Shown: in pieces, positions 1-64,000 of the stretch
Numbering within the stretch: the first letter of the stretch is position 1
How the letters are laid out: each line of letters starts with the position of its first letter
Source: a bacterium
GTDB taxonomy: Bacteria > SAR324 > XYD2-FULL-50-16
Length of the DNA: 64,000 nt
Assembly (NCBI GenBank): GCA_018830885.1
Contig: JAHJRI010000364.1
Location: 1 to 64,000 of the forward strand
Direction of reading: 5' to 3'
Notes under the pieces: model-generated
What the model was told of the DNA's origin: nothing
The model's database searches: none
Seen by the model: the letters and a program-made list of their open reading frames with translations, nothing else
Program-made: the position numbers and the translations under genes

Positions 1-2
1 AT

Positions 3-887
3 GTTGTTATTCTCAAAGGGGGTAGCGAAGCAGGGCATTCAAACCGTGTTTTATTCGAACTGATCGAGCAGGTTCTGGAGACATATCACCTCCAGGGTGC
101 TGTAAACCTCATTGAAACCCGGGAGGATGTCGCCGGGCTGCTGCAGCAGGATGATCTGATCGATCTCATTATTCCCCGGGGCAGCAATGCGTTTGTCCGC
201 TATATCCAGGATAACACTAAAATTCCAGTTCTCGGGCACTCCTCCGGCATTTGTCATATCTATCTGGATGAAGACTGCGACCGCCAAAAAGCGGTATCAG
301 TGACACTCGATGCAAAATTGGATTACCCTTCAGCATGCAATGCCGTTGAAACTTTGCTGGTGCATGAAAAAATAGTTGAGACGGTACTCCCTGAGCTGCT
401 CATGGAGCTGAAAAATAAAAATATTCGGTTGATTGGCTGCGTACAATCATGCGCGATCGCCCATCGTCTAAAAATTGACATGGAACCGGCTTCAGATGAT
501 GATTGGCAGACAGAGTATTCCGATCTCATTCTTGCCGTCAAGATCGTTCCGTCCATGGAAGAGGCGGTAGCCCATATCAATTCCTACGGCTCACATCATA
601 CAGACAGCATCATCACAGAAAACACTGCCGCTGCGGATTATTTCTTGAAACAGGTTGATGCTGCCTGTGTTTTTCACAATGTCTCCACCCGTTTCTCAGA
701 CGGATATGTGTTCGGGCTCGGGGCGGAAGTCGGCATCAGCACCAATAAAACCCATTCCCGGGGACCCGTCGGGCTGGAAGGAATGGTGATTTACAAATAC
801 CTATTGAAGGGCAACGGACAAATTCGCGGTGCATTTTCAGGCAAGAGTGGCCTGCCGTTCCTCCATGTTCCGCTTCCCTTGGATTGA
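3..887 (+). CDS. proA: Glutamate-5-semialdehyde dehydrogenase (gamma-glutamyl phosphate reductase), 5' truncated by window edge
   Basis: Reading frame is open from base 3 (VVILKGGSEAGHSNRVLFELIEQVLE...LIIPRGSNAFVRYIQ...VLGHSSGICHIYLDEDCD) and continues into the listed ORF (DSIITENTAAADYFLKQVDAACVFHNVSTRFSDGYVFGLGAEVGISTNKTHSRGPVGLEGM), which is typical ProA. Confidence 0.96.
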   Translation, partial: VVILKGGSEAGHSNRVLFELIEQVLETYHLQGAVNLIETREDVAGLLQQDDLIDLIIPRGSNAFVRYIQDNTKIPVLGHSSGICHIYLDEDCDRQKAVSVTLDAKLDYPSACNAVETLLVHEKIVETVLPELLMELKNKNIRLIGCVQSCAIAHRLKIDMEPASDDDWQTEYSDLILAVKIVPSMEEAVAHINSYGSHHTDSIITENTAAADYFLKQVDAACVFHNVSTRFSDGYVFGLGAEVGISTNKTHSRGPVGLEGMVIYKYLLKGNGQIRGAFSGKSGLPFLHVPLPLD

Positions 888-909
888 TTGCCTCATTATT
901 GACCGCATT

Positions 910-1506
910 ATGCAAGATCGTCAGAAGCTTCTCCATCTCCTGGATAAAATAAAAACCCAGCTGGAAGAAGCGCCAGAACTGAATGGGGTTTCAACGGCCG
1001 ATCTGGAAAAGAATCTTCAGGCGATCTCTGACTGCCTGAAACCTGTTAAACCAGGACCTGCAACAGACTCAATCATTCATATCTGGAGTGATGGCGCTTG
1101 TTCAGGAAATCCAGGTCCAGGCGGCTGGGGAACGATCATTCTCAGGGATGGTGTGAAACAGGAGCTTTCAGGATACCATCACCTGACAACCAACAATATC
1201 ATGGAAATGACCGGTGCATTGGAAGGAATTCGCCAAACGCCGGAAGGCTGCCGGCTGATAATCACCTCCGACAGTCAGTATCTTGTAAAAGGAATGACAA
1301 CCTGGATGAAAAGCTGGAAAAACAAGAACTGGAAAAAAGCGGACGGGAAACCGGTACTGAACAAATCGATTTGGATGGCACTGGACAAGGAAGCCGGGCT
1401 CAGAGATATTCAATGGCAATGGATCAAGGGACATGCCGGCCACCCGCAAAATGAACGATGTGATGAACTGGCCAGAAATGCGATTGCCAAAGGCGTAAAA
1501 ACGTGA
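910..1506 (+). CDS. rnhA: Ribonuclease HI with about 50-aa N-terminal extension
   Basis: IWSDGACSGNPGPGGWG...NNIMEMTGALEGI...ITSDSQYLVKG...WIKGHAGHPQNERCDELA; ATG at 910 preferred over 829 because 829 lies inside proA. Confidence 0.93.
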   Translation: MQDRQKLLHLLDKIKTQLEEAPELNGVSTADLEKNLQAISDCLKPVKPGPATDSIIHIWSDGACSGNPGPGGWGTIILRDGVKQELSGYHHLTTNNIMEMTGALEGIRQTPEGCRLIITSDSQYLVKGMTTWMKSWKNKNWKKADGKPVLNKSIWMALDKEAGLRDIQWQWIKGHAGHPQNERCDELARNAIAKGVKT

Positions 1507-1510
1507 TTCT

Positions 1511-4348
1511 TCAGCTCGTGATCATTCTGGTGTAATCCCGAGCCAACTCCCTCTCTTTTTGCGAGTATTTGTCTGCAGGATGATGCGTATGGAGGCTGTT
1601 GGGATTGATCCAAAATGAAACACCGGTCTCACCTGGATTATGGATGTTGATATTGTTGTCGGCAAAAAACCCCTTGATGGTATCCTGGATCTCCAAACAT
1701 TCAAAAAAGAGATCGATGTTCTGATACATCTCCTGCGCCCTTCTTTCTACTGTTGGATGATCTATTTCATCAACGTACCAGGTTTTCAGGTTATCCCGGT
1801 ACATAAACGATACCCTACCATACTCTAATAGATTCAAGCAGATAAATACGTTGACAATCTCCTTTTCCTTGTAGATACAATCCCGGAAATCGAATTCCTG
1901 GGGCGGAAATGCCTGGTCAATGTTGTCCACCAAACGATCCACAATATCCGGCCGGATATAGGCCCATTTATCTGCAGATGCCTTTCCAATCTCGGTGTGA
2001 CCCACAGAGTATTCCAGGTGGGTTCGACTCTCCTTCAACGTGCCTTTGTTCAGGACACCATAGTATCCGTTCAGAATGCAGTGGGCAATTCCATGCAGGA
2101 ACGACTCATGCTCAAACAGATCCACTTCATCAGGGAGATGATCCAGCATGCCAAATGTATCGTAGCGGCTTTCGGCCAGCGTACTCTTTTGGATGGATCT
2201 GAAAAACCATTTGTGCTTATTGTTAATGCCAATCTGCAACCGGCCCCGTGGAACCTTCAAGTCGGTCAGGATATCCCTGCGAATAACGTTTCGGGGAGGA
2301 TTGAAGTTTTTCTCATAATAGTGATACCAGATTCTGTTTTCTTCCTGATTGGTCTGATCCTTTCCTCCATACTCATCGACATACCGCTGGATCCGTTTCA
2401 TGGACCGTTCGAAAAGAAACTTCAAGTCTTTTTCGAAATTGATTACAGATCCCACTTCACCATTACTGATATGTTCCAGAAACCGTCGTTTACTGATCGG
2501 AAATGCCTTTTTTAGAAACAACCCCAGCACCTTTTCACGATACGTGACCAGCTTGGTCTTTTCCCTCATATTGACAAAAATATCGGAAATCTTCATATGA
2601 AGGGCAAATCCCAGATCAATAATGCGTGAGATCAGGTCTTTCTCCTTCTGATCTGTAATTCTCTTATTTTCGGGTCCAAACCCTATTTTCAATGCCTTAT
2701 ACCGCAGCCACCAAGGATCCTGCCTTAGTGAAGGAAATTTTTTTTCCATTTTGAAGATCTCTTCAATGGGCAGTCCACCAGGGTAGTCCTCTTCCCCCAA
2801 AACTTCATCCTCTTCCTCCTCTTCCCTTTTTTTCTCTACCGTTATTTCAATCCCATAATCATCATAAAAGTCATCCAGTAATTCGTCTTCCTCCACATCA
2901 TCATCCGACTCGAGTTCTTTTTCCTCTATGGTTTCAGCAAAAAAACTCCCCGCAAACTTGTCCAGTTTCTTGGGATCCTTAATCAATTCAATGACCGATG
3001 AATTGAAACGGGGATCGAACAGCATTTCCAGCCTCAGCAAATTCAGCGTAGCCTTGGGAAGATTTCCTGAAGAGGCTTTGAAAGATTCCCAATAGACGGC
3101 TCCTGAATGTGCCGTCATATAGTCACTGGTCAGCGGTGGCGTTGCGCCCAGATCCACAAGGTTCTTTTTTAAATGATCAAAAATATCGATGGAAGAAAAT
3201 CGAATGTAGTCGATCAACTGTTCATATTCGGTCTGATTTGCATTGACACTGGAGGGCATCAGAAAATGAATGGGAATCATCGGTGAAAACTGAATTCCCG
3301 GCATCAGCACCTCATAGTTCAGGATCAATTCATATGCAGACCCGGATGCTTCTTTAGACTCCAGGGTAGTCCCATGTTTTCCGGCACGGTAGTCATCATT
3401 TGAATAAGCAAAGAGATAAACTTCGGCTTTCGGGTATTTCTTCTGAACATAGTTCTGTATTCTTTTTATCTTGTCTTTCAGCAGTTTTTCTTTTTCAGAT
3501 CGCTCTTTTTTGAGGCAGATTTTCGAATGCAGCTTGACCATTCCGATCAGCTCATGGGTCAATTTCTGCAGGGATTCGTCATTAGTTAGCGCAGCCTTCA
3601 ATACGGCTCTTTTGCCCTGAACAACAATATTGTATATCAATGGAAAACGGCTCTTAAAATTTTGATGACCGGCCTTCACCAGTTGGTTTCTGATGGTTTC
3701 CGTTTTTAGGTCATCACGGCTGAATTTTTTAACGATTCTGTACTTGTTCGAAAAAAATGAAATCAACTGATTGGTTTTGGATTTCAGCTGGTCATCAGAA
3801 AGGCTCTCTTTGTCAAACAGGAATGGCTCCAACTCATACTGTACCTGCAAATCCAGGTCTGAAGCTGTCTCTTTGTGGCTGACGGTTCCGATGGAACCCA
3901 GAGAGGCGATACTGTATATGGGGGCAAAACCAGATTCCTCAAAAACCACTGCATCCATATCCGAATGGACAAATATATCAAACTGGTTTCGAAAAATAGG
4001 TGAGAGTTCACTAATACCGACGACTCCTGAAGGTGCATTTTCAACATAGAGTGAAACCGTCTCTTCATATTCCACCTCTTTTGGGACATCGTGAACCTTT
4101 TCGATACGAGTGGAGATAAATTTATGCTCTTCATATTTCGGATCGTTCACATGCAGGAAAAAGATCACTTCAAACAGCGCTTTTTTCATATCCTCTGAGA
4201 ACAGCGAAAAAGCAAGTTCCATCCTGCTGTCATTGAAGTTCTGAAAAAACTCGAGGCCCTCCTCAACCGACTGTTTCAGTTCGTTTTGTCTTTTTTCATC
4301 CAGTCTAACTCGCTTATGTAATTGATCGAATAAGCCCACTTTTATCAC
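1511..4348 (-). CDS. Class I adenylate cyclase-like (CyaA-family nucleotidyltransferase) protein with acidic insert
   Basis: SLGSIGTVSHKETASDLDLQVQ nucleotidyltransferase motif; SGSAYELILNYEVLMPG and SGAVYWESFKASSGNLPKATLNLLRLEML resemble class I CyaA catalytic region motifs. Confidence 0.65.
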   Translation of the reverse strand: MIKVGLFDQLHKRVRLDEKRQNELKQSVEEGLEFFQNFNDSRMELAFSLFSEDMKKALFEVIFFLHVNDPKYEEHKFISTRIEKVHDVPKEVEYEETVSLYVENAPSGVVGISELSPIFRNQFDIFVHSDMDAVVFEESGFAPIYSIASLGSIGTVSHKETASDLDLQVQYELEPFLFDKESLSDDQLKSKTNQLISFFSNKYRIVKKFSRDDLKTETIRNQLVKAGHQNFKSRFPLIYNIVVQGKRAVLKAALTNDESLQKLTHELIGMVKLHSKICLKKERSEKEKLLKDKIKRIQNYVQKKYPKAEVYLFAYSNDDYRAGKHGTTLESKEASGSAYELILNYEVLMPGIQFSPMIPIHFLMPSSVNANQTEYEQLIDYIRFSSIDIFDHLKKNLVDLGATPPLTSDYMTAHSGAVYWESFKASSGNLPKATLNLLRLEMLFDPRFNSSVIELIKDPKKLDKFAGSFFAETIEEKELESDDDVEEDELLDDFYDDYGIEITVEKKREEEEEDEVLGEEDYPGGLPIEEIFKMEKKFPSLRQDPWWLRYKALKIGFGPENKRITDQKEKDLISRIIDLGFALHMKISDIFVNMREKTKLVTYREKVLGLFLKKAFPISKRRFLEHISNGEVGSVINFEKDLKFLFERSMKRIQRYVDEYGGKDQTNQEENRIWYHYYEKNFNPPRNVIRRDILTDLKVPRGRLQIGINNKHKWFFRSIQKSTLAESRYDTFGMLDHLPDEVDLFEHESFLHGIAHCILNGYYGVLNKGTLKESRTHLEYSVGHTEIGKASADKWAYIRPDIVDRLVDNIDQAFPPQEFDFRDCIYKEKEIVNVFICLNLLEYGRVSFMYRDNLKTWYVDEIDHPTVERRAQEMYQNIDLFFECLEIQDTIKGFFADNNINIHNPGETGVSFWINPNSLHTHHPADKYSQKERELARDYTRMITS

Positions 4349-4456
4349 CCGCAGTAATCAGAAGATTTAATTATCATCCGTTTCGACATATCTATATCAA
4401 CACCTTACCGATTTCGGCAATATCGGTTTTATCAAAGCACGTTAGTCTCGATTTTA

Positions 4457-5818
4457 TCATTCAGGTGCTCCTGCACGATTCCATGCTTCTAAAAACTCGC
4501 CTACAAGATATAAAGATCCTGCTACTACAAGCAAATCATGATCTGGCAGGGAACTATCCATTTCACTGGTTACAAGGGATGGCGTTTTCCTGCTTGGAAG
4601 CACATTCAGTCTTTTTTTGATCAACGCCAGGGAAATGCTTTCACCCGTTTCAGCGCGGTCATTGTCGATTTCCATGGGAATGAAAGTGATGTTTGTACAG
4701 TCAAAAGAATTAAATATCGAAAGAAACTGCTTATTCTTCATCCATCCCAATGCCCAAAAAATCCTTTTTCCTGAATACTCCGCTGTCAGATATGTGAGCA
4801 GGGCGTGCATTCCGGATACATTGTGCGCCCCATCAAGCAGAACCTTTTTTCCCTTTCCCAGATATTGCATCCTTCCCGGCCATCTCAGATTCCCAAGGGT
4901 CCGTCCAACAGCAGATTCGCACAACTGTTTCTCATCAGGAACAACATGGAAATAGACCGCCAATGCGGTCATGATATTTTCAAATTGATGGTCTCCCAGC
5001 AGACCGACTGATGGCACCTGGACTCTTTTTTTCTCCCATGAATCCGCATCTAACTGATACTTATACCTGTTGAACGAAAAGAGAAGATCACCCGCCTGCT
5101 TCTCTATACGAAAATCCTTCGGGTATCCATGAAATTCATATCCATTGTTTTTACAGTAAGTCTGTATTGTTTTAGTCACCATTGCCTGTTGGGGTGCAAC
5201 AAATACAGGGGTGTTCTTTTTGAGAATACCCAATTTTTCCATGGTGATTTGCTCAATCGTATTCCCCAGATACTCCTGATGATCCAAGGCAATACGAGTC
5301 AGGACACATGCCAAAGGATGCTCTATTACGTTGGTCGCATCCAGTCTCCCCCCCAGACCGGTCTCTAGAATAATAAAATCTACACCTGAACGATCAAACA
5401 GGACAAATGCCATGGCCAGGGCAAATTCAAAAAAAGTGGGATTCAGCTCTCCATCCGTGGATCCAGGCCGAGAAAGATCCAGATTAATGTCACATCCCTG
5501 ACACACATACCTGAATGCCTCGTTCAGTCTTTCATCATCGATGGATTGCCCGTTGATACGAAAGCGCTCGTTGAAGGAGATCAGATGAGGAGAAATGGTG
5601 CTGCCGGTTGTATATCCACTGTCAAGTAACAGCCTTTCCAGGGTGACCAGGGTGGAGCCTTTTCCATTGGTACCGGCGATATGAATAATGCGTGGATGCC
5701 GGTGCGGATTCCCAATTTTACTGAGCATTGCCCTGATAGTATCCAGACCCAGTTTGATGTTAAATTCACCTAACCGGTATAAAAAATCTAGGTAGGCTGA
5801 ATACACATCAGTCCTCAA
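4457..5818 (-). CDS. folC: Bifunctional folylpolyglutamate synthase/dihydrofolate synthase
   Basis: IHIAGTNGKGSTLVTLERLLLDSGYTTGSTISPHL; FIILETGLGGRLDATNVI; KKVLLDGAHNVSGM. Confidence 0.94.
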   Translation of the reverse strand: MRTDVYSAYLDFLYRLGEFNIKLGLDTIRAMLSKIGNPHRHPRIIHIAGTNGKGSTLVTLERLLLDSGYTTGSTISPHLISFNERFRINGQSIDDERLNEAFRYVCQGCDINLDLSRPGSTDGELNPTFFEFALAMAFVLFDRSGVDFIILETGLGGRLDATNVIEHPLACVLTRIALDHQEYLGNTIEQITMEKLGILKKNTPVFVAPQQAMVTKTIQTYCKNNGYEFHGYPKDFRIEKQAGDLLFSFNRYKYQLDADSWEKKRVQVPSVGLLGDHQFENIMTALAVYFHVVPDEKQLCESAVGRTLGNLRWPGRMQYLGKGKKVLLDGAHNVSGMHALLTYLTAEYSGKRIFWALGWMKNKQFLSIFNSFDCTNITFIPMEIDNDRAETGESISLALIKKRLNVLPSRKTPSLVTSEMDSSLPDHDLLVVAGSLYLVGEFLEAWNRAGAPE

Positions 5819-6821
5819 CTTTTAGAGGACGTGTCATCAAGTCTTTCAGGCTTTCCTGCAAGGATTTGTTCTCATAAATGACCTGATAAATGCCGTTGCA
5901 AAGCGGAAGATCAATTTGATATTTTTGAGAAATCGCATGAACGGCCTTGGTTGTATAGTATCCCTCAGCAACGGTTCCAGCCATGGTTGCCAGTATATCA
6001 GATACCGATTCACCTCTGCCGAGACGTTTTCCGAAGTTTTTATTGTGGCTGCTTTTAAGAGAGTAACAGGTCAGGGCCAGGTCTCCCAGACCGCTTAGAC
6101 CATATAGCGTGTCCAGAGAGACGTCCATATGTTGGCAAAAGCGTTTCATTTCGGCCAGTCCCCGAGTTACCAGAACTGAGGTAACCTCTTCAAACATCCC
6201 CAGACCGTCAGCAACACCGGCGATAATCGCATAAATATTCTTCAGTGCTCCCAGTAGCGCAACGCCTTTAACATCAAAACTGCGATATACCCGAAAGGCA
6301 GGGCTGCTGAACATCTGCTGCAGTTTCAAGCCTGTTTCCTCATCCTTGCACGCCAATGTCTCTGCAGCCGGAGTCGTCTCGCTGAGCAGCCCCTCCGGAA
6401 AACAGGGTCCTCCGAGATGGGCAATGGGGTGATCCGGGAATAGTTCAAAGATAATTTCTGGCACAGTTTTTAGTGTCTCTCTCTCAATACCCTTGTTTAT
6501 GCTGACTAATACTGCATTCGGTCGTAACTGATCAATGTGCTCCAGAACGCTTCGCATGAAGGCGACCGGTATGGCTATGATAACAATCTGCGCCATCGCG
6601 ATTGATCGATTCAAATCCAATTCAAAATTGATTTTCCCATTGCAACTGAAACCCGGCAGGTTTGGCGCCACATCGGTTTCAATCAACTGATCGTACTCCT
6701 CCTGAAGATGACACTGTAGTGTCACATCCAGGCCCTTTCGACTGAGGTATATTGCCATTGCGGTTCCCCAGCGACCGGCCCCCAAAACCGTGATTCTCTG
6801 CAACTGGCTATCCTTTGACAT
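5808..6821 (-). CDS. gpsA: NAD(P)H-dependent glycerol-3-phosphate dehydrogenase
   Basis: VLGAGRWGTAMAIYLSRKG; LGGPCFPEGL; GALKNIYAIIAGVADGLG; GLSGLGDLALTCYS; 11-bp overlap with folC. Confidence 0.95.
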   Translation of the reverse strand: MSKDSQLQRITVLGAGRWGTAMAIYLSRKGLDVTLQCHLQEEYDQLIETDVAPNLPGFSCNGKINFELDLNRSIAMAQIVIIAIPVAFMRSVLEHIDQLRPNAVLVSINKGIERETLKTVPEIIFELFPDHPIAHLGGPCFPEGLLSETTPAAETLACKDEETGLKLQQMFSSPAFRVYRSFDVKGVALLGALKNIYAIIAGVADGLGMFEEVTSVLVTRGLAEMKRFCQHMDVSLDTLYGLSGLGDLALTCYSLKSSHNKNFGKRLGRGESVSDILATMAGTVAEGYYTTKAVHAISQKYQIDLPLCNGIYQVIYENKSLQESLKDLMTRPLKVED

Positions 6822-6837
6822 GAATATCCTGGTAAAT

Positions 6838-6870
6838 AAAAAAAAAGGGACAGTTGTAGAAACTGTCCCT
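6838..6870 (-). terminator. Intrinsic terminator downstream of tRNA-Leu
   Basis: AGGGACAGTT-GTAGA-AACTGTCCCT (10-bp perfect stem, 6846-6870), followed on the minus strand by a run of T (6838-6845). Confidence 0.85.
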
Positions 6871-6924
6871 CAGAATGACGCTCATTTTCCCATGACTTGG
6901 AAGGATATCTCCCCTTGAATTTGG

Positions 6925-7009
6925 TACCGAGAGCCGGAATCGAACCGGCACGGCCGCGAAGCCACTGGATTTTGAATCCAGCGTGTCTACCAATTTCACC
7001 ACCTCGGCA
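6925..7009 (-). tRNA. tRNA-Leu, anticodon CAA
   Basis: Reverse complement TGCCGAGGTGGTGAAATTGGTAGACACGCTGGATTCAAAATCCAGTGGCTTCGCGGCCGTGCCGGTTCGATTCCGGCTCTCGGTA; 85 nt, long variable arm, anticodon loop TTCAAAA, GGTTCGATTCC T-arm; CCA not encoded. Confidence 0.95.
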
Positions 7010-7472
7010 ATTCATTAGGATTTTAGTTGCCCGGCATCAAACTGTCAACTTCATTCGTTCATGTCAATCAAGTGTTTTCAGATGCTAACCGCCATTTATC
7101 CCGGTATATTTCCTGTTTTTTTATATCTCCTCAGAGAAGGCAAGCACCAACCGCAATCCAGTCTCAAAAACACTTATCAAGCAACGCCGTTGAATCACAC
7201 CGGTTAACTGGTCGCAAACGCAATCAACTGACTTGTATCATTGATATAATACTGTTAAATTTAATTAACGAACATATTAAGGGGGAGGAAAAGAAACAAT
7301 ATCGCAAAGGCAGCAAGAACCATGCATCCTTCGAAAAAGTACAATTGGTCTTTCATTTCAGCTAAAAATATCTCATTTTATGCCGGATAACCCGGCGAAC
7401 AGGTTAACGTATATCATTGCATCGGTGCGGGTTTTGAAAAATAAATCGAAATAAACCAACAAAGGAGTAACT

Positions 7473-8705
7473 GTGGATTTTTTTGAGGATTTAATTGCGG
7501 AACGGTTAGGTGGAAAAAGTTTTGGAAAATCAACCGAGATTTATAAGTTCGAAAAAATTAAACGAGCAAAAGCGGAAGCCACATCCAAATATCCCGATAC
7601 CCCCATTCTTGACTTGGGTGTCGGTGAACCGGATATACCCGCTGATGCAGCAGTTGTCCGTGCGCTGGCTGAAGAAGCGGGAAAGCCTGAAAACAGGTGG
7701 TATTCAGATAACGGAATCCTCCAATTTCAGGAAGCTGCAGCAACATATCTGGAAAAAGTGTATCAGATTTCGGATATCGATCCCAAAAAGAATATAATCC
7801 ATGGTATTGGTTCAAAACCAGTCTTGGCTTTTCTACCCATCTGTCTGATCAATCCGGGTGATGTCACACTAGCGACTACACCCGGCTATGGTGTCACATC
7901 AACCTATACCCGATATCTGGGTGGTAGTGTTTATAACATGCCATTGACGAAAAAAAACGATTTCTTCCCTGATTTCTCAGCAGTCCCTGAAGACATCTGT
8001 CGGAAGGCAAAAATCTTGTATATTAATTATCCAAATAATCCAACAGGACAGGTTGCCACAAAAGAATTTTTCAGTTCTGTGGTTCAGTTTGCGAAAGCAA
8101 ATAAAATTGCCGTGATTCATGACGCTGCATATGCCGCTGTTGTCTTCGACGGATATAAACCGTTGAGTTTTCTCTCCGTGGACGGTGCCAAGGATGTTGG
8201 CATCGAAGTTCATTCTCTGTCAAAAGCCTTTAATATGACAGGTTGGCGCATGGCTTTCGTTGCCGGGAATGAGAAGATCGTCAGCGCTTATGGAACGGTC
8301 AAAGACAATACCGATTCCGGTCAATTCAGAGCCATTCAAAAAGCAGGTATCCAAGCATTAAATCACCTTGAAATTACGGATAAAACCTGCGAGCGCTATT
8401 CAAGACGATTTGATCTGCTGATCACTGCGCTTAAGGAAATCGGTTTTGAAGCTGATAAACCCAAAGGTACCTTTTACTGCTACGTCCCGGCACCAAAAGG
8501 TGCTGGATCCGATATAACCTTTAACAATGCAGAAGAGGCATCCACCTTCCTGATCAAGAATGCGTTGATTTCAACAGTTCCCTGGGATGATGCCGGGCCA
8601 TTTTTAAGGTTCTCCGTCACATTTAACGCGACTGGTTATGAAGCAGAAAAACGGGTCATTGAAGAGCTGAAAGTCAGATTGATGAAACTGGATCTAAAGT
8701 TCTAG
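7473..8705 (+). CDS. dapL: LL-diaminopimelate aminotransferase
   Basis: LDLGVGEPDIPAD...YINYPNNPTGQVATKEFF...HDAAYAAVVFDGYKPLSFLSVDGAKDVGIEVHSLSKAFNMTGWRMAFVAGN; GTG start after AAAGGAG RBS. Confidence 0.93.
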   Translation: MDFFEDLIAERLGGKSFGKSTEIYKFEKIKRAKAEATSKYPDTPILDLGVGEPDIPADAAVVRALAEEAGKPENRWYSDNGILQFQEAAATYLEKVYQISDIDPKKNIIHGIGSKPVLAFLPICLINPGDVTLATTPGYGVTSTYTRYLGGSVYNMPLTKKNDFFPDFSAVPEDICRKAKILYINYPNNPTGQVATKEFFSSVVQFAKANKIAVIHDAAYAAVVFDGYKPLSFLSVDGAKDVGIEVHSLSKAFNMTGWRMAFVAGNEKIVSAYGTVKDNTDSGQFRAIQKAGIQALNHLEITDKTCERYSRRFDLLITALKEIGFEADKPKGTFYCYVPAPKGAGSDITFNNAEEASTFLIKNALISTVPWDDAGPFLRFSVTFNATGYEAEKRVIEELKVRLMKLDLKF

Positions 8706-8731
8706 TCAGCCAAAATAGACCATTGGTCATT

Positions 8732-8771
8732 TTCATCAGACCTGATAAAAACTCGTCTCAGGTCTGATGAA
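8732..8771. other. Perfect 14-bp inverted repeat downstream of dapL (RNA 3'-end hairpin without U-tract)
   Basis: TTCATCAGACCTGA (8732-8745), 12-nt loop, TCAGGTCTGATGAA (8758-8771). Confidence 0.8.
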
Positions 8772-8829
8772 TCATCCGGAACACGACACCCGCAAGCGAC
8801 TCAACGGTTTCTATGATTAACACCAACCC

Positions 8830-9522
8830 TTGCTAATGTCCCACAAAGACTCATTTAAGAAACGGTCGCTGTCGTTCTTTACGCCCAGAATCATTCGGAT
8901 CATGATTCTTATGCTGGGTTTGACGTATAAAAAAGTCTGGGTTGGTCTGGAAAATCTGGATAATTTAGAGCAATCCAATCAGAACTGGATTTATGCCACC
9001 TGGCATAATAACATCCTGATGGACGCCCTGATCCTGAAAAATCAGAACCTGATCGCTCTTGTCAGTGCCAGTCCCGATGGTCGAATGGCGGCGCGCGTAT
9101 TGGAATTGATGGGCAACCAAACTGTTGCCGGTTCGTCGTCCCGGGATGGAACCAAAGCACTGCTGACGATGATCAAGCGCATCAAGTCCGGACAAAAAGG
9201 GGCTATCACCCCGGATGGTCCGAGAGGACCCCGATACAAGCTGCAGGAAGGAATCATCTTCATTTCGCAAAAAACAGATGCACCTCTGGTACCCATCCAT
9301 ATTGAAGCAACCAGACAATGGATATTTGAAAAAAGCTGGGACAAACACAAGCTTCCAAAACCCTTTGCAACGGTAGTGATCAGCGTGGGAAAACCTTATC
9401 GGATACCCCAACGACTCAGCAAAGTCGAACTGGAAAAAACGATGATTGAATTTGAACGTAAAATGCTGGAAAACGTTAATTTAGCTATTGAAATTACAAG
9501 TAAAATAAAGGAAAACCGATGA
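8830..9522 (+). CDS. Lysophospholipid acyltransferase-like protein (DUF374 family)
   Basis: IYATWHNNILMDALI; VSASPDGRMAARVLELMGNQTVAGSSSRDGTKAL; ITPDGPRGPRYKLQEGIIFISQKTDAPLVPI. Confidence 0.85.
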   Translation: MLMSHKDSFKKRSLSFFTPRIIRIMILMLGLTYKKVWVGLENLDNLEQSNQNWIYATWHNNILMDALILKNQNLIALVSASPDGRMAARVLELMGNQTVAGSSSRDGTKALLTMIKRIKSGQKGAITPDGPRGPRYKLQEGIIFISQKTDAPLVPIHIEATRQWIFEKSWDKHKLPKPFATVVISVGKPYRIPQRLSKVELEKTMIEFERKMLENVNLAIEITSKIKENR

Positions 9523-10496
9523 AATATGATGTATTTGGTCTGGGTAATCCAATAATCGATATCATTCTTCATGTTGATGATGCATTTGTCGCTGAGCTGA
9601 AACTGGACAAAGGCAGTATGAACCTGGTCGATACCGAACGACAACAGGAGATCCTGGAAAAGGCTGCAGACCGTCCATTGACGACCGCACTTGGGGGATC
9701 ATGTGCCAATACAATGGTAATGACGGCACAACTGGGGGGGAAAACGGCCTATGGTGGAAAACTCGGCCAGGACAATCTGGGGGATGATTTTGAAAAACAA
9801 CTGCTCGACAGTGGTGTTGCCTCGTTTCTCGTTAAACAGGAAGGTATGACGGGTAGTACGATCATTCTGGTCAATCCAGACGCTGAAAGGACCATGAATA
9901 CACACCTGGGTATGTGTCAGGCCTTTTCTAAACAGGATCTCTCAAAAGATGGCATACAAAATGCCAGTTACCTCTATGTCGAAGGCTATTTGTGGGATAC
10001 AGCTGTCCAACAGGAAGCGGTGATTACTGCCCTTGAATATGCAAAAGCAGCAGACACAAAAATCGCCTTGACCCTTTCCGATTCATTCTGTGTTGAACGT
10101 CATAAAGAGGAGTTCCAGCGGTTGATGGATCAATACGTGGATATCCTATTCTGCAATGACCAGGAGGCTGGCCTTATGTCTGGTGAAAAAGACCCTGACA
10201 GACAGCTTGAAAAGATCTCCCAAAGTGTCACACACATCGTTTTGACATTGGGAAAAAAAGGATCAAAAATTAAATGCAACGGCAATGTTGTCAGTATTGA
10301 TGCCTTTAAGACAAAAGCAATTGACACAACAGGAGCTGGAGACAGCTTTGCTGCAGGATATCTCTATGGCATCACGCAGGGCATGAGCATTAAAAAGGCT
10401 GGGACACTGGCAGCTTACTGCGCTTCAACCATTGTTGGGCAGAACGGTCCCAGATACAACGGTAATTTTCGGGAGAAGGTCTCTCAATATTTATAG
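9519..10496 (+). CDS. PfkB-family carbohydrate/adenosine kinase
   Basis: LGGSCANTMVMTAQLGGKTAYGGKLGQDNLGDDF; IDTTGAGDSFAAGYLYGI signature; overlaps upstream ORF by 4 nt. Confidence 0.9.
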   Translation: MKYDVFGLGNPIIDIILHVDDAFVAELKLDKGSMNLVDTERQQEILEKAADRPLTTALGGSCANTMVMTAQLGGKTAYGGKLGQDNLGDDFEKQLLDSGVASFLVKQEGMTGSTIILVNPDAERTMNTHLGMCQAFSKQDLSKDGIQNASYLYVEGYLWDTAVQQEAVITALEYAKAADTKIALTLSDSFCVERHKEEFQRLMDQYVDILFCNDQEAGLMSGEKDPDRQLEKISQSVTHIVLTLGKKGSKIKCNGNVVSIDAFKTKAIDTTGAGDSFAAGYLYGITQGMSIKKAGTLAAYCASTIVGQNGPRYNGNFREKVSQYL

Positions 10497-10612
10497 ATGA
10501 TGTTCTGTTCATTTATCTTTCTCAATCTTACTGAAGATACAGTGAACAAAAATCTTGAGAGTCGCGAAAAAAGTCTGAAGATGGAAGAAAAATCGAAATA
10601 TAGGTAAAAACA

Positions 10613-10886
10613 ATGCAGGAAGAGATCAACGTCTTAAAGGTTGCCAAATTGGCTCGTTTAAAAATCCAGAAGGACAAAGAGGTTTATTTCAAAGAAAAAT
10701 TTAACACGATTATGGACTATGTCAGCTCGATTTCCGAGGTTCAAATCACATCCGACATGAAAGAGAAGGATGAATCCCAGCAACAGATATACAGACCCGA
10801 TCAAGCGGAGGATTCCCCCGTTCAACCGGATCAGTTCTCAGATTATGTCGATCATAAATTCTTTAAGGTTCCCCAGGTAATAGAAT

Positions 10887-10888
<2 letters not shown>
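10613..10888 (+). CDS. gatC: Asp-tRNA(Asn)/Glu-tRNA(Gln) amidotransferase subunit C-like
   Basis: VLKVAKLARLKIQKDKEVYFKEKFNTIMDYVSSISEV...PDQFSDYVDHKFFKVPQVIE; typical GatC N- and C-terminal motifs. Confidence 0.8.
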
Positions 10889-13352
<2,464 letters not shown>

Positions 13353-14432
13353 TCAAACTGTTGACAACTTTCCCGCATGAATGCAGATCGTATTCTCGAT
13401 TTCCTTGAATCTTTCTGGAATAGTCGTGGATGTGATAAAAACCTGATTGTCGCTTTGAATGATATAGCTAACTGTTTTTTCACAAATAATATCATCAAGT
13501 TCCGAAAAAATATCATCCAGAAGCAATATTGGTTTGAAACCCAGCTCACTGGATATGATCTGATTCATCGCCAATTGTAAAGAAAGATAAGCAACGCGAT
13601 ATTCTCCCTGGGAAAAAGTCTGCCGATCCTTTTTCCCGTCCAGCGTCATCCAGAAGTTGTCTTTATGGGGGCCAAACAGACAGTACCCATTACCTATTTC
13701 CTGATCCAGTTTTTCTGCCAGGTACCTCAAAATACTCTCCGGCGAATTGTCTGTCTTACCCTTTAAATCGCTCCCGTAATAAAATTCCAGACTTATATTT
13801 CTGCCTGTTAAAGCACAAAAGATCTCAGCCAAGACACCGTTTATCTTTTTTACAATCCATTCCCTTGAATTGACAATTTCTGGAATAACAAATGCGATCA
13901 GCTGATTCCAAACAGAAATCTCTTTTTTATTCCGGTTTCGCAACAGAACATTCTTTTGTTTTCTTATTCTGTTGAATTCCTTGATTCTCTGAAAATATTT
14001 TTCATCTACCCGGAAAAGGATTCTGTCGATAAAATTCCGTCTTTCAAGGGGAAATTCTTTGAAAGCGACTAGCTGGTCGGGTGAAAACAACAGGGATAAG
14101 AAATTTTTGATGTACTCGGATGTATAGTTGACGCTCTTTTGATTGTGTAAAACGCGTTTCAGGTTTTCATGAAGTGTTATTCTGACATCATGATGAACAT
14201 TCTGTTTTAAGAGACTGGTTTGTACTGTCGATATTTTTTTTGAAAACGCGCAAAGATCACTAATTTTTGATGTTCGAAAAGATTTCAGGTGTGTTGTTAA
14301 GTACAATGATTCTATCAAATTTGTTTTGCCTTGACCATTCTTTCCGTAAATAAAGTTGATCCCCGGATTGAAAGTGAAATCAATGTTTTCATAGTTTCTA
14401 AAGTCGATCAGCTTAAGAGATTTGATCACCAT
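13353..14432 (-). CDS. recF: DNA replication and repair protein RecF
   Basis: SLKLIDFRNYENIDFTFNPGINFIYGKNGQGKTNLIESLYLTT; FSQGEYRVAYLSLQLA; PILLLDDIFSELD; overlaps dnaN by 7 nt. Confidence 0.96.
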   Translation of the reverse strand: MVIKSLKLIDFRNYENIDFTFNPGINFIYGKNGQGKTNLIESLYLTTHLKSFRTSKISDLCAFSKKISTVQTSLLKQNVHHDVRITLHENLKRVLHNQKSVNYTSEYIKNFLSLLFSPDQLVAFKEFPLERRNFIDRILFRVDEKYFQRIKEFNRIRKQKNVLLRNRNKKEISVWNQLIAFVIPEIVNSREWIVKKINGVLAEIFCALTGRNISLEFYYGSDLKGKTDNSPESILRYLAEKLDQEIGNGYCLFGPHKDNFWMTLDGKKDRQTFSQGEYRVAYLSLQLAMNQIISSELGFKPILLLDDIFSELDDIICEKTVSYIIQSDNQVFITSTTIPERFKEIENTICIHAGKLSTV

Positions 14433-15559
14433 TGAATTCTAACAGGCATAAGAATGGTTTTAAAATGTGTCCATTCATCACAAAACAGTGTAATCGGCGC
14501 TTCCGGACTGGAAATGTTAATATAAACCATCTCATCTCCAGAGGCCTCAAATATCTGCAGTGCATCAAGGAAAAAACGAATATTCAATCCGATACTCATC
14601 TCTTTTCCGCTATAGTCACATTCAATTTCATCATTTCCCTCGCCAAACTCCATTTTTTGACTTTCCAGTATCATTTTGCCTGATTGAATCGTCATTTTCA
14701 TAATCGAATTCGTATCACTATCCGTAACTGTGTTTAGAATACGCACAGCGTTTATGATTTCTGCTTTAGCTACATGTAATGGATTTAAAATCGGTGAGTT
14801 GATAAGACTGTTTAAATTAGGATATTCTGCTTCGATTAAACTTGTCTTAAATTTAATTTGGTCTGTAACAATCTGAAATGTATTTTCATTAAATGAAATA
14901 AAAAGCGTATCGTCACTGAAATCAATGATCCTTTTAATTTCTGTCAGACTTTTTTTAGGGATGATGATATTTCCACTTTCCTCAATTGGCGTTTCCATTC
15001 TGGTTTGATACTGACAGATACGATAGGCATCAGCTCCGGTCCAATGAATCTTATCAGGTCCAACGATTTCAAGATTGAGCCCCATCAGACTTTTTCTGGA
15101 TTCATTTTCTCCGATGGCAACATAGGTCAGATCAATAGCGGATTTTAAAAAAACGCCTGGAATCGCTATTGTTTTTTCCAATTCCTTAAATTCAATAACA
15201 GGAAAGTGATTCGGGCCTACACCAGGCAGTTTGACTTTCGAATTGCCACTGGTGAGATAAACCCAGTTTTGTGGGGTCGCATTTATAAAAATCCGATTTC
15301 CAATGAACTCTTTGACCAGGTTGAAAAGTTTGCTTGTGCTGACACAAATTCTGCCAGGTTCATTTATTTCACATCGGAAACGACCCGAAAAAGTGCTTTC
15401 ATAATTTGTGGCTTTGACATGAAGACTTTGACTACCATCTGAATCATCTGTTTCCAAAAGGACATTGTTGATAATGGGTTCACTCGTCTTCTTTGGCGAA
15501 ATATTAATGATCAATTGTAAAGCATCTAATAATATATTCTTTTCTATATATATTTCCAT
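14426..15559 (-). CDS. dnaN: DNA polymerase III beta subunit (sliding clamp)
   Basis: Position between dnaA and recF; WTGADAYRICQYQ; C-terminal ITLFCDEWTHFKTILMPVRIQW. Confidence 0.95.
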   Translation of the reverse strand: MEIYIEKNILLDALQLIINISPKKTSEPIINNVLLETDDSDGSQSLHVKATNYESTFSGRFRCEINEPGRICVSTSKLFNLVKEFIGNRIFINATPQNWVYLTSGNSKVKLPGVGPNHFPVIEFKELEKTIAIPGVFLKSAIDLTYVAIGENESRKSLMGLNLEIVGPDKIHWTGADAYRICQYQTRMETPIEESGNIIIPKKSLTEIKRIIDFSDDTLFISFNENTFQIVTDQIKFKTSLIEAEYPNLNSLINSPILNPLHVAKAEIINAVRILNTVTDSDTNSIMKMTIQSGKMILESQKMEFGEGNDEIECDYSGKEMSIGLNIRFFLDALQIFEASGDEMVYINISSPEAPITLFCDEWTHFKTILMPVRIQW

Positions 15560-15634
15560 AGTCGTCGTAGGCTCTCTTATTTGTGTTGTATTTGCATAAC
15601 TAACTTATTTTATTTGTCTAAATAAATCCTGTGC

Positions 15635-15644
15635 TTGTGGACAA
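15635..15644. promoter_or_regulatory. Single near-consensus DnaA-box-like 9-mer in dnaA-dnaN gap
   Basis: TTGTGGACAA (reverse complement TTGTCCACAA) matches TTATCCACA at 8/9; only one found. Confidence 0.3.
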
Positions 15645-15786
15645 AAGGAAAAAGCGTATCATGCCGTTATTCAAAAATCTGTTTTGCAGAGTACCTGTTG
15701 AAAAAAAGGATACTTCCTGGAAAAAAGAACAGGCTTTGTCACAGGAAAAAAATTATTTTTAATAATCAATATCTTAAAATAGGATA

Positions 15787-17133
15787 TTAGACTGACAGAT
15801 CACGAATAATGGTGTTGATTGTCTGGTTAATTTCTGGATCTTTTTCCATCCACTCCTTTGTTTTCTTGCATGCCTGAAGAACTGTCGTATGGTTTTTACC
15901 GCCAAAATGTTTGGCAATTACAGGAAAAGATGATCCGGTTAATTCCCTTGAAATATACATTGCAATCTGTCGTGTTTTTGAAATCTCCTTATCTCTTTTT
16001 TCAGACATGATGTCAGAAAGCTTTACATCGAATTTCTGACTGATCAGTTTAATGATATTTTCAATCGTGATAGGATTTTCTTCAATGTCCAGGACTTCTT
16101 TCAGGACTCTTTTTGTAGAATCCAGAGTAATTTCCTGATTCAAGAGCGACCAGCTGGCCTCTATATGGATAAGGATTCCAAGTATGTCACGTACATTTGT
16201 TTTAACAGAACTGGCGATGAGATTGATATTTTCCTCATCCAGGGGAATCTTCATCTGATCCACTTTGTTTCGAATGATAGCGACTCGTGTTTCAAAATCC
16301 GGCCGGCCAATTCGGGCAACCATGCCCGAATTGAAGCGGTTTACCAATCGCTCTTCAAGATTTTTTATTTCCCGTGGGTAACGATCCGCGGTAATGATGA
16401 TTTGCTTTTTGTTGTGGATGAGTTCATTAAAAATATGGAAGAACTCTTCCTGTGTGCTTTCTTTGTTTTCCAGGAATTGAATGTCATCCAATAGCAGTAG
16501 ATCGATGGAGCGATATTTATTACGAACATCGGCAGTCTTGCGAAAACGGATGCCATTGATTACCTCGTTGGTAAATTCTTCTGAATTTGTATACAGGATT
16601 TTGAAATTGGGATTATTCTCTTTGATCTTCAGTCCAACAGCTTGTATCAGATGTGTTTTTCCCAGGCCGACGTCACCACTTAAAAATAGCGGATTGTATT
16701 TATTGCTCGTGACATTGTCACCAACAGCTCTGGCAGCAGCATAGGCGATATCACTATTACTGCCATTGACAAAATTGGAAAAACGAAATTGGGGATTGAG
16801 TCCATCTTCTGCAGTCGTGGTTTGATCGAATGTCTTGACAATTAGCTTTGATTCTTTCTCTTCTTTCCCAATCTGAATGACCAACTGAAAATCCTCATTT
16901 AGATGAAGATTCTCGAATGATTTATACAATCGGTTTTTCACCAATTGATGATGGTGATCCCGGATCCAATTGTAAAAAAACTGATTAACACCACCAATGG
17001 TAATGCTGTTGGGATCAAATTTAACAAGCGAAAGCTTGTTAACCCATGCTTCAACCTCATCCTGTTCAAGATCATGACTTATTAAGTTTATAAAATCCGC
17101 CCAGCATTGTGTTGTTGTATCGGTCGTTGTCAT
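15787..17133 (-). CDS. dnaA: Chromosomal replication initiator DnaA
   Basis: NPLFLSGDVGLGKTHLIQAVG (Walker A); LLLLDDIQFLENKESTQEEFFHIFNEL; GGKNHTTVLQACKK (DnaA-box binding signature). Confidence 0.97.
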   Translation of the reverse strand: MTTTDTTTQCWADFINLISHDLEQDEVEAWVNKLSLVKFDPNSITIGGVNQFFYNWIRDHHHQLVKNRLYKSFENLHLNEDFQLVIQIGKEEKESKLIVKTFDQTTTAEDGLNPQFRFSNFVNGSNSDIAYAAARAVGDNVTSNKYNPLFLSGDVGLGKTHLIQAVGLKIKENNPNFKILYTNSEEFTNEVINGIRFRKTADVRNKYRSIDLLLLDDIQFLENKESTQEEFFHIFNELIHNKKQIIITADRYPREIKNLEERLVNRFNSGMVARIGRPDFETRVAIIRNKVDQMKIPLDEENINLIASSVKTNVRDILGILIHIEASWSLLNQEITLDSTKRVLKEVLDIEENPITIENIIKLISQKFDVKLSDIMSEKRDKEISKTRQIAMYISRELTGSSFPVIAKHFGGKNHTTVLQACKKTKEWMEKDPEINQTINTIIRDLSV

Positions 17134-17741
17134 GGCACTAAGTTAATTAAAACAATATGTTAAAAACACTAATAATATATCGAAATCAGAAAAGCTAAGC
17201 CTATCGCAATCTTTTTGATAAGTTAAGTGGGGATTGAAAAAAAAAATCGAGAGATCTGAAAACTGACTGAAAAATCAGGAAGTAGTTAAAAATTATTTTT
17301 TTCGGGTTCCGATTGCAGATTGGCAGGGACGTTTTGGACAGACTGTCGTGAAATTCAATTTAGGGCACCTTGATTCATTAAAATGATCGAACTTACCGCA
17401 CAAAAGGGTTGGTCTTTCAAGAAAAGCACGAGTCCATCCATGGAGTTCCGGAAAGCCGTCCCTGGCTTCCAGGGTTCTTGAAACAACAACCCTTTGATGC
17501 TTGCTGAGTTCCAGTTAATATAGGTGCCCTTTTTAAAAGTCAAATAACAAGGCTTTGCCAATGCCTCTTTTTCAAGTGGTCCTTTGTGGTTGTGATGATA
17601 TCGCTGGCTCTTCATATGATCCCAGCAGGGATTTAGAATTGTTATAATAATCAGAATCCAATATGATACTTATTTTTCTGGCGATTTAAAATAGCGGTTC
17701 GAAACGGGTTAAAAGAAAAGACGCTGCAGTCCGAATTAAAA

Positions 17742-18152
17742 ATGAACGAAACAGAAGTGATTGAAGCTTTTTGCAAAAAAGACATTCAACAGTTGAAAGG
17801 GTATGTCATAGGGTTGATTGGGCCTCTGGGTGCTGGAAAGACCAGATTGGTCAAGCGAATATTGAAAAATGTTGATTCATCTTTTGAAAACCAGGTCCAC
17901 AGTCCGACTTTCAATATTTGCAATATTTACAGTTCAGAGTACTTGGCGGTCCATCATTTCGATCTGTACAGGGTTGAATCTGAAGAGGCACTTTATGATA
18001 TAGAAATATGGGAGAGTATTGATAATCAAGGTGTATTGATTTTTATTGAGTGGATCAATCAATTTCCCGAACTGGTTGGTAAATGTGATGAAATTATTTC
18101 TATTTCGATCGATGCACAGGATCAGAGGCACTATCATCTGGATAAAAAATAG
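17742..18152 (+). CDS. tsaE: tRNA N6-threonylcarbamoyladenosine biosynthesis ATPase TsaE
   Basis: GLIGPLGAGKTRLVKRIL; SPTFNICNIY; VHHFDLYRVES; FIEWINQFPEL. Confidence 0.88.
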   Translation: MNETEVIEAFCKKDIQQLKGYVIGLIGPLGAGKTRLVKRILKNVDSSFENQVHSPTFNICNIYSSEYLAVHHFDLYRVESEEALYDIEIWESIDNQGVLIFIEWINQFPELVGKCDEIISISIDAQDQRHYHLDKK

Positions 18153-18344
18153 AATAATTCGAAAGAATGTGCTATGCTGATATGGCAATGTTGATCTAAG
18201 TAGAATTTATTAAAATATCAAATTATAGCATATTGTTAAATAATTAGGTGTTTAGTTACAGACATGTTTTTTGATCCCTGTTCGGCGTTTTTGTAAAACA
18301 GTCAGTTTTACATTTTAAATGTACAGTGAGTTGTTGAGTGTAAT

Positions 18345-18929
18345 ATGAAAATTCAACGTATCGTCTTGATAACCGGTAATGCCGGTAAAATGGAGGAGTT
18401 TAAGGAGTTGATCGGATTGGATCAGCTGCAATTCGGATATCAATCCTTAAATCTTCCCGAAATTCAAAGCCTGGATGTTCGGGAGATTGGACAGTTCAAA
18501 ACCCGGGAAGCTTTGACTAAAATCGAGGAATTAGGCGTTTTTGATGCTGTTTTGACAGATGATACGTCTCTATGCGCCGATGCGCTGAATGGACTACCAG
18601 GTCCTTTAATCAAGTGGTTTCTGGACCGCCTGGGTGCAAAAGGCTTGATCAAATTGATCGATGATAAGGAAAATGGTGCTTCTGTAACCTGCCTCCTCTC
18701 ATTAGGTATAACAAAGAACCGTGAAATTATACAATTTGAGGGTACCGTAAGAGGAAAACTGGTATCTCCAAAAGGAAGCTATGGTTTTGGATGGGATCCT
18801 GTTTTCATGCCGGATGGGTCTGAATTAACCTATGGTGAGATGGGTGCTGCAGAGAAAAACAAGATCAGCCACAGGGCAGTTGCTTTGAGAAAACTCAGGG
18901 ACTGGCTGGTTTCCCAGTTAGGCAGCTAG
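18345..18929 (+). CDS. rdgB: Non-canonical purine NTP pyrophosphatase, RdgB/HAM1 family
   Basis: LITGNAGKMEEFKEL; DDTSLCADALNGLPGPLIKWFL; GSYGFGWDPVFMPDGSELTYGEMGAAEKNKISHRAVALRKL. Confidence 0.88.
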   Translation: MKIQRIVLITGNAGKMEEFKELIGLDQLQFGYQSLNLPEIQSLDVREIGQFKTREALTKIEELGVFDAVLTDDTSLCADALNGLPGPLIKWFLDRLGAKGLIKLIDDKENGASVTCLLSLGITKNREIIQFEGTVRGKLVSPKGSYGFGWDPVFMPDGSELTYGEMGAAEKNKISHRAVALRKLRDWLVSQLGS

Positions 18930-18984
18930 TTGATGATGTGTTTCCGGAATACCGAATTTTGGAGTCATCCGTCTCCGCAAATAG

Positions 18985-19161
18985 TTAACGTTCCTTTCTT
19001 TCGAATAACTGGCAGTCTTTGCCTGATGCATTGAAGACAGCTATTGAAGGCGTTGTGGGGGATTTAAAACCCCACCGCTTGCATCCATAGGGATGGCTTT
19101 GTTCCCAAGTGATGTAGTAAAATTTACATTGAGCACATTTGGGTTTGTTGTTTTTTATCAT
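18985..19161 (-). CDS. Small four-cysteine protein (58 aa), not in supplied ORF track
   Basis: Manual minus-strand translation: MIKNNKPKCAQCKFYYITWEQSHPYGCKRWGFKSPTTPSIAVFNASGKDCQLFERKER*; CxxC...GC...C pattern, ATG start, TAA stop, clean open frame in an otherwise unexplained gap. Confidence 0.75.
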   Translation of the reverse strand: MIKNNKPKCAQCKFYYITWEQSHPYGCKRWGFKSPTTPSIAVFNASGKDCQLFERKER

Positions 19162-19550
19162 ATCGATACGAGCTTATAGATTGCCATAATGGAATAAATC
19201 CAAAACCAATCGAAACACGGTACAGTCATCAAAGTAGAGACAGCCGGTTTTTAATACAGATATTTTAAAACCCAGTAAGGGTACAGGCGTTTCTCAGTTA
19301 CTCGATTCCTGGATCAAGGGTACCAATTCAAAAAAAGTCTGAAATGGATATCGGTTGTTTATGCAAAATGTTAACCCGAGAAATAGTAAAGCATCAGCCC
19401 TCGTTCAAACCTGAAATTGGTGTCGATTTTGGATGAAGGAATTTTGATGAAGTGTCCCATTTTGAAATCATTGGTGGATTGGAAATCGGTTTCGGGATGT
19501 CCACCATTATTCTGTCTGATTGAATACCTGTAAAACGGGAGTAAAATAAA

Positions 19551-20525
19551 ATGTCATTATTTGAATCATTTAAGCTCGGTCAGATTCGTTCCAAGAATCG
19601 AATCCTGGTTCCGCCATATCACGAGGGAATTGCACAAAAGGATGGCAGAATCTCTCACGCCATTTATGAGCATTTGATGCGGCTGGTCAGACAGGGCGCA
19701 GGCGTGGTCATCTTTAACAATTCATTTGTAACTCAGCAGGGAAAGTCGCATCCCCTTCAATTGGGAATAGCAGAAGAAATTCATCTTCCAGGCTTGAAAA
19801 ATCTGGTTTCTCATATCAAAGCAGAAGGTGTTATCGTCGGTATCCGGTTGTCCCATGCAGGTGCAAAAACATCCGAAAAGATATGTAGCGAGCAGCCCAT
19901 CGGACCATCGGCTATAAACTTTGGAAAGGATTTTGATTTGAGCCGCTCTTTTGACAAGGACGATGTTGAAGAGCTGTGTCTGTTTTTTGCGCACGCGATT
20001 GAACGTGCTGAAGAAGCCGGTTTTGATTTTGTGGAGCTCAACGGTGCCCAGCAGCAACTGTTGGATCAGTGCTTACATACCCGGTATAACAACCGGGAAG
20101 ATGAATATGGCGGTGATCTTGAGAATCGGTTAAGACTGGCGTGTGAAATAGTGCAGGCGATGAAGGAGCGGATTAAGTCCAGATTGCTCGTGGCCTACTT
20201 TTTTTCCATTCATGATAAGCTGGAAGATGGTTTTACAGCCAAAGATCTGAAAACAATGATTAAATTGCTGGAAAATGCGGGTGTGGATATTTTTCATCCC
20301 ATTACCATCCATGTTATGAACAAGTTCTTCGATAGTGAGGAAACACTGTTGGAATGGGTTTCCAAGTATACGGATAAAAGCATTATTGTGGAAGGAAATA
20401 TCAAATCGACCCAGGTACTCAAAGAAGTACTGGCAATTGACAAAGCCACCATGTATGGCATCGATAAGGCACTATTTGCCCGCTCTAACTGGTATCAGTT
20501 TTTACAGAAAAAAATTGCCGGTTAG
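19551..20525 (+). CDS. NADH:flavin oxidoreductase / Old Yellow Enzyme family
   Basis: SFKLGQIRSKNRILVPPYHEG...QLSHAGAK-type IRLSHAGAKTS...GFDFVELNGAQQQLLDQCLHTRYNNREDEYGGDLENRLRLACEIV. Confidence 0.9.
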   Translation: MSLFESFKLGQIRSKNRILVPPYHEGIAQKDGRISHAIYEHLMRLVRQGAGVVIFNNSFVTQQGKSHPLQLGIAEEIHLPGLKNLVSHIKAEGVIVGIRLSHAGAKTSEKICSEQPIGPSAINFGKDFDLSRSFDKDDVEELCLFFAHAIERAEEAGFDFVELNGAQQQLLDQCLHTRYNNREDEYGGDLENRLRLACEIVQAMKERIKSRLLVAYFFSIHDKLEDGFTAKDLKTMIKLLENAGVDIFHPITIHVMNKFFDSEETLLEWVSKYTDKSIIVEGNIKSTQVLKEVLAIDKATMYGIDKALFARSNWYQFLQKKIAG

Positions 20526-20694
20526 CTGTCAGAATGGCAGTCGAGAATGAGTTCAATGACATACAGGTCTTCGTGTCTATAAAACGGAACCTGAATAGAT
20601 TCAATCGGTTCTGCTTTTTTCCCCATGCTTCCGATAGATGCTGCTTCCAGCATCTGCGGGGAGTGGTTGACCACCTTTGAATAACTTGGTTTTC

Positions 20695-22734
20695 ATGGAA
20701 TTTCAGTATTGCGTTTTTTATAAGAATGACCGGTTTCAGTTTGGGTGGATCAAAGAGGTGCGAAAGACCAAACTGGTCATTGTTCCAGTACAAGGCAAGG
20801 AGTTTAACAGTTCGTCAAATCGGCTGGAGTATATCTGGCAGGGAACTGTTTTCCAGAAGGAAAAGGAAGCACTCGCGTATCTGGCTCAGCAAGCGGAAAG
20901 GGTACTGGCTGAATCGAACCGGATTGACCTGGATGTTATCCATGAGCTTTGTGATATTGATACTCCTTATACGTTGGAGGATCTGGCTGATAATTTTCTG
21001 GATGACCCTGACGATGGCTGGGCCAGGGTTGCCCTTCTGATAAACATCAAAAGGGATAGAACACGTTTTCAGCAGAAAAAAAACCAGTTTTTCGCCAGGA
21101 GTCTGGAGGAAATACAAAAACTGGAAGAAGAGTCGGAAAAAAAGCTTGAAAACGAACGCCGGCAGTTGAAGGAAAAAGAGTGGGCTGACAAACTGCGGAA
21201 TAATGAGTTGCCTGAAATTGTTTCTGCAGAAGAGGATCACTGGCAGCATTTTCTGCACCGTATACAGAATTTCCTGCTTCACCTTGAAAATTCCCAGGAA
21301 AAGGACTATTTCTACGCGTTGTTTCAATGCCAGGGTACAGAGCCTATCATAACCGAAAGACGTCTTCTCGATGTGCTATCACTGGCAGGTATTAAAATAT
21401 CATGGGGAAATCTAATCCTGAGCCGGGTGAGTGCACACGCAAAAATCAGTGATGCGGAGCTGGCCGCGGTTGCTGAAATGAAAGGGCTGGATATATGGAA
21501 AGGGAACTATCAGTTAGAAACCAGGGACCAGAGAGCCATAACCACATATACTGTCGATAATGCTGAAACCCGGGATTATGATGATGCCGTGAGTTGGGAA
21601 AAACAGAACGGTGGTGGTATCCTGCGTGTTCATATCGCCGATGTGGCATCTTATATCGTCAAAAACAGCCTTCTCTTTCAACATAGTGAAAACCGGCTTT
21701 CCTCCCTTTATACGGTGAAGAAAGTCTGCCCCATGTTTCATCCTGATCTTTCGGAAGATCTGTTTTCGCTGCGGCAAAGTTGTGACCGACCAGTCCTGAC
21801 TTTCGAAGCTCAAATAGATGAAAACGGTGCTATGGGAACAACGCAGATTTATCGATCTGTCATCAATGTCTCCGAGAATCTTTCTTACGAAGCGGTGGAT
21901 AAGGCCATTGTTCAAGGGGTTCCGTTTTGGAATGACATGTGGCAGTCATGCCAGAGGTTGAAAGACAAAAGAATTGAAAATGGATCTCTTGAGCTGGAAC
22001 GGGTAGAAATCAAACTGGATATCTCAGATCCAGATAACATTGAAATAAAGGAAGTGCGGGAAAACACACCGGCGAATATGATGATCCAGGAACTGGCTAT
22101 CTTTGCAAATCACCAGGCAGCATCCTTCTGCAAACAACACAACCTGCTCTGCTTGTATCGAAACCAGCCTCCATATAGCATCAATAAGGAATTGGCAGAG
22201 GACGAAAAACCGACTCTGCGGGACATTCATATTCAACCGGCGCGGATTGCCACTAATCCGGAAGGCCATTCTGCGCTGGGCCTTGATTGCTATCAGCAGG
22301 TCACTTCACCGATTAGACGGTTTCTGGATCTGGTTAATCAGGGTGTTATTTTTTCCAGACTGGCCGATGTTGAAAGTGGTTATACGTCGGATGAAATGTT
22401 GAGCTGGGCCAGACAAGGAGAGGAAATTCAGCGTGAATACAGTGCCATTGAGCGGCGGTTGCTGGATCACTGGAAGATAAAATACCTGGAACAACATCGG
22501 GATGATATTTTTGATGCAGAGATGATTCGGACTTTGAGAAATGGTAAGTCACTGATCAAAATTCAAAAAATTCAATTAATTGTCGATTGCATGCTGGATG
22601 AGGTGCCCCACCAGCCATTTCAGGTCGTTGTTGATCAGGTGACACCAAAATATGACCGCGTTATTGTGAGACCTTATTTTGACGGGACGACAAAATTGAC
22701 TTCTGAGGTTGAAGAACACTATCCAGAAACTTAA
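20695..22734 (+). CDS. RNB-domain exoribonuclease (RNase II/R family)
   Basis: TVDNAETRDYDDAVSWEKQNGGGILRVHIADVASYI; ENRLSSLYTVKKVCPMFHPDLSEDLFSL; QVTSPIRRFLDLVNQ; start could be 20677 or 20695. Confidence 0.9.
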   Translation: MEFQYCVFYKNDRFQFGWIKEVRKTKLVIVPVQGKEFNSSSNRLEYIWQGTVFQKEKEALAYLAQQAERVLAESNRIDLDVIHELCDIDTPYTLEDLADNFLDDPDDGWARVALLINIKRDRTRFQQKKNQFFARSLEEIQKLEEESEKKLENERRQLKEKEWADKLRNNELPEIVSAEEDHWQHFLHRIQNFLLHLENSQEKDYFYALFQCQGTEPIITERRLLDVLSLAGIKISWGNLILSRVSAHAKISDAELAAVAEMKGLDIWKGNYQLETRDQRAITTYTVDNAETRDYDDAVSWEKQNGGGILRVHIADVASYIVKNSLLFQHSENRLSSLYTVKKVCPMFHPDLSEDLFSLRQSCDRPVLTFEAQIDENGAMGTTQIYRSVINVSENLSYEAVDKAIVQGVPFWNDMWQSCQRLKDKRIENGSLELERVEIKLDISDPDNIEIKEVRENTPANMMIQELAIFANHQAASFCKQHNLLCLYRNQPPYSINKELAEDEKPTLRDIHIQPARIATNPEGHSALGLDCYQQVTSPIRRFLDLVNQGVIFSRLADVESGYTSDEMLSWARQGEEIQREYSAIERRLLDHWKIKYLEQHRDDIFDAEMIRTLRNGKSLIKIQKIQLIVDCMLDEVPHQPFQVVVDQVTPKYDRVIVRPYFDGTTKLTSEVEEHYPET

Positions 22735-22770
22735 CTTCCCATAAGAAAAAACGGCTGCCCCCCATCAGGC

Positions 22771-23718
22771 TCATCCATAATAGTGTTCCAGTGCCGCAAT
22801 AACCCTGTTCATTTCCTCGGGCAGTTCGGAATGATGTTCGAGCCATTCACCGGTTTTTGGATGGATAAATCCCAGGCTTTTAGCATGCAATGCCTGGCCC
22901 TGATAGTTCTTGAGTATACTTACCAGGTCTGCGGGATACTTTTGGGCATAGTTTTTAAAACTTCCATAAACGGAATCTCCCAGCAGCGGGTGCCCGATTG
23001 AACTTAAATGAATGCGGATCTGATGGGTGCGGCCGGTTTCCAGCTGGCATTCAATCAGGCTGAGATAATGGTACGCTTTCAATATTTTCCAATGCGTCAA
23101 GGCCCGTTTTCCATCCGCCCGGATCGTAAATTTTTTCCGGTTTTTCGGATGTCTTCCTAGGGGTTGGTCGATTATCCCGCTGGTTTTTGCGAAGATTCCC
23201 CAAGCTATGGCCTGATAGATTCTCAATATGCTGTGCTCAAAAAACTGTTGGGCCAGGTGATCGTGGGTCGCGTTGTCTTTGGCGATAACGAGCAAACCGG
23301 AGGTCTCTTTATCGATTCGGTGGACAATACCGGGTCGGACAGGATCTTTTCCCGAGAGTTTGGAGTGATGCAGCAGGTAATTGACCAGTGTATCGGAGCT
23401 GTGTCCGGCTGCTGGATGAACGACCACCCCGCAGGGTTTGTTTACAATCAGCAGATAGGGGTCTTCGTAGACGATTTCCAGATTATAAGGAACCGGGAGA
23501 ACTTCAGATACGGGTCTGGGTAGAAGCTCGAATGTGATGAGGTCCCCAGCTCTGACAATTCTTTTTGACGTGATTTTCAGGGGTGAGTCATTGATCTGAA
23601 CGACACCAGAGTTAATCAGGCGTTGTGCTTCTGATCGTGAAGAAACCGCTTGATGAGATGAAAGCACAACGTCGAGCCTTTTTTGATCTAGAGTATCTGA
23701 AACTCTAAGATGCTCCAT
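22771..23718 (-). CDS. RluA/RluD-family 23S rRNA pseudouridine synthase
   Basis: S4 domain N-terminus; VNKPCGVVVHPAAGH; GIVHRIDKETSGLLVIAKDN; LETGRTHQIRIHLSSIGHPLLGDSVYG. Confidence 0.94.
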   Translation of the reverse strand: MEHLRVSDTLDQKRLDVVLSSHQAVSSRSEAQRLINSGVVQINDSPLKITSKRIVRAGDLITFELLPRPVSEVLPVPYNLEIVYEDPYLLIVNKPCGVVVHPAAGHSSDTLVNYLLHHSKLSGKDPVRPGIVHRIDKETSGLLVIAKDNATHDHLAQQFFEHSILRIYQAIAWGIFAKTSGIIDQPLGRHPKNRKKFTIRADGKRALTHWKILKAYHYLSLIECQLETGRTHQIRIHLSSIGHPLLGDSVYGSFKNYAQKYPADLVSILKNYQGQALHAKSLGFIHPKTGEWLEHHSELPEEMNRVIAALEHYYG

Positions 23719-25238
23719 CAGAGCTCCAACAATTCAAACTGCTCGTAGTGAAATTTATCTGACGTTTGAAGGGAAATAGTGCCTTTGATGAGTCGTTCCA
23801 TGGAACGATAGGTTTCAATCTCTTCGATTTCCAGATACTCCGCTATATCCGGATGCAAGCCAAGCAGCAGATTCTGTGGTGGTTTGGGGCCGTTGCTGAG
23901 CCGGGATATCTCTCGGAAGATCTCATAAATCACGGATGCCGGTGAGAGTATTCTTGCAGTGCCATCACAATAAGGACAAGGAATACGAAGATATCGACCC
24001 AGGTTTTCCCGATTCCTTTTGCGCGTCATCTCGACCAGCCCGATTTCTGATATCGGCAATACCTTGGTTTTGGCCTTATCTTTCTTCAATTCATTTTTCA
24101 GGATACGAAAAACCTTTTCCCTGTTTTCGGCAGATTCCATATCAATGAAATCAATGATGATAATACCTCCGATATCCCTTAGTTTCAGCTGATGGACAAT
24201 CTCCACAGCCGATTCCATGTTGGTGATTAAAATGGTGTTTTCATGACTGTCCGAAACTGTGAAACGCCCCGTATTGATATCAATGGCTGTCAGCGCTTCC
24301 GATTGATCAATCACCAAATGCCCGCCTGATTTCAACCAGACTTTACGGCTCATCGCCCGGTCTATCTCATGGGTAATGCCAAAATGATCAAAAATTGGAA
24401 TTTTACCGGAATACAACTTCAGGACGTGACTGTAATGGGGCAGATAGGTTGAAAGGTATTTTTTTGTCTTTTCGTATTCAAAAGTATCATCAATAAACAG
24501 TCCTTCCACATCCGGTGCGAGCATATCTCTGATCGTCCTGAAGGTGAGGTTCAGGTCCTCAAACAAGATAGCGGGTGATCGATATGTTTTGTATTTTTTT
24601 TCAGCCTCATGCCAGGTCGTCAGCAGATACTCAACGTCATGTCTGAATTCCTCTTCAGATCGGTTTGTGGCAACGGTTCTGACAATAAAACCCGTATTTT
24701 CCGGTTTGATACTGGATACGATTTTCCGCAGGCGGTTGCGTTCCTTTTCATCGCGTATCTGCCTGGACACCCCCACGTTGTTTACATGGGGCATGAACAC
24801 CAGGTTACGGCCGGGAAGGGTGATGTTACAGGTGATGCGAGCCCCTTTGTTGCCAATGGGTCCCTTTGAAACCTGCACCATAATATCCTGACCCTCTTGG
24901 ATCAGAGAAGAGATGTTTTGCTTTTGACGGTCCGCTCTCCTTTTCTGGTAGTTTTTGCCGTTGTTTTCTTCACTGTCATCGTCGTCTGAATCAATGTCAA
25001 TTCTTTCCGGGTCGGTTCGGATGTCATCGACATAAAGAAAGGCAGCTTTTTCCAGACCAATGTCAATAAAAGCGGACTCCATGCCCGGCAGGACTTTTAA
25101 TACTTTCCCTTTGAATATATTTCCTACAACGCTCTTGTCTCTTTCTCTTTCGTAAAATATTTCATTTACTGATTTACCTTGAAGGAGAGCAATACGAATC
25201 TCATGCTTTGTATGGTTAATAACGATCTGTTTTCCCAT
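23718..25238 (-). CDS. rng: Ribonuclease E/G family (RNase G)
   Basis: GNIFKGKVLKVLPGMESAFIDIGLEKAAFLYVDDI; GGHLVIDQSEALTAIDINTGRF; CPYCDGTARI. Confidence 0.93.
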   Translation of the reverse strand: MGKQIVINHTKHEIRIALLQGKSVNEIFYERERDKSVVGNIFKGKVLKVLPGMESAFIDIGLEKAAFLYVDDIRTDPERIDIDSDDDDSEENNGKNYQKRRADRQKQNISSLIQEGQDIMVQVSKGPIGNKGARITCNITLPGRNLVFMPHVNNVGVSRQIRDEKERNRLRKIVSSIKPENTGFIVRTVATNRSEEEFRHDVEYLLTTWHEAEKKYKTYRSPAILFEDLNLTFRTIRDMLAPDVEGLFIDDTFEYEKTKKYLSTYLPHYSHVLKLYSGKIPIFDHFGITHEIDRAMSRKVWLKSGGHLVIDQSEALTAIDINTGRFTVSDSHENTILITNMESAVEIVHQLKLRDIGGIIIIDFIDMESAENREKVFRILKNELKKDKAKTKVLPISEIGLVEMTRKRNRENLGRYLRIPCPYCDGTARILSPASVIYEIFREISRLSNGPKPPQNLLLGLHPDIAEYLEIEEIETYRSMERLIKGTISLQTSDKFHYEQFELLEL

Positions 25239-26005
25239 ATGCTGGCTATAATTTTACAATTTAACCAACATTTTCGCAGACTGATTTATCCTTTTTAAAT
25301 CAATATATTAATCCTTAGATTGCTTTGAATTTTCTTTTAAACCGCAATACAGCCTTCACAAGTTGTTTTGTATCTGCGTGGAGGCCTTCCTATTTTAAAT
25401 ATATTTGATAATACAAAGATCTTGGTGTTGTTTTGAACTCGAGGTTTCCCAGCTCGAATGGATCATTGCTGACAATAGTGAATGATTTGTCACAAAGCTG
25501 CAGGCTAATTGGAAAATTCGAAATTTTGGATTTTGAATAATCTGCGTTATGTTGGTTCGAGAGTGATTAGTTTATGAAAATGAATTAGTTGTCGTTTTCA
25601 GATTGGTAAGTCTTCAATATTTTCACCTTTAAGTAAATTGTTCACGTTGCTAGTATGAGGTAATGAAATAGTATTCGGATTCGCTGCAACAATACCCTTG
25701 TCTCATGATGAATGCTGGATTTATAGGGCCACATGGGTGTCAATATGATGATAATCTGATTTTAAACCATATAGTTATCTAAGAAAGTAAGCTGTCAGAT
25801 TAGCGTGGTCGGGGTCTGATTATTAAATTTTTACTGCTTTGATCTGTATCAATTGATTTTGAAATCCAGAGTTCCAAGTTATCTTTTTTTGCCCATTTTC
25901 GCAACAAGAAATCGATAAGCAGCGTTACCCCATTTTTTGCTGTTTTTAATAGTCTAATCTATCACTATAGATAGATTCTTTGTTGTCTTTTTGCACCTTG
26001 TGAGA

Positions 26006-26473
26006 TTATATTTTTTTATAGAGATCAATGGTTTCAATCAGGCTGAGCATGGCGTCACTCCCCTTGTTACCCGCTTTTGTGCCGGCTCTTTCAATAGCCT
26101 GTTCAATATTTTCAGTTGTCAGTACGCCAAAAGAGACGGGTATGCTGGTACTCAATGACACCTGGGCAATGCCTTTTGAGACCTCATTCGCCACATAGTC
26201 AAAATGGGGTGTTGATCCTCTGATGACAGCGCCCAGAGCGATAATACCATCATACTTTCCCGTCAAGGCAATTTTTTGACATGTCAGAGGGATTTCAAAA
26301 GCACCTGGGACCCTGAAGATGGTGAAATCCTCAGCGATTCCCTCATGTCTCTTAAATGTGTCCAATGCTCCCTCCAGGAGTTTATTGGAAATGAAATCAT
26401 TGAATCGAGCGACAACTGCTGCGATTTTCAGATTCTTAGCTGAATAGTGTCCTTCCACGGTTTTGATACTCAT
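26006..26473 (-). CDS. ribH: 6,7-dimethyl-8-ribityllumazine synthase
   Basis: [92 protein letters not shown]. Confidence 0.96.
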
Positions 26474-26735
26474 AGAATCTCCTGTTATTGTCGATGAACA
26501 TAAAATTAGTGATTATTTTCGGTGTCGGTTGTCGGGATCTATTCTGGTGAAATAGTTTATCAATCCGATGTTTTTTGTCTATCTTTAAAATGAAGGAAAA
26601 ATTGAGCTTTTTCAATGACGAACTTTATCATAATTGTGAAAGATCATTTTAAAGATGACGTCCTGATGGGATTGAAATATAGTTTTTAAAGAGAAAAGCG
26701 CTAGAATCTGTAGAATTGAAAAGGGATTAAGCCAG

Positions 26736-27605
26736 ATGAAAGGAAATTTGCTCAACGGGGCGAAAAATCGCGGATTGTGCAGGAGGGGTCTCCTGATATG
26801 GATATTGGGGTTTGGTTTGCAGCTGATGGTCGTCACAAATTCAGTCGATGCCAAGATCATTGGTGTCGATGGGCTGCTCAGCAAGGTTCTTGAGAATAAT
26901 CAGAATATCCGTTCCTTCTATTTTGAAATGGGGACACGAATTTTTGATCCTGAAGCGTTTTCGCCCCTTGATGAACAAAGAGAAGAAAATCTGGTTCCCT
27001 ATGAGACGAAAGATAGGAACTTTTTTCAAAAAACCGTCTGGGTCAGGGATGAATATTGCTTGATTGAAACACTAGATTATGCAGAGACACCCTTGAATAT
27101 GTATATCATCGAACCGGTCAACCGGGCATTCGGCATCAATCTTCAGGATTCCCGTCCTTTTTCTAATGAAGACCTGGTTTACCCCTATCTGATCTTCTTC
27201 ACAAAGTTTGTCGCATATCTGAAATCGAGCCTGGAGGATATCGGAATCAATACCAGCAAGGTTACCATTGAGCAGCGGGAAAGCAGTGTGGTATATCAAT
27301 TGGGAAGTGATGACGAAAACATCCTTGTGGACCCAGAGTCTTTTGCCGTGCTTGAAATCAACAGGCAGGTTCAGGTTTGGGGGCGCTTTTATCCGTTGCA
27401 GATTCGTTTTTCAGATTGGGACAAACAGTATCCGGGACTCCCTGAAACAGCCCGCTTTTATATCAATTCCCGTCTTTTTAAAGAGGTAAGAATCCTTTTG
27501 AAGCAGCGTCGTGTCTATACACCGAGAAGAAATTTTTTATCAAAGTATCATCAGATGCTACCCCAGTTTTTTCCTTTTTCGCTGGATACTTCCTATTCTC
27601 AATAA
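26736..27605 (+). CDS. Predicted secreted protein of unknown function upstream of SurA-like gene
   Basis: Hydrophobic N-terminal segment LLIWILGFGLQLMVV; no family recognised; in tight order with following two envelope genes. Confidence 0.6.
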   Translation: MKGNLLNGAKNRGLCRRGLLIWILGFGLQLMVVTNSVDAKIIGVDGLLSKVLENNQNIRSFYFEMGTRIFDPEAFSPLDEQREENLVPYETKDRNFFQKTVWVRDEYCLIETLDYAETPLNMYIIEPVNRAFGINLQDSRPFSNEDLVYPYLIFFTKFVAYLKSSLEDIGINTSKVTIEQRESSVVYQLGSDDENILVDPESFAVLEINRQVQVWGRFYPLQIRFSDWDKQYPGLPETARFYINSRLFKEVRILLKQRRVYTPRRNFLSKYHQMLPQFFPFSLDTSYSQ

Positions 27606-27606
27606 G

Positions 27607-28545
27607 ATGAAATTTCTCCTATATTTTTTTTTCATGCTGTTCTCTGTTAGTGTTTCAGCTTCGGCCGTTTATGACAGAATTCTCATTATTGTGAATGATC
27701 GGGTTATAACACAGAATGAGATCGAGATCCGACTCGATGAATTTGTGAAACAAAGCAGTCATGGGATCCTTCCTGTTGAAAAGCTCAAGGAACTCAGGTC
27801 TCAAATGATTGATCTGTTGATTGAAGAAGCGCTGTTGGATATTCGGGCAGATGAATTGAAAATCATGCTAACCGATGAGGAACTGGACGCCGAAGTGGAT
27901 CAATATCGTAAACAGAACGGGTTGAGCCAGATTGAATTTGAGGAACTTTTGGAAAGACGGCAATCGACACTGACTGATTTTAGAAACAACTATCAAAAAA
28001 GAACCAAGCGGTCACTTGTGATTAATCAGGAAATTCGGTCACAAATTGATATCCCGGATGAAAGACTGAAGGCGTTATATGACTCTGGAGAGGGAAAAAC
28101 CGTTCGCATCAGAGCCAGGCATATTCTCCTGGTATTGAAAAATGATGCGTCAGCTGAGGAATCGGAAACGGTCAGGCAGAAATTAATATGGATTAAAGAG
28201 CAGATACAGTCCGGAAAATCGTTTACAGAGATGGCCGATCTCTATTCTCAGGATCCGTCGGTTAAAAATAATCATGGCGATCTTGGGTTTTTTGGGAAAA
28301 ACGACATGGTTCGCGAATTTGCTGAGGTGGCCTTTTCCCTGAAACCGGGGACGATCAGTGATCCGGTACGGTCACAATTCGGGTTTCACTTGATAGAGGT
28401 CCTGGAATCAAAAGCCGATCCCCTAGAGTCTTTTGAAAAAGTGAAACCGAAATTATACCAGGAGGAGTACAAAAAGATATTTGATCAGAAGTATCGAGAA
28501 TTTATTCAGAATCTTAAACAGAAAGCACGAATTACTAGACGATAA
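27607..28545 (+). CDS. SurA/PpiC-type periplasmic peptidyl-prolyl isomerase
   Basis: MKFLLYFFFMLFSVSVSASAVYDRILIIVNDRVITQNEIEIRL; VRIRARHILLVLKND...SFTEMADLYSQDPSVKNNHGDLGFFGKNDMVREFAEVAFSLKPGTISDPVRSQFGFHLIEV; ATG at 27607 preferred. Confidence 0.9.
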   Translation: MKFLLYFFFMLFSVSVSASAVYDRILIIVNDRVITQNEIEIRLDEFVKQSSHGILPVEKLKELRSQMIDLLIEEALLDIRADELKIMLTDEELDAEVDQYRKQNGLSQIEFEELLERRQSTLTDFRNNYQKRTKRSLVINQEIRSQIDIPDERLKALYDSGEGKTVRIRARHILLVLKNDASAEESETVRQKLIWIKEQIQSGKSFTEMADLYSQDPSVKNNHGDLGFFGKNDMVREFAEVAFSLKPGTISDPVRSQFGFHLIEVLESKADPLESFEKVKPKLYQEEYKKIFDQKYREFIQNLKQKARITRR

Positions 28546-28552
28546 AGGGATT

Positions 28553-30760
28553 GTGAAAGGGAAACGTACCATTAAATTCTGCTCAGTACTGTTTTTTTTG
28601 TTGATTTCGATCAGTGATACCCAGGCTCAATCGTTTCTGAGCCAGCCAGGGACTGATGTCAGCTCTCAGGAAATCAGATTGGGAGAAGAGAAAAAGAAAA
28701 CGGTCGAATCCACTGCAGGAACTTCAGGTGTGCGAGAACTGTATAAGGGAATGCGGATACTGTCCACTGTGGCCCCGTCACCGGAGTTGCCTGTTGAAAA
28801 GCAGCAGAAGAGTAATCCGGTGCCGCAGCCTGATCGGGAGCGGTTTTTTGAAACAGATCCTTCAGCAGAACCGGTCACACGGGAATTCGATGCAACATCC
28901 CTGATCAGGGCGTTGGATCTTATCAACCGAGGTGAATATCGACTGGCACAGGCGTTACTTGAGAATCTGAACCCGAAAACGGTCAACGATCTTTCCGAGA
29001 ATGAAAGGTTTGAACTCTTAGAATTACAAAGCTTTCTTCTCTTAAAGATCAATTTTCATCTGGGAGAGTTCCAGAAGGTGATAGACATGGCCCCCCGGTA
29101 TTTTGAACGGTACAGTAATGGAAGACACTACTTTCAGAGCTACTACTATTTTGCCGTATCTCTCCATAATCAGAAAAAACCATTACAACTTGTTTCCATG
29201 GTGACGGAGGATTTTTTTTCAAATCTGTCCAAGCGCGAAAGCCAGAATTTAAGAACGTTTTTAATTGAAGACGCCGTGAATAAGGGACACCTTGTGGTGG
29301 CTTATAATTTTATACTTGATTCAAATGGCGAACTGATTCCGGGATTTGACCATTTTGTAACAGAAATAATTGAAAAAATAGAAGATATTGATGATATTGA
29401 TGCGATTTTGAATGAAAATCCCGCAGACCTTGTCAAGTCTCATGCTTATCTCAGAAAAGTACAGATATTGATCCGGGATGGCGACTATCAACTGGCTCAG
29501 GATTTCTTGAGTGTTTTATTAAACTCAGACTATATCGACGCGGCCACACTGGCTGAATTGCAGGGTTTTCAAAATTTCATTGATATCGCCCTGAATACCG
29601 ATCCATATAAAATTGGGGTCATACTGCCATTATCGCACAAGTTTTTTGGAAGACTCGCCAGGCAGGCACTGGATGGCTTGGAACTTGCGCTGCAGTCGCG
29701 ATCTTTTGGTGGTCATTCCATTCAGCTGGTCATCAAGGATTCAGCCTTAAATCCGACCACTGGACATCGGAACGAAGCTGTTCAGCTTACAGCAGAGGAA
29801 CGATCCAAGCTGGTGAAAAACCAGGTCCGGGAGCTGGTCGAAGAAGATAGAGTAATTGCCATTCTGGGTCCACTGGCGAAGGATACCTCATTGGCTGCTG
29901 CAGATATTGCTGAGATATATAAAGTGCCGATCATATCATTTTCCATCACGGAAGAGATTGGCAAAGATCGACCGTTTCTCTTTCGGTTTCAGCGGAATCG
30001 GATTATAGAAGCAGAAAACCTGGCCCGTTATGCACTGGACTATCTGCAAGCTGAACGATTCGTTCTCTTTTATATAAATGACAGCTCGGGAAAAGGGTTT
30101 GAAGTCATGCAGACCTTTAGCAGCAAGATTAAGGAGTACGGGGGGGTTATAGCCGGCATTTCACCTATTGAGTACAATCAGGTGGATTTCAAAAACAGCT
30201 ATTTGAGCATTACAGGTGGCTTTCAGAAAAGAAACGATACTGAAGAGACGGCGTTTCAAACGGAAGAACAGGAACCCATTATTGACTTCGACCTGATGTT
30301 TGTTCCCGTTCCTCTGAATACACTGAAAATCATTCTTGACTTTAACCGGTCTTTTGATGCGGAGGATGTATGGGTGTTATCCGGGAGCGAAATCAATGTC
30401 AGGGAGAATCAATTGCTTGATCACACACGGCGCCTAAGGTTTATCGACGCTTTTCCCATCGGCGGGACGAGTACCTATCTGCAACCGTTTTACGAGGAGC
30501 ATTGGCGCTCATATAATTTCAGACCCGGCTATCTGCCGCCGACGAGCTATACCATCTATGCCTATGAGGCCCTGGAAATGGTCTCAAAGCTTCTCAATGA
30601 TGCCCGTTTCCATAACCGGGAGTCCCTTCGTAACGCTATTCACAGTCTGAAGGATTTCCCCGTCCTGAACGGCAGTGTCAACAGTCGTCAAAACGGAGAA
30701 CTGATAAAGAAACTTAACATACTGAAAATAAAATCTAAGGATACTGTTGCGCTATTTTAG
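28553..30760 (+). CDS. Penicillin-binding protein activator (LpoA/YraM)-like / type I periplasmic-binding fold protein
   Basis: TPR-like N-terminal region then YKIGVILPLSHKFFGRLARQALDGLELAL...VIAILGPLAKDTSLAAADIAEIYKVPIISFS; GTG start at 28553 gives a signal peptide. Confidence 0.7.
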   Translation: MKGKRTIKFCSVLFFLLISISDTQAQSFLSQPGTDVSSQEIRLGEEKKKTVESTAGTSGVRELYKGMRILSTVAPSPELPVEKQQKSNPVPQPDRERFFETDPSAEPVTREFDATSLIRALDLINRGEYRLAQALLENLNPKTVNDLSENERFELLELQSFLLLKINFHLGEFQKVIDMAPRYFERYSNGRHYFQSYYYFAVSLHNQKKPLQLVSMVTEDFFSNLSKRESQNLRTFLIEDAVNKGHLVVAYNFILDSNGELIPGFDHFVTEIIEKIEDIDDIDAILNENPADLVKSHAYLRKVQILIRDGDYQLAQDFLSVLLNSDYIDAATLAELQGFQNFIDIALNTDPYKIGVILPLSHKFFGRLARQALDGLELALQSRSFGGHSIQLVIKDSALNPTTGHRNEAVQLTAEERSKLVKNQVRELVEEDRVIAILGPLAKDTSLAAADIAEIYKVPIISFSITEEIGKDRPFLFRFQRNRIIEAENLARYALDYLQAERFVLFYINDSSGKGFEVMQTFSSKIKEYGGVIAGISPIEYNQVDFKNSYLSITGGFQKRNDTEETAFQTEEQEPIIDFDLMFVPVPLNTLKIILDFNRSFDAEDVWVLSGSEINVRENQLLDHTRRLRFIDAFPIGGTSTYLQPFYEEHWRSYNFRPGYLPPTSYTIYAYEALEMVSKLLNDARFHNRESLRNAIHSLKDFPVLNGSVNSRQNGELIKKLNILKIKSKDTVALF

Positions 30761-31692
30761 TACTTTGATTTACGTCGGTCTATGGATGTTAAATAATTGA
30801 AAAAAGGCGAATCTGACTGCAAAACCAGACGGGTGTTGCTTCCGAGTACTTTTTTATAACTGTCAAGCGTTGTCAGGAAAGCATAGAATTCAGGATCTTT
30901 GTTATAAGCATCCCCATAAATTTTAGTAGCCTTGGCATCCGCATCTCCCCGGATCTCTTCTGCCTTCTTATAAGCGCCAGATTCGATGTCTTTCAGCTGT
31001 TTTTCCATGTTCCCCAAGATTTCCGCTTTTTCCGCTTCTCCCTCGGATCGTCGCTGCTCAGCAATTCTCTGTCTTTCTGAAATCATCCGTGCGTAGACCG
31101 TTTCTCTTACCTGATTGGTGTAGTTGATACGTTTCACAAGAACGTCCAGCACTTCAATTCCGAAACTCTTGGCAAGGGCTGAGACGTTATTGAGAACGAT
31201 CTGGGAGAACTGGTCCCGTCCAACCGTGACAAGCTCTTTCTTTCTGGTGGTTTCCGTCGTCAGAGTATAGCTTCTGTTCCAATCAGAACTTCTGATAATT
31301 TCAACAAGACTGTTTTTGGTGACAAAGTCTCTGACGGATCCATTGATTAAATCATCCAGTCTTGAAGATGCCCGGTCGACGTTGTTCATTCTCTGCAGAA
31401 ACAGCAGCGGGTCACTGATTCTCCAGCGAGCTGTTGTATCAACCCAGATATATTTTTTATCCTGGGTAGGTATTTCATTGGGTTCACCGTCCCATTTCAA
31501 AATCCGTTTATCAAAAAAGTGAGTCTTTTGGATAAACGGCAGTTTGAAATAGAGTCCTGCGTCTTTTATCGCTTGACGGACAGGTTGACCAAATTGTGTG
31601 ATGATGGCCTGCTGGCCTTCGTCGACAACGAAGATACCGTTGAATCCGACAAAAAGAATGGCCAATATGACAATCACTAAAGCTCTTTTCAT
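30757..31692 (-). CDS. hflC: Protease modulator HflC
   Basis: FVVDEGQQAIITQFGQPVRQAIKDAGLYFKLPFIQKTHFFDKRILKWDGEPNEIPTQDKKYIWVDTTARWRISDPLLFLQ. Confidence 0.94.
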   Translation of the reverse strand: MKRALVIVILAILFVGFNGIFVVDEGQQAIITQFGQPVRQAIKDAGLYFKLPFIQKTHFFDKRILKWDGEPNEIPTQDKKYIWVDTTARWRISDPLLFLQRMNNVDRASSRLDDLINGSVRDFVTKNSLVEIIRSSDWNRSYTLTTETTRKKELVTVGRDQFSQIVLNNVSALAKSFGIEVLDVLVKRINYTNQVRETVYARMISERQRIAEQRRSEGEAEKAEILGNMEKQLKDIESGAYKKAEEIRGDADAKATKIYGDAYNKDPEFYAFLTTLDSYKKVLGSNTRLVLQSDSPFFNYLTSIDRRKSKY

Positions 31693-31737
31693 TATTCTGC
31701 TCCTCTTTTTTATTTGTTGACTAAGGATCGTACCCTG

Positions 31738-32838
31738 TTAATTCTTTTTTATTGTACTGGGGGATAGTGCGTCCCCCAGGTTAAGAAGAGGAATCACGCC
31801 ATTCTTGTTTTGATCGATGACCACGATATCTTTGACATTGGGCAGTACTGATTGCAGAGTCTCAACGTACATCCGGGTTCGGGTGACCTCCTTGGTAGAC
31901 CCATATTCTTTGAGGATGGCATTGAACCGGGCAACATCCCCCTCTGCACGATTGACTCTTTCAATCGCATAGCCCTCTGCTTCCTGAATGACTTTCTTTG
32001 CCGTTCCCAGAGCTTTGGGCATTTTCGTATTGGCCTCTTTCTGCGCTTCATTGGCGGTTCGGATTTTATCCTGTTCCGCTTCGTTGACTTCATTAAACGA
32101 GGGTCGGACCGAATCGGGTGGGTTTAAATCCTGCAACTGCACAACCACCAGCTGAATACCCGAGTCGTACTTGTCTATGAGATCCTGCATCTCCTTCAAA
32201 GTCGATTCCGCTAACTCTTCCCTGTTATTCAGCACATAGTCGAAATCCCGGTTTCCCACCAGCCTGCGGACGACTGATTCAGAAACATCCCTGACCGCAG
32301 CACGTGGTTCCTTGACATTAAAGAGAAAATTTTCAGCGTCTCGAATTTTATACTGGACCACCCAGTTCAGTTGGATCACGTTTTTATCAGCTGTGATCAT
32401 CAATGATTCGAGATCCAGGGCATTGGTTGACTGGGTATAGGTACGCGGTACATTTTGACGAAATCCGAATTCCTCTTTGCGGATAGATTCGACATCTACT
32501 TTGATCACCTTTTCAATGAACGGAAACAAAAAGTTCAAACCCGGACTTGCAATGTTGCTGAATTTTCCAAATCTTAAGACCACACCCTGCTCGTTCGGCT
32601 GGATCTGGTACACAGACTGGTATCCTAAAAACAGAACCGCCAGCACCACCAGAATGATACCAAAATTCATTCCGCTGGGTGGCTTCAAGCCGTTTTCATT
32701 CCCGGATGGCGGTTTATTTCCCTGCTTATAACCAAAAATTTTTTTTAATCCCTGCTGAATAAGTTCATCAAGCTCAGAGGGTTTTTTATTGCGATTCCCC
32801 CAGGGATTCATGTTGTCTGACATCCAGATTCTCCTCAA
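31738..32838 (-). CDS. hflK: FtsH protease modulator HflK
   Basis: SVYQIQPNEQGVVLRFGKFSNIASPGLNFLFPFIEKVIKVDVESIRKEEFGFR; VVVQLQDLNPPDSVRPSFNEVNEAEQDK. Confidence 0.94.
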   Translation of the reverse strand: MRRIWMSDNMNPWGNRNKKPSELDELIQQGLKKIFGYKQGNKPPSGNENGLKPPSGMNFGIILVVLAVLFLGYQSVYQIQPNEQGVVLRFGKFSNIASPGLNFLFPFIEKVIKVDVESIRKEEFGFRQNVPRTYTQSTNALDLESLMITADKNVIQLNWVVQYKIRDAENFLFNVKEPRAAVRDVSESVVRRLVGNRDFDYVLNNREELAESTLKEMQDLIDKYDSGIQLVVVQLQDLNPPDSVRPSFNEVNEAEQDKIRTANEAQKEANTKMPKALGTAKKVIQEAEGYAIERVNRAEGDVARFNAILKEYGSTKEVTRTRMYVETLQSVLPNVKDIVVIDQNKNGVIPLLNLGDALSPSTIKKN

Positions 32839-32901
32839 TCAAAGATTATGACCTGACCTTTATTGTGTGCAGATACGTTTCAACTTTCGCTCTTTATGCT
32901 A

Positions 32902-32936
32902 TTCTCCTTGAAGGATTGAACATCTGTCAAGGAGAA
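32902..32936. other. Perfect 10-bp inverted repeat between mltG stop and hflK start
   Basis: TTCTCCTTGA (32902-32911) / TCAAGGAGAA (32927-32936). Confidence 0.7.
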
Positions 32937-32954
32937 CTGACAAAAGGATTTTCC

Positions 32955-33971
32955 TTAAAAGGATTTGTAGTTTTGTGTGCGCTGTTTTTGATACTTTGTG
33001 ACAGCATGATCGTGATCTCGGTAATTATTTGTAAATTTATGGGTTCCGTCACCTTTGGCAACGAAGTACAGATAGTCTGTAGCTGCCGGATGAACGGCGG
33101 CAAGCAGAGATTCAAGACCGGGGTTGGCAATGGGAGTCGGAGGGAGTCCTTTCACCATATAGGTGTTATACGGTGTTCTGGTACGGAGCTGTTCTCGGGT
33201 CAGATTGCCATTAAAGTCCTTGATACCATAAATCACAGTTGGATCAGTCTGCAACCGCATACCCGTTCTGAGACGATTGTGAAAAACAGAAGCAATTAGC
33301 TTTCTTTCGGCGGAGACTCCTGTTTCCTTTTCTATGATTGAAGCCAGGATGATAGCTTCGTAATAGGTTAAACCAACCGCTTTGGCACGAGTGCCATAAT
33401 CTTCAGGAATATTACTAAAAAACGTTCTGACCATCACACGAATGACGGTCTGGGGCGCGGTGTTTTTTGAAAACAGGTAAGTTTCTGGAAACAGAAATCC
33501 TTCCAGAGAATGAATCTGATGGCCCAGGCCGAGAGATTGGATGAAGGTGTTTTCACTGCCGTACTGCAGATATTCCTTTTGGGTCCCCAGTCCGACTTCC
33601 TCAAAATGGGCAAAAACCTCATCCATGCTCAGACCTTCTGGAATGGTGATCTTTTTTAGGATCGTTGTTCCTCTGCTGAGTAACCTGATTAAAGCATATG
33701 TGGAAAACTGACCTGTTATTTCATATTCACCACTTTTGATACTTTTGCGGTTTCCCAGAACGATGGCTGCCCATTTGAACAGCGATTTTGAAAAAATCAG
33801 ATTTTTATTTTCAAGCTTTGAGGCAATCCGATTTAAACTTTCGCCTCTATCGATCTCAATGTAAACAGTATGTCCTGTCTGACCTCCAATTGGAACCGCC
33901 AGGGCGCCGATTAAGACGAGCATACCGGCCAGAACAGCAATACTGAAAACGAAAGCGGCTTTATATTTCAC
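32955..33971 (-). CDS. mltG: Endolytic transglycosylase MltG (YceG family)
   Basis: IIEKETGVSAERKLIASVFHNRLRTGMRLQTDPTVIYG; GLPPTPIANPGLESLLAAVHPAATDYLYFVAKGDGTHKFT. Confidence 0.93.
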   Translation of the reverse strand: MKYKAAFVFSIAVLAGMLVLIGALAVPIGGQTGHTVYIEIDRGESLNRIASKLENKNLIFSKSLFKWAAIVLGNRKSIKSGEYEITGQFSTYALIRLLSRGTTILKKITIPEGLSMDEVFAHFEEVGLGTQKEYLQYGSENTFIQSLGLGHQIHSLEGFLFPETYLFSKNTAPQTVIRVMVRTFFSNIPEDYGTRAKAVGLTYYEAIILASIIEKETGVSAERKLIASVFHNRLRTGMRLQTDPTVIYGIKDFNGNLTREQLRTRTPYNTYMVKGLPPTPIANPGLESLLAAVHPAATDYLYFVAKGDGTHKFTNNYRDHDHAVTKYQKQRTQNYKSF

Positions 33972-34095
33972 AATTCTATTTTCGATTTCAGTGATAAACG
34001 TCCAAGAACGCTTTTTCTATTTGAATTTATTGTCTTCCTCGGAAATGATAGGATATTATAACCCTCCCCCAGCGAATTTGTACAGACTTGACAAT

Positions 34096-34956
34096 TCAGA
34101 TTTTTTCGATTTGAGGGGCAATCAGGTTTCCGGTCAAGCGGATGGATATTCTACCTACGGTTCCACTGTAACTGCTGATGATATTATTGATAGTGCCAAG
34201 CTTGCTTTGATAAGGGGATGCGATATTTGCGGTCAGGCGTAAATCGAGCTTTGATTTTTGGATCTGCTGCCAGTTTGGCGTCACTATTCCTTCAAGCTGG
34301 GCGCTGATATCGCCTTCAGTTGCAAGCGTCAGGGATAACTGATCCCGCGTCAATGTTATATTTATATCTGCTGCTGTCAGTGTTGTGTCTGGCAGGTCAA
34401 GTGGCAGGGTTGTCACTGCTTTATTGCCGGTGACACTGATGTCTTTAAGGTTGAATTGCATTTTTGCTGTCAATGTATCAATTATGAACAGCCCATCAGC
34501 CTGCAGAAGGGGCTTGGACAGAACAAGTCCGGTACGACGGATAATGGGGATCCAGTTCGGTTCCAGATTGACGATTTTCAATTTGACCCTGAGGCTGGGA
34601 AAGAAACCCAGGGCGCCATTACACTGACCTCCATACAGGTGAAAATTGAAGGGCAGTTCCTGGCGAAGGAAAAGGGCCAAAAAATCAAATTTGATTTTTA
34701 GTGTATCCATTTTGACCCATTCCTGCAGACTGACAGTATCCCTTAATTCAACCTGTTGGATCTCAAGCCCCCAAATTCGTGTCCGCACATTTTGAACCGT
34801 AACTTGTGTCTGCCGGGGAAGTGATCGATTCAACCGGTACTGCAGCCATGACTCCAGCTTTGTTTCGGAGATACTGAGCCAGAATGACATGAACAGTATC
34901 AGGCAAAACAGAAATGCGGCGATAAGAAATACGAATAGTTTTTTCAGCATAGACAA
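34096..34956 (-). CDS. Type II secretion GspN-like protein
   Basis: Single N-terminal TM then beta-rich region (VTVQNVRTRIWGLEIQQVELRDT); position directly after gspM/gspL-like genes. Confidence 0.55.
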   Translation of the reverse strand: MSMLKKLFVFLIAAFLFCLILFMSFWLSISETKLESWLQYRLNRSLPRQTQVTVQNVRTRIWGLEIQQVELRDTVSLQEWVKMDTLKIKFDFLALFLRQELPFNFHLYGGQCNGALGFFPSLRVKLKIVNLEPNWIPIIRRTGLVLSKPLLQADGLFIIDTLTAKMQFNLKDISVTGNKAVTTLPLDLPDTTLTAADINITLTRDQLSLTLATEGDISAQLEGIVTPNWQQIQKSKLDLRLTANIASPYQSKLGTINNIISSYSGTVGRISIRLTGNLIAPQIEKI

Positions 34957-34961
34957 AATAT

Positions 34962-35432
34962 TTACCAGCTACTCAAGGCAGACGAAATACGAAGTCGCTT
35001 TTTATTCTGATAAGCAGGATTGATGTTGATGCTTTCAATGGCAATAACCGGTAAAGCGTTTTCAATGTTGTAAAGCAGTTGGATCAGTTCAGTCAGATTG
35101 ACCTCCTCCAATTTTAACACCAGGCGTTGTCGTCCATCAGGATCATTGTCCACAAGTGTTCTGGATCGGAGTTTGAGTTGCTGCTGTCTGAGTATCCGAT
35201 CAATGTCCTTGCTTAATGAGGTTGATTGACTGCTTCTGGTTCGCTCAAGATGTTTCAATTCCTGCCCTAAAGCGTCCATCTGTCTGATTTTTTCTTCAAT
35301 GCGGCGGATATCAACCCGCTGTTTTTGACGATAAGCATCCAGTGGTAAGAATGCAAAACGGAAAAAGAGCAGTGGTGTCAGTATCAGGATTGCAGCCAGA
35401 ATCCAGGCTTTTTCTCGTTGGTTCAGTTCCAT
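34962..35432 (-). CDS. Type II secretion GspM-like protein
   Basis: Short bitopic protein: MELNQREKAWILAAILILTPLLFFRF then coiled coil and LVLKLEEVNLTELIQLLYNIENALPVIAIESINI. Confidence 0.6.
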   Translation of the reverse strand: MELNQREKAWILAAILILTPLLFFRFAFLPLDAYRQKQRVDIRRIEEKIRQMDALGQELKHLERTRSSQSTSLSKDIDRILRQQQLKLRSRTLVDNDPDGRQRLVLKLEEVNLTELIQLLYNIENALPVIAIESININPAYQNKKRLRISSALSSW

Positions 35433-35442
35433 TTTTTTTGAC

Positions 35443-36819
35443 TCAGGGTCGACCCGACGGTTTCAATTGTATGGTCATCGAGAATTCAATACTTCCCGAC
35501 CCCTGGTTTTTTTCATTGGTGTTGATACGAAAGGTGTCTGGCGGGTAGAGCTGAACTATCGATGCCTGTAAAAGGTCAAAATCGGCTACCGACGTCGTAT
35601 TGCCCTGGATCCGGATCGTTTGATCATTCAAGGATAATCTGGAAAGCGTCAGTGACGGGATGTCTTTTTTTAAGAGAGAAAGCTCTGTCAGTGTTTTGGA
35701 AACCTGATAACTGCGTCTTTCATACTTACTGTTCTTTCTTTTTTCCAGATTGATCTGTCGAATCCTCTCTTTAAGAATCGGAATGGCATTCGTTTTGGAA
35801 GTCCCCGTGGGCAGATACTTGGTGATCTCCTGATCTAACTGGTGCCCAAGTGTTTCAAGATATCGATCATCATTATAGCCGCGGTACACTGTTGCCGCCA
35901 AGTAAAGTGTCAGGCTGATGATGAAGATTCCGGCTGTGACTATCAGGGATCGGGAGTATTTTTTAAGTTCCTGAATAATAAGTATGTTGGACTTTATTAG
36001 ATTGACGCGTCTCGGGTGCTCCAGACCGGGTATTGTTTTAATATCATTCTGATCATGGTCCCACTGCGATATTTCTGCAGGGGACGCCTTGTTGATGATC
36101 AGTTCCAGTTGATCATCCATGGATACCTGGTCACTTCGATCGCCGCTGACCAAAATATCGCTGATGTCCGATTCATTCAACCGAATCGCATTTATCTTCT
36201 GATTAATTTGATTTAGAAAGCCTTGAGAGGTAACCGTTTCAATTCGCTTATCAGAGATGATCGACACACCGACAAGAAATCCGTTTCGATAGATAAGGAA
36301 ACGGGCTGATTTCTCTATTTCGGATAGAACAATCTGTATGGTGTTTCCAGGATCTGCGTTTTCCTGAATTGCAAGATCCATCAAGTTCTCCAGCGATGAA
36401 ATCCAACGCAATTCCAGATTGAATCCTTTGAACAGCGAAACCAATTCTTCCAGGAGGATTTTTTCTATGAGATAAACACCTGTCTCTGTTATATCGGCAT
36501 CTTTACTGGATCGGGTGGAATAGCTATAGATGTAGTTTTCCGATCCTTTCAGAAGGGTGTCTTCCAATTCATATTGCAGAATCTGATGAATCTTCCGTGT
36601 TGATATGCGCGGAAAACAGAAATACTGATACTGGATATGCTGCTGGTCGATAACGAGGTTGATGTTGGTTCCCCGCGGTATTTCACGGCTTGTCAGGTAT
36701 TGGCTGAGCAAAGAAATGATGCCGACACCGTCCGGTTCGAATTCCGAGATGTTATTGGCTGTATCTGCGGCGGGAGAAATGATGGTATTATTTATAATCA
36801 GGATGTTGTGTAACTGCAT
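35443..36819 (-). CDS. Type II secretion GspL/PilM-like protein
   Basis: Actin-like N-terminal half, TM (SLIVTAGIFIISLTLYLAATVY), C-terminal LSRLSLNDQTIRIQGNTTSVADFDLLQASI as in GspL. Confidence 0.6.
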   Translation of the reverse strand: MQLHNILIINNTIISPAADTANNISEFEPDGVGIISLLSQYLTSREIPRGTNINLVIDQQHIQYQYFCFPRISTRKIHQILQYELEDTLLKGSENYIYSYSTRSSKDADITETGVYLIEKILLEELVSLFKGFNLELRWISSLENLMDLAIQENADPGNTIQIVLSEIEKSARFLIYRNGFLVGVSIISDKRIETVTSQGFLNQINQKINAIRLNESDISDILVSGDRSDQVSMDDQLELIINKASPAEISQWDHDQNDIKTIPGLEHPRRVNLIKSNILIIQELKKYSRSLIVTAGIFIISLTLYLAATVYRGYNDDRYLETLGHQLDQEITKYLPTGTSKTNAIPILKERIRQINLEKRKNSKYERRSYQVSKTLTELSLLKKDIPSLTLSRLSLNDQTIRIQGNTTSVADFDLLQASIVQLYPPDTFRINTNEKNQGSGSIEFSMTIQLKPSGRP

Positions 36820-36952
36820 GGACTGTTCTGAATTGACTGTCCTGTTTTGGACGATTCATCAACCGTAACGCTTGCGATGTTATGTTTTACGATTCACCTG
36901 ATTATTCCTCAGCCAATTCCAAAGGGGATTTTTAAACTGGCGCAGTTCTTCT

Positions 36953-37005
36953 CTCTATCGTCTCACGTCGATCCGGCTGACCGGGCACAACGTGAGACGA
37001 TAGAG
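36953..37005. other. Perfect 16-bp inverted repeat between the 612-aa ORF and gspL-like gene
   Basis: CTCTATCGTCTCACGT (36953-36968), 21-nt loop, ACGTGAGACGATAGAG (36990-37005). Confidence 0.9.
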
Positions 37006-37017
37006 CCTGCTTGATCG

Positions 37018-38856
37018 CTATTCGTGAAGACTGGCATACTCGCTTTCATGGGACTCATTTCCTTTTGCCATTGATTGACTGCCGGACAAGGCATCTGAAA
37101 ATCCCATGGATACTGAATAAAGAAATTCATTGATAACGTTGGCCATGTTCATCATGGTTGTCTTTTTCTTCTTGATGCTGATGATATCAATATCCAAAAG
37201 GAGACCCGGTTGCACATGGTATGGGTTGATCTGATTCGTGAACTCTTCAAACTGCTCCTGCAGGAAATCGAGTCGGTTTTCAAGAATCTGCCGTGTTTCA
37301 TCGATCTGATCTCGATAGACTTTTTCCAATTTCTGTTTCATCAAAGGAAAGCGGGCACCTATCTCATCCAATCTGGCTTCTGCAGTCGGATTAGATTTGC
37401 TGACGATGGTATCCTTTGGTTGGATGAAACTGATCTCATTCCAGAGGGGTTTTTTCTCTTCAATTTCCAGATCGTCGCCGCCTTTTGACCGGAATAAGCC
37501 TTTCTTCTTTTTGGGGCTCAACATTCGATCGGCCAGGGTTTCCCAGTCATCATACTCTTTTTCATCCCGGTCATTGGTGTATACACCATGACACACCTTC
37601 CACAGATGCATGACCTCCCTTTCCATCTCGTCAATCTGCTTTGAATAGGCATTGCGAAGGGATTTCAACTGTTTCTGATCATAATAGACAAGCCTCAGGT
37701 TATATCGTTCATCAGGCAGCTTGGTGACATCTTCCTCTTCGTACTCTCGGATGACGCACTCCCTGGCGTTTTTATAGTTCTCGATAAACTGATATCCCAT
37801 TTTACTGTTGTCCAGAATCGATGTAATCGAGTTGACCGCCGTGTTAAATCCGCGGTTACGGATGTTCTCGTTGTCAATTATTTTTTTAATGTTCTCACGG
37901 ATGTTGAGCGCATCGAAGTCTTTGGATTCGATTTCAGCCTGGATGCCATCGACAGCATCCATGAATTTCTTGGCGACAAACTGATATTTTTTTGATTCAT
38001 CCGAATTGTCGTCGGAGATATATTTGTCCATGATTCGCAGTTTCTCAAAGATCCTTTCAGAATCACTCATCTCCTCTTTGCCCTCATCCATCAACTGCAG
38101 ATTGATTTCTTCGATTTCCTTGTCAATCAGCTCATGAATATTTTTGGCAACGATATCTTTAATAATGGAAGTCACAGGCACCTGGTAATGGTAAATGCGA
38201 CTGATTAACTCTGAATCGAGGATGCTGATGGAGAGTTTCAGATCCATCACCGTTTTTGGACGCCGACTGTTGTCTTTGAACGTGCATTTCTCAATGGCGT
38301 AAGAATTCTCCCCCCGGATAAAAACACCGACATCTGTTTTTTCCCGTAGCAGCGCGTTTGTATTGGTTTCCAAGTCAGAAACCCCACGTTCAATGTGACC
38401 CTGAAGGTGGCCATACATATTTACGATGGATTTTTCAATATCCTCGGTCGTAAATGTTTCTGAGTTGCCGACCCTTTCAAGTATTTCGGTTATCTCCCTG
38501 GGCGTATACTTGTTCAGGGTTCGCTTTTCCTCTTTATCAATCAGATCCCGAACCTTCTTGTTCATCTCATCTTCCATCGTTACAAGGTAACGATTGAGCA
38601 TATTCTGGAAATCCTGATTGAAATAGTTGTGAAGTTTCGATTTGACAGAACCCATTACATCCAGCTTTTCCAGAACTTCCGGGGGTAACTTGGCATGGAT
38701 GTGATTCAGGATTTTGTCAACTTCCTCATCTATAATCCCTTTGGCTTCTTCATATTCATCGCGATTCTGCCGATGCAGACTGTTGCGAGATCCAACGGCG
38801 CTTGGTTTTTCCGGATGAACGAAATTTGGACTTTTTACGATCGTTTCACGAGCCAT
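37018..38856 (-). CDS. Large helical/coiled-coil protein of unknown function (possible cytoplasmic-filament CfpA-like)
   Basis: 612 aa, no signal peptide or TM; charged helical composition (EVLEKLDVMGSVKSKLHNYFNQDFQNMLNRYLVTMEDEMNKKVRDLIDKEEKRTLNKYTPREITEIL); CfpA resemblance is from memory only. Confidence 0.45.
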   Translation of the reverse strand: MARETIVKSPNFVHPEKPSAVGSRNSLHRQNRDEYEEAKGIIDEEVDKILNHIHAKLPPEVLEKLDVMGSVKSKLHNYFNQDFQNMLNRYLVTMEDEMNKKVRDLIDKEEKRTLNKYTPREITEILERVGNSETFTTEDIEKSIVNMYGHLQGHIERGVSDLETNTNALLREKTDVGVFIRGENSYAIEKCTFKDNSRRPKTVMDLKLSISILDSELISRIYHYQVPVTSIIKDIVAKNIHELIDKEIEEINLQLMDEGKEEMSDSERIFEKLRIMDKYISDDNSDESKKYQFVAKKFMDAVDGIQAEIESKDFDALNIRENIKKIIDNENIRNRGFNTAVNSITSILDNSKMGYQFIENYKNARECVIREYEEEDVTKLPDERYNLRLVYYDQKQLKSLRNAYSKQIDEMEREVMHLWKVCHGVYTNDRDEKEYDDWETLADRMLSPKKKKGLFRSKGGDDLEIEEKKPLWNEISFIQPKDTIVSKSNPTAEARLDEIGARFPLMKQKLEKVYRDQIDETRQILENRLDFLQEQFEEFTNQINPYHVQPGLLLDIDIISIKKKKTTMMNMANVINEFLYSVSMGFSDALSGSQSMAKGNESHESEYASLHE

Positions 38857-39202
38857 TCTTTACTCCCATATTGATATAGATGTTGTTTGGCAGTATTTTT
38901 AAGCCTCAGATATTAATGAGAAATTAGTTCTATTTCTTTACAACTTTTTTTTTGCCTGTAATAATAAACGATTCAGTTTAACACCGGCGCTCCAAAATGA
39001 ATGTAACTTACTGAAATTTTTCAAAAAGCTTCAAAAAGACAATCGTTCTGCGGGATCATGTTAAATATTTGTTCTAATTAGTAAAAACAAAAATACTAGG
39101 GCTTTAGCCGCGAATGGTTGATTTTAAAGCGCTGTTGATTAAACAACGATTTTAAATTTGTATTTTTGGCTCTTATTTATCAAGTGTTCAGATTAATTGC
39201 AA

Positions 39203-41953
39203 CTACTTAGATGTGGTATAGCGTAAATAGAGCTTTTTTCGGGCCGTTACATCATCATCATCTCTGGACACAATATCGATGTCATTGTTGTTATCCTCGA
39301 GGTCCAGCTTCAAAGTGAAGTCAACCGTTTTTCGATTTTCCTGCTTGATAAAATTCTTATAGTAGATCTTTTTCCTATTCAGGAAAACGTACATATCCTT
39401 CACGCCCTCCGGATCATGAATTCTACCGGTCAGATCAAATTTACTGTTGGTACTCAACAGGGTTTCCGATTCCAATTGAATGGCCGGGGGGGTGTTCGAG
39501 GTTGTCCCCACGATTCGACCCAGCGGGAGTTTGATTTTTTGATTCACGGAGGTCATGGGAAACGTCCCATCCAGAATATCCAGAGAAAAATCTAGATCCA
39601 TGTCCTGGGGTATCCCTTTTAAATCAAATTGAAAATCGGCAGTTTGAGTTTTCTCCGGCTTCAGGGAATCGATATTCTGCAGACCCTTCTTTAAAAAGAT
39701 ATTTTTTCCTTCTCCGTTTCTCAGAAGAATCGTCAAAGGACCTGATTCTCCTTTGCCCCTGTTGGTCACATCTATTTTTACAACGATTGTTTCCCCATTT
39801 TCAAGAATATGGTTACCATTTCCTGTAGATTGAAAACGTCCATCTTCATACGGAGTGACACTATATTGAAAGAGCGGTCGATCCTTTTCCTGAATAACCA
39901 GGTCGATGGCATCTTGATGGATCTTTCGTTTCTGCTGATCGGTAAATTCGAGTGAGATCAGGTTATTTCTAGAGATTGACGATTCAGCAATCTTAATGGG
40001 GATAAACCATTTTTTTGATTCTCCCGGATTCAGTCTCCCAAAGGCGAACTGCCTGTCATTAAACACCTCGTTCTGGGATTCTGTGATTGCCATCAGTTTG
40101 GCCACAGGAATGCTGCCAGTATTTTCTGCAGTCAGATATAATCGGATGTCACTGTTTGCCGGGATGGATCCTTCATGTTTCCGCCAGACCTCTTCTGTTT
40201 TGGAATTTACTTTGCTTTCAAGCCAGACTTTGCTGGCGATGGTTCCCTGTCCGGGAACATCATATGATTTCCAGTCAATGGAGATCGAAAAGGCGGCGAA
40301 TTTTTCGATCAGTTTTTGTTCCTGAATCTGCTGCTCCTTTGTCATAAATGCGAGTGCGCTGGCCAGAAGATGGTCAAAGTTCTTTTTATTGTTCTCATCA
40401 AGGATCTTGATCGCTGTCTGGACCAGGAAATCATCTTTGAGCCGCTGAAACTTCTCTGCTTTCAGGTCCGAGTCCTCTTCCGACTTATTCTCGTCTTTGT
40501 CTTCATAAAGATAAAAAACGGTTTTTTTAGGGGGATCAGCTTTGTCTCCCCATTCCGCAAAATTCTGATCCAGGCTGTTTTCACCCTGGTCCAGCTTGGG
40601 TGATGTCACATGCAGGAATTCAGTGGAGATATAATAGGGTGTGACCGCAATATGGGGTGTGACGCCGACCGATTGAATGGAAATATTCCCTGGTGTCAGA
40701 TATTTTGATGTGGTTAAACGCAGGGCTGAACCTTCTTTAAAAGGGATAACCTGCTGCACGGAACCTTTCCCGAAGGTCTGAATACCTGTGACCACAGCCC
40801 GGTTGTTCTTTTTTAAGGCTGCAGCAACGATTTCGGAAGCGGATGCAGAACCGTTGTTCACAATTACAATGATGGGCATGTCTACAATACTTCTGAACCA
40901 GTGGGCTTTATAGCTTTTAATTGATCCGGGTGTCAATCCGGCGGTTGATACAATCACCCCATCATTGAGAAACCGGTCACTGACTTTAATGGCCTGATCA
41001 AGCAGACCTCCCGGGTTGTTTCTGAGATCGAGTATCAGACCGTAAAAATCATTCAGATCATAGTCCAGGTCATCCAGATGGGAATCAATCTCATCCATGG
41101 TATTCTGCTGGAAAGTATTGATTTTCAGATAGCCGATCCGATGGTTGTTTTCCTTGAATGAATAAGATTCAACGCTTGTGATTTTAATAATGTCACGGAT
41201 GATAGTGAATTTTTTAGGTGACGTGAAGCCTTTTCTCATGATGAAAATGTCGACCTTTGTCCCTTTTTCTCCCCTCAGCTTTTTAACCGCATCAGTCAAT
41301 GACATATTGATGGTCGATTCTTCATTGATCTGAACAATCTGGTCTTTTGCCTTCAAACCCGTGCGTGAAGCTGGCGTATCATCGATGGGTGCGATGATGG
41401 TCAGGGTGCCATCCCTCAGACCGATCATCATGCCGACCCCGCCAAAATTTCCCGCTGTGCTGGCACTGAAATCGGAGTATATCTCTGGAATTAAAAAAGA
41501 GGAGTGGGGATCCAACTGTCTTAAAAAACCGTTGATAACAGCATAGTCGACGTTTTCCGGTTTTTCGTTCTCGTCCAGATGCTGTTTCACAAAGCGGATC
41601 AGCTGCTGAAGAATCTCGTTAAGCTCGTTGATGTCATGAGGCTTCTGATATCGGAACGTGTGTGTAAACTGATCGACGCTGATTTTGACTTCGATGGACG
41701 ATCCATCCTCACGATAGGTTGTCATCACCGGGGCGATACTCGTCGACAGATAATCCAGTGCTCCTTCCAGCATCTTTGGGGGAACAATCCTGTTAGCGTC
41801 GACATAGAGCTGATTGACAATGGCCAGGACACGTTTGAGTATATCCGATTCGGGAATAAAGCGCTCAGCCAGCGCGTTTTGACAGGTGATGACAAAAATG
41901 AGGATCAATAACAGGCGGAATTTCATAAATCTCTTTAGACTGATTTTGACCAA
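39203..41953 (-). CDS. Carboxyl-terminal processing protease, PDZ + S41, with about 400-aa C-terminal extension
   Basis: GGVGMMIGLRDGTLTIIAPIDDTPASRTGLKAKDQIVQIN (PDZ); LILDLRNNPGGLLDQAIKVSDRFL; VNNGSASASEIVAAALKKNNRAVVTGIQTFGKGSVQ (Ser/Lys dyad). Confidence 0.92.
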   Translation of the reverse strand: MVKISLKRFMKFRLLLILIFVITCQNALAERFIPESDILKRVLAIVNQLYVDANRIVPPKMLEGALDYLSTSIAPVMTTYREDGSSIEVKISVDQFTHTFRYQKPHDINELNEILQQLIRFVKQHLDENEKPENVDYAVINGFLRQLDPHSSFLIPEIYSDFSASTAGNFGGVGMMIGLRDGTLTIIAPIDDTPASRTGLKAKDQIVQINEESTINMSLTDAVKKLRGEKGTKVDIFIMRKGFTSPKKFTIIRDIIKITSVESYSFKENNHRIGYLKINTFQQNTMDEIDSHLDDLDYDLNDFYGLILDLRNNPGGLLDQAIKVSDRFLNDGVIVSTAGLTPGSIKSYKAHWFRSIVDMPIIVIVNNGSASASEIVAAALKKNNRAVVTGIQTFGKGSVQQVIPFKEGSALRLTTSKYLTPGNISIQSVGVTPHIAVTPYYISTEFLHVTSPKLDQGENSLDQNFAEWGDKADPPKKTVFYLYEDKDENKSEEDSDLKAEKFQRLKDDFLVQTAIKILDENNKKNFDHLLASALAFMTKEQQIQEQKLIEKFAAFSISIDWKSYDVPGQGTIASKVWLESKVNSKTEEVWRKHEGSIPANSDIRLYLTAENTGSIPVAKLMAITESQNEVFNDRQFAFGRLNPGESKKWFIPIKIAESSISRNNLISLEFTDQQKRKIHQDAIDLVIQEKDRPLFQYSVTPYEDGRFQSTGNGNHILENGETIVVKIDVTNRGKGESGPLTILLRNGEGKNIFLKKGLQNIDSLKPEKTQTADFQFDLKGIPQDMDLDFSLDILDGTFPMTSVNQKIKLPLGRIVGTTSNTPPAIQLESETLLSTNSKFDLTGRIHDPEGVKDMYVFLNRKKIYYKNFIKQENRKTVDFTLKLDLEDNNNDIDIVSRDDDDVTARKKLYLRYTTSK

Positions 41954-42131
41954 CCTCCAGGAGCAAAAACAGGATCACCCTTTAACAGAATCGATAGCCG
42001 ATCGCTGTGTCTGTAAATAACACGAAAGCTTCTGTCTTTTCGCGACCCGTCAACTGAATTCTTATCCTGCTCGTTTCAGGGAGTATATCGGTTTTTTGGG
42101 TTTAGTTGTAAAACGATTTCTCATTATGAGA

Positions 42132-42145
42132 GGAACCGCGGTTCC
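42132..42145. other. 14-bp perfect palindrome GGAACCGCGGTTCC
   Basis: Direct reading; intergenic between S41 protease start and kinase-like gene stop. Confidence 0.7.
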
Positions 42146-42238
42146 AGGGAAACGCAATCGGGCTGATGTTATCAACCGTCTGTTTCCCGGAAAGGATGGG
42201 TTAAGGAATGCCCAAACAGTAGTTCTCGCACGATTTAA

Positions 42239-43252
42239 TCACAATTGATGGACAACTTCAATAGCCTGTTCAAAATAAGCTGTGGCCTTTTGCTTGATTG
42301 CCTCTGCGGTCTTTGCATCATGCTGCTTGCAGGCAATGCTGTGATCCAACCCCTGTGAAAGACAATTCAATGCCTGATAGATTGGCAGTACCATCTTAAT
42401 CTCACGATCCTCAGTGTTTTTGCAGTAGGATTCGACGAAGGAGGAAGCCATCTCGCTTTCTCCCCTTTGGACCAACTCCACAGTCAAATCAGCAATATCT
42501 GCGACAACGTCGGCGTATCGGTTCTTGAGAGGATCGGTTGTTTTTGTCAATGCCAGAACAGTTTCCGGACTTACATATATTTTTCTCGGGATAAAACAGC
42601 CATGGACCTCTTTGATCAACCCTCTTTTATTTCTTCGCAGCAGCAGTTTCCGATTATCGGCAATATACTTCTCCAGTGGATGCAGTGTCATGTCGATCAT
42701 GGGTTGCGAAATCGTAAGACCCATATATTTTTTCGACTGATATATCAGGTCATTCAGTTTCTGCAGGATCAGTTTTGCGGTTCCCTCATCCTTGGATGGT
42801 GCCGATTCAGCTTTTTCGTGAAGTTCAACCAAAAAACGGCTGACACGATCCATCACTTTCGACGTCAGTTTGCCTTTGTCAATAAAGTTGCTGAGAAAGT
42901 ATCGATCAGAAAGCTGATTCATGATGATCACATGATACAGTACCGGTGATGATATTCGGTTATCTCGATCCAGCTGAAAGCCCTGCTGATCTTTTTTGAT
43001 CGTGGCAATTTCAGGTTGCAGCGTAGGGGAATAGTGCCGCAAGCGGCGCACCATTTCCCGGCAGAAGATCTCTTCCAGGGATGCGCTGCTTTTTATGGCC
43101 CCCCGTTTTTTTACTTTGTAGATCTTCTCCCCGGTCTTGAATACCCAATAGTTATGAGATTCGTGATATTTTATGATTTTATTGGCGTTGGGGAAAAAAT
43201 CCTTTTCCATGAACCGAGCATAAAACTCCGGTTTATTGAGTTTTTTCGTCAT
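42239..43252 (-). CDS. Aminoglycoside phosphotransferase-like (COG2187-type) kinase-fold protein, probably catalytically degenerate
   Basis: KIYKVKKRGAIKSSASLEEIFCREMVRRLRHYSPTLQPEIATI, FLSNFIDKGKLTSKVMDRVSRFLVELHEKA, IKEVHGCFIPRKIYVS in place of HGDLHxxN. Confidence 0.6.
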   Translation of the reverse strand: MTKKLNKPEFYARFMEKDFFPNANKIIKYHESHNYWVFKTGEKIYKVKKRGAIKSSASLEEIFCREMVRRLRHYSPTLQPEIATIKKDQQGFQLDRDNRISSPVLYHVIIMNQLSDRYFLSNFIDKGKLTSKVMDRVSRFLVELHEKAESAPSKDEGTAKLILQKLNDLIYQSKKYMGLTISQPMIDMTLHPLEKYIADNRKLLLRRNKRGLIKEVHGCFIPRKIYVSPETVLALTKTTDPLKNRYADVVADIADLTVELVQRGESEMASSFVESYCKNTEDREIKMVLPIYQALNCLSQGLDHSIACKQHDAKTAEAIKQKATAYFEQAIEVVHQL

Positions 43253-43787
43253 CTTTAGTAATGATTATTCCGTTTGGAAACTGGATTGTTTTTCATTTAG
43301 CCACTTGTGATGGAAGGTTTATCAGTTATTCGGGTACCGCTCAGAACAACTGATCCTGATGGCCGTCCACACGATAATGTTTGGTTAACTATTCAGGTAT
43401 GCTCTGTTCCTGACCGTTGTTGCCTTTTCTCTTTTCCTGGGACTTTTTTTCATATCTGATGAGCCTTTGCAAGGCCGACGGCTCTGAAAAATGGCAACCG
43501 GATTAAGAACAGAGTTTAATTGACTGGCAACAGGGCGCATCTGTAAGGCCAGTATGGTCAGCGAGGCTCCCCCATGCCAGGTGATCGTTTCTTGATCTTT
43601 GCTGGCACTATTAAATATGAGAATGCACCGACTCCTAATCAGCAGGAATTGACATCTCGTCGGTAACCAAAAAACACTTTTTTAGTTGAAGTTTAGTCTG
43701 ATGATCCGGTTCTGTCGATAAAAATTGTACGGAAAATCGGCGTAAAGGGACAAAACAGTTTGGACTGGGTGCAGCTGAAGCCAGGTT

Positions 43788-44474
43788 TTAAAAGGGAAAG
43801 ATCTCCCTTCTATTTTCCACATGGTCGACAATATAGAGCAGGGTGGAGGCTTTGCGCAGTTCATCGGTCAACTGCTTGATTTTGTCCCGGTCGATATCGT
43901 ACATGCGGATGAATACTTTTCGAAATCCTTCCGGCACATCTTTGTGTGTGCTGAGAATACTCTCCATCCGACCGCCATGCTTGCGGATGATATCTGCCAC
44001 CTCCTTGATGGATCCCGGGCGATCATCAACCCTGAACGCAAACTGTATTCCTCGTTTGGCTTCAACACCGGTGAGGCTGATAATGACTTTGAACAATTCT
44101 GTTTTGCTGATAATGCCGATAACTTTACCATCATCGTCAACAACAGGGGCACCGGAGATATTCTTGTCAATCAGCAACTGTGCTGTTTCTTCGATTGTGA
44201 ATTCCGAATGCACCGTTATTGGATTCTTGGACATGATCTCTTTCACCTTGATTTTTGATATCAGGTATAAAACTTCGTGGGCGTCCAGGCTGGTTGCGTC
44301 AGAGGCGGAAGCCTCTTTCAGGTCACGATCGGTAATCACACCGACAAGTTTTTTATTATCCACAACCGGCAGTAATTCAACATGGTACTCCTTGAGTAAT
44401 CGGATGGCCTCCTGCATGGAGTTGTCGCTCTTGATCGTGACGAAGTCTTTATTCATCCAGTTTTTTACCAACAT
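43788..44474 (-). CDS. CBS-domain protein with C-terminal ACT-like domain (AcuB-like)
   Basis: MLVKNWMNKDFVTIKSDNSMQEAIRLLKEYHVELLPVVDNKKLVGVITDRDLKEA; second CBS VKEIMSKNPITVHSEFTIEETAQLLIDKNISGAPVVDDDGKVIGIISKTEL; AFRVDDRPGSIKEVADIIRKHGG. Confidence 0.88.
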   Translation of the reverse strand: MLVKNWMNKDFVTIKSDNSMQEAIRLLKEYHVELLPVVDNKKLVGVITDRDLKEASASDATSLDAHEVLYLISKIKVKEIMSKNPITVHSEFTIEETAQLLIDKNISGAPVVDDDGKVIGIISKTELFKVIISLTGVEAKRGIQFAFRVDDRPGSIKEVADIIRKHGGRMESILSTHKDVPEGFRKVFIRMYDIDRDKIKQLTDELRKASTLLYIVDHVENRREIFPF

Positions 44475-44537
44475 GGCAGGTCCTTTTAAGAATTGATTAA
44501 CGAGGCTTTTGGGGTGAATAAAATATGTATAAATAAC

Positions 44538-45692
44538 TTATATCAGCCTTTTATCATTCAAAACACTGTTTGAAATAACAATCCTTTGGATCTCCGAGGT
44601 CCCTTCATAAATCGTAAATACACGGGCATCCCGGTAAAGACGTTCGATGGTGTAGTCTTTGATGAATCCATATCCCCCATGTATCTGAAGGGCTTTGCCA
44701 GTGATCCGGTTCACCATCTCGGAAGCATAAAGTTTGGCCATGGATGCGGGGACAGTGAAGTTTTCGCCCCGGTCTTTCATGGCGGCCGCAGAAAAGGTCA
44801 GCTGTTTTGCCGCTTCGATTTCGGTGGCCATGTCAGCAATGATCCATCGCAAACCCTGAAATTTTGAGATCTTTTGGCCAAACTGCTCTCTTTTTTTGGC
44901 ATACTGGACGGCGGTGTCCAGGGCTGCCTGAGCAACGCCGATAGACTGCGCAGCGATACCGATTCGTCCGCAATCTAGACCCGTCATGGCGATTTTGAAG
45001 CCTTCCCCTTCCTGACCAAGGCGGTCTCCGACAGGAACCCTGCAGTTTTCCAGGACCAGATCCGTTGTGTCAGAAGCCCTCAGTCCCATTTTATTTTCAA
45101 TATGGCCAACTTTCAAACCCGGATTATCCTTGCTGATGATAAATGTACTAATTCCTCTGTGTCGGGATGTCTCATCTGTTTTTGCCGTGACAATCACAAT
45201 GCCGGCATTGGAACCTGATGTGATAAAACATTTATTGCCATTCAGGAGATATGTATCCCCGTCCCGAACAGCAGTCGTTGTTTGAGCAACCGGATCCGAA
45301 CCGGCATGGGGTTCTGTGAGAGCGAAGGCGCCGATTGATTCAACCGCTGTCAGGGGAATCAGGTATTTCTCTTTCTGTTCCGGGCTGCCATACTTGTATA
45401 TGCTTTCACAGACGATGGAATTGTGAACAGACATAACAACGGCCGTTGAAGCACAGGCATACGCAATTTCGGATAAGGCCAGAACATAGCTGACGGTGTT
45501 TGCTCCCTCCCCATTGTATTCGGGCGGAATCATCATCCCCATCAGTCCCAGTTCTCCCATTTTTTTAAAACTTTCCATGGGAAATGCTTTTGACTCATCT
45601 CGTTCCATGGCCGAGGGGGCTATCTCCTTTCTGGCAAATTCCCTGACCATGGCCTGAATCATAATCTGCTCGTTAGTTAGTTGGTAGAACAC
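44538..45692 (-). CDS. Acyl-CoA dehydrogenase
   Basis: GAFALTEPHAGSDPVAQTTTAVRDGDTYLLNGNKCFITSGSNAGIVIVTAKTD; QIHGGYGFIKDYTIERLYRDARVFTIYEGTSEIQRIVISNSVL. Confidence 0.96.
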   Translation of the reverse strand: MFYQLTNEQIMIQAMVREFARKEIAPSAMERDESKAFPMESFKKMGELGLMGMMIPPEYNGEGANTVSYVLALSEIAYACASTAVVMSVHNSIVCESIYKYGSPEQKEKYLIPLTAVESIGAFALTEPHAGSDPVAQTTTAVRDGDTYLLNGNKCFITSGSNAGIVIVTAKTDETSRHRGISTFIISKDNPGLKVGHIENKMGLRASDTTDLVLENCRVPVGDRLGQEGEGFKIAMTGLDCGRIGIAAQSIGVAQAALDTAVQYAKKREQFGQKISKFQGLRWIIADMATEIEAAKQLTFSAAAMKDRGENFTVPASMAKLYASEMVNRITGKALQIHGGYGFIKDYTIERLYRDARVFTIYEGTSEIQRIVISNSVLNDKRLI

Positions 45693-45771
45693 AAAAGTCT
45701 CCTTTCATTTGCTTTTTCGGGTTCAACGCGTTCCGGCTGATCGGGATTTTCAGACAGGGTGTTCATCTTCC

Positions 45772-46323
45772 TCAGGGACCATAAATGACCACCAGAAGAT
45801 GGGCGGCTTTTTTGCCAATATTTTTTAATTGATGTTTTATCCCCGAATTGAATTGGAGTGACTCATCCTTTTTAAGTGTGTTTTGATGGTCTCCGACCAT
45901 CAATTCGATCTCTCCTGAGAGCACATAGACGAACTCCTCTCCTTCATGACAATAACCGACTCCCTGATGCTCCTTCATGGGGTCAATAGTAACCCGAAAA
46001 GCTTTCAGATGCTTATTTTCAGATCCCGGGGTCAGGGTTTCATATGCATAGTTGTCCGTCCGTTTAGTGTAAGCCCGGATCCGTTTCTTGAGATTGGTCG
46101 CTTCGTCTTCCAGGAGAAAACCAGAATCAATTCCCAGAACTCTTGAAATCTGAAGCAGTGAACCAACAGAAGGTATTTTGCTTCCGGACTCGATCTCTTT
46201 CAAATATTCGGTGCTAAACCCAGTATCATTAGCTATATTTTCAAGCGAAATATTCTTGGAGAGTCTTGTTTTTTTGATTTTTTTTCCAACGGAATCCGTC
46301 TGACCAGACTTCTTGCCAGCCAT
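45772..46323 (-). CDS. XRE-family transcriptional regulator with C-terminal cupin domain
   Basis: KKTRLSKNISLENIANDTGFSTEYLKEIESGSKIPSVGSLLQISRVLGI; GYCHEGEEFVYVLSGEIELMVGDHQNTLKKDESLQFNSGIKHQLKNIG. Confidence 0.92.
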   Translation of the reverse strand: MAGKKSGQTDSVGKKIKKTRLSKNISLENIANDTGFSTEYLKEIESGSKIPSVGSLLQISRVLGIDSGFLLEDEATNLKKRIRAYTKRTDNYAYETLTPGSENKHLKAFRVTIDPMKEHQGVGYCHEGEEFVYVLSGEIELMVGDHQNTLKKDESLQFNSGIKHQLKNIGKKAAHLLVVIYGP

Positions 46324-46782
46324 TTATTCTCCTGTTTGTTATAATTCTGGGCGATTCCAGCAGAACGATGAAAGCTGCTCTGATGGATTGAATACGTTCT
46401 AATCTCTTGTTCCGTCGGTTCTTCACAATATAGCATGTGACAGGAATCGGTACCAGCCATCGCAGTCTGATATCAATTCCAGGTAGAGCGCCGGAACTTT
46501 TGTTTTTCTATAGACCAGTAAGAACATTTTATCAAGTGAAATGGCATTTTACCGATTTTCCGGTGCTGATGCCGTTCGTTTACATGGCAAAATAGCAATA
46601 CGGTGGATGATGTATCATTTTTTTTAACAGCCGATGGGTTGGGTGTAAAAGCCTGCTGTCCTTGTCTTTCCGAGATTCAAGGAATGTTGTGATAGTGAAT
46701 CATGGCAGTGAATAGGGTAGGGTTTAGCGAATGATCGTTCTGCAAATACTCGACCTGCAGATTAAAAAATTTTAAAATTTGG

Positions 46783-46816
46783 TTGACAAAAAACAAGTAT
46801 ATGATAACTAATACCC
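46783..46816 (+). promoter_or_regulatory. Candidate sigma70-type promoter for livG operon
   Basis: TTGACA preceded by A/T-rich tract (AAAAAATTTTAAAATTTGG) and followed by AT-rich TATGATAACTAAT; -10 spacing not ideal. Confidence 0.35.
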
Positions 46817-47015
46817 GGAATAGGGGGCTATGTCAGTTTTGTCCCCCTTGATTCCGTCACGGACACTCCTTTATCACCTGATTCTGCGAGAGTCTCCAAG
46901 TTTGTTTTAGTCCTATCAATTCCGCAGAAGAAAATGTTAAACAGAACGCTGCACTGAAAAATGCTATGAACCCGTATCGAACGATATTTGAATCTGCAAA
47001 ACCAGAGATGACACC

Positions 47016-47783
47016 ATGCCCCTTTTAACCATATCCAATGTAACACTCTCCTTTGGTGGTCTCAATGCACTGTTTGGTGTCAATATGGAGATTAAAGCCG
47101 GTCTGATCACATCGGTTATCGGGCCGAATGGTGCCGGGAAAACCAGCATGCTGAATTGTATTTCCGGTTTTTACCATCCGACTTCCGGGGATATACAGTT
47201 TGGTGAACACAAACTGTCTATCGCACATTTTTCTCCCCACCAGGTGTCCAATCTGGGCATTGCCAGGGCCTTCCAGAATCTGGAGCTTTTCAGCGGTCTG
47301 TCTGTTTTGGATAATCTTCTGTTGGCCCGGCATCAGAATCTGAAGTACAACTTCCTGCAGGCGGTCTTCTACTTTGGAAAAGCATCCCGTATCGAAGCTG
47401 AAAATCGGGCCTATGTGGAGGAAATAATTGATTTCATGGAATTGGAGCCTTTCAGGCATAAGATTGTTGGCAACCTGGCATACGGGATACAAAAACGTGT
47501 TGAGGTCGCCAGGGCTTTGACCCTTGCACCCAAACTGCTGTTGCTGGATGAGCCCATGGCAGGGATGAACATTGAAGAAAAAGAGGATATGGTGCGCTTT
47601 ATTGTGGATATCCGACAGGATCGTGATGTTACCATTGTATTGATCGAACACGATCTGGGCGTGGTCATGGACATCTCAGACCAGATCTATGTCCTTGATT
47701 TCGGGGAGTTGATAGGGTCGGGAATTCCCGCAGAGATTGCGCAGAACCCCAAAGTGATTGAAGCCTATATTGGAGAGGATTAA
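47016..47783 (+). CDS. livG: Branched-chain amino acid type ABC transporter ATPase LivG-like
   Basis: GPNGAGKTSMLNCISGFYHPTSGDI; GIARAFQNLELFSGLSVLDNLLLARH; LAYGIQKRVEVARALTLAPKLLLLDEPMAGMN. Confidence 0.92.
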   Translation: MPLLTISNVTLSFGGLNALFGVNMEIKAGLITSVIGPNGAGKTSMLNCISGFYHPTSGDIQFGEHKLSIAHFSPHQVSNLGIARAFQNLELFSGLSVLDNLLLARHQNLKYNFLQAVFYFGKASRIEAENRAYVEEIIDFMELEPFRHKIVGNLAYGIQKRVEVARALTLAPKLLLLDEPMAGMNIEEKEDMVRFIVDIRQDRDVTIVLIEHDLGVVMDISDQIYVLDFGELIGSGIPAEIAQNPKVIEAYIGED

Positions 47784-47788
47784 AAAGG

Positions 47789-49717
47789 ATGGAAAATCAT
47801 GATCATTTGCTGCAATTTACCATTCCTCAATTACTTCGCTGGCGTGTGCAGCAGACTGGTGAAAAAGTCGCTATCAGGGAAAAAGATTTTGGCTTCTGGA
47901 ACAACTATACCTGGAGTGAGTACTATAATTGTGTCCGAAAGATTGCCCTTGGTTTGGAAAAACTGGGTTTAAAAAAGGGGGGTAAGATCGCTCTGATTGG
48001 CGATAATATTCCAGAGATGCTGTTTATGGCTATCGGAGCACAGTCCCTGGGAGCGATTGCGGCCGGTGTTTATCAAACCACACTGCCGGATGAAATAAGC
48101 CAGCTGCTGGATTATATGGATATTGAAATGGTCTTTTGTGATGACCAGGAGCAGGTTGATAAAATTGTTGAAGTCAAAGATAAACTCCCCAAGATAAAAA
48201 AAGTGATTTATGAGGATCCCAGGGGTATGCGGGCATACAAGTCCGATGACTGGTTTATGGAGATCAAGGAACTCTATAGAATCGGTGAAGAAGCGCACCA
48301 GAGCAATCCGGGACACTTCGAAGCAATGGTTACCAAGGGTCGGCCCGATGAAGTCTGTTTTTTCTGTTTAACCTCGGGGACTACGGGATTGTCGAAGGCA
48401 ACCATGCTGACGCACCGTAACTACATCAATATGGGGGTCCAGATCAGCAAGACCGATAGACTGGAAAATACAGATGAGTATATCTCCTTCCTGCCATTTG
48501 CCTGGATTGGAGAGCAGATGAACTCATTCGGCGTAGCGATGGCTACGGGCATTACCATCAATTTCCCAGAATCGGTTGAGACGAGCATGGACGATCTGAA
48601 AGAGATCGGTCCCCATTTCATGTTTGGAGCCCCACGGATATATGAGACCATCCGTTCACAGATCTGGCTGAAAATTGACGAATCGTACTGGCTGAATCGC
48701 AAGATTTATGGTTTTTTTATGGCGGTCGGGGAAAAAGCAGCTGTATATCGTATGTCAGGCAAGAAAATGCCACCGGTTTTGGGGTTACTGACCTGGCTGG
48801 GTACTCAGATGATATTCAGACCGTTGATAAACCAGTTGGGTCTGTTGCGACTCCGACGGGCATATACGGGCGGTGCTGCGCTGGGGCCGGAGTTATTCAC
48901 GTTTTATCAGGCGATCGGGGTGAACCTGAAACAGATTTATGGGCAGACGGAAATTGTCGGGATCGCATATATGCACCGGGATGGTGATATTCGGGCTGAT
49001 ACAGTGGGGTTTCCACTGCCCGAAACCGAATGCAGGATCTCTGATACAGGCGAAATTCTTTCCCGCTCGCCGTCGGTTAGTCAGGGATATTATAATCTGC
49101 CTGAGAAGACTGCCGAACTGCTCGAGGGTGGCTGGCTCCACTCTGGAGATGCCGGTTTCATCGATAAGGACGGTCATCTGGTGGTAATCGATCGCTTGTC
49201 TGATGTGATGCACAATAAAGACGGGGACATGTTCAGCCCCATGTTTCTGGAAAATAAACTCAAATTCAGCCCCTACATCAAAGAGGCAGTCATTCTGGGA
49301 AACAAAAAGGCGTTCGTTTCGGCCATGATCAACGTCGATCCGATCGTTGTAGGAAAATGGGCTGAAGATCGGGGGATCTCTTTTTCGACCTTTATGGATC
49401 TCTCGCAGAAAGAAGAAGTCGGGAAATTGATGGTTCAACAAGTAGAAAATTTTAACCGGAATGCCGAAAAAAAGCACCACAGGATCAAGCGATTTGTGGT
49501 GCTGTATAAACTACTCGATATGGACGATGGAGAATTGACCAAAACCGGCAAGATCAGAAGGGACTTCGTGCAGAAAAAATATCAGGACCTGATTGAGGGT
49601 CTTTATGAAGAATCAGTTCAGGAAAAAGAGGTGGAGGCTTCCTTTCAATATCAAGACGGTCAATCAAGCACTGTTAAAACCAAAATACATTTTTATACCA
49701 TGAATGAGGGGGTATGA
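47789..49717 (+). CDS. AMP-dependent long-chain acyl-CoA synthetase-like ligase
   Basis: FCLTSGTTGLSKATMLTHRNYINM; YGQTEIVGIAYMH; WLHSGDAGFIDKDGHLVVIDRLSDVM. Confidence 0.93.
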   Translation: MENHDHLLQFTIPQLLRWRVQQTGEKVAIREKDFGFWNNYTWSEYYNCVRKIALGLEKLGLKKGGKIALIGDNIPEMLFMAIGAQSLGAIAAGVYQTTLPDEISQLLDYMDIEMVFCDDQEQVDKIVEVKDKLPKIKKVIYEDPRGMRAYKSDDWFMEIKELYRIGEEAHQSNPGHFEAMVTKGRPDEVCFFCLTSGTTGLSKATMLTHRNYINMGVQISKTDRLENTDEYISFLPFAWIGEQMNSFGVAMATGITINFPESVETSMDDLKEIGPHFMFGAPRIYETIRSQIWLKIDESYWLNRKIYGFFMAVGEKAAVYRMSGKKMPPVLGLLTWLGTQMIFRPLINQLGLLRLRRAYTGGAALGPELFTFYQAIGVNLKQIYGQTEIVGIAYMHRDGDIRADTVGFPLPETECRISDTGEILSRSPSVSQGYYNLPEKTAELLEGGWLHSGDAGFIDKDGHLVVIDRLSDVMHNKDGDMFSPMFLENKLKFSPYIKEAVILGNKKAFVSAMINVDPIVVGKWAEDRGISFSTFMDLSQKEEVGKLMVQQVENFNRNAEKKHHRIKRFVVLYKLLDMDDGELTKTGKIRRDFVQKKYQDLIEGLYEESVQEKEVEASFQYQDGQSSTVKTKIHFYTMNEGV

Positions 49718-50607
49718 GTTATTTTTTTCAGCTTGTCGTTAGTGGCATTGTCGTTGGTTCCATTTACGCCTTGTCTGGACTCGGATTTGTGCTGATCTAT
49801 AAATCCAGTCGGGTTCTCAACGTTGCCCATGGGCAAATAATCGCATCAGGGTGCTTTATCACCTATTCACTTACCGTCTGGGCGGGTATTCCCATCTATA
49901 TCTCCTTTTTTATGAGTATGGTGATCACCTTTTTCCTGGCGATGAGTGTTGAGCGGATTTTTCTGAGGCGTTTGATCGGAGAACCGATCATTTCGGTGAT
50001 CATGGTGACCATAGGTCTCATGTCAATCATTGACGGTATCATTTATTTAACGCCGTTTGGATCTGAAAACTACTCTTTTCCCAGGTTTTTTCCGGCGACA
50101 CCCATATCGCTGGGTGGGGTCTCGATCTCCTGGACGCAGCTGGTCGGGGTTATCATTACCATTCTCTTAATAGCCGGGTTCTCCTGGTTTTTCAAAAAAT
50201 CAACGGTAGGCATATCCATGCGGGCAGTCTCAGATGATCAACTGGCTGCCATGTCCATCGGGGTTTCAGTCCCCCGGGTTTTCGGTCTGGCCTGGGCAAC
50301 GGCAGGGCTGACTGCTGCTGCTGCTGGAGGGATAATTGGGAATATCACCGGTCTAAATTTTGATACACTTCACTCTTTTGGAATCATTGTTTTTCCAGTT
50401 GTCATTTTAGGGGGGTTGGATTCCATTTTAGGTGCTGTGGTTGCGGGAATCCTGATGGGACTTATCCAGCAATTTGCCTCCGGCTATCTGGATGGTAACT
50501 GGGGATTGAATGGCACAGGGGAACTGATGCCCTACATATTGCTGTTAGTGCTTTTACTATTCAAACCCCACGGTCTGTTTGGAATTCATGAAATAGAGCG
50601 AGTATAA
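49714..50607 (+). CDS. livH: Branched-chain amino acid type ABC transporter permease LivH-like
   Basis: VVGSIYALSGLGFVLIYKSSRVLNVAHGQIIASG; ILGGLDSILGAVVAGILMGLIQ; 4-nt overlap with ligase. Confidence 0.93.
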   Translation: MSYFFQLVVSGIVVGSIYALSGLGFVLIYKSSRVLNVAHGQIIASGCFITYSLTVWAGIPIYISFFMSMVITFFLAMSVERIFLRRLIGEPIISVIMVTIGLMSIIDGIIYLTPFGSENYSFPRFFPATPISLGGVSISWTQLVGVIITILLIAGFSWFFKKSTVGISMRAVSDDQLAAMSIGVSVPRVFGLAWATAGLTAAAAGGIIGNITGLNFDTLHSFGIIVFPVVILGGLDSILGAVVAGILMGLIQQFASGYLDGNWGLNGTGELMPYILLLVLLLFKPHGLFGIHEIERV

Positions 50608-50610
50608 ACT

Positions 50611-51705
50611 ATGTCTGCAAATCGTTGGTTAACTACCGGAAATTATTTCACATCCTATCGACAGGAGCAGAGAATATTTTCGACACATCTGGATCGAATG
50701 ATATTTTTTGTTTTTATCCTGGGTCTTTTTATCTGGCCGATTCTGATTGAATTGAGCAGCCGCAATATGCTGGTGATCGACACGATTCTGATTGCCATTG
50801 TTGCGGTTCTGGGGTTGAACCTGCTTACCGGTTTTGCCGGGTTGATTTCCATTGGGCATGCCGCGTTCGTCGGAGTCGGAGCCTATACAGTGGCCTCTAT
50901 GATCAGGGTGATTGGTGCTAATCATCTGTTGATTACCCATGCCTGGCCTTTGGTAATATTGGTTGCGGGTCTGGTTGGGGCAATCTTCGGGGCCTTTGTT
51001 GGTTTACCGGCATTGAGGTTGAGACATCTGTATCTGTTAATGGCCACCCTCTCGTTTCAGAAGATTTTTGAGTGGGTGATTAATTTTTCCACATTTTTTA
51101 ATCAGGGACAGACTATTTCAGTAGGGCGTGTTTACTGGTTTACAGGAAAGATAGTCCGTGATCAGCACTATGTATTCTGGTACTATATCATCCTGGCTGT
51201 GATCGTTTTACTGGGATTTGGTGTCCGCAATCTCTTGCGAACACGTTTTGGGCGATGTCTGGTGGCTGTGCGGGATAATGATCGGGCGGCTGATGCCATG
51301 GGTATGCACCCGGGGCTGACCAAAGTATATGCATTTGCCCTGGCAGGGTTTTTAGCTGGCATTGCAGGCGCTTTGCATGCGTATCTGTATCGCGGCGTTG
51401 GTTTTGAGTCATTCACCCTTCACCACTCCATTGTCTACTTGGCGATGGCTATTGTGGGTGGAATGGGTACGTTGAACGGTTCTTTCTGGGGACCGGTTGC
51501 GATTCAGGCTCTGGAATTACAGGTTGAAACCCTGGCTGAAAAAGCAGGTCACTATTTTCCTTCCAACATGAACCTGGCTACGGCGCTTAGACCACTAACA
51601 TTTGGCTTGGTAATTGTCCTTTTTCTCATGTTCGAACCGCGTGGAATAGCTAACTGGTGGAGGATTTTCCGTTCCTATGTCAAGTTATGGCCGTTTCGCT
51701 ACTGA
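50611..51705 (+). CDS. livM: Branched-chain amino acid type ABC transporter permease LivM-like
   Basis: LNLLTGFAGLISIGHAAFVGVGAYTVA; AVRDNDRAADAMGMHPGLTKVYAFALAGFLAGIAGAL. Confidence 0.92.
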   Translation: MSANRWLTTGNYFTSYRQEQRIFSTHLDRMIFFVFILGLFIWPILIELSSRNMLVIDTILIAIVAVLGLNLLTGFAGLISIGHAAFVGVGAYTVASMIRVIGANHLLITHAWPLVILVAGLVGAIFGAFVGLPALRLRHLYLLMATLSFQKIFEWVINFSTFFNQGQTISVGRVYWFTGKIVRDQHYVFWYYIILAVIVLLGFGVRNLLRTRFGRCLVAVRDNDRAADAMGMHPGLTKVYAFALAGFLAGIAGALHAYLYRGVGFESFTLHHSIVYLAMAIVGGMGTLNGSFWGPVAIQALELQVETLAEKAGHYFPSNMNLATALRPLTFGLVIVLFLMFEPRGIANWWRIFRSYVKLWPFRY

Positions 51706-51960
51706 TCTGCACCGGGACAGGTTTTGAATTTCATGAACCTTTTTTATAAGGAGAGATAAAACAACAGCCGAGATACGCAGCGTTCAAAATTAGATCTCAT
51801 TTGACGGATTTGGTAACTGGTGGGCTGAAAAGAGCAATCAATAAGCCAAGATGGCTCAAAGTAAGCAGATCAAAATCGCATTCAAAGGGAGATTCAAATA
51901 ACTGAGGGCAAATAATTTTGTCCAAGTGTTTAATCCTAACCAAACATAGAGGGGATATCA

Positions 51961-53187
51961 ATGAAACGCATGAAAATAGGACTGTTCAGTGTTTTTTCAA
52001 CCGCTATTTTTCTGATTTTTATGGTCGCACAAACGGCATTGGCTGAAACCTACGTGATTGGATCATCTCTGGCTATCACCGGGCCGACATCCGATGCGGG
52101 AAACCCCTATTCTAAAGGGATTGAGGACTACTGCAATTTTTCTAACGATATGCAATTGCTTGGTAAGGACCAGGTACAATGTATTGTCCGGGATGATGCA
52201 TATCAGACGGCCACCACCAAACGAAATTTTGAAGATTTTATGGACCAGGGTATGGTCATTTACTTGAATTATTCAACGGGAAGTACCATGGGTCTGAAGA
52301 AGGACTTTGAAGAGGAAAAAATTCCCGTCCTGCCGGCATCCTTCCATGCCGGAAACCTGGATAATTCAAACTATATTTTCCTGCCAACGGCTTCTTATTC
52401 AGAGCAAGCCCTGGGTCTGGTGGAATATGTCGTTCGCAATCATAAAATGGGAACGCCCAAAATCGCCCTTTTTCTTCACCCTTCAGCATTCGGACGGGGA
52501 CCGCTGGAAGATGTCAAGAAAGCACTTGACGCCGGGTTAAAAGCCGATTTGGTGGAAGTGGTAGAACATGGCAAAGATTTGGACAATACAGCCATGATAA
52601 AGCGTCTGTTAAGCAAGGACATCGAGTATGTCATCTGTCAAACCATCCAGTCACCGGTGGCTACATTACTAAAGGATGCCGCACGACTTGGAAAAATTGC
52701 CACGACATTTGGGGAAAAGGGAAAACTGACCTTTATGGGCGCTCACTACACCGGTGGAAACGACCTGATTGCGTTAGCTGGCAGTTCTGCAGAGAATTTT
52801 TACTGGACAACAGCCTACACCCTGACATCTGTCCAGAGTGTTGGAACCGATGCGCAGCTGGCGCTGGCCAAAAAGTATAACCGGGATTCAAAAACAGCGA
52901 ATTCTCATAACTATTCAAACGGCATCATGGTTACCCAGGTTGCCATTGAAACCATCAGACGTGTGAAAGCAAAAGGGATGAAGGTCTCCAAGCAGTCCTT
53001 GTATGAGGAATTGCTTCAAATGAACGGTTTTAATGCTTACTATCCTGTAACAACTGTGGGCCCGGTAACGTTTTCGAAAGATGATCACGCCGGTGTTGAT
53101 ACCCTGCAACTCTATAAAGTTAAGAATGGTGTTTTCCATACTGTAGGAAACCCCTTTCTTTCTGAATTTTATAAGAAAATAAAATAG
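51961..53187 (+). CDS. livK: ABC transporter substrate-binding protein (LivK/Peripla_BP_6-type)
   Basis: Signal peptide MKIGLFSVFSTAIFLIFMVAQTALAETY; VIGSSLAITGPTSDAGNPYSKGIEDYCNF. Confidence 0.9.
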   Translation: MKRMKIGLFSVFSTAIFLIFMVAQTALAETYVIGSSLAITGPTSDAGNPYSKGIEDYCNFSNDMQLLGKDQVQCIVRDDAYQTATTKRNFEDFMDQGMVIYLNYSTGSTMGLKKDFEEEKIPVLPASFHAGNLDNSNYIFLPTASYSEQALGLVEYVVRNHKMGTPKIALFLHPSAFGRGPLEDVKKALDAGLKADLVEVVEHGKDLDNTAMIKRLLSKDIEYVICQTIQSPVATLLKDAARLGKIATTFGEKGKLTFMGAHYTGGNDLIALAGSSAENFYWTTAYTLTSVQSVGTDAQLALAKKYNRDSKTANSHNYSNGIMVTQVAIETIRRVKAKGMKVSKQSLYEELLQMNGFNAYYPVTTVGPVTFSKDDHAGVDTLQLYKVKNGVFHTVGNPFLSEFYKKIK

Positions 53188-53194
53188 AAATACA

Positions 53195-53240
53195 CATCTC
53201 TCCTCACCGGATGTCGATCCGAATCCGGAGAGGAGAGATG
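53195..53240. other. Long interrupted hairpin between livK and livF
   Basis: CATCTCTCCTC-a-CCGGAT-10 nt-ATCCGG-a-GAGGAGAGATG (11 bp + A/A mismatch + 6 bp), no T-tract after it. Confidence 0.9.
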
Positions 53241-53369
53241 AGACAGATTGTTTCCCTTGTCAGCGCAACTCCTTTGAAGGTGAAATCGTATCAAAGGGTG
53301 CGGGGTCACAGGGGGTTGTTCCATGTGAGAGATTGGCTATCCAAATAATTAATTCGCCCGGGATTCATT

Positions 53370-54182
53370 GTGGATGTTAAAAAAGACCTTTTGGAAGTAA
53401 ACAATATCGAAGTTGTCTATAATGATATTATTCAAGTTTTAAGGGGTGTCAGCCTGAATGTCCCTGAAGGGAAAATAATCGCCTTGCTGGGGACAAACGG
53501 TGCCGGAAAAACCACAACCTTGAGGGCGATCAGTGGATTACTGAAGCCTGAAAACGGCTATATCAAAGATGGCTTTATCAAGTTTCGAGATGAGGATATC
53601 ACCAATCGACTGGGAACCTATGTTGTCAGGAAAGGGGCTGCCATGGTTCCTGAAGGCCGTCGTATTTTTAAACACCTCACAGTGGACGAGAATATCCGTG
53701 TCGGTTCGATTACCCGCAAAGATGGCATGCAAAAAATAAAGCTGGATCATGACCGGATGTACAACCATTTCCCCCGCTTACTGAAGGTCAAAAATCGCAT
53801 GGCCGGATATTGTTCAGGCGGAGAGCAGCAAATGATCGCGATAGCCCGTGCCCTGATGTCCGCTCCAAAAATGCTGATGTTGGATGAACCCTCATTGGGA
53901 CTGGCTCCCCTGCTGGTCAAGGAAATATTTTTCAATATTGAGAAGATCAACATCGATCTGGGGACCACGATACTGGTGGTAGAACAGAATGCCAAGGTTG
54001 CGCTGGCGATCTCGAACTATGCCTACATTATGGAATCCGGGAAAATCGTTCTCGAAGGTCCTTCCAATGATCTTCAGGAAAACCCTGATGTCAAGGAGTT
54101 CTATATGGGAATCACCCAGGGCGGTGGCAGAAAATCGTTTAAGGAGGTCAAATCCTATAAACGGCGCAAGCGCTGGATGTAA
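53370..54182 (+). CDS. livF: Branched-chain amino acid type ABC transporter ATPase LivF-like
   Basis: LLGTNGAGKTTTLRAISGLLKPENGYIKDG; AAMVPEGRRIFKHLTVDENIRVG; CSGGEQQMIAIARALMSAPKMLMLDEPSLGLAPLLV; GTG start. Confidence 0.93.
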   Translation: MDVKKDLLEVNNIEVVYNDIIQVLRGVSLNVPEGKIIALLGTNGAGKTTTLRAISGLLKPENGYIKDGFIKFRDEDITNRLGTYVVRKGAAMVPEGRRIFKHLTVDENIRVGSITRKDGMQKIKLDHDRMYNHFPRLLKVKNRMAGYCSGGEQQMIAIARALMSAPKMLMLDEPSLGLAPLLVKEIFFNIEKINIDLGTTILVVEQNAKVALAISNYAYIMESGKIVLEGPSNDLQENPDVKEFYMGITQGGGRKSFKEVKSYKRRKRWM

Positions 54183-54406
54183 ATACGGACGCGACCGAAC
54201 CTGAACCGGTCCCGCTGGGAATTAATTCGGTCGATACTTTCCATATCCCGGCCCCGCTCCACTCAATTTGTCTTTTCAGATGGATACCGTTCGCAAATAG
54301 GTTGCCAGTTTTTTTGCATGCTTGTTTCTTCACGAAACGGCAAGGGCTGTTGAATAGCGGAATCCCTTCTTTGAAGTTACACGTGACAGGGGGAAGGATT
54401 TCAAAC

Positions 54407-54431
54407 CCGTGAAAACAGGACGTTTTCACGG
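54407..54431. other. Perfect 10-bp inverted repeat downstream of livF
   Basis: CCGTGAAAAC-AGGAC-GTTTTCACGG, no T-run. Confidence 0.75.
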
Positions 54432-54703
54432 AGCTACAGGGATTGTATTGATGCGAGTTTGACATTGTTTCCCCCGGCATGTGCAACTGTATTTAACTGT
54501 GACAGGATTGCCCGGTTAGTCAGCTGAACAAGTGACAAAAAGGGTTTCAGATAATGACGAAATGAATCAGCAACCCTATAATGAAACCAGTTTCAAAATT
54601 CAATGCCCGCTTGCTATAGAAAAAGAGATGCTTCTGCCTGTCCGGACCAACAGCGAGATGGGAAAAACAAGACCCTGTTTTTCGAACAAAGATCAGATAA
54701 TTC

Positions 54704-56278
54704 ATGCTAATAACTGAAATACTCTCACGCAACGCTCGTATTTATAGATCTGAAGTCGCTCTGATCGAGCGGGAACCTGCTAAAAACAGACGGTTTGAAA
54801 TCACGTGGCAGGAATTTGACGACCAGGCCAACCAGATTGCGCAGATACTGATCCAAAAAGGGATCAAAAAAGGGGACCGCGTCGTTCAATTAATGACGAA
54901 TTGTATTGAATGGTTACCCATCTATTTTGGGATCCTGCGTACCGGGGCACTGGTTGTACCTTTGAATTTCCGTTTTGTAGCAAATACGATAAAAAAGTGT
55001 GTGTTGACGGCTGGCGCCAAAGCGATGATTTTTGGTGATGAATTTATTGAGCGTCTGGATGTCGTCAAGGCAGATTTGGATATTTGCGTTGAGACGTTTA
55101 TATTTATCGGTTCCAATGATAAAAGACCTGGTTTTGCTGAATCCTGCTCCGATTTGATGAAGCGGACGCCTGCCCGGAATCCGGAAATTACACTCTCAAT
55201 TTTGGACGATGCTGCGCTCTACTATACTTCAGGTACCACCGGCACACCCAAGGCCACATTGTTAACCCACCGGAATTTGGAGTTTGCCTGTTACGCTGAA
55301 AACCGGCACCATTTTCAGACCCATGATGACAATTTTCTCTGCCTGCCGCCACTTTATCACACCGGTGCAAAGATGCACTGGTTCGGGAATTTTATTGTTG
55401 GAGCCAAAGCAGTGATTTTAAAGGGGATTGATCCCCTCTGGATCATGGAAGCCATTTCGGAAGAAAAGGTCACAGTGGTCTGGTTGCTGGTACCCTGGGC
55501 CCTGGATATCCTGTTTGCGATCGAAAATGGCGACCTGAACCTCGAGGATTATTCTTTGGATCAATGGCGTCTGATGCATATCGGAGCTCAACCGGTTCCT
55601 CCCAGCTTGATCAAGGAGTGGTTGAAGCATTTCCCCGACCACCAGTATGATACAAACTACGGACTGACAGAATCGTCCGGACCAGGATGTGTTCATTTGG
55701 GACTGGACAATATCCATAAAGTGGGGGCTATTGGCGTGTCCGGATTCGACTGGGAGGTACGCATTGTCGATGAGGATTTGAATCCGGTCCCGCTGGGAGA
55801 ACCGGGTGAACTGGCGGTAAAAGGACCGGGTGTGATGAAAGGGTATTATGGCAACCCGGAAGCAACCCGGGAGGTATTGGTGGAAGACTGGTTGCTGACG
55901 GGCGATATCGCCCGTCAGGATGAGCAGGGATTTTTCTGGCTGGTGGATCGGAAAAAAGATGTCATTATCACAGGTGGCGAGAATATCTATCCTGTGGAGA
56001 TCGAAGACTTTCTGCAGACTCATCCCGCCATACAGGATGTTGCGGTGATTGGTCTGCACAGCCTGAGGCTGGGGGAAGTCGCAGCGGCCGTGATCAAGGT
56101 TAAGCCCGGACAAGCGCTGACTAAAACCGATATCGATAATTTCTGTCAAGCGTTGCCCCGATATAAAAGACCCCGGAGAATTATTTTTGGGGATGTGCCC
56201 CGCAATCCTACTGGTAAAATCGAAAAACCAAAACTGAGAGAAATTTATGCCGGCGGTGCTGAGAGCCCAGGTATCTGA
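54704..56278 (+). CDS. AMP-binding acyl-CoA synthetase/ligase
   Basis: ALYYTSGTTGTPKATLLTHRNLEFA; DTNYGLTESSGPGCVH; WLLTGDIARQDEQGFFWLVDRKKDVIITGGENIYPVEIEDFL; NPTGKIEKPKLRE. Confidence 0.95.
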   Translation: MLITEILSRNARIYRSEVALIEREPAKNRRFEITWQEFDDQANQIAQILIQKGIKKGDRVVQLMTNCIEWLPIYFGILRTGALVVPLNFRFVANTIKKCVLTAGAKAMIFGDEFIERLDVVKADLDICVETFIFIGSNDKRPGFAESCSDLMKRTPARNPEITLSILDDAALYYTSGTTGTPKATLLTHRNLEFACYAENRHHFQTHDDNFLCLPPLYHTGAKMHWFGNFIVGAKAVILKGIDPLWIMEAISEEKVTVVWLLVPWALDILFAIENGDLNLEDYSLDQWRLMHIGAQPVPPSLIKEWLKHFPDHQYDTNYGLTESSGPGCVHLGLDNIHKVGAIGVSGFDWEVRIVDEDLNPVPLGEPGELAVKGPGVMKGYYGNPEATREVLVEDWLLTGDIARQDEQGFFWLVDRKKDVIITGGENIYPVEIEDFLQTHPAIQDVAVIGLHSLRLGEVAAAVIKVKPGQALTKTDIDNFCQALPRYKRPRRIIFGDVPRNPTGKIEKPKLREIYAGGAESPGI

Positions 56279-56392
56279 CCTATACAGAATGATTTCGAAT
56301 AAGGAATAATCTCAGAAAAATTTGCCCATGTCGAATTAAAGTGGAAAGCACGTCGTTATGTTACCGTCCAATCGGAACGATAAGGAGGAGGA

Positions 56393-57043
56393 ATGATTAA
56401 GATTTTTGGCAGAATAGCAAGAATGGAAGGTGATGTTAAATCCTACCTCTATCATGTCCAGCGCTCTGCATTGATTTTTGATGAAGCGATCCATGAATAT
56501 ATGGATGATGATATCGCTCGTTTTGAAATCAGGCTGGATGAAATTGGCAAATTGGAGAGCGAAGCCGATCGGTTGCGTCGAAAGGTGCGGGACAAACTCT
56601 ATCAGCATATGCTCATCCCGGAAGTGAGGGGGGATGTCTGGGAAATACTGGAATCGATGGATAAACTGATCGATGTGACTAAAAAAAGCCTGGAAAACTA
56701 TTCGTTTGAGAAACCCAAAATTCCTGAGTTTATCAAATCCGATTTTCTGAATTTGTCAGAATATACGACAAAAACAGTTGAAGAGCTGGTCAATGCCGTT
56801 TCCGCCTATTTTACAAATATTACAATTGTGACCGATTACTCGAATAAGGTGCTGTTTTTCGAAAACGAAGTTGACAAGGTTGAAGACACTATTAAGAAAA
56901 TCGTTTTCTCAACGGATAAGATTCAGACGCTGGCCGAACGGATCCAACTGAGATATTTTGCCGAAAAAATGGCACTGATCAGCGATGTGGCCGAATCCGT
57001 GTGCGAAAAACTATCCGTTTTTGTCATCCGAAGAGAGATTTAA
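56393..57043 (+). CDS. DUF47 (PhoU-like) phosphate transport accessory protein
   Basis: Helical DUF47 pattern: IARFEIRLDEIGKLESEADRLRRKVRDKLYQHMLIPEVRGDVWEILESMDKLIDVTKKSLENY; immediately upstream of Pit permease. Confidence 0.82.
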   Translation: MIKIFGRIARMEGDVKSYLYHVQRSALIFDEAIHEYMDDDIARFEIRLDEIGKLESEADRLRRKVRDKLYQHMLIPEVRGDVWEILESMDKLIDVTKKSLENYSFEKPKIPEFIKSDFLNLSEYTTKTVEELVNAVSAYFTNITIVTDYSNKVLFFENEVDKVEDTIKKIVFSTDKIQTLAERIQLRYFAEKMALISDVAESVCEKLSVFVIRREI

Positions 57044-57054
57044 GGAGCCCTGGA

Positions 57055-58104
57055 ATGATAACGATATTGTTTTTTCTTTCCAGCGGTATCTTTCTGGGCT
57101 GGTCACTGGGAGCAAACGATGCTGCCAATGTATTCGGGACTGCGGTCGCGTCCAGAATGATCCGATTTAAAACGGCAGCCACCATCTGCAGTGTTTTTGT
57201 TGTCATCGGAGCGGTTGCGGGAGGCGCCGGCGCAGCTTCGACACTTGGTGAACTGGGATCAATCAATGCATTGGCCGGGGCCTTCACGGTAGCTTTAGCC
57301 GCGGCATTCACCGTTTTCTTCATGACCCGGGCGATGCTCCCTGTTTCCACTTCTCAGGCTATTGTTGGCGGGATCATTGGATGGAATTTTTTTGCAGGAG
57401 TCCATACAGATGTCGCTGTCTTCACAAAAATCGCCGCGACATGGGTAATCTGCCCGATTCTGGCAATGGCGTTCGCCTTTGTATTGTTCTTTATAGCCAA
57501 GGCATATGTGAGGAATTCCAAGGTCCACCTGTTTCGCCAGGATTCCCGGACCCGCCTTGGACTGATAGTGATCGGTGCTTTTGGATCTTATAGTCTGGGT
57601 GCGAACAATATTGCCAATGTGATGGGTGTTTTTGTGCCTTCTTCGCCTTTCAGGGATTTATCCATAGGTGGGTTTCTGACCATTACCAGCGTCCAGCAAC
57701 TGTTCTTTATCGGGGGGATAGCCATTGCCATCGGTGTTTTTACCTACTCCCGGAAAGTGATGGAGACAGTGGGGGGCAGTATATTTACCCTCTCCCCGAT
57801 CTCGGCATTGATTGTGGTCATGTCGGCATCCATGGTTCTGTTTATGTTTGCATCAAAAGAGCTTTACAATCTATTGTTGTACGCAGGGCTGCCGACAATC
57901 CCGCTGGTGCCTGTTTCAAGCTCCCAGGCTGTTGTTGGTGCCGTGATCGGGATAGGGTTGGCAAAAGGTGGGAAAAATCTTCATCTTGGTGTAGTGAGAC
58001 GAATCAGCCTGGGATGGGTGCTGACGCCGGTGATTTCTGCGGTGATTTCTTTTATGTCATTGTATTTTATGCAAAACGTATTTATGAACACCGTATACCA
58101 GTAA
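57055..58104 (+). CDS. Inorganic phosphate transporter, Pit family
   Basis: GWSLGANDAANVFGTAVASRMIRF and second repeat FGSYSLGANNIANVMGVF; VPVSSSQAVVGAVIGIGLAKGG; ATG at 57055 after AAGGAG. Confidence 0.92.
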   Translation: MITILFFLSSGIFLGWSLGANDAANVFGTAVASRMIRFKTAATICSVFVVIGAVAGGAGAASTLGELGSINALAGAFTVALAAAFTVFFMTRAMLPVSTSQAIVGGIIGWNFFAGVHTDVAVFTKIAATWVICPILAMAFAFVLFFIAKAYVRNSKVHLFRQDSRTRLGLIVIGAFGSYSLGANNIANVMGVFVPSSPFRDLSIGGFLTITSVQQLFFIGGIAIAIGVFTYSRKVMETVGGSIFTLSPISALIVVMSASMVLFMFASKELYNLLLYAGLPTIPLVPVSSSQAVVGAVIGIGLAKGGKNLHLGVVRRISLGWVLTPVISAVISFMSLYFMQNVFMNTVYQ

Positions 58105-58180
58105 CTTCTTTGACCCGCAATTGCCTTTTCTGTCTGCAGTCCTTTTTTATTCTCATCTGGTGGCGGGGTTGACGGGACTT

Positions 58181-58234
58181 GAAGTCTTTTGGACTTCGAT
58201 AACTAACTGATAAATTGAAAATTTTCAGTTTATC
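58181..58234. other. Tandem inverted repeats between pit and integrase genes (likely convergent terminator region)
   Basis: GAAGTC-TTTTG-GACTTC (58181-58197) and GATAAATTG-AAAATTTT-CAGTTTATC (58209-58234, one G-T pair). Confidence 0.7.
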
Positions 58235-58283
58235 GCGGAGTCGACTGTCATTTTAATGTCACGAAAATATCACCCGGTGACAT

Positions 58284-59453
58284 TCAGCCATCACCGGAAA
58301 TCCGGTTGACCATCTCCACGATGTCAATTTTCAAACTGTTCTGATATCCCCGGGTTGTTTCCAGATCCTTGTGTCTGGCCAGCTTTTGGACCCATGAAAG
58401 ACTAAATCCATCTGCCAGCAGGTTGGTGACCACCGATGCCCTGATCCCTTGAAGCGGTTTGACTCCGCTGATGTCCATTTCCTGCAGAATCTTCCGGATC
58501 GGTCGCCCCAGGGTGGTCAGATTCTGATAGAATTGACTTCCTGACCCATCATCCAGGTACCAGACCTCTTCCGGCTTCCGGTCTTTCAGATCAGTCTCCA
58601 GAAAAGCAGCCAGGTTATTTGAAATCGGGATGGTCTCTTCATGCTGCCCCTTGACAAACCACTCCAATTTCTCATTATCGACGATGTACAGTTGCCTGTT
58701 GTGCAGGTCGATCTCACTCAGCCGGAGGGACCAAACCTCGCCACCCCGCATGGCGGTTTCACACATCATGTAAAAGGCCCGGATCATGTTCTGATATCCC
58801 AGCCTGAAAAGTCTGTTCCTTGCTCCCAGGTGTTTCTCCTGCAGCCGTTTCTGAATATCCTGAAGTTGGCTCCTGGATAGCGTTTTTGGTTCCTTTTTGG
58901 TCTTTTTGGGTTTTTTCAGTCGTATCAGCCTGCAGTACTCGTTCTCTTCTGCCCAATAGAAAAATGTTTGCAGGTTGCGAAAGTGTTTGTGGATCGTGTT
59001 TCGTGCCAGTCCCCGTTCGGTCAGAAAGTTGATGAAGTCGTTGTTGTACTCCTTTTTGAAATCGTTGATCGGATGGTCCTTGACGCTGTCCAGGTAATAC
59101 ACGGCCGTTCTTTTGTAATCGGCATGAGTCCGGCTGCCCTTGTCACCATATGCCTTGACATGCTCCAGCCAGGCTTTCATCACGATGCGGATCCATTCCG
59201 AATCCGGTGGCGGTTCTTCCTCTTGAATCTCCCTTAGCGCTGTCAGTTCTCTCAGCTTTGTATGGTAAAGGTGATCAAGAAATATCTCCTTCTCCCGGGT
59301 GTTCCTGGAGACCTTCCTGCCCGACTTGGTGATCTTGAATTCATAATCCGCCAGATTGCACAACTTCAACCGCCTGCCCTGTTTCCCGCTTTTCATTTTC
59401 TCCAGGCGGAACCGGCCCATTACAGCAGTATCGGTGAAGTAAATCTTACTCAT
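58284..59453 (-). CDS. Tyrosine recombinase/phage-type integrase
   Basis: Core-binding region then CETAMRGGEVWSLRLSEID (Arg I), PLQGIRASVVTNLLADGFSLSWVQKLARHKDLETTRGYQ (Arg II, His, Tyr); HxxR His is Gln. Confidence 0.87.
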   Translation of the reverse strand: MSKIYFTDTAVMGRFRLEKMKSGKQGRRLKLCNLADYEFKITKSGRKVSRNTREKEIFLDHLYHTKLRELTALREIQEEEPPPDSEWIRIVMKAWLEHVKAYGDKGSRTHADYKRTAVYYLDSVKDHPINDFKKEYNNDFINFLTERGLARNTIHKHFRNLQTFFYWAEENEYCRLIRLKKPKKTKKEPKTLSRSQLQDIQKRLQEKHLGARNRLFRLGYQNMIRAFYMMCETAMRGGEVWSLRLSEIDLHNRQLYIVDNEKLEWFVKGQHEETIPISNNLAAFLETDLKDRKPEEVWYLDDGSGSQFYQNLTTLGRPIRKILQEMDISGVKPLQGIRASVVTNLLADGFSLSWVQKLARHKDLETTRGYQNSLKIDIVEMVNRISGDG

Positions 59454-59586
59454 ATTTGCAACTTTAACAGAAAAAAAATGTCCTTGAGCATTTGATTAAT
59501 TTAAAAATAAACGTGTTCTATGAGTAACATTTAAGGTGAGAAATTGGTTTTCGAGCGTGCTTATGTGGGGATAATAGCAGATTAAT

Positions 59587-60060
59587 TTATTGGTTTTTGT
59601 ATTTAGCTTTCCACTCCTGTTTTAATGTAGCCCAATCTGAAAAAGACTGTTTTAGGATGTCACTTGAATGAATTCCGTTGCCGAAGACTCCAAGTCTTTT
59701 AAAAGAGGGATAGCAACCCTGTTTTTGAAGGGTATAAATAAGTCTTTCTTCCCATTTTGAATTTTGGTCATATCCAAAACAAAAAACATCAGGATCCAAA
59801 TTAATAACTGAATAAAGACCATCTTCAAGTGAATCAATGTGACAACTATCAACCCATTTTAAACGCATAATGTTTTTGCATCGGTCTTTCTCAGAGAAAA
59901 CTGGTAATCGATTTTTATTCTTGAATACTATTCTGTCAGGAACCACTATCACGGAAAGAGAACCCAGTTCTGAAGCGTTTTTTAAAAATGAATAATGCCC
60001 TTCGTGCAGCAAATCAAAAGTTCCCCAAGTTACAACCTTATTACGGCGAATTAATTCCAT
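59587..60060 (-). CDS. Cytidylyltransferase-like (HxGH) nucleotidyltransferase
   Basis: VVTWGTFDLLHEGHYSFLKNASELGSLSVIVVPDRI; overlaps upstream HD-domain gene by 20 nt. Confidence 0.82.
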   Translation of the reverse strand: MELIRRNKVVTWGTFDLLHEGHYSFLKNASELGSLSVIVVPDRIVFKNKNRLPVFSEKDRCKNIMRLKWVDSCHIDSLEDGLYSVINLDPDVFCFGYDQNSKWEERLIYTLQKQGCYPSFKRLGVFGNGIHSSDILKQSFSDWATLKQEWKAKYKNQ

Positions 60061-61696
60061 AATCTTTATACAGTCTTATTATTCCGTTTAAATAGTTGAT
60101 TGTTTTTACTTTGAAATCATCCAAAATCTCATTTGCTTGATCAGCGTTAACTTGTACGATTTCGGTGAAAAAACCTTCAACAAGTGGCTGTAGTTTATTT
60201 TTATACAACGATTCTGTTGTCTTTGTGGGATCGCTAAGAATTTCTTCTATTTCAGAATATATAAAATCAAACGGAAAAGATAGGTAGCAATTTGAGACGT
60301 TTAGGTTATAAGCCTTTATTTTGGATAAGTCACTGAACTCATCTGTATTTCCTCCGTAGGCATGTCGCATATGTCGGAAAACTTCGCATATATTAAGGGG
60401 TCGTTGAGTTATCTCATCATAAAACATGTCTTCTTTAAAATCCTCGGCTTTAATTGCAGGAATATCTATGAGATCAAACATAACCCTTCCTTGTGCACTC
60501 ATGTTTACCTTGATCTTCAAACCTTCCTCGATAGCTTTAAAATCTCTCCAGCCATTTTCTCGTTTCCAATACTCGTCTGTTAAATTTTGCTTGTAGTCAT
60601 GAATCTTTCTGAAATTTGCTATTGGAAGCACTTCATAGAGAATTCTATAACGGATCCTTTCAGCAACTTCATTGATAAAGGGGTTTTTTGATTTTTCAAA
60701 TAGGTTTAAAAGATCATTGTCCGTTAAGAACGCAAGTTCATTAGGTTTTTTGTTCAAGTCTAGCAAAGCTCGAATGATCAACTCTTGGGCAGCCCTGTGA
60801 ATCGAGTTATAGTACAATCGTCTGTATACTGTTTCACGAGCTTTTAGCATTGATTCCATCGACATTGCGGATGATGCATTTAAGAATAGCCGGTTTTTGT
60901 CTTCGTGCGTATGAATCTCCATATTTGCTACAATATCCCAAATATCAACATCACCGGTTTTTACACCTGTGTAAAACGCATCTCTTCTTAAATAGTCTAA
61001 CCTATCAATACCGAAGGTAGATGGGATAAGGTCGCATAAAAAGGAGTAGCGATTCGTAAGTTCTTCATCTCCAAGATCAATAGGTTTTCCAAAGCTTAGA
61101 GCAGCAATGTTTTTTGGTTCGATTAATCCAATTGCTTCTTTCTCCTCCCCACTATATTTGCTTTCCAATACAGACTTTAAGTCACTTAAATAAGTTGGTA
61201 TCTGGTTGAAAATGGGGTCAGTCAGTTCGTTTCCGGCAATGTCCTTCCCCGTAATTAGCCGATTTCCCCATCTTTCATGTGTCCACTCACGATAAGTGAC
61301 ATCTCTTCTACAGAACATTTCAAATACATGGCAAAATGGACCGTGCCCAATATCGTGCAAAAGAGCAGATATCTCCATCGCCCTATATGTTATTTCATTA
61401 AATTGAATTTTCTTTATATTGTCGGTATGTGTCTGAGAGTGAAAATCAGACAATCTATCATACGCTAATTGAGCAAGAAAACTCGAACCAACACTATGCT
61501 CAAATCGAGTATGAGTTGCTCCTGGAAAAACTAAATACAAGGTTGAAAGCTGCCTTATGCCACGGAGACGCTGAAAAACCTCTAAATCGATAAGTCTGCG
61601 TACAATGCCTGAAGTTGGAATGTATCCGTAAAGAGGATCATAGTATAATCCCTTTCCCAATTTAGGAAGTTTCTTTTGTACCTTTGCTAGTCTCAT
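60041..61696 (-). CDS. HD-superfamily phosphohydrolase (dNTPase/SAMHD1-like, COG1078 type)
   Basis: GATHTRFEHSVGSSFLAQLAYD; ISALLHDIGHGPFCHVFE; FGIDRLDYLRRDAFYTGV: complete H...HD...D metal site. Confidence 0.88.
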   Translation of the reverse strand: MRLAKVQKKLPKLGKGLYYDPLYGYIPTSGIVRRLIDLEVFQRLRGIRQLSTLYLVFPGATHTRFEHSVGSSFLAQLAYDRLSDFHSQTHTDNIKKIQFNEITYRAMEISALLHDIGHGPFCHVFEMFCRRDVTYREWTHERWGNRLITGKDIAGNELTDPIFNQIPTYLSDLKSVLESKYSGEEKEAIGLIEPKNIAALSFGKPIDLGDEELTNRYSFLCDLIPSTFGIDRLDYLRRDAFYTGVKTGDVDIWDIVANMEIHTHEDKNRLFLNASSAMSMESMLKARETVYRRLYYNSIHRAAQELIIRALLDLNKKPNELAFLTDNDLLNLFEKSKNPFINEVAERIRYRILYEVLPIANFRKIHDYKQNLTDEYWKRENGWRDFKAIEEGLKIKVNMSAQGRVMFDLIDIPAIKAEDFKEDMFYDEITQRPLNICEVFRHMRHAYGGNTDEFSDLSKIKAYNLNVSNCYLSFPFDFIYSEIEEILSDPTKTTESLYKNKLQPLVEGFFTEIVQVNADQANEILDDFKVKTINYLNGIIRLYKDYGINSP

Positions 61697-62170
61697 ACAA
61701 TCTCCGAACTGCTATGGGATAAATTGTGCAAAAAATATTTCAGCTTTGAACAATCATTCAAGCAACTATCGATTATATGTTTCGTGGGGTTGCGAAATCA
61801 ATACAATGTGTAATAGTTCGTGTCAATGGGAAATATTAAATCAGTCAAGAAAGCACTCCCCCGCCCGGATTATTTTTATATAGAAAGCTAAGAAGCGGCT
61901 GTTCTCTCATGCCCTCTTTTCTGTGTGGATTGTTTATTATAAAGCGATTACGGGGGAAAAAGGGGTTAGATAAAATAGCTAGGCGTGGCCATTATTGGCT
62001 GTTTTTGACGGAAATTCCGCAGCTCTATCTAAGAGCAGACTGGTCTTAACTAACTAAATTAATGAACTATATCTGTTCAAATCGACATTTTTTCCTGATA
62101 AACTCTATACCCTGCTGTTTTTTGAAGGGCTTTCGACGAAAAACATCAGCTGCAGTAATATGTTTACCTT

Positions 62171-63061
62171 TTAATTTTGAAAGTCAAATTTTAAAACTTC
62201 GAACCAAATCACGGCAATCCAATTAATTCCTAAATCAATAATTGGTTTAAAAAATTGGTCTGGATATATAATATCCGAGGTTGCTAAATTATTTTGCCAA
62301 GTCCCTTGTAAAAAGTGAAAATATCGGTTTCTTAATTCTATCAAAAAATCGAAGAATCCTATGAAGCTTACATTTAGCTCCTCATCTTCAATTTCGTTTT
62401 CAATATATTTATCATCGATTTTATCTTTGTATATTTTGAAATATTTTGACCTCAGTTCTTCGAATTCAAGTACATCAAACTTAATATCAATTGAAGTACT
62501 ATAAAATGGCTCTAAATTAAAAACCTCGTTAATGAAAGTTCTGAAGAACTTAATTTCACTATCGGCACCAGATTTTCCTACATACTTTTGTAGAGATCTG
62601 AATGTTTTTTTAAAATCCTTTGACCTAGAAGTATATATGAGCGGGATGCTATAACTAACTCCTTCCAAGATTCTGTATAAAAATAAAAAGGATTCTAAGT
62701 ATCTGTTATTTAGCCGTGCTAAAACGCAATTGATCACTTCAATCTCTATTGGGTCATAAAAATCTCGATTACGATGAAATTCTGAAAAGTAGTTGGCAAC
62801 GTCAAATATTTTAACTTCTTCTGGGAATAAATCTGAAATTATTTGTTGTTTGATAGTTCTATTATTTAAAAATGGTAGCTGAAAGTAGTTCGTTCTTAAT
62901 ACATAGTTTTTATTTGAGAATTCATCTAAAACTTTACATGTACCAGAAAGGATTCTGAAAATGCCTAAAGATGATTTATGGGTTCTTTCTAAAAATAAAC
63001 CCTTAAGTTTTTCATTTCCAGAATGAAAAATTGGATCTTTAAAAATGTATCGACTACTCAT
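62171..63061 (-). CDS. Uncharacterised protein with C-terminal HEPN-like RNxxxH signature
   Basis: FFDFLIELRNRYFHFLQGTW contains R-N-x3-H in a predicted helix; ATGAGTAG 8-nt overlap with upstream gene. Confidence 0.6.
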   Translation of the reverse strand: MSSRYIFKDPIFHSGNEKLKGLFLERTHKSSLGIFRILSGTCKVLDEFSNKNYVLRTNYFQLPFLNNRTIKQQIISDLFPEEVKIFDVANYFSEFHRNRDFYDPIEIEVINCVLARLNNRYLESFLFLYRILEGVSYSIPLIYTSRSKDFKKTFRSLQKYVGKSGADSEIKFFRTFINEVFNLEPFYSTSIDIKFDVLEFEELRSKYFKIYKDKIDDKYIENEIEDEELNVSFIGFFDFLIELRNRYFHFLQGTWQNNLATSDIIYPDQFFKPIIDLGINWIAVIWFEVLKFDFQN

Positions 63062-64000
63062 TTGTTAACTCGCTGAAATATTCAAGCAGTTCATCAGAAT
63101 CAAGATCCTTGTATTCATTGAAGTTCTTAAAATATTCACATGACAATTCTCTTCTGAACTTTCCCACCTTTATTCTAGATGGATTAAATTCTGAAAAGGC
63201 ACTATCGAAGGTAGTAATAGCATTTTTAAATTCGGATACAGAAAGAGATAAAATCGTTTTTGAGGAGCTTTTCATACCAACTGCAAAACCAACTAGGTTA
63301 TTTGTAAGTTTGAGCCATTTTAAGCATTTTGGATTTTCTTGGAATTTTGAAAGAGATTTAATTACATCTTCAAATTTTGATTTATAGGTATTTGGTTCTA
63401 TGGACATAATTTTGTTTACCAAAAGCTCATCCATTTTTTCTTCTATAATTTTTTTGTTATCAATAATTGGACTTTCAGCCATAAATGCCAAGTAGGCTTG
63501 AATGATATCGGATTTTCTAAACGCCTTTCTGATGATTTTATTAGCAGCTTCTTTTTCCGTTTGAATCTCTAATCCAAATTCATTAAAGTCAAAAGCATTT
63601 GCCATCATCATTTCAACTTGATGCCTTGGAGTCATAGGACGTTGACCATTGTTTAGAGTAATCATTCTATAAAGGAGTTTTTCAACTGAATCGCAAAAAA
63701 GAAAATTGATATATAACTTTCTATCTTTATTAATTTTTTTAGAATCAACTAAACGTGATAGGGTATTCAGTCTCTGGATCCCATCTAATACGAATGACTT
63801 TTTTATATTTTTGCTAACAAATGCTGTAATTTCATTTAGATTAGAATCAGACTTAATATCAGGATTAATGAATGCTATTGTTATTGGAGGCATTACACAG
63901 CCGGCATCCAAGTCCCTTTCAAGCTTTTTATAAAACTTTTTATCTTGTCTTTTTCTTTGAAAATCAGTTTTATCAATTAAAGGAATAAGAGTATTAAAAG
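63054..64000 (-). CDS. DGxQR-motif protein (DUF262/DGQHR/DndB-like, ParB/Srx-type), 5' truncated by window edge
   Basis: KKSFVLDGIQRLNTLSRLV and MITLNNGQRPMTPRHQVEMMM; frame stays open beyond listed TTG start: ...LIPLIDKTDFQRKRQDKKFYKKLERDLDAGCVMPPITIAFINPD. Confidence 0.6.
   Translation of the reverse strand, partial: FNTLIPLIDKTDFQRKRQDKKFYKKLERDLDAGCVMPPITIAFINPDIKSDSNLNEITAFVSKNIKKSFVLDGIQRLNTLSRLVDSKKINKDRKLYINFLFCDSVEKLLYRMITLNNGQRPMTPRHQVEMMMANAFDFNEFGLEIQTEKEAANKIIRKAFRKSDIIQAYLAFMAESPIIDNKKIIEEKMDELLVNKIMSIEPNTYKSKFEDVIKSLSKFQENPKCLKWLKLTNNLVGFAVGMKSSSKTILSLSVSEFKNAITTFDSAFSEFNPSRIKVGKFRRELSCEYFKNFNEYKDLDSDELLEYFSELTNE

Follow-up and report, generated by a model that had tools for sequence, protein, structure and literature searches.

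A SAMHD1-like dNTPase candidate gene overlapping an HxGH nucleotidyltransferase gene in the integrase-repressor cargo of a P2-related prophage

Introduction

Do two overlapping prophage genes, one for an HD phosphohydrolase (HD) and one for a small HxGH nucleotidyltransferase (NT), form a joint unit, and what might such a unit do? The genes lie in a 64,000-nucleotide stretch of bacterial DNA, referred to here as the window, and the original prediction took them for a joint nucleotide-metabolism or nucleotide-signalling unit on an accessory segment. A precedent exists in the Clover system, in which the dGTPase CloA is restrained by p3diT made by the adjacent nucleotidyltransferase CloB (PMC12265719); there, the partner gene supplies a nucleotide signal that keeps a dNTPase effector in check. 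The analysis described here yields a SAMHD1-like dNTPase candidate with an unusual coupled nucleotidyltransferase, found in a single instance, for which a two-gene anti-phage unit, with a functional link between the genes, is possible.

Results

Both open reading frames are intact and lie on the minus strand (Table 1), and the coordinates, the exact extent of the overlap and the neighbouring integrase were all as originally described. The pair is located in AT-rich cargo, in the interval from integrase to repressor of a P2-related prophage that was followed from window position 58284 past the window end to the end of the contig at 89174 (loci L052 and L187); the contig stops within the prophage, and the right attachment site lies beyond it. 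Reading from the integrase, the HD-NT pair is followed by a second cargo block, an XRE repressor, Rha and a CII/CP76 regulator, then by a Toprim primase, ParA and a C5-methyltransferase with Vsr, and finally by the portal, terminase and major capsid genes in a P2-like arrangement. The GC content of HD and NT is 35-37% and that of the DzbA-like block is 29-33%; the integrase has 50%, and Rha, CII and the primase have ~49-53%. The integrase-repressor cargo position of P2-related prophages is a hotspot of anti-phage defence (Rousset et al., PMC9122126), and the HD-NT pair occupies this same position in the company of other defence genes. What had been called an accessory segment is this prophage cargo, next to a DzbA-like gene.

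Table 1. Features of the HD-NT locus and its surroundings (window coordinates; contig coordinates where stated)
Feature	Position	Strand	Remarks
Tyrosine integrase of P2-related prophage, 389 aa	58284..59453	-	Phage_integrase 1.2e-16; 133 nt downstream of NT
NT (HxGH nucleotidyltransferase) gene, 157 aa	59587..60060	-	Intact ORF
HD/NT overlap, exactly 20 nt	60041..60060	-	NT start codon within HD 3' end; from sequence
HD phosphohydrolase gene, 551 aa	60041..61696	-	Intact ORF
Shine-Dalgarno-like GGAG	61697..61710	-	Close upstream of HD start (TTCGGAGATTGTATG); read from sequence
Candidate sigma-70-like promoter of HD-NT pair	61772..61801	-	TTGATT-18-TATAAT, 10/12; such sites no commoner than chance
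296-aa cargo gene	62171..63061	-	No family match; neighbour of DzbA-like gene, overlapping
DzbA-like (GmrSD_N-related) defence gene	63054..64000 (full gene 63054-64076 of contig)	-	PADLOC 1.2e-44

This setting also bears on the possibility that the pair is a phage nucleotide-metabolism cassette which adjusts host pools for the prophage's own use and has no role in defence. Such a cassette would be in keeping with the prophage location and with the nature of both proteins as nucleotide enzymes, and another phage-borne NT sits in a sugar-nucleotide cassette. We consider it unlikely, however, since the genes are found in the AT-rich integrase-repressor cargo beside a DzbA-like defence gene and away from the replication genes.

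The second cargo block consists of the 296-aa gene, the DzbA-like gene and a gene for a 667-aa AAA/STAND-like ATPase. It occupies window positions 62171-64000 and continues on the contig (G000:C328) to 66280 (L052:6172-10281), and it may be either a Dazbog variant or a new defence system made up of three genes. The 296-aa gene is probably the partner of the DzbA-like gene and not of the HD-NT pair. Further along the same prophage (L187:660-3774, contig 74659-77773) are genes that, as read from their sequence, encode a C5-cytosine methyltransferase, a 377-aa probable restriction protein and a Vsr-type endonuclease, and this cluster is a third candidate defence locus. The gene between ParA and the methyltransferase genes (L052:17799-18449, contig 73798-74448) encodes a protein of 216 aa that weakly matches the EVE domain; EVE domains are frequently linked to the restriction of modified bases.

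The family matches of HD and NT are both far above chance. HD matches Pfam HD_assoc_2 with 30.7 bits (cut-off 23.1) and Pfam HD with 20.5 bits, slightly under the cut-off of 22, and it matches phrog_35128, a family of unknown function, at 2.2e-25. Comparison with SAMHD1 structures by phmmer gave values of 1e-28 to 1e-17, and its nearest solved relatives are 2hek, the fungal SAMHD1 9mr6, 2q14 and human SAMHD1. A model of HD built from 46 sequences had a pLDDT of 77, with the catalytic core mostly >85, and a Foldseek search with this model placed the fungal SAMHD1 9mr6 (1.3e-19, TMt 0.73) and human SAMHD1 at the top, at E values of 1e-19 to 1e-17 and with most TMt values at ~0.65-0.73.

The residues expected of a SAMHD1-type enzyme are present as well. 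The complete H...HD...D set noted originally is found at H67, H114-D115 and D231, which correspond to the metal ligands H167, H206, D207 and D311 of SAMHD1, and the second-metal/catalytic H140 and E141 correspond to H233 and E234. In the alignment the dNTP pocket is kept, with R64, Q49, L50, Y235, D239 and R287 at the positions of SAMHD1 R164, Q149, L150, Y315, D319 and R366. The list of HD catalytic residues comprises all of these apart from Q49 and L50, together with H118, H123 and R238, and SAMHD1 H210 and H215 join the residues named above as having identical counterparts in HD. This comparison follows the residue numbers of human SAMHD1, some of which are given in PMC12042053. Because the catalytic and dNTP-contact residues of SAMHD1 are identical in HD, dNTPase activity is likely, and HD is predicted from its sequence and modelled fold to be a SAMHD1-like dNTPase, much as the original prediction had it.

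The regulation of HD, by comparison, probably differs from that of SAMHD1. The residues for base recognition in allosteric site 1 are kept (D37, Q42 and R45, for SAMHD1 D137, Q142 and R145); the counterparts of SAMHD1 K116, N119, H123, H125, Q375, H376 and K377 are changed to G16, Y19, Y23, Y25, Y296, N297 and S298, so that effector binding or regulation is probably not the same. Human SAMHD1 and the fungal enzyme (9mr6, PMC12042053) thus share with HD the fold, the catalytic residues and the base-recognition part of allosteric site 1, whereas identity in the structural match is ~20%, and HD lacks a SAM domain and carries an extra C-terminal region in addition to the changed allosteric residues. 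This region, which starts near residue 360, is unassigned and its model is poor; used as the sole query it gave no match in plasmids. With the bacterial defence dGTPases (PADLOC dGTPase; NF041026) HD has the HD core in common, but its score against them is only ~15-20 bits, and the match covers the profile in part. A second relative of HD is encoded in the same genome (G000:C74:7291-8220; L002 and L053), in a 447-aa open frame with 34% identity, and it is probably of a chromosomal housekeeping type.

NT bears out the earlier description of a small cytidylyltransferase-like gene with the motif GTFDLLHEGH. It matches Pfam CTP_transf_like at 1.6e-14 and TIGR00125 at 1.3e-13, has the fold of the cytidylyltransferase superfamily, although its model is unreliable across residues 114-139, and finds its best match by both sequence and fold in 3glv of Thermoplasma volcanium. 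The other motifs are GYDQ, which also occurs in the RibL-like protein encoded in a riboflavin operon of Thermoplasmatales (L109), and GIHSSDI, a remnant of the second motif SSxxR that is only partly kept (IHSSDILKQ, with SS present and the Arg absent). In a tree of 31 proteins NT grouped with four archaeal-type (RibL-type) FAD synthases (support 97/91), its own branch measuring 1.64-1.78 changes per site, and because of the long branches its exact position is unsure. Two other assignments were rejected: as a TagD glycerol-3-phosphate cytidylyltransferase NT scores 37 bits against a cut-off of 165 (AU p 0.022 for the grouping), as RfaE/HldE domain II it scores 44 bits against 181.5 (AU p 4e-5). 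Its score is far under the curated CoaD cut-off too.

NT is a diverged, long-branch relative of the archaeal RibL FAD synthase by its sequence. With RibL (3glv-like; PMC11423594) it shares HxGH and GYDQ and the best match by sequence, fold and tree; it differs in its very long branch, in a second motif without the Arg, in an extra C-terminal helix and in its location outside any riboflavin operon. Since a canonical RibF is encoded elsewhere in the genome, NT is probably not the cell's FAD synthase, adenylylation of FMN by NT would be unnecessary, and the housekeeping role was rejected. Firm placement with housekeeping FAD synthetases or TagD had been named at the outset as a finding that would speak against a joint unit; of this, the grouping with RibL-type FAD synthases stands, while the long branch, the lack of a riboflavin operon, the genome's own RibF and the rejection of TagD and RfaE go against it.

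RibL transfers an NMP from an NTP onto FMN, and the relatives of NT make dinucleotides, of which FAD is an example (PMC11423594). This favours a reading in which NT makes a nucleotide-linked molecule, as a signal or a cofactor, and HD hydrolyses that molecule and is not a dNTPase. The chemical diversity of HD enzymes speaks for it too, but the listed SAMHD1 dNTP-contact residues are all kept in HD, including the Q149/L150 pair beside the deoxyribose, and the nearest structures are SAMHD1 dNTPases, so that we consider this reading very unlikely.

The arrangement of the two genes suggests that NT is translationally coupled to HD. No Shine-Dalgarno sequence is found ahead of the NT ATG (TATAAAGATTATG), whereas HD has one, and because GTFDLLHEGH begins at residue 13 the N-terminus of NT cannot be much shorter; with its start fixed in this way, translation of NT probably depends on that of HD. 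The evidence for a functional coupling of HD and NT consists of their overlap together with the lack of a ribosome-binding site ahead of NT, and an overlap of 20 nt is by itself weak evidence. In codon make-up HD and NT are fairly alike, at a distance of 0.225, but HD lies at 0.185-0.225 from the other cargo genes, so NT is no closer to it than they are.

If the two genes worked as a unit, the pairing might be expected elsewhere. Homologues of HD were collected from genomes, IMG/VR and GTDB, at at least 208 loci and representing at least 161 distinct proteins, 114 of them with both flanks readable, and among the 161 distinct homologues listed no adjacent HxGH NT was found besides the one in the window. 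Two distant archaeal loci have an NT within 3 kb of HD, one in the riboflavin operon mentioned above (L109) and the other at L130; at neither are the genes adjacent, and neither was accepted as a pair. From the side of NT, 80 viral loci with NT relatives had no HD neighbour, and a search of 192 NT relatives gave only RfaE-, TagD- and RibL-like proteins, none of them beside an HD match among the matches listed. Single-sequence scans found no close relatives of NT in genome or viral contigs and none of HD in viral contigs; among 40 plasmid matches of HD, annotated neighbours were read at 2. A search of the available literature for a defence pair of an HxGH nucleotidyltransferase and an HD protein found none. 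Because the pairing is unique among the HD homologues listed, a joint nucleotide-signalling unit is not established: this claim of the original prediction was not borne out, and restriction of the pair to a single genome, which had been said to count against it, is what the search returned.

These searches fit an explanation in which HD is a stand-alone dNTPase gene for defence or superinfection exclusion and overlaps by chance, in a compact region, with NT, a small cargo gene unrelated to it. Homologues of HD are widespread without NT, those in prophages stand alone, so that HD needs no partner, and viral relatives of NT occur without HD. Against it stands the absence from NT of a ribosome-binding site of its own, with its probable dependence on the translation of HD, and the likeness in codon make-up would point the same way were it not within the range seen for the other cargo genes. 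We regard this explanation as plausible, if tentatively so. In the prophages of loci L054-L061 and L065, members of the HD family with ~28-32% identity occur as single copies, and these are candidates for stand-alone SAMHD1-like defence genes.

Discussion

Our own reading, offered with reservation, is that the pair is prophage defence cargo in which a SAMHD1-type dNTP-depleting enzyme is coupled to an accessory nucleotidyltransferase, following a Clover-like logic with unrelated nucleotidyltransferase chemistry. In this mechanism HD, as a SAMHD1-type dNTP triphosphohydrolase, would deplete dNTPs once another phage begins to replicate. NT, to judge from its kinship, would take the NMP of an NTP and attach it to a small phosphomonoester, giving a 5'-5' pyrophosphate-linked product similar to NAD or FAD. 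The most likely role of this product would be to tune or restrain the dNTPase, in the way that CloB acts on CloA by other chemistry. The predicted dNTP-depletion step is well supported by conserved residues and the predicted fold; regulation by the product of NT is suggested by the analogy. The dNTPase activity, the anti-phage role, the substrate of NT and the functional link of the two genes are what we infer from these comparisons.

The likeness to Clover is one of organization: both have two genes on mobile defence DNA, for an HD-superfamily dNTPase (a predicted one in the present pair) with an HE dyad and an accessory nucleotidyltransferase. In contrast to CloB, a Pol-beta-type nucleotidyltransferase that makes the 3'-5' linked p3diT, NT belongs to the HxGH superfamily (CTP_transf_like), and because of this difference in superfamily the pair is not a member of Clover. 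HD is nearest to SAMHD1, and its PDB sequence matches and best 50 fold matches comprise SAMHD1 together with further HD proteins, with no CloA among them as judged by their descriptions. A more specific version of our reading, in which NT makes a 5'-5' pyrophosphate-linked dinucleotide that gates the SAMHD1-type dNTPase, and a second superfamily of nucleotidyltransferases was recruited convergently into a Clover-like module to control immunity by dNTP depletion, seems to us quite unlikely.

Should the pair work like Clover, control of a dNTPase by a partner nucleotidyltransferase would have arisen with a second, unrelated superfamily, and there would be reason to look for nucleotide signals of a new class. 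If not, the HD gene remains a prophage-borne bacterial relative of SAMHD1 in a defence hotspot. A different association of an HxGH NT was seen in a gut phage scaffold (L093:4307-5289; MT838418.1). There the NT gene (29% identical) overlaps its neighbour at the neighbour's start, and the product of the neighbour has membrane helices at its N-terminus and weakly matches AAA ATPases; this locus is possibly another instance in which an HxGH NT is coupled to a candidate effector.
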